A stretch of DNA of 34,375 nt, taken from positions 1-34,375 of the IMG/VR virus record IMGVR_UViG_3300037852_000197. One strand, 5' to 3'. The stretch comes from a virus. The notes under the pieces are model-generated. The model ran no database searches and was not told where the DNA came from. It worked only from the letters and a program-made list of their open reading frames with translations. Every line of letters begins with the position of its first letter. Position 1 is the stretch's first letter. Shown piece by piece: positions 1 through 34,375 of the stretch. A program made the position numbers and the translations under genes.

Positions 1-600
1 TTTAAAATCTCTGAAAAAGATAATGAAAACAATATACTTACAAAAGGTTCAAATTCAGTAACTAAAAGCTTTATAACTAAGAACATAACTAAAAACTATT
101 GTTCATCTGAAGATGAACTTGGTTCATTTGAACTATTTTGGAATAACTACCCAAGAAAGCAAAAGAAGAAAGATGCGTTAAAGATTTGGCGAAAGAACAA
201 ACTTTATGAAAACCATAAGCTCATAGTGGAGGATGTACAAAAAAGAACAGAACTTAATTGGAAACATAAATCAAAAGAATTTATTCCATTGCCAAGCAGT
301 TATTTGAATGGAGAAAGATGGAGTGATGAGATAATAGATTTTATTAAAGAACAAAAAATTGTAAAAGAAGTACCAAAACCTAGTCTTGCAAGACAGCAAC
401 TAGGAGAAGATAGGCCAAAGATGAGAGATTTCACCCAAGAACGCTTAGATCGAGAAGAAGCAGAACTTAAACGACAAGGACTGTCACCAAATGAGCAACA
501 TTCATTCTCTGAAACCAATCACCAAAATAACAACCCCGAAACTTCAAGAAATAACATTAGGAGAAATAGTGTGCAGAAAATTGAAGGATATTTATTTTAA
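1..600 (+). CDS. Phage replication initiator (lambda O-like), C-terminal part, 5' partial
   Basis: Frame 1 is open from the first base to a stop at 598-600, so the gene enters from outside the window. Near codon 43 it has a segment reading FELFWNNYPRK followed by a lysine-rich stretch, and at about 298-321 it has SYLNGERW. This FxxFWxxYPRK...LNGERW pair is the usual C-terminal region of phage DnaA/O-like replication proteins that have an N-terminal winged helix. That N-terminus is found at the other window end (34024-34375). The role would be binding the phage origin and recruiting the host helicase. The last 110 bases overlap the next gene in another frame. The family call is firm; that the two ends are one gene is inference. 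Confidence 0.75.
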   Translation, partial: FKISEKDNENNILTKGSNSVTKSFITKNITKNYCSSEDELGSFELFWNNYPRKQKKKDALKIWRKNKLYENHKLIVEDVQKRTELNWKHKSKEFIPLPSSYLNGERWSDEIIDFIKEQKIVKEVPKPSLARQQLGEDRPKMRDFTQERLDREEAELKRQGLSPNEQHSFSETNHQNNNPETSRNNIRRNSVQKIEGYLF

Positions 601-757
601 TGGACAGTCTTGGGAAGAGTGTCATATGAAGATTGCTAATAAATTTACAGATTTAAAAAAAGTGTATAGGAAATATTGTCCTGAAAAAACTGAATTAGAG
701 GTTTTAACCGATCTTAGCAACTTTTGTGAAAAAGATTATCATGATTCAAATGTTTGA
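491..757 (+). CDS. Hypothetical protein overlapping the replication gene
   Basis: This 88-residue frame starts inside the end of the replication initiator and overlaps it by 110 bases. AAGGA lies about 11 bases before the ATG. The protein is charged, with the segment FNGQSWEECHMKIANKF and two further cysteines. I do not recognise a family. Its position directly after an O-like gene is where lambda-type phages carry a helicase loader (P), but it is much shorter than P and no motif supports that. It is the last gene before a 120-base leader, so it probably ends the early rightward operon. The long overlap means the true start could be later. Confidence 0.55.
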   Translation: MSNIHSLKPITKITTPKLQEITLGEIVCRKLKDIYFNGQSWEECHMKIANKFTDLKKVYRKYCPEKTELEVLTDLSNFCEKDYHDSNV

Positions 758-804
758 TTCTAATAATGTTCCACATAGAACTAAAACGGAGTAGAATTTA
801 ATAG

Positions 805-857
805 AACTGTGGTGGCCATGCAATAAACCCTTGATATCCCATAAAGCCATCACAGTT
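805..857 (+). promoter_or_regulatory. Long stem-loop in the leader of the VRR-NUC gene
   Basis: AACTGTGGTGGC at 805-816 pairs with GCCATCACAGTT at 846-857: twelve pairs including one G-U, enclosing a 29-base loop. No T run follows, so it does not look like an intrinsic terminator. The AAAGGA ribosome site of the next gene begins about 9 bases after the stem. It may control translation or stabilise the message. Confidence 0.5.
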
Positions 858-877
858 TCACTATGAAAGGATTCATC

Positions 878-1345
878 ATGCTAGACCAAAAACACTCGAA
901 TATATTAAAAATTAATAGAAAATGTACAACTTCAGAACGCAAAGAACAAATCGCTTTAATGACATGGGCGCGAATGCAGTTAATACCATTGGTTGGACAT
1001 GCCACTGGAGGCCTCAAATCTGCCCGTAGCGGGGCGATCGATAAAAAGATGGGGGTAAGTAGGGGGTACCCAGATTTAAGCCTCTTAAAAGCGCACGGCG
1101 GATATTTCGGAATGTTCATAGAAATGAAACAAAATCGTACATATCAGCCCAGTGAGCGCAAAACTGATACATGGCTTGCTCAGATTGAATGTATCAGCAA
1201 ACTTAATGCTGATGGTTACTATGCAACATTTGCGTACGGGTGGGAGATGGGAGCGGCTTACATCAAGCGGTATTTGAGTTTGCCACCGACATTGAGAGAG
1301 GGACGCGTATTGATCGAACCTAGCTCATTTGGTTGCATCATATAA
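878..1345 (+). CDS. VRR-NUC domain nuclease
   Basis: A 155-residue PD-(D/E)xK-type nuclease of the VRR-NUC family, which cleaves structured or branched DNA (for example Holliday junctions). Visible signatures are the N-terminal EQIALMTWARMQ helix with its glutamate, then GVSRGYPDL (the PD aspartate) and the FIEMKQ strand (the E-x-K pair), then the usual W...L...GYYATFAYGWE region. An upstream in-frame ATG at 863 has no ribosome site, whereas AAAGGA sits six bases before the ATG at 878, so I start there. In this phage it may resolve replication or packaging intermediates. The gene looks richer in G and C than its neighbours, suggesting separate acquisition. Confidence 0.85.
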   Translation: MLDQKHSNILKINRKCTTSERKEQIALMTWARMQLIPLVGHATGGLKSARSGAIDKKMGVSRGYPDLSLLKAHGGYFGMFIEMKQNRTYQPSERKTDTWLAQIECISKLNADGYYATFAYGWEMGAAYIKRYLSLPPTLREGRVLIEPSSFGCII

Positions 1346-1353
1346 TTTAATTT

Positions 1354-1387
1354 TGGTAGGCTTTAGCTTTAAAAGCAAAGGATGCCA
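1354..1387 (+). promoter_or_regulatory. Leader hairpin containing the ribosome site of the lysozyme-like gene
   Basis: TGGTA at 1354-1358 can pair with TGCCA at 1383-1387 (one G-U), with an inner GCTT/AAGC stem at 1366-1376. The Shine-Dalgarno AAAGGA at 1377-1382 lies inside the folded region. The sequence around the start, AAAGGATGCCATCATGCTA, closely resembles the one at 872-883 before the previous gene. Confidence 0.35.
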
Positions 1388-1389
1388 TC

Positions 1390-1749
1390 ATGCTAACACC
1401 GCAAATGATAACAAAATTGGAGCAGTCGTGGATAAAACATGAACAATGCAGAAATTTCCCCTCTACCGCTCACTTGGGCAAAGACCCAGACATCGGTTTT
1501 TTTTATAACAAATTGTATGAGGATTTCGAGTGGTTTAGAATTTTAGACAATGAAAGACAGCTCGTGCTAATCGATATGTGCAAGATGGGTTATCAAAATT
1601 TCTTGAGTTTTAAACGCATGATTAAAGCTATTTCTTTGGGCAACTATGATGATGCAGCACAAGAAATGCTCGATAGCAAGTGGGCGCAAACCGATAAAAT
1701 TCGGGCGCAAGAACTTGCTAAGGCCATGGCATTAGGTGTGTACGAGTGA
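1390..1749 (+). CDS. T4-lysozyme-like protein (GH24 fold), possibly altered active site
   Basis: 119 residues. Residues 55-119 follow the C-terminal lobe of T4 lysozyme closely: a RQLVLIDMCKMG helix, then FLSFKRMIKAI, then GNYDDAAQEMLDSKWA and RAQELAKAMALGVY. Residues 15-38 look like a shortened catalytic region, with HEQCRNFPS...GKDPDIGF in place of the family's EG-R...GxxTIGxG. Glu18 fits the catalytic glutamate, but the aspartate and threonine positions of the T4 triad appear to be Ala/Ser and Asp. T4 lysozyme has 164 residues, so the linking region is reduced. It may be an endolysin, a virion muralytic enzyme or a non-catalytic derivative. It lies between a nuclease and terminase, not in a lysis cassette, and it is the only cell-wall enzyme I can see. 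Confidence 0.65.
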   Translation: MLTPQMITKLEQSWIKHEQCRNFPSTAHLGKDPDIGFFYNKLYEDFEWFRILDNERQLVLIDMCKMGYQNFLSFKRMIKAISLGNYDDAAQEMLDSKWAQTDKIRAQELAKAMALGVYE

Positions 1750-1810
1750 TATACGTAACTAAATTGTTGTTAAATTAGCATTAATGTGAAATGATGTAAA
1801 TATTATTTTA

Positions 1811-1826
1811 AGCAACGGAATTTGCT
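1811..1826 (+). promoter_or_regulatory. Small hairpin presenting the terminase small subunit ribosome site
   Basis: AGCAA at 1811-1815 and TTGCT at 1822-1826 pair and leave CGGAAT in the loop. The CGGAA in the loop is the only candidate Shine-Dalgarno for the ATG at 1828. This is weak evidence alone, but it is the third consecutive gene with a folded start region. Confidence 0.3.
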
Positions 1827-1827
1827 A

Positions 1828-2256
1828 ATGATTGTTATTACTAATCCTTCCCAGACTCACTATGACCATCAAGATTTTAACAAAATAGTTGGTACAGTTT
1901 ATGAAGCAAAAGGCTCACTTGGGCAAATTGCTGATCTAAATTATATTGCACGGGTCACCTTTTTCGGATGGATAAAACATGGGGATGAAGACCGCAAAGA
2001 CGGACTTACGACTGAACTTGCTATGCTATCTGCTGAGATTAGAAAGCGACAAGCCGAAGTTGTAATCGATTTATGTAACCAAGGTCTTAAAGATTTCAAG
2101 CGCGCAAAATTCATTATGTGGTGGCTTGGTCGTGTGTTTAGAGAAGATTTTGGTGTTGAAAGTGAAGAAATGAAACTGCTCAAAGACCTCGTATTTAATC
2201 AAATTCTACCCAAGATTGTTGCACAAGGAGAGCGCAAAAATGTCAAAGCAGCCTAA
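1828..2256 (+). CDS. Probable terminase small subunit
   Basis: 142 residues. Residues 30-60 read as a helix-turn-helix (GSLGQIADLNYIARVTFFGWI followed by an acidic H-G-D-E-D segment), matching the DNA-binding region of many phage small terminases, where it recognises the packaging start site. The remainder is helical and charged, as in the oligomerisation region. A TTG six bases upstream is also open, but the ATG at 1828 has the better-spaced CGGAA. The large subunit is 1.15 kb downstream, separated by an HNH gene and small genes. The call rests on the HTH and the position; sequence divergence in this family leaves doubt. Confidence 0.6.
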   Translation: MIVITNPSQTHYDHQDFNKIVGTVYEAKGSLGQIADLNYIARVTFFGWIKHGDEDRKDGLTTELAMLSAEIRKRQAEVVIDLCNQGLKDFKRAKFIMWWLGRVFREDFGVESEEMKLLKDLVFNQILPKIVAQGERKNVKAA

Positions 2257-2308
2257 TCTCCTCGGTAAGATGGCATTCGATGATTTCTGGATAATTCTAT
2301 ATGTCTAA
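2240..2308 (+). pseudogene. Stub of a gene interrupted by the HNH cassette (22 codons)
   Basis: A strong AAGGAG lies nine bases before the ATG at 2240, which overlaps the end of the terminase small subunit gene. The reading frame gives MSKQPNLLGKMAFDDFW and then five further residues before a stop. Antisense to its distal part is the last, non-conserved eleven-residue tail of the HNH endonuclease. This fits an insertion of the endonuclease into a gene that began here, leaving only the first about 17 codons. No continuation is visible after the endonuclease gene. It could instead be a short coupled peptide. Confidence 0.4.
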
Positions 2309-2843
2309 TGCAATGGCAATTATGACAAACTGGAATAAGATTATCTATTTTTCCATTTTTTCTATTGCCATCTATATGATGAATTACAAGAATTCTTTTA
2401 TCTTTTATTCCACAGTCGTAACATTTTTTTTCATATACTTTCCATGCATTTCTTTGATAACTTCCAGGCATTTCTCTTTCAAGAGATTTAGCTTGATAAT
2501 CTTTTGCAAAACATTTTTGAGAACAATATTTTCTTACATAATTTCTTCGTTTAACGAGATTATGTGGCAAATAAAATTCTTTTTTGCAAAAAGTACATAT
2601 AAAAGTTTTTCCCGTTTTTTGATTCATACTACTACATATTTTAGAACAAAATTTAGCTTTTATTCTTTTATATTTTTTACTTATGAATTCTTTAGAACAA
2701 TTAAAACATTTATTTATAATAGGTGGCTTAAGCCGATATATTCCTCCACATTTATAGCCACAAGTTTTATATCTATCTTGATGACAAAGTGGAACAGAAA
2801 ATGCTTTACTACAAATAGGACAAATTTTATCTATTCTTTTCAT
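2253..2843 (-). CDS. HNH endonuclease with zinc-finger repeats
   Basis: 196 residues on the strand opposite to the surrounding late genes. Residues 8-112 hold several CxxC pairs (CPIC, CFNC, CSKIC, CTFC, CSQKC), likely three zinc-binding units that bind DNA. The HNH nuclease motif is at 140-180: CYDCG, then VIHHIDGNRKNG (His155-His156, Asn160), NLIPVCHNCH (Asn168, Cys173, Cys176, His177). Free-standing HNH genes of this type are phage homing endonucleases that spread into relatives lacking them. It ends four bases inside the terminase small subunit gene. Its start abuts the ribosome site of the next plus-strand gene, so it sits as a neat cassette in the terminase region. Confidence 0.88.
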   Translation of the reverse strand: MKRIDKICPICSKAFSVPLCHQDRYKTCGYKCGGIYRLKPPIINKCFNCSKEFISKKYKRIKAKFCSKICSSMNQKTGKTFICTFCKKEFYLPHNLVKRRNYVRKYCSQKCFAKDYQAKSLEREMPGSYQRNAWKVYEKKCYDCGIKDKRILVIHHIDGNRKNGKIDNLIPVCHNCHCIRHIELSRNHRMPSYRGD

Positions 2844-2857
2844 AAAGGAATATTATC

Positions 2858-3046
2858 ATGAGTTCAAAGAAATGGATACAAAAAGCTTTGCCTAAATCAA
2901 GCAAAGGAAAACTTCATCGAGAGCTAGGTGTTCCAATGGGTAAAAAAATACCTAAATCAAAAATGATCAAAGCACTTCACTCCGAAAATCCTAGAATGAG
3001 AAAACAAGCTAATTTGGCTAAAACTTTGCGTGGTTTGCGTAAATAA
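2858..3046 (+). CDS. Small basic phage protein
   Basis: 62 residues, strongly basic, beginning MSSKKWIQKA and containing GKLHRELGVPMGKKIP and a final RKQANLAKTLRGLRK. Very similar short proteins occur next to terminase and portal genes in many tailed phages; no function is established that I know of. AAAGGA lies about seven bases upstream of the ATG. The basic composition would suit nucleic-acid binding or packing inside the virion, but that is inference. Confidence 0.75.
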   Translation: MSSKKWIQKALPKSSKGKLHRELGVPMGKKIPKSKMIKALHSENPRMRKQANLAKTLRGLRK

Positions 3047-3056
3047 AGGACAATTT

Positions 3057-3233
3057 ATGAAAAAAGAAGTAGATGAAAAAGCGTGTTTTTTAGGGTTGCC
3101 AAATGGATTGAACGGTGATTTAGACTACAACTCTCATTTCGTGCGTGCTAAAAATCCTAATAAACCTGGGGCAAATAATCGACAAGCAGAAGAAGTCAAT
3201 GCAGATGAAGTGATGGGCGATATAATGTGCTAG
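3057..3233 (+). CDS. Hypothetical small protein
   Basis: 58 residues. The frame is open further upstream from an alternative start, but the ATG at 3057 has AAAGGA six bases before it and starts just after the preceding gene ends. The sequence is hydrophilic (GLPNGLNGDLDYNSHF, then KNPNKPGANNRQAEE) without a motif I recognise. It lies in the run of small genes leading to the large terminase and is probably co-transcribed with them. Confidence 0.6.
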   Translation: MKKEVDEKACFLGLPNGLNGDLDYNSHFVRAKNPNKPGANNRQAEEVNADEVMGDIMC

Positions 3234-3245
3234 TTAAGGAATTGC

Positions 3246-3407
3246 ATGGATTGCAAAGGATGCGGCTACAAAGACACGCGGATAATAGAATCTCGTGGCG
3301 AAGGTGGTAGTGTAAGAAGGCGTAGACAATGTATGAAATGTGGTTTGAGGGTAACAACTGAGGAACTCATAAAACCACCAAAGCCAAAGAAAGAGATAAA
3401 GACTTGA
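3246..3407 (+). CDS. Stand-alone NrdR-type zinc-ribbon protein
   Basis: 53 residues. It reads [17 protein letters not shown], then [19 protein letters not shown]. This matches position by position the N-terminal zinc ribbon of the bacterial repressor NrdR (two CxxC pairs, D-T-x-x-x-x-S-R, R-R-R-R-x-C, T-T-x-E), which binds NrdR boxes in ribonucleotide reductase promoters. The ATP-cone domain that normally follows is absent; a short lysine/proline tail ends the protein. AAGGA lies five bases before the ATG. The stop overlaps the TTG start of the large terminase (TTGA), so the two are probably translationally coupled. It might be a DNA-binding regulator or a packaging accessory. The fold is confident, the role unknown. 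Confidence 0.75.
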
Positions 3408-5002
3408 GAACTCCCTTTACTCAACTAGATCGTTCAAATAAAGCAGCCATTGGCGTTTGTATGGCATATCTTGATACTTACAACAAACGTACACAACGAC
3501 ATATAACATTTGAAGAATCAAGGACGATTATTCATGCAAGCGAAAAGGACAAAGTTTATCTGCCTTCTCCAACTGGTAAACTTTTTAGTGAGTCTCGCGG
3601 TTTTATTGATCTTGTGTGTGGCCCTTACGGATCGGGAAAGTCAACAATGTGTGCACAACGCATCGTCCGATCCGTCTGTAATATGCCGCCCTGGCACAAT
3701 GGACGAAGAAGAGCAAGATGGGCAATCGTTAGAAACACAAGCGGAGAACTTCAATCAACCACATTACAAACATGGCTGCAATGGTTCTCTGATTTGGGAG
3801 ATATAAAAAAACACCAAAAACCCATTATGACTTACGAGCATTTTTTTAATGATGGATTAGGGACAGTTGAACTTGAACTTATATTTATAGCACTTGATAG
3901 ACCAGAAGATGTAAGAAAAATAAAGTCACTTGAGCTAACTGGTGTTTACCTTAATGAACTATCTGAATTACCACAGAATGTACTTTCTCATTTCAAGGGT
4001 CGTGTGAATGGAAGATATCCCTCTAAGAGTTTTTGCCCAGAACCTCATTGGTCTGGGATTATTGCTGATACTAATCCTCCTGATGAAGACCACTGGATTT
4101 ATAAAGACTTCGAAGAAAACCCTAGTAGCAACTATCGTATTTTTCATCAGCCTAGCGGCTTACTTGAAGATAAAGATGGTTTGGTAAAAGATAAAGATGG
4201 AAATTATATTCAAAATAAAGAAGCTGATAATATAGAAAATCTTTCAAATGATTATTATCCTAAGCTTGCTGAAAAACAATCTGATGGTTTTATAAAGGTC
4301 TATTGCTGTGGTAAATATGGATTGGTTGAGTCGGGCAAAAGAGTATATCCTGAGTATAATGATGATATTCACTCTATTGATCATATTGAAGCCATACAAG
4401 GTGATCCAATTTATCTCGGTTGGGACTTTGGTCTTACTCCTGCTTGTATTGTCATACAAATTACTCCACGTGGTAAAGTTCTAGTCCTTAAAGAATATGT
4501 TGCAGAAGATATCGGCATTAAAACATTTGCAACTAATATTGTGTTACCAAGGATCGCAATTGATTTTGTATATAACAAAATTGGCGGTAGTGAGGGAGAT
4601 CCATCTGGTATGAAGGGCGATGAGATAATGGAGGAACTATCTTGCATTGGAGAACTTACTAATCTTGGAATTAAAACTAATGCAGCAAGTACAAATGATA
4701 TTGATGTTAGAATTAATAGTGTTAGATATTTTCTGAATCTTATGGTTGATGGAAAGCCTGCGTTCTTGTTATCACGTGAGGGATGCCCGATACTTCGTAA
4801 AGGTTTTATGAGCGGATATCATTTTAAACGCATGATGATAGCAGGAGATGATCGCTATCAGGATAAGCCAAACAAAAATCGTTTTTCTCATCCTCATGAT
4901 GCGCTACAATATAATCTCATGCGATTTGCAGCAGATAGAGTAATTGAGCGAACAAGTAAGCCAGAAGTAGATATGTTTAATCCAATTCTTAGGATATTTT
5001 AG
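3404..5002 (+). CDS. Terminase large subunit
   Basis: 532 residues, the packaging motor that translocates DNA into the prohead and cuts it. The ATPase has Walker [10 protein letters not shown] at 73-81, a Walker B-like [10 protein letters not shown] at about 180-189 with the following glutamate, and a coupling motif ADTNPP at 221-226. The nuclease domain has GWDFG with Asp341, and the closing [10 protein letters not shown] near 500. Length and motifs are those of Terminase_3/6 family large subunits. The start is a TTG overlapping the previous stop; a later ATG would still leave Walker A intact, so the first residues are uncertain. Confidence 0.93.
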
Positions 5003-5003
5003 A

Positions 5004-5204
5004 ATGAAGTTATATGAATTATTGATTAGTTCTAAGAAATATTCTTTGTTAAGAAGATCTTCGTGGGAAATAAAAGAATCTTTTTTAATTCTGCCAATAA
5101 ATAGATATCAAAATTTATATATTTTAACTTTAGCAGAAGAGTTGATGATTTATAACCCCACACTTGATGATCTAGTCGCTGATGATTGGGAAATATATAA
5201 ATGA
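5004..5204 (+). CDS. Tad2-like (DUF2829) small protein
   Basis: 66 residues. It has the layout of the DUF2829/Tad2 family: an N-terminal helix and strand (LYELLISSKKYSLLRRSSWE, where the family usually has an R-R-x-x-W segment), and a closing NPTLDDLVADDWEIY, matching the family's D-L-x-A-x-D-W-E end. Tad2 proteins sequester the signalling molecule of Thoeris defence. The central region is short and diverged, so ligand binding cannot be judged. It follows the terminase with one base between stop and ATG, and AGGAT about nine bases upstream. A second, tandem copy of the domain is at 28018-28404 on the other strand. Confidence 0.5.
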   Translation: MKLYELLISSKKYSLLRRSSWEIKESFLILPINRYQNLYILTLAEELMIYNPTLDDLVADDWEIYK

Positions 5205-5247
5205 TAATTATCTTTTACTTTCAAGATGTGCATCATTAAGGAGAATT

Positions 5248-5418
5248 ATGCTATTGGAAATAACTATAGAAAATCAAGATAAAAATGATTGTCATCCATT
5301 GATTATTAGGCATCATGAAGAAGATATGCAATGCGTAAGAGTTTATGTAGATGAATCTCATGTAACAGTTAATATAGAAGAACTTAGACTTGCTTTACGT
5401 AAGATAAACACTAAATGA
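5248..5418 (+). CDS. Hypothetical small protein
   Basis: 56 residues starting at an ATG with AAGGAG six bases before it; the longer open frame from 5182 lacks such a site and overlaps the previous gene. The sequence alternates charged and beta-forming residues (LLEITIENQDKN, then VRVYVDESHVTVNIEELRLALRKI). I recognise no family. It is one of several very short genes between terminase and portal. Confidence 0.6.
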   Translation: MLLEITIENQDKNDCHPLIIRHHEEDMQCVRVYVDESHVTVNIEELRLALRKINTK

Positions 5419-5430
5419 TTAGGAGTAAAT

Positions 5431-5589
5431 ATGAATCCAATTGAAAATAAAAAATTAGTGTTACAGAATGATTTTGATATAAGACGACAAGTTAAAGGTA
5501 TATTAGAAGATTATCTAGGTATTGAAAAGCCAAAAGAATTAAGGAACCAAGAATTATTTTATAGAGCTACAAACTACAGAGGAAGTTAA
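5431..5589 (+). CDS. Hypothetical small protein
   Basis: 52 residues, read directly from an ATG with AGGAG five bases upstream. The protein begins MNPIENKKLVLQNDF and ends FYRATNYRGS; it is charged and probably helical (RRQVKGILEDYLGI). The next gene's ATG follows four bases after the stop. The strong ribosome site and tight packing support expression. I do not recognise it. Confidence 0.6.
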   Translation: MNPIENKKLVLQNDFDIRRQVKGILEDYLGIEKPKELRNQELFYRATNYRGS

Positions 5590-5592
5590 ACG

Positions 5593-5748
5593 ATGCCGCC
5601 ATTAGTAAAAGGTTCAAAAGCTAGGACGCCTAAAGGATTTTCAGAAAATGTAAGACGAGAAAGATCAGAAGGCAAAAAGATGGATCAAAGTGTTGCCATT
5701 GCTTATTCAGAGGCACGCGGAAAGAAAAAGAAATCTAAGAAAAAATAA
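5593..5748 (+). CDS. Conserved small basic phage protein (DUF6496-like)
   Basis: 51 residues. The core GFSENVRRERSEGK, then DQSVAIAYSEARGKKKK, follows a very common short phage protein with the pattern S-x-N-I-x-x-E-x-x-x-G-(K/R)-x-x-x-Q-A-V-A-I-A-x-x-x-A. The tail is a poly-lysine run. Such proteins usually lie near portal or terminase genes; the role is unknown. The ATG follows the previous stop by four bases, without a strong ribosome site of its own, so it may be read by coupling. Confidence 0.65.
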   Translation: MPPLVKGSKARTPKGFSENVRRERSEGKKMDQSVAIAYSEARGKKKKSKKK

Positions 5749-5750
5749 GC

Positions 5751-5756
5751 TATAAT
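5751..5756 (+). promoter_or_regulatory. Possible -10 element (GCTATAAT) before the 5803 gene
   Basis: TATAAT at 5751-5756 lies just after the stop of the preceding gene and 47 bases before the next ATG. No good -35 hexamer is visible upstream, where the sequence is a lysine-codon run. The same GCTATAAT sequence is at 20572-20579 before a fibre gene, which raises the chance that both are late promoters. Confidence 0.35.
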
Positions 5757-5802
5757 CTTCTTAGGTGGTGGTTTACAGGGACGGCAAATTAAGGAGACTA
5801 AA

Positions 5803-6066
5803 ATGCCTATTCAATCGTTACGCACGAATTTTCCAGGCGATAATTATCAAAGCGCGCGTTTAGTAAGATTACACTCAACTGATGCCCTTGCAACTTGTAC
5901 GGCAGCAGGATATCTAAATAATTACTTAATAATGCAAAGTATTCCACTCTATACCACTGATTTTGTTCATCTTGCCGCTTTAGATGGGACTCAAATTTAT
6001 AAGCCAGCATTCACGAATGGAACGCCTTTTAATGGTGGCAGTGTTCAGCTAGTTGCATTATCTTAA
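5803..6066 (+). CDS. Small virion-region protein
   Basis: 87 residues, MPIQSLRTNFPGDN..., with ARLVRLHSTDALATCTAAGYLNNY and a C-terminal repeat-like beta pattern. Short proteins with this start and a D-x-L-A-T-x-T-A-A-G-Y-L segment are found beside portal and coat genes in podovirus-like genomes. I do not know a proven function; a small structural or decoration role is possible. AAGGAG precedes the ATG by seven bases. A structured leader for the portal gene follows immediately. Confidence 0.65.
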   Translation: MPIQSLRTNFPGDNYQSARLVRLHSTDALATCTAAGYLNNYLIMQSIPLYTTDFVHLAALDGTQIYKPAFTNGTPFNGGSVQLVALS

Positions 6067-6070
6067 TGAA

Positions 6071-6225
6071 TTGCGCTAGCGTGTCATCTCGCGAGATGAT
6101 GACTTTAAAACTCCTTGAGTCCGGTGGACGTCTGGATAAGCCAGACTAGCGCAGAGAATTCCAGGTTCACTCCTCGTGACCGCTAAGCCAAGTTTCCCCA
6201 CACTTGCGGAATAAAAGCTGGGGAT
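6071..6225 (+). ncRNA. Highly structured RNA leader before the portal gene
   Basis: An outer stem TGCGCTAG (6072-6079) with CTAGCGCA (6146-6153) closes a compact junction. Inside are a hairpin built on TCATCTCGCGAGATGA (6084-6099), ACTC-CTT-GAGT (6110-6120) or alternatively GTCC-GGT-GGAC (6119-6129), and GTCTGG-ATAAG-CCAGAC (6130-6146). Further 3' come GGTTCAC/GTGACC (6164-6181), CCGC/GCGG (6180-6209) with nested AAGT/ACTT, and CCCC (6196-6199) that could pair with GGGG (6220-6223). It ends about 15 bases before the AAGGAAGG ribosome site. I matched no known riboswitch; hammerhead core bases are absent. Confidence 0.55.
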
Positions 6226-6246
6226 TTAACTTAACCAAGGAAGGTT

Positions 6247-8448
6247 ATGGAGCGCGACCCTAAAGATGTGAATCACGACCTATCGCAAGAAACATTGAGC
6301 GAGATGGAAGAGAGACGCATAGCAATGATGGATGAAGCTGGCGTTGATGAAAAAGAAGTACTTATTAAAGCTGGCAAGCACTTAAACATTTGGAATAGTT
6401 ATTTCAATGAAAATATCGTCAGAGGTAAAGACGATATGAACTTTTGCTTAAGAGACCAGTGGACTGCTGTTGAGAGATCAGAGTTTACGAGACTTTTTAA
6501 ACCTGCCATGACATTTAATAAACTTTATGATCCAGTAAAGAAGATAGCCGGAGAACAGCGGAAAAACAAACCAGACCTAATAGTAAGATCCCTAACGGGA
6601 AAGGCAACACAGGAACAAATAAACTTACGAGCAGATTTAGTACGTACAATATCATATCAATCTCAGAATGATTTAGTTTACCAAACAGCATTTAAGTCAG
6701 CTCTTATGATGGGTTTCGGTGCATTCCAAATTTGTTTAGATTATGAATCGCCTAAATCATTTAATCAAATCATTCGTTATGAGATGATATCTGATCCTAC
6801 GCGTACTGCATTTGATGCAACAGCATTAAAACCACATAAAGGGGATGGGAACTATTGTGCAAGATACTATGTATTTACTCGGGATGAATTCTTTGCAACC
6901 TATCCTTATGTCACTAATCCCGTATCTTATGTCGATCCATATATGCTTTTGGATTTCCAATGGCAAACCAGAGATACTATTACAGTTTGTGATTACTTTG
7001 TAAAAGAATGGTTTCCTCTTATAATTTATAAACTATCTAATGGAGAGGTGGTAAATGAAAATGAATGGGAAGCGCTGCAGGCGAATTTTAAAATGCAAAG
7101 GGAAATTACCAAAGGATCTGTGGTCGAAAAAATTGTTGAAAATGAAATGCCTAGGATTGTGGGAGAGCGTCAAACGCAAGATTATCGGATAATGCACTAT
7201 AGAATGATTCGTGATCAAATAATTGATTTCTCAGAATGGCCATCTAAAAACTTACCAATTATATTCGTTGATGGAGATTCGTATTATATTGAAGGCCGTC
7301 AATATACTAAGAGTTTCATTCATGAAGCTAGAGATGCTCAAAAATGCGTTAATTATTTCGGAAGTGACATCGTTGCAGACGTTAAAAATAGAAGACGTGA
7401 ACAATGGCTCGGTACCCCTGATAATATTTCAGGATATGAGCAAGACTGGCGAAATCCAGAGTTGCAAATGGGATTGTTACGCGCTAAACCTGATCCTAAA
7501 ACTGGTCAGATGCCTGTCAAGCAGCCCCCCTGGGATCTCTCACCAGCAATTATGCAAAATTTTCAACGTGCTACACAAGATATACGAGAGATTCTCGGTT
7601 TTTCTGAAACAGAAGCGCTTCAAGGTCGTGATATCTCAGGAAAAGCAAGACGTGAACGCAAATTGGAAGGGTCAATGAGTGCTTACGTTTATTTTGATAA
7701 CATGAACCAAGCAGTTGAACAAGGCGGTAGGGTCGTTAATGATTTATTGCCATACATTATTGGTAATGATGAACGTAGAATGGTTATTAGTAAAAACGAT
7801 GGAAAAACCGATCCTGTAACCATAAATGAAAAGCAATCAGATGGTACAATTAAAAATGATTTAGGGATTGGTGATTTTGATGTTGAGATAAATTCAGGGC
7901 CATCATTTGCTGTCCAAAAAGAAGTTGCTCTGGAATTCTTCCAACAAACAATTTCTAATAATCCACAGATATTTAACCTTATTGCAGACCTTTGGGCAGG
8001 GAATCTTGATATTCAACAAATGCAGCAAGTTAAAGACCGCTTAAAGAGTCTTGTACCTCCTGAAATATTAGCAAAAGAAGAAGGTAAACAACCACCGCAA
8101 CCACAACCCAATCCTCAAATGATGATGATGCAGGCAGAATTACAAGGCAAACAAGCAGACATTCAAAATAAAATGGCTGAAACCAAGATCAAAGCTGAGA
8201 AATTACAACTTGAGAGAGAACAAGCGCAACTAGACCATGCAAAACTATTATTAGAAGCGCAAAAAATCCAGACTGATGCACAATTAAATATATTCGATCA
8301 TAAGATTAATTTAGAGACTGCAAAAGCCCGTCATCATATGGACGGTAAAAAGACTGAACTCGATTTCACTCATCAAATAGCCAAGATATTGAGCGATATC
8401 AAGAAAGAAGAGGCTAAGGTTAATAAAGAGAATAAGAAAGAAGAATAA
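6247..8448 (+). CDS. Portal protein (P22 gp1-like)
   Basis: 733 residues, close to the 725 of P22 portal. It forms the dodecameric ring at one vertex through which DNA is packaged and ejected, and docks the terminase and gp4-like protein. The N-terminal half has the P22-portal pattern: a WNSYFNENIVRGKDD region, then DPVKKIAGEQRKNKPDL near 95, and a long central domain with EMISDPTRTAFDATA. The C-terminus from about residue 615 is a glutamine-rich coiled coil, comparable with the P22 barrel helix region. AAGGAAGG sits just upstream of the ATG, after a structured leader. Confidence 0.92.
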   Translation: MERDPKDVNHDLSQETLSEMEERRIAMMDEAGVDEKEVLIKAGKHLNIWNSYFNENIVRGKDDMNFCLRDQWTAVERSEFTRLFKPAMTFNKLYDPVKKIAGEQRKNKPDLIVRSLTGKATQEQINLRADLVRTISYQSQNDLVYQTAFKSALMMGFGAFQICLDYESPKSFNQIIRYEMISDPTRTAFDATALKPHKGDGNYCARYYVFTRDEFFATYPYVTNPVSYVDPYMLLDFQWQTRDTITVCDYFVKEWFPLIIYKLSNGEVVNENEWEALQANFKMQREITKGSVVEKIVENEMPRIVGERQTQDYRIMHYRMIRDQIIDFSEWPSKNLPIIFVDGDSYYIEGRQYTKSFIHEARDAQKCVNYFGSDIVADVKNRRREQWLGTPDNISGYEQDWRNPELQMGLLRAKPDPKTGQMPVKQPPWDLSPAIMQNFQRATQDIREILGFSETEALQGRDISGKARRERKLEGSMSAYVYFDNMNQAVEQGGRVVNDLLPYIIGNDERRMVISKNDGKTDPVTINEKQSDGTIKNDLGIGDFDVEINSGPSFAVQKEVALEFFQQTISNNPQIFNLIADLWAGNLDIQQMQQVKDRLKSLVPPEILAKEEGKQPPQPQPNPQMMMMQAELQGKQADIQNKMAETKIKAEKLQLEREQAQLDHAKLLLEAQKIQTDAQLNIFDHKINLETAKARHHMDGKKTELDFTHQIAKILSDIKKEEAKVNKENKKEE

Positions 8449-8691
8449 CTAACCTATTATTTTAGCCATATGAAGTATTATTCCACCGAATAAAGTTATG
8501 ATCAAAGCTATTTGCGTTAAAATAGTTCCTAATACCCAGTGAAAGTTAGAATCCATTTTAGCTAATAATTGAATTTTATCTTCTTTCATTTCTCTAACGA
8601 TTATATCAAAACGATCGTCAATTTTGCGTGATATCTCTTCAAGCAATCTAATCCTAACTTCATGATCTATATATTCATGACTTGCACTCAT
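8449..8691 (-). CDS. Small membrane protein with N-terminal coiled coil
   Basis: 80 residues on the reverse strand. Residues 10-48 are charged and helical (VRIRLLEEISRKIDDRFDII), and 52-74 form one hydrophobic membrane span (VLGTILTQIALIITLFGGII). A GGAG precedes the ATG by six to seven bases. Its stop abuts the portal stop from the other side. The layout (helix, then one span at the C-terminus) is the same as in the protein at 32207-32452. Function unknown; superinfection exclusion or lysis accessory roles are possible but unsupported. Confidence 0.65.
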   Translation of the reverse strand: MSASHEYIDHEVRIRLLEEISRKIDDRFDIIVREMKEDKIQLLAKMDSNFHWVLGTILTQIALIITLFGGIILHMAKIIG

Positions 8692-8762
8692 CTTATCTCC
8701 TCATTTTTAAAAACTAGTAAGGGCTTAATATTATATCACAGGATAAAAAAATGATAAACAAT

Positions 8763-8781
8763 GAGTGGGTGACACCCACTC
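8763..8781 (-). terminator. Perfect hairpin after the reverse-strand small gene
   Basis: GAGTGGGT and ACCCACTC form eight perfect pairs around a three-base loop. Read on the reverse strand it lies 15 bases after the stop of the small gene at 8796-8891. A T-rich stretch follows, but the T run is about 12 bases away, so termination may be inefficient. Confidence 0.45.
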
Positions 8782-8795
8782 AAAATATTCACTGG

Positions 8796-8891
8796 TTAAT
8801 TCACACAACTTATCCTAAAGTTAGTGGGCTTATTTGTTTTATCTTTGGTCGCTGCACCAAACAGCGGCTTTTGACATTTATGATTGCTCAT
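8796..8891 (-). CDS. Very small hypothetical protein (31 residues)
   Basis: The reverse strand has GAGGAG about ten bases before an ATG, then MSNHKCQKPLFGAATKDKT and on to a stop, followed by a strong hairpin. Two cysteines and several lysines are present. The ribosome site and following hairpin are the only support; it is too short for any family call. An AT-rich, promoter-like region lies upstream. Confidence 0.35.
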   Translation of the reverse strand: MSNHKCQKPLFGAATKDKTNKPTNFRISCVN

Positions 8892-8950
8892 TGTTTCTAG
8901 TCTCCTCTAAGCGCACTTCGTGAGAAAATAACATAATACGTTATATAATG

Positions 8951-8994
8951 TAATCAATTAATAACATTTAGATTAAATATTAATCAATTATAAC
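8951..8994. repeat. Direct repeat TAATCAATTA-ATAAC
   Basis: TAATCAATTAATAAC at 8951-8965 recurs with one base missing as TAATCAATTATAAC at 8981-8994, thirty bases apart (about three helical turns). The surroundings are almost entirely A and T. Such spacing suits a protein-binding site or an origin-like unwinding region; no protein can be assigned. Confidence 0.45.
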
Positions 8995-9015
8995 TTGCGA
9001 TAATAAAAGTTATAG

Positions 9016-9062
9016 TTGGGGAAAATAACTAACCTTATTTTCTACATAGTTAGTTTCCCCAA
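9016..9062. repeat. Large interrupted inverted repeat
   Basis: TTGGGGAAA followed after four bases by CTAAC (9016-9033) pairs with GTTAGTTTCCCCAA (9049-9062), giving fourteen pairs with a four-base bulge and a 15-base loop. No clear T run follows in either direction, so it is not a simple terminator. Confidence 0.5.
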
Positions 9063-9118
9063 TTGCCACCCGTGCTGTTCCCTTCCCATTAAAGAGAAAT
9101 GCGTTTTATGTCAAGGTG

Positions 9119-9151
9119 AAAAAAGTTGCCGCAGCATGTTATGGCAACTTT
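9119..9151 (-). terminator. Intrinsic terminator of the tRNA unit
   Basis: On the reverse strand AAAGTTGCC, a 12-base loop and GGCAACTTT form nine perfect pairs leading into a run of six T. It lies 37 bases after the 3' end of the first tRNA, as expected for the end of the reverse-strand tRNA transcript. Confidence 0.75.
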
Positions 9152-9187
9152 ACTAGGTGCTAATAGCTACTAGTTTTGTATAATTAT

Positions 9188-9260
9188 TGCTACCTGTCAG
9201 GATCGAACTGACGACCTACGATTTACGAAACCGTTGCTCTACCAACTGAGCTAAAGTAGC
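9188..9260 (-). tRNA. tRNA-Thr (anticodon CGT)
   Basis: 73 bases that fold as a complete cloverleaf on the reverse strand: acceptor GCTACTT with AGGTAGC, D arm GCTC/GAGC around AGTTGGTA, anticodon stem ACGGT/ATCGT with loop TTCGTAA, and T arm GTCAG/CTGAC with TTCGATC. The anticodon CGT reads the threonine codon ACG. Discriminator is A; CCA is not encoded. It is five bases from the second tRNA and shares its terminator. Confidence 0.93.
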
Positions 9261-9265
9261 ATTAA

Positions 9266-9336
9266 TGCCCAAGATAGGAATCGAACCTATGCCTTTTGAT
9301 TACAAATCAACTGCACTACCTTTGTGCTACTCGGGC
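9266..9336 (-). tRNA. tRNA-Thr (anticodon TGT)
   Basis: 71 bases, cloverleaf on the reverse strand: acceptor GCCCGAG with CTTGGGC (including G-T and A-T pairs), D arm GCAC/GTGC, anticodon loop TTTGTAA in a stem with one G-A mismatch at its top, T arm ATAGG/CCTAT with TTCGATT. Anticodon TGT reads ACA. CCA is not encoded. Both phage tRNAs are for threonine. The 5' ten bases overlap the end of the upstream reading frame. Confidence 0.9.
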
Positions 9337-9590
9337 TTTATATTCGCAGCCAATAGTATCATTGTTAGATATATTGATAATGATTTACGAATTTTATAAT
9401 TTTCTTTCGAATAATTTTTATGATATTCCTGATTATCAGGTTTTTTTCTTTGTTTTTCTTGCGCTTTATTCCATTGTGATTTAAGACATTTATGACATGA
9501 ATACCATGATCTATTTTTAGTAGTTTTAAGCTTAAAAATGGTAAATCCATGTTTTTTACAATTTCTTTTCTCTTCAAATGCTTTAATCAT
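9327..9590 (-). CDS. Short zinc-ribbon protein, possible truncated HNH endonuclease
   Basis: 87 residues on the reverse strand. Residues 11-36 contain CKKHGFTIF...SWYSCHKC, a zinc ribbon as found at the N-terminus of many phage HNH proteins, followed by a lysine-rich region; the HNH nuclease motif itself is missing. The frame ends within the tRNA gene, where an HNH domain would be expected, so it may be a remnant. A good promoter lies so close to the ATG that the message would be almost leaderless, and there is no ribosome site, so translation is doubtful. Confidence 0.4.
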   Translation of the reverse strand: MIKAFEEKRNCKKHGFTIFKLKTTKNRSWYSCHKCLKSQWNKAQEKQRKKPDNQEYHKNYSKENYKIRKSLSIYLTMILLAANIKPE

Positions 9591-9597
9591 GCCGCGG

Positions 9598-9626
9598 ATT
9601 ATAAATCATATGCCATATAAAGTAAA
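9598..9626 (-). promoter_or_regulatory. Sigma-70-type promoter for the reverse-strand tRNA unit
   Basis: On the reverse strand TTTACT (9626-9621), a 17-base spacer and a perfect TATAAT (9603-9598). Transcription would begin near 9590 and run through the zinc-ribbon frame and both tRNAs to the terminator at 9119-9151. Confidence 0.65.
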
Positions 9627-9686
9627 CTACGAAACACCATATATAGCGTTGTTATACTGACCACATCAGCCTAAAATTGAGTCTAA

Positions 9687-9746
9687 CGTGTGCAGGATGT
9701 ACACGGGGCGAACGAACCGCCTAATGTTCGGGGCAACAAGAATGCC
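9687..9746 (+). ncRNA. Structured RNA leader before the scaffold gene
   Basis: Three consecutive hairpins: CGTGT/ACACG (9687-9705), CGAAC/GTTCG (9709-9730, alternatively GGCG/CGCC at 9707-9721) and GGCA/TGCC (9732-9746). It is more G- and C-rich than its surroundings and ends 19 bases before the scaffold ATG. As with the portal leader, no known riboswitch is recognised. Confidence 0.45.
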
Positions 9747-9765
9747 GCGTGTGGAGTAGTAGATT

Positions 9766-10545
9766 ATGGATAATCGTCAGGACGACAAGGAAGTATTGAC
9801 AGAAGAAGTTGGAGAAAGTTTAGGGGAACCTGAGGCTGCTATTTCAGAAGTAATAGAAGCTGAGGGCAAGGATAATGACCCTCTGTATGTTCAGAAACGT
9901 TTGAAACAACAGAAGCGGGCACACGATAGGGACATGCGTGAATTGCAGGCAAGGATTAGCCAAATGCAAACCCAATTATCACCCCAACAACCACAATTTC
10001 AAGAAGCCAATAGTCCCTATGATCAAGGAGGAAACTCTGGATCAGTAGAAGACGCTATCCGCAAAGCGGTAAGTTTTGCGCTCCAACAAAGGGATGTCGA
10101 AGAGCGTAAAGCTAGAGATATGCAGTCACAAGCCCACATATCAAGGCAGTATCAAGATTTACAAAAACATCTTGATAGTACAGCCGATAAATATGACGAT
10201 TTTGATGAAGTCGTTAGAGGTGAAACTGTAAATATCACTCCGCACATGCGTGATGCAGCACTAATGCTCCCAAAAAAAGGTGCAGGAAGTGCAGGAGAAG
10301 TCCTCTACAAATTAGGTAAAAATCCTGAAGAATTAATCCGAATCTCAAAACTACCACCAATAGATCAAGCAAGTGAACTCGTAAAACTGAGTCATGCTTT
10401 GGTTTCAGGCGGTGAGCAAAAAGGTTCATCCCCACGTCCACTAGGACAGATCAAAGCAAATCCAGTTACGAATTCCCAAGGTGTCACGGAAAAGACATCG
10501 CCCGCAGCTATTAGGGCACTCATGAAAGCTGGAAAGTTTAAATAA
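9766..10545 (+). CDS. Scaffolding protein
   Basis: 259 residues, acidic at the start and basic at the end (AAIRALMKAGKFK), located directly before the coat gene. Residues about 42-75 are a heptad-like coiled coil (RLKQQKRAHDRDMRELQARI), followed by a glutamine/proline-rich linker. This composition, with a charged helical body and a short basic C-terminal helix that binds coat, is characteristic of P22-type scaffolds, which guide procapsid assembly and leave before DNA packaging. No consensus Shine-Dalgarno is obvious (GGAGTAGTAG lies 5-14 bases upstream); a structured leader precedes it. Sequence alone is variable in this family, so the call rests on composition and order. Confidence 0.82.
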   Translation: MDNRQDDKEVLTEEVGESLGEPEAAISEVIEAEGKDNDPLYVQKRLKQQKRAHDRDMRELQARISQMQTQLSPQQPQFQEANSPYDQGGNSGSVEDAIRKAVSFALQQRDVEERKARDMQSQAHISRQYQDLQKHLDSTADKYDDFDEVVRGETVNITPHMRDAALMLPKKGAGSAGEVLYKLGKNPEELIRISKLPPIDQASELVKLSHALVSGGEQKGSSPRPLGQIKANPVTNSQGVTEKTSPAAIRALMKAGKFK

Positions 10546-10594
10546 CTTTTCTTTTTTTATAAACGGAATTTTTTACTAACAAGGATGTTATAAA

Positions 10595-11806
10595 ATGCCT
10601 AATCAATTTATTACAACGCAATTAGTTAGCAATACTGCACTTGCAATGTTCGCTAACAATAGTCCATTTGTCATGACGGGTTCAAGAATCTATCAGGACG
10701 ATTTTCAAAACTCAGGTTATAAGATTGGCGATACGTTACAAGTTCGTCGCCAAAATAATTTTGTCGTAGGTGATGGTTCAACTGCTGTTCCGCAAGATAT
10801 TATTGAGACTGTTGAAAATATAACTGTTGCACATCAATACCATGCGCTCATTGCCTATACTGTTCAGGATTTAACTTTGCGAATTGAAGATTTCTCTCGC
10901 ATGTTTATTCAACCTGCAATTCAAAATATCATTACGCAAATGGAACGAGATATTTGTTCAGATGCAGAACAAGAACTTTATTTATTTCAAGGGTCAGCAG
11001 GTTCTCCAATAAATTCCTTTAGCTCAGTAGATTTAGCAGGCGCTAAGCTTCTTGAGCAGGGAGTAAACATTGCATCTGATGCGTATCTTGCCATGACAGT
11101 GCGCGACGGATCATCGTTAAAAGCTGCTCTTTTAAATAACTTTACGCCAGTATTTAATGAAGAAATTGTAAGACAATCAGCAATTGGCCATTTATCTTAT
11201 TTTGATATTTTCCAATCTCAAAATATTGTAACCCATGTAGCAGGTGCAGGACCTACTTTACATCCAGGTGATACGTTACTTGTTAATGGAACTGTCGCAT
11301 CAGGAAATACGATTGTATTATCCGGTGCAACTGGTGCTGTTACTAATTACTTTTTACCAGGTGATTTAATTTCAATTGCAGGCGTTCATTCTGTAAATCC
11401 ATTATCTCGTGCCTCAACCGGTCAGAACATGCAATTTGTGATTACTGCTGCTAGCAGTTCATCAGGTGGTGGTGCGCTTACAATCCAAGTAAGCCCAACG
11501 ATTATTAGTGCAACTTCATCTCCTTTGCAAAATGTAGATGTTGCAGTACCGACGGGACAAGCAGTATCAGTTGTTCCTAGTTACCATGTTAATGTTGCCT
11601 ATCCATCTCGTGCATTAGATATCGTTTGTCCGCCTCTTTATAAATTACAAGTTCCATATGCAAGTGTTGCCGTTGATCCTGAAACGGGATTATCACTTGC
11701 TGTAACACAAACTGGTGACATTTTAGGATATCAAAACTTAATGCGGCTCGATATTTTATGCGGGTTTAAATGGCATCCTCAATATGCAGTTAAATTATTG
11801 TCTTAA
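10595..11806 (+). CDS. Major coat protein (P22 gp5-like)
   Basis: 403 residues (P22 gp5 has 430). It has the P22-coat family features: an N-terminal arm ending in SRIYQDDFQNSGYKIGDTLQVRR, a spine helix region (FIQPAIQNIITQMERDIC near 110) and a late beta-rich domain. Residues about 215-330 are a glycine/serine/threonine-rich insertion, in the position of accessory I-type domains of this family, ending before NVAYPSRALDIV. It forms the icosahedral shell. An AAGGATG site lies upstream and the small gene at 11818 follows after eleven bases. Confidence 0.92.
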   Translation: MPNQFITTQLVSNTALAMFANNSPFVMTGSRIYQDDFQNSGYKIGDTLQVRRQNNFVVGDGSTAVPQDIIETVENITVAHQYHALIAYTVQDLTLRIEDFSRMFIQPAIQNIITQMERDICSDAEQELYLFQGSAGSPINSFSSVDLAGAKLLEQGVNIASDAYLAMTVRDGSSLKAALLNNFTPVFNEEIVRQSAIGHLSYFDIFQSQNIVTHVAGAGPTLHPGDTLLVNGTVASGNTIVLSGATGAVTNYFLPGDLISIAGVHSVNPLSRASTGQNMQFVITAASSSSGGGALTIQVSPTIISATSSPLQNVDVAVPTGQAVSVVPSYHVNVAYPSRALDIVCPPLYKLQVPYASVAVDPETGLSLAVTQTGDILGYQNLMRLDILCGFKWHPQYAVKLLS

Positions 11807-11817
11807 GGAGATTTTAA

Positions 11818-12117
11818 ATGAAGAACAGATATGATGGAGCGCCAGGAAAAGACGCTGCAATTTCAAATACTCGTCACAAACGTTTTGAAGCAGAACACAG
11901 AGAAAAAAATGCTTTTGTGAAACGCGAACAAGCAGCCCTTTCAAAATATGAAGGCCATAATCCAGTTATGAGCAATGAACTCATGGAATTTAATGCGAAC
12001 ATGCAAAATACTGGGCAATGGGCACAAGGATTTTGCGATAAGTTGACTGAAGGATTGGATAAAGTTGCATTTCCAATCAATGAAGACCCAGGTCACGGTA
12101 ATGGTCGAAAGATGTAA
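11818..12117 (+). CDS. Hypothetical protein between coat and gp4-like genes
   Basis: 99 residues, hydrophilic and helical, starting MKNRYDGAPGKDAAISNTRH and ending HGNGRKM. AAGGAG precedes the ATG by seven bases. I recognise no domain. In podoviruses this slot can hold a decoration or head-stabilising protein, but no feature here proves that. Expression with coat and the following tail genes is likely because spacing is short throughout. Confidence 0.65.
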   Translation: MKNRYDGAPGKDAAISNTRHKRFEAEHREKNAFVKREQAALSKYEGHNPVMSNELMEFNANMQNTGQWAQGFCDKLTEGLDKVAFPINEDPGHGNGRKM

Positions 12118-12129
12118 GAGACAAATGGA

Positions 12130-13176
12130 ATGCCACAACTTGTCAGGACGACAAATGATGTTATTGTAAATGCTCTTTACTTATTAGGTGAACTCGGAGT
12201 TGGTGAAACGCCAGATGGGTTCATGCTAACAACAGGTCTTGAGCTAATCAATGAGCTATTAGACAAATTTTCATCTGACAGTATATACATTCCATTTTTA
12301 ACAACGATCAATTTTAATTTTATTGTGGGACAAGATACTTATTCAGTTTCTGATATCATGCCGGCAAATATTAATGCAGATCGAATCGTAGACCTTTCTT
12401 TTGCAAATTATCAAGTACCAGGATTTGGAATTGTTGGAAATGGATCAACTACCATTCCAATATCTGTAACATTTACAGCAGATTCAATTTCAAATCTACT
12501 CACAATGGGTGCAACGTCATCATTTCCAACTGGTACGCCAATCACATTACAGACAACTGGTACATTGCCATCCCCTTTTATATCTGGTGTTACTTATTTT
12601 GTAATCAATGTCTCACCTACGACGATTTATTTGTCAACTACTTTAGCTAATGCAACTGCTGGTATTTTTATAGATATATTATCTAATGGTGTTGGAACAC
12701 AAATTATTACTACCAATAGTTTTATTATTCAACAAAACCCAACAAATTTAGTTTATCCATTACGGATTATAAATAAAGCACAATATTATAATGTTGTAAG
12801 ACAAACTAATTTATTGTCACGTCCTGGATTTATATTTTTAAATAAACAACCACAAGAAAGTTTTGTAACAGTTTATCCAATACCAGACCAACCTTATCCT
12901 TGTGCATTACAAGTAAAGTGCATGATAAATGAATTAACAAACCAAGACACACTTGGGGAACTTCCACCTAATTATTATGGATTTTTAAAATATGCACTCG
13001 CGCGCAAGTTTTTAGCTTATTATCCTAGTGGAAATTGGCCTGCTGTGAATGAATCAGAATATGAGGATTATTATAATACATTTAAAAATTGCAATGAGAC
13101 TGATCTCACTTTACGTCCATCCGTCGTATTAACAGCACCTGAGCCTTTTTACTGGCCTAATATTTTGAGTTATTGA
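12130..13176 (+). CDS. P22 gp4-like head completion/tail accessory protein with inserted beta domain
   Basis: 348 residues, about twice P22 gp4 (166). The N-terminal part (TTNDVIVNALYLLGELGVGETPDG, then LELINELLDKFSSD) and the C-terminal part (ALQVKCMINELT..., GFLKYALARKFLAYYPSG) match gp4-family proteins, which bind under the portal and build the tail machine. Residues about 99-200 are an extra beta-rich module with TGTLPSPFISGVTYFVIN and IYLSTTLANATAG. A related module lies in the next protein. Without it the protein would have normal gp4 length. Confidence 0.82.
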   Translation: MPQLVRTTNDVIVNALYLLGELGVGETPDGFMLTTGLELINELLDKFSSDSIYIPFLTTINFNFIVGQDTYSVSDIMPANINADRIVDLSFANYQVPGFGIVGNGSTTIPISVTFTADSISNLLTMGATSSFPTGTPITLQTTGTLPSPFISGVTYFVINVSPTTIYLSTTLANATAGIFIDILSNGVGTQIITTNSFIIQQNPTNLVYPLRIINKAQYYNVVRQTNLLSRPGFIFLNKQPQESFVTVYPIPDQPYPCALQVKCMINELTNQDTLGELPPNYYGFLKYALARKFLAYYPSGNWPAVNESEYEDYYNTFKNCNETDLTLRPSVVLTAPEPFYWPNILSY

Positions 13177-13177
13177 T

Positions 13178-15082
13178 ATGCCAGAAATACAAGATTTTGA
13201 AATTGTAGGCAGTTACAATAATCAGCGTTTTCCAAATATTGATGCTGAACGCACAATCAATATGTTTGAATATATAGACCAAAAGGGCAAAAAACCAAAA
13301 TCTTTATTATCAACATCAGGACTACTTAATACCGGACTTGATTTCTCAGCAACAACAACGGGATTTTTCAGGGCTGAATTTGTATTTAATGGGTTTGAAT
13401 TTTTTGTAGTAGGTGCTGATATTTGGAAACGTGATCAAAATAATAATCTAACAAAATTAAATTCTCCATCTCAATTATTTCATACTGGCGTTGGTTATGT
13501 CGGAATTGATGCAAATAATGCATCAGGTGGTGGACAGGTATTGTTTGTAGATGGTACCTTGGGCAGTATTTATGATACGGCAACTGGTATATTTACTTAT
13601 AATGTCATATCCGTTGATCCTAATTTTCCTAAATCACCAGTTGATGTTTGTTTTATTGATGGATTTTTAGTTGTTGCAAATGGTGGTACTAATGGCTTTC
13701 AATTATCTGCATTTAATAATGCTTATAGTTGGGGGCTTGTTGAATCTACATTAGTCACTTTTGACCATACTACTAATTTGATTACACCAAATACTGGTAC
13801 AGTTTATACAACTGGTATGCAAATAAATTTTACAGCAGGAGGTGGGTTGCCTCCTGAGATCATTGCAGGGACAACATATTACGCAATATTTTTTTCAAAT
13901 GCACAAATACGTATTGCAACAACATTAGCAAATGCACTTTCCAATACTTTTTTAACTTTCTCAACGAATGGAACCCCCCCAAATACTATTACTAATTTAG
14001 GTGCATCTGGACAATCTGGACAATTACAACAAGCATTTATTAATTCACATCCTGGGAACATTGTTGCGTGTCGTACTTTGCATCGTAGGGTATTTTTATT
14101 TTCAATGAACTTTACCGAAGTATGGGAAAATTCCGGCCAAGGATCAAATCTTCCGCTTAGGCGAAACAATAATTTATTGATGGAATATGGAACACCAGCA
14201 GTAGGTAGTATTGTAACTGGTTTTGATAAGATGATATTTTTGTCACAAGACAAAGATGGTCTTGGGGCAGTCATGGAAGTGATTGGTACTGAATCTATAC
14301 CGATTAGCAATCGTGCGCTTGACTTTCAATTAGCACAATATGCTGAACTTCAACAAATATCCGATGCACAAGGAATATTCATAAAAGAAAATGGAATTAT
14401 TTTTTACAGATTGAATTTTACGGCTGCAAACCATACTTTTGTATATGATGTAACATTAAGTGACCCAAGACAAGAAGAAGGTAAACTTTGGCATGAGGAA
14501 CAAGTACTAAATGGTGATAGACACCCAGCGCAAACTCACGGATATTTCTTCGGAAATAACTACTTTGGAGCTTACAATAGCCTTATACTTTACCAAGTGG
14601 ATTCATCATTTGTCACAAATGATGGTGAGGCAATCGCAAGAATAAGAATAGGCCGAGCCTATGTTCCAGCTACATATAATCGCACAAGATGCGATAGGTT
14701 TATGCTAGATGTGATACAAGGACTTGCAGAATTAGAAGTAGTACCTCCTGCTGAAATAGATTTACTCACAGAAACTTTAATTCCAATTACTACAGAAAGT
14801 GGAATTAATATTTTATTAGAACCTGGAAATAGCGGATTTTCTATTTTTAATTTAGCAGAACCTGTTGTATTTTTATCTATTTCTAAAGATGGAGGTGTTA
14901 CTTTTGGACATAGATTAAATGGTACAGTTGGTGCAATTGGTGATCGTACCCATCGTACAGTTTGGAGAAAATTAGGGGTCATTCCACGAGGACAAGCATT
15001 TGTTCCAAAAATTGAATTTTTTAACCAAGTACCATTTATTATATTAGGTGCTGCTTGGGTCTTTGAAGTATTACCGGAGTAG
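13178..15082 (+). CDS. P22 gp10-like packaged-DNA/tail stabilisation protein with inserted beta domain
   Basis: 634 residues (P22 gp10 has 472). It begins IVGSYNNQRFPNIDAERTINMF, typical of the Phage_stabilise family, and is beta-propeller-like throughout, with FLFSMNFTEVWENSG and AAVVGS-like strands. The protein forms the tail hub that plugs the portal. Residues about 190-275 hold the module GMQINFTAGGGLPPEIIAGTTYYAIF...IATTLANALS, which resembles that in the preceding gene. A LLTETLIPITTESGINILLE repeat lies near residue 530. It starts two bases after the previous stop. Confidence 0.85.
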   Translation: MPEIQDFEIVGSYNNQRFPNIDAERTINMFEYIDQKGKKPKSLLSTSGLLNTGLDFSATTTGFFRAEFVFNGFEFFVVGADIWKRDQNNNLTKLNSPSQLFHTGVGYVGIDANNASGGGQVLFVDGTLGSIYDTATGIFTYNVISVDPNFPKSPVDVCFIDGFLVVANGGTNGFQLSAFNNAYSWGLVESTLVTFDHTTNLITPNTGTVYTTGMQINFTAGGGLPPEIIAGTTYYAIFFSNAQIRIATTLANALSNTFLTFSTNGTPPNTITNLGASGQSGQLQQAFINSHPGNIVACRTLHRRVFLFSMNFTEVWENSGQGSNLPLRRNNNLLMEYGTPAVGSIVTGFDKMIFLSQDKDGLGAVMEVIGTESIPISNRALDFQLAQYAELQQISDAQGIFIKENGIIFYRLNFTAANHTFVYDVTLSDPRQEEGKLWHEEQVLNGDRHPAQTHGYFFGNNYFGAYNSLILYQVDSSFVTNDGEAIARIRIGRAYVPATYNRTRCDRFMLDVIQGLAELEVVPPAEIDLLTETLIPITTESGINILLEPGNSGFSIFNLAEPVVFLSISKDGGVTFGHRLNGTVGAIGDRTHRTVWRKLGVIPRGQAFVPKIEFFNQVPFIILGAAWVFEVLPE

Positions 15083-15084
15083 AC

Positions 15085-15348
15085 ATGGCACAAGACATTG
15101 ATGATTTTCCTTATTATGATCCTTTAATAAAGTCTGAAACTATAAAAATGTCTGATGTATGGATTGCATCTTTGAGTGCATTTAATCAAACATTAACAGG
15201 TTATTTGACTTCTTTTGGTATGTTTATGCCATTACTCACAACTGCTGAAAGAGATACAATTCAATCGCCAGGTAACGGACAATTGATATATAATACAGAT
15301 CTAGGAACAGCCCAATACTTTAAAGCGGGAGTTTGGACTAGTTTTTAA
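15085..15348 (+). CDS. Small tail protein
   Basis: 87 residues. The second half reads LLTTAERDTIQSPGNGQLIYNTDLGTAQYFKAGVW, a small domain common at the ends of phage tail and fibre proteins (T-T-A-x-R-D-x-I-x-x-P-x-x-G-x-x-I-Y-N-T). The first half is unrecognised. It starts two bases after the gp10-like stop with GGAG upstream. A tail adaptor or fibre attachment role is likely. Confidence 0.65.
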   Translation: MAQDIDDFPYYDPLIKSETIKMSDVWIASLSAFNQTLTGYLTSFGMFMPLLTTAERDTIQSPGNGQLIYNTDLGTAQYFKAGVWTSF

Positions 15349-15374
15349 ATCTTTAACTTACAAGGATGTAAGGT

Positions 15375-15956
15375 ATGGACTTAGCAAATGGATTAGGTGG
15401 AATATTTAACGGATTATTTGGAAATTCTGGCGCTCCTTTTGATAAAGCTAGCAAAGCCTTAAATCCTTTCTTTGATCGAGCAATTGGCGCGCAAAATCCT
15501 TTCTTTAATGCTGGAAAGGAAAGTATCCCTCAATTTCAACAATTTCTGCAAATGATGCAAGACCCCAATAAGTTTATCAATGATTTAATGGGAAATTATC
15601 AAGAATCTCCTTATGCTAAATACCAACAAGATCAGGCCATGCGTACAGCTACAAACATGGGTTCCGCTAGTGGTCTTTCTGGTTCAACACCTTTAACACA
15701 ATTTGCCCAGAAAAATGCGCGTGATATCTCATCTGAAGACATGAATCAATGGTTACAGAATGTATTAGGTATTAATACGCAATATGGAGAAGGACTTCAG
15801 CGAATGATGGGAATGGGTCAAAATGCTGCCAATATGATAAGCCAATTAAATCAAAATTTTGGCGGCGCTCAAGCAGGTCTTGCATATGGAAAAGAGAGAG
15901 GACGTCAGCAGGATCAAAGAGGATTATGGGGCGGTTTAATGGATATATTATTTTAA
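15375..15956 (+). CDS. Probable ejection/internal virion protein
   Basis: 193 residues, glycine-, asparagine- and glutamine-rich, with short repeats of NPFF (ALNPFFDRAIGAQNPFFNAG), a SGLSGSTPLTQFAQKNARDIS segment and a long helix (LQRMMGMGQNAANMISQLN). Position and composition fit P22 gp7-type ejection proteins, which leave the capsid with the DNA. Family-level similarity is weak. The next two genes are larger and likely fill the gp20 and gp16 roles. Confidence 0.6.
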   Translation: MDLANGLGGIFNGLFGNSGAPFDKASKALNPFFDRAIGAQNPFFNAGKESIPQFQQFLQMMQDPNKFINDLMGNYQESPYAKYQQDQAMRTATNMGSASGLSGSTPLTQFAQKNARDISSEDMNQWLQNVLGINTQYGEGLQRMMGMGQNAANMISQLNQNFGGAQAGLAYGKERGRQQDQRGLWGGLMDILF

Positions 15957-15966
15957 GGATTAAAAT

Positions 15967-17547
15967 ATGGGATTTACAGGCATACCATTACCTAAAGTTT
16001 TATATGATGAGGAAGCGCCTGGTGGCATTGGAACTGCTATGAAAGGATGGAATGCAGTTAGACATGGTCGTCTTGAAAATCAAATTAAAAAAGCAGAAGC
16101 GCTTTATGCACCTTATACGCAACACGCAAATGCCGCATCAAAAGAAGCATATTCTCAATTTGTAGGCCCACAATCTATAGCACATATCCTGTCTGATCCT
16201 AGAACAAGAGGTATGTTAAGTGATGATCAATATAAAAAATTATTAGGTGCATTTTCAAATCAACTAGGTCCAGGAAATGCTTTAGCTAATTTGCCTAATC
16301 CAAATCAAATGCAAAATAATCAATTTGGTAATGGAATATTAGGAATGGCATTAAATGCTGTACGTGATTTATTTCAAGGTAATAAACAAAATCCGCAAAA
16401 TCAAAATTCATTAGTGCCCTCACAACAACAACAGCAACCACCACAATCTCAAGTAATGCAACAAGGTGGTAGTCAAAATAATACTGGTGATTTTGGTGCA
16501 AATAATAGGATGAGTGATCAACAATTAGATGAAAAATTACGACGATTAGATCTATCAAACCAATCCTCAACTCTCCCCGCTAATGTTCCATTGGCTGGAA
16601 CTTCTCCTACTTATGGAAGACAATCAGCTAATTTACCTCCTGGTGTAATGGGTGCCCAAAATCCATATGCTATAATAACATCAGGTGAGAAAGGTCTTGA
16701 AAAACAAGTAGAATCAGAAGCTCAAGCAATTACTGATCAATGGAAATCAAGACAAGATGAAATAAGAGAAGCTGCAACAGGTGCACAAGAGATTGATAAT
16801 AATTTAGATAGATTGGATGATTCTAGAGAAAGATTAGGAAAATATGAAAAAGGTATAACATATGGAATTCCGTTTGGACAAGGGCCTGCATTCACAACGG
16901 CTTCTCAAGAATCTGATCTTGCATCAAATAATTTAGTTGCTGCTAAATTAAGTGCATGGCAACGCCGACAGATAACTAATAAAGACCTTGATTTTGGTAA
17001 GATGTTAAAAGCTGGTCGATATATGACTGATGATGCTTATAAAGCCGCAGTTAATTATGATCGTGCAATGTCAGCCCGTATAAAAGAATATCCTGCATTT
17101 GCATTGCGCGCACAACAATTAGGTTTAACGCCTGCGCAATTTGATGCTATTTTATTTAGATATGCAAATGAAAGACCTTTATATAATGCAAAAACTAAAG
17201 AAATAATATCTGAAAATCTAAATACATGGGAAGATTATTTAACGGAAGAAAGTATAAAAGAAACTTTTAGCCCAAATTATAAAAAACAACGTGAAAAGAA
17301 TCTTCAAAATATGGCTGGTGGCAATAAAAAAGATGATGAAAAAATATTAAAACAATTTGATGAAATACAAAATCAAAAACCTAAAAATGTAAAAGAAGCA
17401 ATAAAAAAAGAAGGAGATAGATTTAGAAAAGAAACAATACCAATGTGGTGGATTAATCCTACTACTAATAAAAGAGAAGAATATAACGTACCACAAGAGC
17501 ATGTTCAAGAATTTATTGATAATGGATTTAAAAGGTTAAATAAATGA
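15967..17547 (+). CDS. Probable ejection/internal virion protein, Q/N-rich
   Basis: 526 residues. Residues 110-190 are a low-complexity asparagine/glutamine linker (a run of QQQQ near 155-160). The part from 240 onwards is helical, with regular charged heptads (KQVESEAQAITDQWKSRQDE), and a compact region AKLSAWQRRQITNKDLDFGK. It starts ten bases after the previous stop with AAGGA. Length and place match the second ejection protein of P22-like phages (gp20). No enzymatic motif, such as a transglycosylase, was seen. Confidence 0.6.
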   Translation: MGFTGIPLPKVLYDEEAPGGIGTAMKGWNAVRHGRLENQIKKAEALYAPYTQHANAASKEAYSQFVGPQSIAHILSDPRTRGMLSDDQYKKLLGAFSNQLGPGNALANLPNPNQMQNNQFGNGILGMALNAVRDLFQGNKQNPQNQNSLVPSQQQQQPPQSQVMQQGGSQNNTGDFGANNRMSDQQLDEKLRRLDLSNQSSTLPANVPLAGTSPTYGRQSANLPPGVMGAQNPYAIITSGEKGLEKQVESEAQAITDQWKSRQDEIREAATGAQEIDNNLDRLDDSRERLGKYEKGITYGIPFGQGPAFTTASQESDLASNNLVAAKLSAWQRRQITNKDLDFGKMLKAGRYMTDDAYKAAVNYDRAMSARIKEYPAFALRAQQLGLTPAQFDAILFRYANERPLYNAKTKEIISENLNTWEDYLTEESIKETFSPNYKKQREKNLQNMAGGNKKDDEKILKQFDEIQNQKPKNVKEAIKKEGDRFRKETIPMWWINPTTNKREEYNVPQEHVQEFIDNGFKRLNK

Positions 17548-18914
17548 CCGATAAATTTGACCCTAATAAATATGCAAAAAAATCTTTTAATCCAACATCT
17601 TTTAGTGGAGTAAGCGAACTATTAAATAAAGCAGAAGAAAATACAGTTCCATTTGAAGAAAAAAGAACTCCTCAAATTCAAGAAGAATTTTCAAATCCTA
17701 CAATTATGCCAGGATTTCAGAATTTACCTAAAAAAGAACAATTAGAACGTATAGCATTTAGTCAATTTGATCCCGCAAATAGAAGTCCCCTTGGCGTAAG
17801 TGTTGGCCCTGGTACTTTTGAAAGTAAAACTCAAAGAGCGATATCAAGTATTTTACCAACTCTTCTAGCACCAGAGATTAAATTAGGTGGTGGATTGTTA
17901 GGCGAAGGTGCTTCCTATTTATTAAATGCGTTATCAAGAATTGGAACAGGAACAGGTGCAAATCTTGCTTATGAATTACCTGAAATTAAGAGTAAACAAG
18001 ATTTTAAAAATGCTTTAAATCAAAATTTAGAATTAAATTCTATACTTGAAGGAATTTCTCAAGTACCAAGAATTGCAGGTGGCGCATTATCTTTATATAA
18101 ACCAGGAACTAGATATGCTAGTAAAAAAGCTGAATTAATAAATAAAGAGTATTATGATGCTAAACGATTACAAGAACAGGCTTATAAGTCTGTTTTTGAA
18201 AAACATGGTAAATCAGAAGTTACTAAAAATACAGATGAATTTTTAAAAGATATTGAGTATAAGAAATTATATCCAGAAGCGCGCAAAATATATGAAGACT
18301 TTAAAAAAAGTCGTAATTTAAAAGATTTGCATGATTTGCAAAGCCAGATTGGACGAGACCAAATTAAAGCTGCAAATGCTCAAAAACCAAAAACATCTCA
18401 ATATTTTAAAATTTATAGAAAAAATTTGAATGATAAATTATATAACTTTTTAGAAAATACTGACAAGAAAGCATTAGCACAATATAAAAAAGGTTCTAAT
18501 ATAACAAGAGATTTAGTAAAGCCTTATGTATCAAATAAAGAACTTGAAAAAATATCTGAGGGGAGAAAATTAGAAGGAAATTTAACGCCAGAAAAAATTA
18601 AATCTGCAATTACACAAGGCGCAGAAAAAAAAATATATTCAGTGAATGGTGAACAAATTTTATCAATACCTAAAACTCATCCTCTTATGAATCATTTGAA
18701 TAATATAAATAATAGATTAGGGTTTGCTAATTTTCTTCAAAATTGGATTCCTGGAATAGTTAAAAAATATGGAATAAATCTTCCAGAAAATTTAGTACAT
18801 ATGGGAAATGTTTTAAATAAATTAGAACCTATTTATTATCCATCAGGACGTGTAGGTTTTGGAGAAACAGTAAGTGAAGACTTAAGGAAAGAACGAAAAA
18901 AAGGAATAAGGTAA
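17544..18914 (+). CDS. Probable ejection/internal virion protein, lysine-rich
   Basis: 456 residues. The ATG overlaps the preceding stop (ATGA), so it is coupled to it. A glycine-rich amphipathic segment near 110-150 (LLAPEIKLGGGLLGEGASYL) could insert into membrane, followed by a long lysine-rich helical region. This resembles the third ejection protein position (P22 gp16), but I see no specific motif. Together with the two genes before it, it probably forms the DNA-delivery conduit. Confidence 0.58.
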   Translation: MTDKFDPNKYAKKSFNPTSFSGVSELLNKAEENTVPFEEKRTPQIQEEFSNPTIMPGFQNLPKKEQLERIAFSQFDPANRSPLGVSVGPGTFESKTQRAISSILPTLLAPEIKLGGGLLGEGASYLLNALSRIGTGTGANLAYELPEIKSKQDFKNALNQNLELNSILEGISQVPRIAGGALSLYKPGTRYASKKAELINKEYYDAKRLQEQAYKSVFEKHGKSEVTKNTDEFLKDIEYKKLYPEARKIYEDFKKSRNLKDLHDLQSQIGRDQIKAANAQKPKTSQYFKIYRKNLNDKLYNFLENTDKKALAQYKKGSNITRDLVKPYVSNKELEKISEGRKLEGNLTPEKIKSAITQGAEKKIYSVNGEQILSIPKTHPLMNHLNNINNRLGFANFLQNWIPGIVKKYGINLPENLVHMGNVLNKLEPIYYPSGRVGFGETVSEDLRKERKKGIR

Positions 18915-18918
18915 ATAT

Positions 18919-20565
18919 ATGACTAGCACTACAAAAGTATTTACAATAGAACCTAATCCGCATTGGGTAATAATAGATAATTTCTCAAAGTTACCTAATG
19001 GCGCAGCAATATTTACTTATAGAAGTTTAGATCCTGCTGAATTTAAACCAGCATATCAAGATAACGCAGGACAAATACCTTATGGTCAACCTATTGTTGG
19101 TAATGGAAATGGAACATTTGATCCGATATTTTGGGAATTTGATCCCAATAACCCACAAGAAGGTTACTATATTCAGGTATGGTCAGCAGCTACTAATGGG
19201 GTAATGTTATGGGATTTTGGGCCACTTTTTGGAGGAGGAGGAGGTGGTGGTGGTACTGTTACAGATAATGTTAATATTGAAAATTTTGTTATAAATAGTT
19301 ATTTCTTTAGAAATATTGGCAATCAAGCCGGAACGCCATCGTTACCCCAATTTATCAATTTAGCACCAAGTAATAATGCAGGATATGTAGGAACTACAAC
19401 GGATGTTGGTGGATGGCATGGGGGAGATATAGTATTTGCTAAAAGCAATACTACTTCATCTGATAGTTTATCTTTTGTTAAATTTAATCCATTAGGAGTA
19501 CATGCTTTACCTGGACAAGATATAACTCCTATTTATTATCTTAATTATACTTGCACTGGGGCTGGATCAGCTGAGGCTTATAAATATGTACAATTTCCCA
19601 TAGTACAAGGGATACAGAATTTATCAAACCAACCTATGACAGTTGTTGTTTATGCAAGAAGTTCATCAAGTTCAATCATTAATCTTACATGGAGAATGTG
19701 CTTTGGAGACGGGTCTCCTGCAACTGCTGATATAATATTGCCGGTAACTGCACCTATAACATTAGATAATGACTGGATACAATATTCATTTGATTCTACA
19801 ACGCCTGATGCAACGTTAGGACAATTAGGATTATGTGGAAATGATGCACTTTTTCTTCAAATAAATTATCCATTGTCTCCAAATACTTGCAATATTGATA
19901 TTGCAAAAGTGGCTGTTTACTTAGGAAATGGTCATGATCCCTTAATAGAATTTCAAACTAATGATATGATTGATAGTATCATTAATACTCCAAGAACAGG
20001 TGACACTCGTACTTCACTTAATTCATTCTTGCCAGGTTGGGTTGCAATGAATGATTTAACGATTGGCACTAATGATACGAATGGTTCATCAAATGCAACT
20101 AATAGAGCAAATGAAGATACTTTTCCTTTGTTTAATTTGATTTGGAGCTTATTTAATGGAAGTGTTCCATTGCAAGCTTTAGCTCCTATGTTTACAAGTG
20201 GGGGAGCGCCGGTTGCTTATGGAGCATCTGCAATATTTGATTTTACCGCTCATAATCAAATATCACTTACCAAAAATTTAGGGAGAGTCATGGCTGGAGC
20301 AGGTGGTAGTAATGGAATAGGTACAACTTTTGGTGTTTCTACTTATCAATTACTGACTACAGATTTGCCAAATCATGTTCATATATCAGGTATTCCAGGA
20401 CAGACATTTATTTATACAGGTAATGGAACTGGGCCTTTAATGGGAACCGGTCCCACTCCATCTAGTCATACTGCTGATACTGGCGTGCAAGACCCTCCTA
20501 GTCCCAATAACCCAATATCTTTATATCAACCAACAGTATTTATGAACGTCTTTATGAAGCTTTAA
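18919..20565 (+). CDS. Tail fibre/spike protein with phage tail collar-like C-terminus
   Basis: 548 residues. Residues 1-103 form a compact N-terminal domain (VFTIEPNPHWVIIDNFSKLPNGAAIF, then IFWEFDPNNPQEGYYIQVWS) like the particle-binding domain of several podoviral fibres. Eight glycines follow at 105-112 as a hinge. The centre is a beta-sandwich, and the end has TTDLPNHVH followed by ISLYQPTVFMNVFMKL, the tail-collar signature. It is the first of a cluster of fibre genes and probably anchors the others to the tail. Confidence 0.8.
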   Translation: MTSTTKVFTIEPNPHWVIIDNFSKLPNGAAIFTYRSLDPAEFKPAYQDNAGQIPYGQPIVGNGNGTFDPIFWEFDPNNPQEGYYIQVWSAATNGVMLWDFGPLFGGGGGGGGTVTDNVNIENFVINSYFFRNIGNQAGTPSLPQFINLAPSNNAGYVGTTTDVGGWHGGDIVFAKSNTTSSDSLSFVKFNPLGVHALPGQDITPIYYLNYTCTGAGSAEAYKYVQFPIVQGIQNLSNQPMTVVVYARSSSSSIINLTWRMCFGDGSPATADIILPVTAPITLDNDWIQYSFDSTTPDATLGQLGLCGNDALFLQINYPLSPNTCNIDIAKVAVYLGNGHDPLIEFQTNDMIDSIINTPRTGDTRTSLNSFLPGWVAMNDLTIGTNDTNGSSNATNRANEDTFPLFNLIWSLFNGSVPLQALAPMFTSGGAPVAYGASAIFDFTAHNQISLTKNLGRVMAGAGGSNGIGTTFGVSTYQLLTTDLPNHVHISGIPGQTFIYTGNGTGPLMGTGPTPSSHTADTGVQDPPSPNNPISLYQPTVFMNVFMKL

Positions 20566-20573
20566 TTTAAGGC

Positions 20574-20579
20574 TATAAT
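20574..20579 (+). promoter_or_regulatory. Possible -10 element (GCTATAAT) before the second fibre gene
   Basis: TATAAT at 20574-20579 lies between the first and second fibre genes. The palindrome GAAACGTTTC follows at about 20583-20592. No clear -35 box is visible. The same GCTATAAT is found at 5749-5756. Confidence 0.35.
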
Positions 20580-20632
20580 ACGGAAACGTTTCACGGATTG
20601 AAACTTATTAACTAACCAAGGAAGGTACTAAA

Positions 20633-21568
20633 ATGGCTTTTCAACAATACAATGTTTATGATGGTTTAACAGCAGTAAGAATTGTCGATATTGCAAATCT
20701 TGCTGGTACATATTTCAATGGACAAGTAAATAACGGCGTAGGCGCGACCCTTACTGTTACCGCAACTGGGGTTTTAACCATTGACAGTGTAGCTCTAAAT
20801 TCTGGTGATTCTATACTCTTAGTTGCTCAAACTGCTGCAAATCAAAACGGTATTTATATCGTCTCAAATCCAGGTGCAACGGGCATCCAACCGGTACTCA
20901 CGCGGCGTGCTGATGAACAAAACATTGAACAAATTAGGGCTGGTCAATTTGTAACTGTCGGCGCTGGCACTGTCAACAATGGCACCGTATGGTCAATTGT
21001 TGAGCCATTACCGGCCCAATTTGGGATTAGCAATTTTGTATGGGTAGATAGTTCTGGGCTTTCTGGCGGTGGCCTTGGTACTGCGTCTACCAAAGCTGCA
21101 TCAAACAATGCCCAACCCTCCGTTGCATCAGTATCTGGGGCAACAGTGATTGGCGACCTTGCTATGTTTGCCGATACCGCAGGAACTGTAACGGATTCAA
21201 CCATTGCAGCAAGCAATGTTGTTGTTAAAAATGCAGTAAATGTAATGGCTGCTGGTTCTGCTATTACAATGGCAAAAGTAAATGGTACTGAGGCTGCTAA
21301 TGCAGTGACTGCAAGTGGGGTCGCTGGATTACTAACCACCTCAGCATTAACAACTGCTGGTGCTGGTAATTATGCCATTACATGGACCAATACTTTCATT
21401 ACTGCAACTTCATCTGTTCTGATTATGCTTGCAGGTGGTACCAACACAACTGAAAACATTACGATTAAATGCGCACCAGGAGCTGGAACTGCAACGCTTA
21501 CTATCTATAACAATACAGCAGCAACAGCACTCAATGGCACAATTTTAATGAGCTATTTAGTAATGTAA
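20633..21568 (+). CDS. Tail fibre protein
   Basis: 311 residues, rich in Ala, Thr, Val and Gly. Residues 22-137 are a beta module (NGVGATLTVTATGVLTIDS, SGDSILLVAQTAANQNGIY), and residues 152-188 a linker (TKAASNNAQPSVASVSGAT). Both recur in the fibre at 24392. AAGGAAGG lies upstream of the ATG. A possible own promoter and a terminator-like hairpin bracket the gene, so it could be expressed at a different level from its neighbours. Confidence 0.75.
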   Translation: MAFQQYNVYDGLTAVRIVDIANLAGTYFNGQVNNGVGATLTVTATGVLTIDSVALNSGDSILLVAQTAANQNGIYIVSNPGATGIQPVLTRRADEQNIEQIRAGQFVTVGAGTVNNGTVWSIVEPLPAQFGISNFVWVDSSGLSGGGLGTASTKAASNNAQPSVASVSGATVIGDLAMFADTAGTVTDSTIAASNVVVKNAVNVMAAGSAITMAKVNGTEAANAVTASGVAGLLTTSALTTAGAGNYAITWTNTFITATSSVLIMLAGGTNTTENITIKCAPGAGTATLTIYNNTAATALNGTILMSYLVM

Positions 21569-21573
21569 TTGAT

Positions 21574-21598
21574 AAGGAGGGCTTAAAACCCTCCTTTT
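21574..21598 (+). terminator. Terminator-like hairpin between fibre genes
   Basis: AAGGAGGG and CCCTCCTT form eight pairs around a seven-base loop, six bases after the fibre stop. The T run is only four bases (two of them in the stem), so it may attenuate rather than stop transcription. Confidence 0.5.
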
Positions 21599-21614
21599 AA
21601 GATAAGGATATCTT

Positions 21615-21935
21615 ATGTCATTACCGTTTAATTTTATTCCTCCTCTAGACCCTAATATTTATTCAGCACAAGTTAGGGTATTAGGTGGCCCAGCAAGAAC
21701 AGGCCCAGTTACTTATGATACCGGATTTACTAATTCAAATACCCCACCAGGTGTTCTTGAATTTGCACGATGGATATATGTAGGTACGACTGGAAATTTG
21801 GCTTATACGAAATGGGACGGAACAACTGAAACGCTCCCTAATATTGCAGCAGGGATTTGGCACCCAGTTTATGCCGTAAATATTTTAAGTTCAGGAAGTA
21901 CGGTACTTGCGGCACAGCTTCGGTGGGGAAGTTAG
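21615..21935 (+). CDS. Small tail/spike-base protein
   Basis: 106 residues. The segment RWIYVGTTGNLAYTKWDGTTETL...GIWHPVYAVNILSSGSTV follows the short spike-base type domain seen in phage tail proteins (V-G-x-x-G-(D/N)-(L/V)...G-x-x-x-P-V...V-x-x-(S/T)-G-(S/T)-T). AAGGA precedes the ATG by seven or eight bases. It probably forms a base or collar for the fibres on either side. No enzymatic feature was seen. Confidence 0.65.
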   Translation: MSLPFNFIPPLDPNIYSAQVRVLGGPARTGPVTYDTGFTNSNTPPGVLEFARWIYVGTTGNLAYTKWDGTTETLPNIAAGIWHPVYAVNILSSGSTVLAAQLRWGS

Positions 21936-22082
21936 ATGATATGGGTCGGGAGTATTCCTATATTGATCTATACACTAGATGCTGCAGCCTCCGTTTTACC
22001 TGTTACCGGTAATTTACTCGTTACTGATAATTCTAATTTTTTACTCACTGATAACACTAAATTTTTATTAGCAGGTGGCTGA
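21936..22082 (+). CDS. 48-residue protein with LL-T-D-N repeats, coupled to the fibre gene
   Basis: It starts directly after the previous stop and ends with a TGA that shares one base with the ATG of the large fibre. The protein has a hydrophobic beginning (MIWVGSIPILIYTLDAA) and three short repeats: NLLVTDN, NFLLTDN, KFLLAGG. Similar LL-T-x-x-x repeats occur as small beta units in phage tail proteins, including the gp10-like protein here near residue 530. Both junctions suggest translational coupling, so it may be a chaperone or small tail component. Confidence 0.55.
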   Translation: MIWVGSIPILIYTLDAAASVLPVTGNLLVTDNSNFLLTDNTKFLLAGG

Positions 22083-24379
22083 TGTCATTAACATTAGACC
22101 AGATATTTACATTAAACCCAATCACATCAAATGCACCTACTGATCTTATGTATTTTGTGCAATCACCTTATACGCCAGGCACTGATGCTGGGATGACATT
22201 TGCAAATTTTGCAGCACAATTTACTTCATCAACTGCAATTATAAATCCGGCTCATGGTGGAACAGGTATTAATAATGGAACAAGCACCATTACAATTGGT
22301 GGTAATGTTTCATTTGTTGGGGCATTTACCTTCTCAGGGAATTTGACAGGTAATACATCTGTCATCTTCCCTGTATCCGGCACACTTGCAACTACTTCCC
22401 AACTTCCAACATTACCACTTTCACTTGCACAAGGTGGTACTTCCGCATCCCTCGTTGCTAGTAATGGAGGTGTTTTCTATTCAACAGCAAGTGCGGGCGC
22501 AATATTATCAGGTACTGCAACTGCGAATCAAGTTCTTTTATCTGGAGCAAGTAGTGCCCCAAGTTGGTCAAGTGCAGTTTATCCAGCCTCAACTACCATA
22601 AACCAGATTCTTTATTCAAGTTCAAATAATGTCATTAGTGGTTTAGTTACAGCTAATAATGGTGTAATGATTACAAGTGCACTAGGTGTCCCTTCCATAT
22701 CATCTACTCTCCCATTGGCAGTACAAACAAATATTACAGAACTTGGGACGATTACAGTTGGAATTTGGAACGGTAGTGTTATTACTGGAACATTTGGCGG
22801 AACTGGTGTTAACAATGGTGCCAATACCATTACATTAGGCGGAAATATTTTAACGGCAAATTCATTTACCACAGTTGGTAATTTTGCAGTAACTCAAACC
22901 TATACTGGAATTACTAATGTAACCTTTCCAACATCAGGCACTCTTGCAACAACTGCAGCAATTCCTTCATTTCCATTGAGTCTTGCTAATGGTGGTACTA
23001 ATGCGAATTTAACAGCATCTAATGGAGGAATATTTTATTCAACTGCTACTGCTGGTGCAATTCTTTCAGGAACTGCAACTGCAAGACAAATGTTACAATC
23101 AGGATTAAGTACAACTCCTACATGGTCTACAACTACATGGCCTGCAACGACTACAATAAATCAAATTCTATATTCTAGTGCTGCAAGTGTTATATCAGGT
23201 CTTGCAACCGCTAATAGTGGAGTGCTCGTTACATCAAGTTTAGGTGTACCTTCTGTAATTGCTGCTGGTACTACTGCACAAGTTCTCCAAGCGTCAAGTG
23301 CAGGAACGCCAGCTTGGAGTACGGCTACCTATCCAGCAACAACAACCATTAACCAAATTCTTTTTTCATCTGCTGCAAATACTGTAACTGGCCTTGCAAC
23401 AGCAAATAGCGGTACGTTAGTTACATCTAGCACTGGTGTTCCATCAATATTGGCTGCAGGAACTACAGGACAAGTTTTACAAGCATCGAGCGCTGGAACG
23501 CCTGCTTGGAGTACAACCACTTATCCAGCAACCAATGCAATTAATACTTTATTATATGCATCCGCTGCCAATGTAATGTCTGTTATTGCAGCAGTAAATA
23601 ATGGTGTTTTAATAACATCAGCAACCGGTGTCCCTTCATTATTGGCAGATGGAACAACTGGACAAGTACTAACAGCTACAACTGGATCTCCTCCTGCATG
23701 GGCTAATGCGACAGGAACAGGAACGGTGAGTTCAGGACTTATTAATCAACTTGCGTGGTATGCAGCAGCAGGAACAACAGTATCAGGTTTAACAATAGTA
23801 AATTCAGCAATACTCACAACAACATCAGGTGGAGTTCCTACTTGGGTTGCATCAACTGGATCTGGTGCGCCAGTACGTGGAACATCTCCTACTTTAATTA
23901 CACCAGTATTAGGCGCTGCAACTGCAACATCATTAGCATTCTCACCAACTACAGGTGGAATAATTGGTACGACTGCTGCTGATAATGCAACTGCTGGTGA
24001 TGTTGGTGAGATGATTACATCAAATATTCTTTTTGCATCAGCAGTTTCATTAACAACAACTGTCGCTGCAAATATCACTTCAATCAGTCTTTCTGCTGGT
24101 GATTGGAATATAGAAGGTAATGTATTATTTAATCCATCTGGTACAACTGTAGCCTATTATTGTTGGATCAGCACAACATCTGCAACGTTGCCTGATGCTT
24201 CATTACGGAATCAAATAAATATTGGTGCTGGTGCTGCAATTGGTGCAACAGGTTTTTCAACACCATTTTTAAGAGTCAATGTAAATGCTCTTACTACAGT
24301 ATATTTATCTGCTAGAGCTGATTTTTCAACCGGTGCAGTAACAGGTTGTGGTAGCATTTTTGCAAGAAGAGTTAGATAA
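22082..24379 (+). CDS. Large repetitive threonine/alanine-rich tail fibre
   Basis: 765 residues built of repeats. The first half has two copies of a GGTG-INNG-(T/A)NTITxGGN module and of SLAxGGTxAxLxASNGGxFYSTA. Then come 64-residue tandem units beginning TTTINQILYSS. The C-terminal domain from about 625 (IIGTTAADNATAGDVGE, then ISLSAGDWNIEGNV) is a jelly-roll-like tip domain found at fibre ends. Threonine is exceptionally frequent; for example codons 340-360 hold nine threonines. The protein would be a long trimeric host-binding fibre. Confidence 0.8.
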   Translation: MSLTLDQIFTLNPITSNAPTDLMYFVQSPYTPGTDAGMTFANFAAQFTSSTAIINPAHGGTGINNGTSTITIGGNVSFVGAFTFSGNLTGNTSVIFPVSGTLATTSQLPTLPLSLAQGGTSASLVASNGGVFYSTASAGAILSGTATANQVLLSGASSAPSWSSAVYPASTTINQILYSSSNNVISGLVTANNGVMITSALGVPSISSTLPLAVQTNITELGTITVGIWNGSVITGTFGGTGVNNGANTITLGGNILTANSFTTVGNFAVTQTYTGITNVTFPTSGTLATTAAIPSFPLSLANGGTNANLTASNGGIFYSTATAGAILSGTATARQMLQSGLSTTPTWSTTTWPATTTINQILYSSAASVISGLATANSGVLVTSSLGVPSVIAAGTTAQVLQASSAGTPAWSTATYPATTTINQILFSSAANTVTGLATANSGTLVTSSTGVPSILAAGTTGQVLQASSAGTPAWSTTTYPATNAINTLLYASAANVMSVIAAVNNGVLITSATGVPSLLADGTTGQVLTATTGSPPAWANATGTGTVSSGLINQLAWYAAAGTTVSGLTIVNSAILTTTSGGVPTWVASTGSGAPVRGTSPTLITPVLGAATATSLAFSPTTGGIIGTTAADNATAGDVGEMITSNILFASAVSLTTTVAANITSISLSAGDWNIEGNVLFNPSGTTVAYYCWISTTSATLPDASLRNQINIGAGAAIGATGFSTPFLRVNVNALTTVYLSARADFSTGAVTGCGSIFARRVR
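23147..23722 (+). repeat. 192-bp tandem repeat inside the fibre gene (three units)
   Basis: Units begin at 23147, 23339 and 23531, exactly 192 bases (64 codons) apart. Each encodes TxxIN-x-(I/L)L(Y/F)-(S/A)SAA, then (V/L)(V/I)TS-x-x-GVPS and AxGTT-x-QVL. The third is the most diverged, and a partial earlier copy begins near 22590. Unequal recombination between units could change fibre length. Confidence 0.75.
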
Positions 24380-24391
24380 CAAGGAAAATTT

Positions 24392-25867
24392 ATGGCAGGA
24401 ATACCAATTTCAGGATTACCACCAGCGCCATCACTATCTACGACAGATATTTTTGCAATGGTACATGCTGGTGTTACTGATAAAGTAACCTTGCAGCAAA
24501 TATCTACGTTTCTAAGTACATCAATTACAGGATTCGTGCCCATATCAGGTGGAACGATGACAGGTCCACTCATATTAAGTGGTGATGCTATCTTACCACT
24601 TGGTGCTGTAACACTTGAGCAACTTCAATTATTTATGACTGGAATAACTGTAATACTTGCCGTACAAGCAGCAACAACAGTTAATTTAACTGCCGTATAT
24701 AATAATGGTGCTGCTGGCGTTGGTGCAACGCTCACAAATTCAGGCGTACAAGCAGCATTTGTAGTAGATGGGTATTCGGCAAATTTGAATGATAGAATTT
24801 TAGTTAAAAACCAAACATCAACTTTTCAAAACGGTGTATATTCTGTAACAACTGTTGGCACTGGTGCATCAAACTGGGTTTTAACAAGGACTATTGATTA
24901 TGATGTTGCTCCATCTCAAATTCATCCTGGAACCTTGGTTGCTGTAAACAATGGCACAACGCAAGCGACAACTTCATGGCTTGAAACTGCAACGGTTGCA
25001 ACAATTGGTACTGACCCAATATTATTTTCGCAATTTACATTTGCACCTGCTGCCTTTTTACTTAAAGCAAATAATTTATCTGACGTTCAAAATGTTGCAA
25101 CATCAAGAACTAATTTAGGACTTGGAACGGCAGCAACAAAGGCTGCAACTGATAATACAAAACCTGATGTTGCATCAGTATCTGGCGCGACAATCATAGG
25201 ACATGTTGCCGTATTTGCAGATACATCCGGTACGATTGAAGATGGCGGTTCACTTTCTGGAAGTGCTGGCAGGCTATTAAATATTCAAAAGTTTACGACA
25301 ACTGGCATTTATACTCCAAGTGCAGGTGCAAATAATGCTTTAGTTAAAGCATGGGGTGCGGGTGGTGGTGGTGGTGCTAATATAAATAATCCATTTTGTG
25401 CTGGCGCTGGTGGTGCTGGAGCTTATGTTGAGGCCTTTGTGCCTGTAACTGTACCGATTGGTATTACAATTGGCGCTGGTGGGATTGGGGCTACAGCAAA
25501 TACTACTAATAATGGAACATCAGGTAATGATACTTCTTACGGTATCATCATCATTGCAAAAGGTGGTAGTTTCGGCAATGGGGGAAATGGTGGTGTAAGC
25601 GGTGGATTGGGTGGGCAAGCCTCATTATGTACGGTACCTGCTGCGGGATTTGCGATGTCTGGTGGTAATGGGATGAGCAGTAATATAGTAGGTGGGGCCA
25701 ATGATTTAGGGCTAGGTGGATCAAGTGCAAATAATACTCCATTTATGTATAATGTAGACCCTCAAAATGGTCTTGCAAATTCTGCGCAAGGCGGTGGTGG
25801 TGGTACAACTGCTGTTAATGGCGGGAATGGCGGATCAGGATTTTGTTTAGTATATGAATATAGTTAA
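24392..25867 (+). CDS. Tail fibre with glycine-rich adhesin-like tip
   Basis: 491 residues. Residues 1-85 are an attachment domain (GIPISGLPPAPSLSTTDIFAM). Residues 96-216 repeat the beta module of the 20633 fibre (VGATLTNSGVQAAFVVDGYS, NDRILVKNQTSTFQNGVY) and 248-283 the shared linker. From about 300 (FTTTGIYTPSAGANNALVKAWGAG) to the end it is glycine-rich with many GG(G/A/N) runs, like domains of polyglycine-type receptor-binding tips. That tip probably determines host recognition. AAGGA precedes the ATG. Confidence 0.78.
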   Translation: MAGIPISGLPPAPSLSTTDIFAMVHAGVTDKVTLQQISTFLSTSITGFVPISGGTMTGPLILSGDAILPLGAVTLEQLQLFMTGITVILAVQAATTVNLTAVYNNGAAGVGATLTNSGVQAAFVVDGYSANLNDRILVKNQTSTFQNGVYSVTTVGTGASNWVLTRTIDYDVAPSQIHPGTLVAVNNGTTQATTSWLETATVATIGTDPILFSQFTFAPAAFLLKANNLSDVQNVATSRTNLGLGTAATKAATDNTKPDVASVSGATIIGHVAVFADTSGTIEDGGSLSGSAGRLLNIQKFTTTGIYTPSAGANNALVKAWGAGGGGGANINNPFCAGAGGAGAYVEAFVPVTVPIGITIGAGGIGATANTTNNGTSGNDTSYGIIIIAKGGSFGNGGNGGVSGGLGGQASLCTVPAAGFAMSGGNGMSSNIVGGANDLGLGGSSANNTPFMYNVDPQNGLANSAQGGGGGTTAVNGGNGGSGFCLVYEYS

Positions 25868-25876
25868 GGATAAATT

Positions 25877-26089
25877 ATGGATGAAGTTAAACAGCTAAAA
25901 GACCAAATAAATATTTTAAATGCAGAAAAAATTGCATTAGACCAATCTTACGTTGATGAAATTAAAAAATCATTAGAATTACGTAAGCAGTTAGTCATAG
26001 TTTTAAATGAATTAAATGATTTAAAGAATAGTAATAAAAATATTGCAGTAGGGGAAGATAAGTATCATGATTCAGCACGTAATAGTTAA
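25877..26089 (+). CDS. Small coiled-coil protein
   Basis: 70 residues, almost entirely one amphipathic helix with heptad spacing (VKQLKDQINILNAEKIALDQ, then LRKQLVIVLNELNDLK). It follows the last fibre by nine bases with AAGGA. It may be a fibre assembly chaperone or trimerisation factor, by position only. Its stop overlaps the convergent small gene at 26086-26253 by a few bases, ending the rightward fibre operon. Confidence 0.6.
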   Translation: MDEVKQLKDQINILNAEKIALDQSYVDEIKKSLELRKQLVIVLNELNDLKNSNKNIAVGEDKYHDSARNS

Positions 26090-26253
26090 CGAAAATATAT
26101 TTTCTTAGGTTTCATCTTTTTAGATTTCTCTCCGAATTGTCTTGCTATCTCAAGTGACATGGCAAGACATTTCTTTTCTACATGACCAACATATCTAATT
26201 TCTTTAATCCCACGTGGCACCAAAGATTTACTTTTACCTAATACGACCGGCAT
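26086..26253 (-). CDS. Small conserved-type basic protein
   Basis: 55 residues on the reverse strand, beginning MPVVLGKSKSLVPRGIKEIR and containing CLAMSLEIARQFGEKSKKMK. AAGGGAA lies five bases before the ATG. Short basic proteins of this style are common in phages. The function is unknown. It is convergent with the preceding gene (overlap of a few bases at the stops) and isolated from other reverse-strand genes. Confidence 0.55.
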   Translation of the reverse strand: MPVVLGKSKSLVPRGIKEIRYVGHVEKKCLAMSLEIARQFGEKSKKMKPKKIYFR

Positions 26254-26348
26254 CAATTTCCCTTTTATTTAGGCAATAATAAGATTATTATATGTAAGTA
26301 TAAAACTACTTGCTATTAGGGATATTACTAATAAAAGGGCTATCATGG

Positions 26349-26549
26349 ATGATAGAAATTAATTTAGAAATAGACAACCAATTCAACCAAACTATAATAG
26401 ATCTTATGAAACGCTATAAACTCCATTCCAAAGCAGAACTCATAAAAAAAGCTGTATGTTTACTTAAAATGGCTGCTATTATTGATGAAACAGACGGTGA
26501 GCTTATAGCAAGAAAAGAAGGAAAAGGAGAAAGGAGAATAAGAGTATAA
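26349..26549 (+). CDS. Small ribbon-helix-helix-like regulator
   Basis: 66 residues from the ATG at 26349. It has a beta strand (IEINLEID), then TIIDLMKRYKLHSKAELIKKAVCLLKMA, fitting a ribbon-helix-helix/CopG-like fold, and IDETDGELIARKEGKGERRIRV, a sequence often seen in small phage and plasmid RHH proteins. The longer open frame from 26310 lacks a ribosome site; AAAAGGG lies about eleven bases before 26349. It may bind DNA as a dimer. Possible targets include the promoter region just upstream. Confidence 0.62.
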   Translation: MIEINLEIDNQFNQTIIDLMKRYKLHSKAELIKKAVCLLKMAAIIDETDGELIARKEGKGERRIRV

Positions 26550-26551
26550 AG

Positions 26552-26827
26552 TTGTCAAAGGAACATCAATTGGTTGACAATCTATATAAAGACAATGAAA
26601 TAGACTTGCAAATATCAACTATGCAAGTCGGTAAAATTTCAGATAGAGATAAATTCACTGCTGCAAAACAAATCCTCTTAGGTATTGCTATTCTCTATAT
26701 TATAACCATCACAGCTTTTTTGATCCGGCCAATTGAGGGGGTTAAGTTATTGGATATTGCAACGATAATTTTTCCACCACTTGCTACCTTGATTTTAGCA
26801 GCTTACTTTAGAGACAAAAGTACATAA
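26552..26827 (+). CDS. Two-span membrane protein, holin candidate
   Basis: 91 residues from a TTG start (the start is uncertain). Residues 1-40 are charged and soluble; spans are at 41-58 (ILLGIAILYIITITAFLI) and 66-86 (LLDIATIIFPPLATLILAAY), with a short charged tail. Size and two spans fit a class II holin, but there is no adjacent endolysin; the only lysozyme-like gene is at 1390. It directly follows the RHH gene and ends at a terminator hairpin. A membrane role is clear, lysis is inference. Confidence 0.5.
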   Translation: MSKEHQLVDNLYKDNEIDLQISTMQVGKISDRDKFTAAKQILLGIAILYIITITAFLIRPIEGVKLLDIATIIFPPLATLILAAYFRDKST

Positions 26828-26854
26828 AAAAAACCCCTTGATATGCTCAAGGGG
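26826..26854 (-). terminator. Intrinsic terminator ending the reverse-strand operon
   Basis: CCCCTTGA, a five-base loop and TCAAGGGG form eight pairs; on the reverse strand the stem is followed by eight T. It lies 34 bases past the stop of the collagen-like gene and abuts the membrane gene of the other strand. Confidence 0.85.
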
Positions 26855-26887
26855 AAGGAATTAGACAATGAAGGTTAAATTATAATA

Positions 26888-27718
26888 CTAATCAGCTTTT
26901 AATAACACAATTTTAAGATAAGCACTAGAAGGAGTTGCATTAGTTCCTAATAATGGCGCATTTATGTTTACAACGGCATTAGAAGTACTTGCAAGTATGA
27001 TACTATCGCCCGCATTAAAGTGCATAAATACATCTGCTACCACTTCATTGCTTTGTTGATCAGGCGAAATTGTTTGATTTGCAAAAGTCGAACCAATTAC
27101 TAAAACTCCATTTTGGAACAATGACATAGTCCAAACAGGCAATGGTACAGGAAGAACAGACAATGCACCGCATATCCCTGTTGAGACATCATACCAACCA
27201 GCGAGGTTTACAGTAATTTTTCCACTTATTGCGGCTTGAGAGACATCAATATTAGATGTTGCAAAAATGGTCTTTTCTAATAATACGACACCACCAGATA
27301 AGTTAGGCCCAGGGGATGCTTTTAACACTTGGTTTGCTTGGGAATAAACTTCAGCAAATTCATTAGCACTATTGCTGCTACATTCCACACAATCGCCTTT
27401 AGGCCCAATTAATCCTTGTGGCCCCATAGCCCCTTGCATTCCAGCAATGCCTTGCAACCCTACTTGTCCATCTTTACCATCAGCACCTGGAAGACCGATT
27501 GGCCCTGCTGGCCCTGCTGGCCCTATAGCACCTTGCGGCCCCATTGGCCCTGCAATTCCTTGTAAACCTTGAGCGCCGTTAATACCATCTTTCCCATTGA
27601 TGCCGGCAGGCCCTTGTGCGCCTAAAATACCTTGAACGCCTTGGTTTCCTTGAATACCTTGTGGACCTTGAGGTCCAGGGCAACAATTACCGCAATTACA
27701 ATCAGCAGCATTACTCAT
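26888..27718 (-). CDS. Collagen-like protein with C1q/TNF-like tip
   Basis: 276 residues. Residues 15-107 are 31 uninterrupted Gly-X-Y triplets (GPQGPQGIQG...), so a collagen triple helix is expected. Cysteines at 7, 9, 12 and 13 before it, and 110 and 113 after it, could lock trimers. Residues about 115-276 are a beta-sandwich with the C1q/TNF-like pattern (TVNLAGWYDVSTGICG, FMHFNAGDSIILAS). Phage collagens are usually fibres, but this gene is on the strand opposite the fibre cluster, in the early-gene operon. It might be a fibre, or a product acting on the host surface. Confidence 0.85.
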   Translation of the reverse strand: MSNAADCNCGNCCPGPQGPQGIQGNQGVQGILGAQGPAGINGKDGINGAQGLQGIAGPMGPQGAIGPAGPAGPIGLPGADGKDGQVGLQGIAGMQGAMGPQGLIGPKGDCVECSSNSANEFAEVYSQANQVLKASPGPNLSGGVVLLEKTIFATSNIDVSQAAISGKITVNLAGWYDVSTGICGALSVLPVPLPVWTMSLFQNGVLVIGSTFANQTISPDQQSNEVVADVFMHFNAGDSIILASTSNAVVNINAPLLGTNATPSSAYLKIVLLKAD

Positions 27719-27800
27719 TTTATTCCGTCCTTGGATTAAGTTTATGAAGCTATATTATAATTTATTTGTAAACTTTTTCATATAAATTTAAAGTGATTAA

Positions 27801-28016
27801 TCAATATCCATCTATCAAATTATTACCTGCTCCATAAATATCAAAGTTAATTTGGTCACTATCTTTTAATTCTTTTGGTATGTTTAATATGAATAGCATT
27901 CCTTTAAGTTTATCAATTAAATGACCAAGATTATATTCTCCAGGTGAACTTAAAGTACTTTCACTCCACTTATCAATTGTCTCATTAATAAATTTAATTT
28001 GATCAGGTGTAAACAT
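27801..28016 (-). CDS. Hypothetical protein
   Basis: 71 residues on the reverse strand, acidic and helical (MFTPDQIKFINETIDKWSES, then LGHLIDKLKGMLFILN). It starts one base after the stop of the Tad2-like gene and is probably co-translated with it. I recognise no domain. The tight link to an anti-defence-type gene makes a related counter-defence role possible, by context only. Confidence 0.55.
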   Translation of the reverse strand: MFTPDQIKFINETIDKWSESTLSSPGEYNLGHLIDKLKGMLFILNIPKELKDSDQINFDIYGAGNNLIDGY

Positions 28017-28017
28017 A

Positions 28018-28404
28018 TTATTTTATTGTCTCCCAATCAAGCGCACATAGGCATTTTAAAGACGGCATAAAATCAAATTGTACAGCTTTACATATTGCGA
28101 TCTGTTCTTGATCAACAAATACAAATTGATCTAATTTATTTTCAATCCAGTCTTTATGCATGATATGCTTTTTTATTTTAAGTGCTTCTAATGCTTCTAT
28201 AAAACTTAATTCTTTCCCATCACCATCAACTATCACCCATCCATCACTTATAAGCACATTAGCATCTTCATAAAAATTAGTATATTCACCTTTATAAGTT
28301 TTAATTTTTCCATCAATCTTACGAATGTGCATGAAGTATTCCCATGATTTCCTACGTATTTTTTTTCCTTCCTGCAATTCCTTATGTGCTTTCTCGAAAT
28401 TCAT
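28018..28404 (-). CDS. Tandem Tad2-like (DUF2829) protein
   Basis: 128 residues in two halves of the same plan. Half one (1-59): MNFEKAHKELQEGKKIRRKSW ... LISDGWVIV. Half two (66-128): LSFIEALEALKIKKHIMHKDW ... KCLCALDWETI. Each has the opening F-x-x-A-x-x-x-L-x-x-x-K-x-(I/V)-x-(R/H)-x-x-W and closing D/G-W of the Tad2/DUF2829 family, which sequesters the Thoeris signal. The published family is mostly single-domain, so a fused pair is notable. It has AAGGA upstream in a repeated leader. Alternatively it is a DUF2829 relative with another ligand. Confidence 0.55.
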   Translation of the reverse strand: MNFEKAHKELQEGKKIRRKSWEYFMHIRKIDGKIKTYKGEYTNFYEDANVLISDGWVIVDGDGKELSFIEALEALKIKKHIMHKDWIENKLDQFVFVDQEQIAICKAVQFDFMPSLKCLCALDWETIK

Positions 28405-28489
28405 TTTAATATTCCTTACCTTAGATTACTTTACTGCACTACACTACACTTTACGCTACTGTACATGACAGCATTAAAAATCCTTACCT
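28405..28489 (-). repeat. Reverse-strand leader cassette, copy 1
   Basis: On the reverse strand: TAAGGATTTTTAATG, a low-C stretch with short GTAGT repeats, AAAGTAATCTAAGGTAAGGA, then the gene at 28404. It resembles the leaders before the genes at 29593 and 29872. In this copy the first AAGGATTTTTAATG could start a seven-codon leader peptide. Confidence 0.45.
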
Positions 28490-28530
28490 AACCGTGCCAT
28501 TGAGGGCACAACAATACAATAGAGCATATT

Positions 28531-29199
28531 TTACTTATCAATCTTACTCGCAAGTTCTATTGTCTTTTGCATATATTGTCTATCAAATACCATATTTGCA
28601 CACCGTAAGTTTTTCCATTCGGTATCTGTAAACCATTCAACTGCATAAATGAACCCTGTTTTTTTACTGCCATCAATACTAGTAGCAGTGGGCTTACCAT
28701 TCACATAATATTTTACAGATTCCTCACTTAACTCTGTAGTAGTATTTAATACATATGAATATGAACATGTACCAATATCTTTATAATCAAAAAATTCAAT
28801 TATTCCATTCCATCCTTTATTTTTAATATAAGAATTAGAAGCGGCATAACCTATCACATCTTTTTCTGTTATAAAATTTAGTGGCTTATAATTGAAAGAT
28901 AATTTTATCTGGTCTGGATTTGATTTTAAATGTGTATCATGAGGATTAGGATTATATTTAAAATTTCTGAGTTCTTTTTTTGAATTATTCCTTAAATTTA
29001 ATAAAAATTTTGCATATTTATTTTCATTTTCATAAAATCCTTTGCGTTCAATATCATTTGATATGTCAATCATTTCTTTTTTAAGATCTTCTGGGAAATC
29101 CATATCTTTAAATGGTTTTATTTTAACACCATGATTATCTCCACCATAAATTGAAAATGGCACCAATAGTAAACTTGCAACTAAATATTTAATTTTCAT
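28531..29199 (-). CDS. Secreted protein of unknown function
   Basis: 222 residues from the ATG at 29199, which has AAGGAG six bases upstream; a longer frame from 29238 would mask the signal peptide. It starts with a typical signal peptide (MKIKYLVASLLLVPFSIYGG). The mature part is hydrophilic and beta-rich, with GWNGIIEFFDYKDIGTCSYS and two cysteines that could form a disulfide. No enzyme motif was seen. It overlaps the preceding secreted gene by eleven bases. A periplasmic or surface role, for example exclusion of other phages, is possible. Confidence 0.6.
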   Translation of the reverse strand: MKIKYLVASLLLVPFSIYGGDNHGVKIKPFKDMDFPEDLKKEMIDISNDIERKGFYENENKYAKFLLNLRNNSKKELRNFKYNPNPHDTHLKSNPDQIKLSFNYKPLNFITEKDVIGYAASNSYIKNKGWNGIIEFFDYKDIGTCSYSYVLNTTTELSEESVKYYVNGKPTATSIDGSKKTGFIYAVEWFTDTEWKNLRCANMVFDRQYMQKTIELASKIDK

Positions 29200-29593
29200 T
29201 ATCTTCTCCTTTAATGCTATAGTCCCACCAGCCGTCATATTGACTACAATCTGTTACATATTCCTCTTGCGCTAAAGTTTTTTTACCGTATTTCTTTTCC
29301 ATCAACCAATGCCTCCCTAAGACACCATATGTATACATATCGTCCGGAAATGCTTCTCCCCAATGCGAGACATTATGTTTTTTAGCTATTTTCCACTCAC
29401 TACCATCCACACATGTTATAGATTTTATTAAATCATTATAATGACGAGATTCAATATACATTCCCCATTCTGCACTCAAATCCCATGACACAGTTTCGTT
29501 TACACCACAATTTGCTCTTGACCCATGTGTTAAATTATTCACACCAGCATAAACATTATTTGATAATAACAAAATTATTAGTATTTTTTTCAT
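29189..29593 (-). CDS. Secreted cysteine-containing protein
   Basis: 134 residues with a signal peptide (MKKILIILLLSNNVYA, cut after A16). The mature protein is tryptophan- and tyrosine-rich with cysteines at about 30, 61 and 115 (NCGVNET, ITCVDGSEW, VTDCSQYDGWW). AAGGA precedes the ATG in the repeated leader. It overlaps the next secreted gene. I recognise no family. The pair looks like an accessory cassette. Confidence 0.6.
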   Translation of the reverse strand: MKKILIILLLSNNVYAGVNNLTHGSRANCGVNETVSWDLSAEWGMYIESRHYNDLIKSITCVDGSEWKIAKKHNVSHWGEAFPDDMYTYGVLGRHWLMEKKYGKKTLAQEEYVTDCSQYDGWWDYSIKGEDNEN

Positions 29594-29594
29594 A

Positions 29595-29684
29595 ATAAAA
29601 ATCCTTACTTTACTTTACTTAACACAACAACTCAATACAGGACAATACATAACCCAACATCACAATATAATTAAAAATCCTTAT
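29595..29684 (-). repeat. Reverse-strand leader cassette, copy 2
   Basis: It contains GTTAAGTAAAGTAAAGTAAGG directly before the ATG at 29593, and about 60 bases upstream a second AAGGATTTTTAAT element. The proximal 30 bases match copy 3 (29871-29901) nearly base for base. Cytosine is very rare on the sense strand between them. Confidence 0.55.
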
Positions 29685-29728
29685 TTGGATAGGATCTATA
29701 CTTGGTAAACCATCGGGCTTATCAAGTA

Positions 29729-29872
29729 TCATTTTGATTTTCTTGCAACAGGTACATTTTTGTAAGGGCCTCGCGTTGGCTTATAGCCTACAATCCTACC
29801 TACCGATCGATCAATTTTTACATAGCGATCTGTTTTAGGATTCTTCACTTGCACAACTTCTTGTATTCTCAT
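29729..29872 (-). CDS. Small basic protein
   Basis: 47 residues: MRIQEVVQVKNPKTDRYVKI, then DRSVGRIVGYKPTRGPYKNV and a basic end. The frame runs from an ATG preceded by TAAGGATTTTTA. It resembles the very short basic proteins common in phages, which often carry a K-x-x-G-x-Y-(K/V)-x-I-D segment; no role is known. It is a single-gene cassette with its own copy of the repeated leader. Confidence 0.55.
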   Translation of the reverse strand: MRIQEVVQVKNPKTDRYVKIDRSVGRIVGYKPTRGPYKNVPVARKSK

Positions 29873-29950
29873 TAAAAATCCTTACCTTACTTTACTTAAC
29901 ACCACAAATCTATACATCACACTGCGCCACTGCACTAAATGACAAGACAT
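29871..29950 (-). repeat. Reverse-strand leader cassette, copy 3
   Basis: GTTAAGTAAAGTAAGGTAAGG and ATTTTTAATG lie directly before the gene at 29872, nearly identical to copy 2. Upstream the sense strand is again G/T/A-rich with few C (GTGCAGTGGCGCAGTGTG). Confidence 0.5.
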
Positions 29951-29968
29951 CATTGTACAACCTATCTA

Positions 29969-30026
29969 TGCCAAGTCTTGCAAGGAGGTCTCGCGCGCCT
30001 GACAGTACGCAGGCTCAGACTTGGCA
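29969..30026. repeat. Ten-base-pair inverted repeat with inner hairpin
   Basis: TGCCAAGTCT (29969-29978) pairs with AGACTTGGCA (30017-30026). Inside, GCCTG (29997-30001) pairs with CAGGC (30010-30014). The interior is G- and C-rich, unlike the surroundings. On the reverse strand it overlaps the stop of the 59-residue membrane protein; no T run follows. Confidence 0.5.
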
Positions 30027-30194
30027 AAGGCATTCTATACATGATTTACATTTAAATAAAGAACCAAATTTATTTACTACATATATAAATATATCTTGTG
30101 GTATATCTATCATCATCCATCCGAAAAACAGTGCCAAACAAATAAAAATCATGATCAACTGCATACAGACTATAGTTATTATTAAATCTTTCAT
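30015..30194 (-). CDS. Small membrane protein with cysteine-rich tail
   Basis: 59 residues: MKDLIITIVCMQLIMIFICL and on through a strongly hydrophobic span (about 3-26), ending in a cysteine cluster (FKCKSCIECLCQV, Cys49, 52, 55, 57). The ATG overlaps the stop of the Gp157-like gene (ATGA), so it is translationally coupled. The CxxC...CxC tail might bind metal or be oxidised. Unknown family. Confidence 0.55.
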   Translation of the reverse strand: MKDLIITIVCMQLIMIFICLALFFGWMMIDIPQDIFIYVVNKFGSLFKCKSCIECLCQV

Positions 30195-30715
30195 AACTTA
30201 TCCAAGCTAATTTCAATCTTAGTTTTCTGTTCAACTTTAGCACCTGGAACTTGTTTTCCTGTGTTTAATACTTCTTCTTTTATAGCAATCTTGTCGGCCT
30301 TTTTAACAATATGTTTTACTTCTCTTACACTCATAAACCTACTTGGCAATTGTGTCTCATCATATATCTCTGTGCTATATGGGTTCTTTTTAATCCTAAT
30401 CGTAAAATATGGACAAGATACTTCATCTATTTTGCTACGCTCCATATTAAATTTTAAATACTCTTTCCATTTATCTATTTCCTTATCGTATGCTGCTTCC
30501 CTTCTTATAATTTCTTGCTTTAAATAATCAATTTCCCTTTTCTCTGCCTCTCTTTTTTTTATCCAATGCGCAACTGATATACATTTACTCTCCGTGGTTG
30601 GCATCAGTTCATTTATTTTAATTTCAATGTCTTCATTGACTTCCCCTGTTTCTTCATCATAGAGTTGGCTTAATAATGCTTGGTGTTCTGTTGCTAATTT
30701 ATATAGACTAATCAT
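30191..30715 (-). CDS. Siphovirus Gp157-like protein
   Basis: 174 residues from the ATG at 30715, with AGGGGAA seven bases upstream. The N-terminus (MISLYKLATEHQALLSQL), followed by EINELMPTTESKC-type sequence and a long coiled coil (KREAEKREIDYLKQEIIRRE), and then FTIRIKKNPYSTEIYDETQLPSRFM, follows Gp157 (PF05565), described in Streptococcus thermophilus phages. Such proteins lie next to single-strand annealing proteins in phage recombination operons. It overlaps both neighbours by a few bases. Confidence 0.8.
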   Translation of the reverse strand: MISLYKLATEHQALLSQLYDEETGEVNEDIEIKINELMPTTESKCISVAHWIKKREAEKREIDYLKQEIIRREAAYDKEIDKWKEYLKFNMERSKIDEVSCPYFTIRIKKNPYSTEIYDETQLPSRFMSVREVKHIVKKADKIAIKEEVLNTGKQVPGAKVEQKTKIEISLDKL

Positions 30716-31520
30716 TTTTAATTTCCCCTGTTTCAATATCAACTTTAGATTCATCCATCTCTTTTACAAAATCATCCCTTTCTAATTCAAACTTCTTTTT
30801 ATCTTTAGCTTCAACTATCTTATGTAGTCTTTCTTTATCACGTTTGTTTACCCAATATGAATACCCTGACCTATAGGATTTTTGTAAATCTTCTAAATTT
30901 TTAGATAAATTTATTTTCTCTATATCAGATTGAAGGTCCATATCATCCATTTCATTTTTAGTAGGGAGGGTAGAATCATCTAATTCAACTTCTTTTGTTA
31001 TTAATTTATTTTCATTTTTATCAACATTAATTTTTTTATAATTAGGCAGTGATTCAGTTTCACTTTCATCAAGATAACCCAGGCCACAAATTGAAAGCGT
31101 TACTCTGCGTTTAGCTTTAGTTTCACATTTCATCATCGCATCAGCGCGTGCCTGCCCTTTTAAGTGCGAAAATGCAATCGCTGCGGTTGATGTATCGTAG
31201 CGCCCTTCTGGTGTTTTTGCCTCAGCTATAACAATATAAAGATCATCAATTAATTTTGTTTCTTTGATAGAAACTGAAATATGTTTTATAACTCTTAATT
31301 GTTCCGTTGCTTGTTTAGTGAAATATAATTTCTTTTTTCCTTGAAATTCAATTGCCTCAATTGGATTTGTAAGTGGATTTAATCCCAAACTATCACAAAT
31401 ATTTTTTATATGATGCACAGTTTCAATTGGTGTTAAACCTTGAAGGTCACTTTTAAGTAAAACTTTTTCTAAAAGTGCCTCATTCGTGTTATTTTGATTA
31501 CGTAATGTTGCAATACTCAT
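30708..31520 (-). CDS. Single-strand annealing recombinase (RecT/ERF-type)
   Basis: 270 residues from the ATG at 31520, which has AGGAGA eight bases upstream. The core has GLTPIETVHHIKNICDSLGL, NPLTNPIEAIEF, KLYFTKQATEQLR, then GQARADAMMKCETKAKRRVT and LSICGLGYLDE, a block typical of phage annealing proteins found beside Gp157. These bind single-stranded DNA and pair homologous strands. The C-terminus (from 165) is acidic and low-complexity, as in many such proteins. I am sure of the recombination role but less of which annealing superfamily. Confidence 0.7.
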   Translation of the reverse strand: MSIATLRNQNNTNEALLEKVLLKSDLQGLTPIETVHHIKNICDSLGLNPLTNPIEAIEFQGKKKLYFTKQATEQLRVIKHISVSIKETKLIDDLYIVIAEAKTPEGRYDTSTAAIAFSHLKGQARADAMMKCETKAKRRVTLSICGLGYLDESETESLPNYKKINVDKNENKLITKEVELDDSTLPTKNEMDDMDLQSDIEKINLSKNLEDLQKSYRSGYSYWVNKRDKERLHKIVEAKDKKKFELERDDFVKEMDESKVDIETGEIKND

Positions 31521-31524
31521 AATT

Positions 31525-31920
31525 TTATCTCCTGTAATAATATGGCTCACCGTTATCTCGGTGATGATTTAAAGTAAGTCCCATCTCCTCCATTGCATCT
31601 TGATAAGATTCTTGAAGTAGATCATTGATCTTATCTTGCATGACATCTTCATAATCTTTAAATGCAATGCGCAAACGTACATCATTTTTGCAATAGAATT
31701 TATAATCAGATAGATCGCATAGATAAGATAAGAATATACGTTTTAATTCATGGGGAATTTTATGAATAGGTAAATTGCAATTATTATAATCATCATAGGT
31801 CGCATAATCTGATATTAGACCTTTGATGAAACTTTTTAACGCACATCCTGTCATTTTTTCCCCTTCCTGGGATTGACTTACTAAATAGTCACGCGATAAA
31901 CTCTTCTCTGGACGGTTCAT
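31525..31920 (-). CDS. Hypothetical early protein
   Basis: 131 residues from 31920. An internal ATG at 31854 (giving 109 residues, MTGCALKSFIKGL) has the stronger ribosome site (AGGAAGGGGA), so the real start may be there. The sequence LPIHKIPHELKRIFLSYLCD and DYEDVMQDKINDLLQESYQDAMEE is helical and acidic. Its stop is four bases before the recombinase ATG, so it belongs to the recombination operon. No family recognised. Confidence 0.6.
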   Translation of the reverse strand: MNRPEKSLSRDYLVSQSQEGEKMTGCALKSFIKGLISDYATYDDYNNCNLPIHKIPHELKRIFLSYLCDLSDYKFYCKNDVRLRIAFKDYEDVMQDKINDLLQESYQDAMEEMGLTLNHHRDNGEPYYYRR

Positions 31921-31961
31921 AATTGATCTCTCAAGTTTGATAATGTTTCGTCTTATGTTAC

Positions 31962-31993
31962 TGACTAGCTCTGTTATAGGACGGGGCTAGTCA
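31962..31993. promoter_or_regulatory. Inverted repeat TGACTAGC/GCTAGTCA
   Basis: Eight perfect pairs around a 16-base loop in the gap between the genes at 31920 and 32010. On the reverse strand the loop contains TATAAC and the left arm starts with TTGACT, but their 10-base spacing is too short for a normal promoter. It may be an operator or a transcript hairpin. Confidence 0.4.
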
Positions 31994-32009
31994 ATTTAAA
32001 TCCTTGTTA

Positions 32010-32192
32010 TCAATCTCCTAAACTCAATAACGTCTTATCATATGCTTCTAAATAATCGTGGTATTTAATAGTTCCACTTCTATACATTAGATGAAATCTA
32101 TTAATCGTTTTCTCAAGCTCATCATCTAAACCTTTTTTGTGAATATTTTTCTTTAACTTAATTTGTTCTTCATTTGTTAGTCGTGTATACAT
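32010..32192 (-). CDS. Hypothetical small protein
   Basis: 60 residues, helical and charged (MYTRLTNEEQIKLKKNIHKK, then RFHLMYRSGTIKYHDYLEAYD). AAAGG lies about eleven bases before the ATG. It follows the membrane coiled-coil gene by 14 bases and belongs to the leftward early operon. No family recognised. Confidence 0.5.
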   Translation of the reverse strand: MYTRLTNEEQIKLKKNIHKKGLDDELEKTINRFHLMYRSGTIKYHDYLEAYDKTLLSLGD

Positions 32193-32206
32193 AATTTAAT
32201 TACCTT

Positions 32207-32452
32207 TCAATGCTTAAAAATAAATCCTAATATTGAAACAGTTAATGCAAATTGCGCAAATCCAATTCCTACCATCCATTTAATCATACTTATTTCTAAA
32301 GATTTTAGTTCGGTTACTAGATAAGATTTTGTTACCAATTGGTCATCTATTAATTTAGCCAATTGTTTTGCTTGGTATTCTGCATGTTCTCTTTTTATGC
32401 CAATCAACTCAGCACCTTTCGTATATTCTAATGTATCAAATAATGTATTCAT
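32207..32452 (-). CDS. DUF1640-like coiled-coil membrane protein
   Basis: 81 residues: FDTLEYTKGAELIGIKREHAE, then YQAKQLAKLIDDQLVTKSYL, then one C-terminal span (KWMVGIGFAQFALTVSILGF). This order (F-D-T-L...A-E-x-Q-A...L-V-T-K, coiled coil, terminal span) is that of DUF1640 proteins, widespread in phages and bacteria and related to mitochondrial CCDC90. The function in phages is unknown. The overall plan resembles the protein at 8449-8691. Confidence 0.72.
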   Translation of the reverse strand: MNTLFDTLEYTKGAELIGIKREHAEYQAKQLAKLIDDQLVTKSYLVTELKSLEISMIKWMVGIGFAQFALTVSILGFIFKH

Positions 32453-32499
32453 TTTATTCCTCGTTAAATTAATATAATTATGATATAACCTATATTTAT

Positions 32500-32685
32500 C
32501 TATGTCAACATATTTTTTTGTTCTTCCATCATTTTTCTAATACTTGTTCTGATCACTTGACATACGGACATGTCATGCTCATCTGCTTTACTTCTAAGAC
32601 ACTTTAGCATTTCTTTTGTCACAGATACGCACAAAGTTGTATCAAACCTTGCACTTTTTGGTTTCCTGCGTTTATCTTTTTGCAT
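32500..32685 (-). CDS. Ribbon-helix-helix regulator
   Basis: 61 residues, basic N-terminus (KRRKPKSARF), then a beta strand DTTLCVSVT and two helices (KEMLKCLRSKADEHDM, SVCQVIRTSIRKMMEE), a good ribbon-helix-helix pattern. It is the first gene of the leftward operon, with GGAG before its ATG, and faces the rightward operon across 75 bases. This is where a phage switch regulator would be encoded, so it probably binds that gap. Confidence 0.72.
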   Translation of the reverse strand: MQKDKRRKPKSARFDTTLCVSVTKEMLKCLRSKADEHDMSVCQVIRTSIRKMMEEQKNMLT

Positions 32686-32760
32686 AATTTAACTCCAATT
32701 ATTTTATATATTATGTAAGTTATGTGATATGATACTATATTATTTTAATAAGGAAAAGTA
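32686..32760. promoter_or_regulatory. Divergent promoter/operator region
   Basis: 75 bases, nearly all A and T, between the leftward RHH gene and the rightward operon. Several -10-like sequences are present on both strands (TATATT rightward, TATAAA leftward), but no convincing -35. By layout both early operons should start here. Confidence 0.55.
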
Positions 32761-32979
32761 ATGTTTATTAGATTACGGGACTTTTTAATTCCCATTGAAT
32801 GTATAAAATTAATTCATTTTCAAACCATCAAGGTAGATGATGTAATAGTTTATTATAAAATTTCTATTAAGGAACATATTGGTTGTTTTTTTGACATTCA
32901 TTATGATATTACTCAGAAAAAGGAGTTTATGGCAGCTTGTGAAAAGTTAGAGAAGGTATTATGTGGAGATAAAATTTAA
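32761..32979 (+). CDS. Hypothetical small early protein
   Basis: 72 residues, first gene of the rightward operon, with AAGGA upstream. The sequence MFIRLRDFLIPIECIKLIHF and IGCFFDIHYDITQKKEFMAACEKLEKVL looks like a small alpha/beta protein. Its stop overlaps the next ATG by one base (TAATG), so the two are coupled. No family recognised. Confidence 0.6.
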   Translation: MFIRLRDFLIPIECIKLIHFQTIKVDDVIVYYKISIKEHIGCFFDIHYDITQKKEFMAACEKLEKVLCGDKI

Positions 32980-33284
32980 TGATTAATGAAAATACTAACG
33001 AAGAACTTAAGAAGCTAATGGATATGGTAACAGAAGTTGGAGACAAAATATCACAATTTATGTCTAATGAGATTCAAAATCATAAATATCATTTTGGTAA
33101 TGATATAAACAAATTTCTACTTTTCATCCACATTTTAGGTTCTTTTAACTTATGTTATATTTATACATTATTACAAAATATGTCCAAAGATATACATAAA
33201 GATGTACTTACAAAGGAAGAAATAATAAAAGACATTGTAGATTTTACCACTCATATCAATCTGAGCTTTGTAAAAATTCATTAG
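32979..33284 (+). CDS. Hypothetical early protein
   Basis: 101 residues, coupled to the gene before it. Helical, with a hydrophobic stretch in the middle (FLLFIHILGSFNLCYIYTLL) that may be a membrane span or a buried helix. The rest is acidic. No family recognised. Confidence 0.55.
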   Translation: MINENTNEELKKLMDMVTEVGDKISQFMSNEIQNHKYHFGNDINKFLLFIHILGSFNLCYIYTLLQNMSKDIHKDVLTKEEIIKDIVDFTTHINLSFVKIH

Positions 33285-33322
33285 ATTAAGCTTTGAGGAA
33301 TTAATAGCGAGGAGTAATTATC

Positions 33323-33586
33323 ATGTCGGCTCGTTCTTTAAGTTGGGCATTTCAAACTAAAGTTGGAAATCATTTAGCCAAATATCTTTTAATTGTTCTT
33401 ACAGAAAGCGGGTGTGATGGACGTCATGATAATATGTTATCTAATTTAGAAATTGCACAAATAATGGAAATTTCGGAAGATTCAGTTAAAAAAGCTAAAA
33501 ATTTTCTTAAAAAGAAAGGCTTAGTTTTATTTGAGGATTATACTGATTCTTTTTATTTGAATATTCCTGAAAATTTTATGAGGTAA
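33323..33586 (+). CDS. Winged-helix DNA-binding protein
   Basis: 87 residues. LAKYLLIVLTESGCDGRH, then LSNLEIAQIMEISEDSVKKA, KNFLKKKGLVLFEDY fits a winged helix in which the second helix and wing follow the pattern of replication-initiator N-termini. GAGGAG precedes the ATG. It lies directly before a similar gene and the replication initiator, so it may regulate replication or early transcription. Confidence 0.62.
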   Translation: MSARSLSWAFQTKVGNHLAKYLLIVLTESGCDGRHDNMLSNLEIAQIMEISEDSVKKAKNFLKKKGLVLFEDYTDSFYLNIPENFMR

Positions 33587-33589
33587 AAT

Positions 33590-33865
33590 GTGAAAAATAA
33601 TGAATTTGATTTTAGTGATATTGCTGATGATGAAATTATAACAATTCGTAGAGAACCTAGTCCTTATACCCATCTTAAAAACGAAATAATTGATTCATTA
33701 CCCAATGCTTTATGTATAGCCCTATATGTATATGTGAATAGAGAAGATAAACGCGTAACACATAAAGATTTATCCCAAATTCTTAATATTACGGAAGAAG
33801 AAATAGAAGAAGCATTTAAAAACTTAATTGAAAAAGGTATTTGTTCTCTTGTTCATGAAGAGTAG
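33590..33865 (+). CDS. Small winged-helix-like protein
   Basis: 91 residues from a GTG start with GAGGT six bases upstream (the stop of the previous gene is just before it). After an acidic N-terminus, LPNALCIALYVYVNREDKRV, THKDLSQILNITEEEIEEAF and KNLIEKGICSLV form a winged helix much like the gene before it. Two such proteins in a row beside an initiator suggest duplicated DNA-binding modules. Confidence 0.6.
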   Translation: MKNNEFDFSDIADDEIITIRREPSPYTHLKNEIIDSLPNALCIALYVYVNREDKRVTHKDLSQILNITEEEIEEAFKNLIEKGICSLVHEE

Positions 33866-33902
33866 ACTTATCTAGATTTTTGGACACTCCAGAAAGACCA
33901 AA

Positions 33903-33992
33903 CCCCCAGTCGGCACAAACCAACTGAGGGCAAAAAACTGTGTTGTCCTAACCCAGCGAATGAATAATAACACATTCTCTGGTTAGGTCAAC
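33903..33992 (+). promoter_or_regulatory. Two hairpins before the replication initiator
   Basis: First CCCCCAGT (33903-33910) with ACTGAGGG (33923-33930). Second a long imperfect hairpin: GTTG-T-CCTAACC (33942-33953), internal loop, GAATG (33958-33962), ten-base loop, CATTC (33973-33977), internal loop, GGTTAGG-T-CAAC (33981-33992), sixteen pairs in all. Neither has a T run. They fill the 158-base gap before the initiator gene and may be a transcription or translation switch. Confidence 0.5.
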
Positions 33993-34023
33993 ACTCAAAC
34001 CCCTAATTAAGAGAAAAAATTTT

Positions 34024-34375
34024 ATGTCAGGAAAAATAACAACTTGGGCTTGGACTCTTCGTTTCGATATACCTTCACATAAATTAGTCATGCTTTCTTT
34101 AGCTGATCACGCTGATCCAACTGGTTTATGTTACCCATTTATAGAAACTATTGCTAAACATGTTTGTTTAAAAGAAAGTCAAGTAAGGAAAATAATTAGA
34201 TATTTAGAACAAAAAAATTATATTTCAAGTGAGCCAAGATTTAAACGAAATCATCAACAAAGTAGCAATTGTTATCAAGTTAATTATAAAAATTCGTTTC
34301 CAACAATCGATGATTCTAATGAAAACTTATCCACAGGGGTGTACTCCAGGATAGCCCCCCCCTGTACTGTAGGAT
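34024..34375 (+). CDS. Phage replication initiator (lambda O-like), N-terminal part, 3' partial
   Basis: 117 codons and one base, running off the window. The N-terminus (ITTWAWTLRFDIPSHKLVML, SLADHADPTGLCYPFIETIA) and the following KESQVRKIIRYLEQKNYISS form the winged helix of phage O-type initiators, which binds origin repeats. The end of the window lies in a repeated stretch with eight C. Its expected C-terminus (FxxFWxxYPRK...LNGERW) starts the window at position 1, in a frame that requires 3n+2 missing bases. The gene follows two small winged-helix genes. Confidence 0.78.
   Translation, partial: MSGKITTWAWTLRFDIPSHKLVMLSLADHADPTGLCYPFIETIAKHVCLKESQVRKIIRYLEQKNYISSEPRFKRNHQQSSNCYQVNYKNSFPTIDDSNENLSTGVYSRIAPPCTVG
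34340..34375. repeat. Iteron-like repeat TGTACTnnAGGAT at the window end
   Basis: TGTACTCCAGGAT at 34340-34352 and TGTACTGTAGGAT at 34363-34375 differ in two bases and lie 23 bases apart, joined by AG and eight C. Repeats within an O-type initiator gene are typical origin iterons. More copies may lie in the part not present. Confidence 0.5.

Follow-up and report, generated by a model that had tools for sequence, protein, structure and literature searches.

The structure at positions 6071-6225 of the window (the whole 34,375-nucleotide stretch of virus DNA analysed here) is real, but it belongs to two separate RNAs, divided near position 6155. Comparative evidence establishes the second of them, TTCC-PK (part 2, 6158-6224, plus strand), as a conserved, noncoding and compactly folded phage RNA, and supports it well as a new pseudoknotted RNA family with no counterpart in Rfam 15. 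The first (part 1, 6072-6153, plus strand) is very probably also a conserved, noncoding and compactly folded phage RNA. Part 2 fills an exchangeable slot between an 87-aa gene and the hairpin that holds the portal Shine-Dalgarno site, without being tied to the portal gene.

The 34-kb window is a virus record in which the gene order is of the P22 type: terminase (3404-5002), portal (6247-8448, plus strand), scaffold (9766-10545) and coat (10595-11806). The gene downstream of the structure had been called a portal gene in the initial annotation, and was confirmed as P22-type by Pfam (PF16510, E 1.4e-103) and PHROG (phrog_156, E 1.1e-80); the best of its named relatives is below 30% identity. Upstream lies the 87-aa gene (5803-6066, plus strand), functionally unassigned and with no match in Pfam, PHROG or NCBIfam, whose stop codon forms the left edge of the slot. 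A noncoding stretch of 180 nt separates this stop codon from the portal start. The phage carrying both RNAs is known from metagenomes only. Elsewhere in the window, Tad2-like (Thoeris anti-defence) proteins were recognised by Pfam at 5004-5204 and 28018-28404 (minus strand), and a tRNA-Thr pair (CGT, TGT) lies between portal and scaffold, at 9187-9336 on the minus strand.

One compact RNA, with far more structure than expected, had initially been described in front of the portal. Its elements are all present: the closing stem of eight pairs (6072-6079 with 6146-6153), the three internal hairpins, found both in the sequence and in the folds, and the CCCC/GGGG pairing (6196-6199 with 6220-6223), for which covariation in relatives backs a pseudoknot. 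The single unit did not stand, as these elements are shared out between part 1 and part 2. GC content of the 155 nt is 51.6%, compared to 35.3% for the window (99.3rd percentile among 155-nt windows), and part 1 alone folded better than its shuffles (z = -3.1 to -3.2, 1 of 200 equally good), but for the whole 155 nt z was only -1.36, and 19 of 200 shuffles folded equally well. For part 2 by itself z was about 0.2, since its pseudoknot lies beyond what ordinary folding can represent. Taken by itself, folding energy is weak evidence for this region.

TTCC-PK is defined by a helix P1 (TTCC/GGAA) and two hairpins, P2 and P3, the loop of P3 pairing with the strand that follows GGAATA. The window copy shows three helices and an H-type pseudoknot, all on the plus strand: P1 at 6159-6162 with 6208-6211, P2 at 6164-6170 with 6176-6181 (loop TCCTC), P3 at 6189-6193 with 6202-6206, and the pseudoknot at 6195-6200 with 6219-6224, the CCCC/GGGG pairing forming its core. 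A covariance model, R1, was seeded with loci L009, L010 and L020 only, without the window and without the pseudoknot. It found 12 further members at E < 0.1, and gave the window a score of 17.7 bits (E 0.07). In the 15-row alignment that it produced, 95.2% of the cells were paired when the structure included the pseudoknot, and 15 of the 21 pairs had changed on both sides. These values were matched by none of 500 shuffles, and sliding the partners by 1 to 3 columns brought the pairing down to 37-51%. P1 to P3 were built into the model that made the alignment and are therefore favoured; the pseudoknot was absent from that model, and 4 of its 6 pairs had nevertheless changed on both sides. P1 was nearly constant in this alignment, so that its support comes from the topology and from L016 (TCCC/GGGA), not from pair counts.

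A second model, with the window inside its seed (6156-6224, 45.9 bits), detected four copies from outside the seed (L065, the second L017 copy, L016 and L021, E 1e-10 to 5e-3), all of which share the genomic setting. When the copies were aligned by hand, P2, P3 and the pseudoknot were each represented by 11 to 15 different strand pairs, an illustration rather than a proof since the helices were chosen by eye. The invariant bases are those of P1, a CC and GGAATA. The search for covariation in related phages, which had been proposed as a check, thus gave a strong result for part 2, over about 18 phages. Together with the covariance-model matches it supports the suggestion that a functional RNA with a pseudoknotted structure lies here, and we regard the covariation as decisive for the predicted fold.

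Within the closing stem, part 1 holds a hairpin with loop CGCG (6084-6089 with 6094-6099), a CTCC stretch (6111-6114), a small hairpin (6119-6122 with 6126-6129) and a terminal hairpin with loop ATAAG (6131-6135 with 6141-6145), all on the plus strand. A strict, exact-pattern search of viral contigs found part 1 only in L004, besides a contig matching the window. Applied to these two sequences, RNAalifold kept both the closing stem and the terminal hairpin; two pairs showed compensatory changes on both sides, and a further one had passed from G-C to G-U. The best fold of L004 by itself departs from that of the window, and the inner hairpins are less sure. Judged by eye, L136, with an eight-pair stem followed by CG and a hairpin, is a possible third member, and a distant one.

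Neither RNA corresponded to a known family. No model among the 4227 families of Rfam 15 reached its gathering threshold at 6071-6225, the best score being 16.9 bits for MDR-NUDIX (cut-off 54.9), and relaxed thresholds gave no family for part 1 or part 2 either. The known ribozyme models of Rfam did not match this region, and neither ARAGORN nor Rfam called a tRNA or tmRNA at the window slot. Annotated phage records gave no DNA match, a portal scan of genome contigs for bacterial homologues gave none, and no such RNA near phage portal genes was found in the literature. A pattern scan for TTCC-PK matched at least 119 stretches of genome contigs; among the matches listed, none of the 20 with TTCC upstream resembled the full structure by eye. 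An intrinsic terminator was considered and rejected, no GC-rich stem with a T run being found at the slot, and no sigma-70-type promoter or terminator was detected there beyond chance. Readthrough of the stop codon into the pseudoknot was also considered: the frames of L005 and L013 were read by eye, the L013 frame meeting a stop about ten codons on, and a conserved readthrough extension appears unlikely.

Portal leaders were compared over two overlapping sets of loci (71, then 80; L-numbers designate loci), obtained by scanning IMG/VR with portal proteins. These leaders hold very different RNAs, among which TTCC-PK recurs, with about 19 copies in 18 phages: the window, L002, L005, L008, L009, L010, L012, L013, L016, L017 (two in tandem), L020, L021, L023, L052 (the same contig as L101), L062, L063, L065 and L116. 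When 30 records were searched, TTCC-PK was found in 11, one copy each; one additional weak match (E 0.35) is probably due to chance. In 12 of 18 cases TTCC directly follows the 87-aa stop codon, with a gap of 0 to 1, and in L020 and L023 the gap is 5 to 6.

One role considered for such an RNA is that of a cis-regulatory portal leader, a riboswitch or a protein operator. The window copy is indeed placed about 22 nt before the portal ORF, with the Shine-Dalgarno hairpin next to it. Other copies argue against this role. In L008 and L052 the RNA lies ahead of the 87-aa gene and begins 632 and 737 nt before the portal, and in L116 (record G024) TTCC-PK (9226-9293, plus strand) is about 19 kb away from the P22-type portal gene (28724-30556, minus strand). 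It precedes there a small ORF, that is, it lies in the leader of a small gene, and the gene upstream of the portal overlaps the portal gene, which leaves no RNA slot. Moreover, conservation of the portal Shine-Dalgarno hairpin does not depend on whether TTCC-PK is present. We consider a portal leader quite improbable, and the link to the portal put forward in the initial annotation was not supported: TTCC-PK was not found in 10 of the 27 rows of the same portal clade, most of which carry other RNAs at that place, and it is upstream of another gene in two phages.

The portal tree told the same. TTCC-PK occurs in 17 of the 27 rows of one well-supported clade, its distribution implies 7 changes, of which well-supported branches force at least 5, and the row nearest to the window, L059, carries a different RNA. 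This bears on packaging RNA as well. The packaging RNA of phi29 is a compact multi-helix phage RNA found in a portal context, and the analogy drawn initially rested on a compact multi-helix RNA close to a portal gene. An RNA of the phi29 type is required by the motor and hence kept with terminase and portal; here terminase and portal are conserved without TTCC-PK. TTCC-PK thus differs from the phi29 RNA in not being universal in the clade, in having other locations and in being replaced by unrelated RNAs. Because close relatives carry a tRNA-like or other RNA at the exact spot, a packaging role is hardly credible, and the analogy was dropped. It is very likely that TTCC-PK is a functional RNA that is not specific to the portal; a role as riboregulator, RNA-binding site or processing site is possible.

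What is exchanged at this place was visible from pairs of related leaders (L059/L065, L019/L065, L004/L063 and L027/L063), which align up to the stop codon of the 87-aa gene and then diverge. The slot is occupied by tRNAs called by ARAGORN in L060 and L037, by a tRNA above the Rfam cut-off in L163, and by a tRNA-like RNA with an insert in L019. The leaders of L018 and L150 share another long, structured-looking RNA, 83% identical over 77 nt (including ACCCATGAAGAAGTCT) and without a match in Rfam. L037, L163 and L150 have no 87-aa gene at the slot. By eye, a large RNA was also noticed in the portal leaders of L007, L009, L010, L012, L015 and L051; it has a tRNA-like closing stem and a T-arm-like hairpin (GAAGCTCAGAAAGA ... 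GGTGCAAATCC), and received no call from Rfam or ARAGORN. L019 also carries the tRNA-Thr genes (CGT, TGT) seen in the window. Other Rfam RNAs found in these loci were int-alpA RNA (RF02996), on the minus strand of L025 (3481-3546) and L032 (7746-7811), and abiF RNA (RF03085, 46.8 bits), directly behind the portal gene of L027 (7272-7308), with no abiF gene seen beside it.

The succession of unrelated compact folds in one slot could be that of an intercistronic mRNA element, where the fold blocks 3'-exonucleases or marks a cut, so that the message of the 87-aa gene lasts longer or is more abundant than the portal message. This could be achieved by any stable fold, and pseudoknots, tRNAs (as in L163) and tRNA-like RNAs would therefore all be found there; the frequent contact of TTCC with the 87-aa stop codon is in line with this proposal. 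For such a purpose, however, a plain hairpin would suffice, whereas the covariation and the invariant bases indicate a specific fold, the motif of the P2 loop is conserved, and the L116 copy is in the leader of a small gene. We take this explanation as possible, but rather doubtful.

Alternatively, the terminase-portal interval may be an accessory site where small RNAs (tRNAs, decoys or mimics) directed against host defences are swapped beside Tad2-like genes. Both phage tRNAs (PMC11555353) and RNA anti-CRISPRs (PMC10651486) are known to counteract host defences. Tad2-like genes are found in this interval in the window (PF11195) and just before the portal in L025, L037 and L045, and the tRNAs or tRNA-like RNAs of L163, L060, L037 and L019, as well as the abiF RNA of L027, would fit. 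Phage tRNAs are also small stable RNAs, and occupy the same slot in some relatives, but TTCC-PK and part 1 differ from them in receiving no call from ARAGORN or Rfam. The Racr RNA anti-CRISPRs (PMC10651486) are likewise solitary structured phage RNAs, possibly trans-acting, near accessory genes; unlike them, TTCC-PK has no known cas partner. Against a counter-defence cargo, no bacterial TTCC-PK locus was present among the matches listed from genome contigs, and no Rfam family resembles TTCC-PK. We judge it unlikely. The explanation we retain as the best, with some reserve and at less than even confidence, is an exchangeable phage noncoding RNA that would show a UCC loop to the AGGA loops of late genes.

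These AGGA loops belong to Shine-Dalgarno hairpins. In the window, the portal site lies in the six-base loop of TAACC[AAGGAA]GGTTA (6232-6247, plus strand). Such a hairpin, with a stem of at least 4 pairs, was found in 62 of 79 portal leaders, with 42 different stems, compared to 19% of control sites; loops of 5 to 7 nt were scanned and the best stem taken, so that some of these matches are an upstream hairpin and not the true site. On the plus strand of the window, 5 of the 10 genes with such a site had a hexaloop stem of at least 4 pairs, when 0.4 was expected from shuffled flanks; none of the 6 such genes of the minus strand had one. AAGGAW in a six-base hairpin loop was seen at the starts 878, 6247, 10595, 15375 and 21615, mainly of late genes.

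A second conserved RNA leader was observed ahead of the scaffold gene, at 9684-9768 of the window, with relatives in L009, L010, L020, L021, L026, L027, L030, L061 and L153. It consists of a first hairpin with an invariant AGGA loop, followed by a probable pseudoknot, which passes from CGAAC/GTTCG to CGAAG/CTTCG in some relatives, and by a GGCA/TGCC stem. In this leader 98.4% of the cells were paired, and 6 of the 7 pairs of the first hairpin had changed on both sides. It had no match in Rfam, a search of the whole window returning only tRNAs, and is a candidate translational operator.

The CsrA/RsmA consensus, RUACARGGAUGU, lies mostly in a six-base hairpin loop (PMC7652899). The phage Shine-Dalgarno hairpins, of the form C[AAGGAU]G, resemble it, a likeness that concerns the hairpin next to TTCC-PK and not TTCC-PK itself. 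No CsrA was found among 30 of these phage records.

Turning to the loop of P2, YCC was present in 14 of 18 different loops, compared to 7.9 after shuffling within loops (p about 5e-5) and 1.2 predicted from the composition of the genome; four loops lack it. RNAIII of Staphylococcus is an antisense RNA that pairs with Shine-Dalgarno sites through UCC(C) loops. TTCC-PK has the conserved UCC in a hairpin loop expected of that antisense type, and this loop could likewise pair with the GGA of a ribosome site. It differs from RNAIII in being phage-encoded and built on a pseudoknot scaffold, and its target pairing is putative. Given the conserved YCC loop and the potential for UCC/AGGA pairing, we propose an anti-Shine-Dalgarno loop that would tune late translation. 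The RNA would function as such, either as part of the late transcript or after being cleaved from it. P1 and the pseudoknot would form a stable scaffold presenting the UCC loop of P2, which would pair with AGGA in the Shine-Dalgarno hairpin loops of several late genes and in the hairpin loop of the scaffold leader. Translation of late genes would thereby be tuned, the RNA acting in cis for the portal message and in trans for the others.

The P2 loops were no better complementary to the portal Shine-Dalgarno loop of their own phage than to those of other phages (p 0.95), a weak test because both sides are nearly invariant. No obvious common UCC loop was seen in the tRNA-like occupants of the slot. 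On balance we hold the UCC-loop mechanism to be possible but somewhat unlikely. Less probable still is the stronger form of the proposal, in which these podophages would maintain a dedicated slot of the late operon and exchange unrelated structured RNAs there like accessory genes, TTCC-PK acting as a trans antisense RNA on a regulon of AGGA loops by loop-loop pairing.

These results add a new RNA family, well supported and with covariation behind its pseudoknot, from a group of viruses whose nearest isolated relatives are distant. They also point to a position in the genome where phages exchange whole RNAs and not proteins. If these RNAs act in trans, as regulators of late translation or as anti-defence decoys, the slot would readily supply new phage RNA functions for study.
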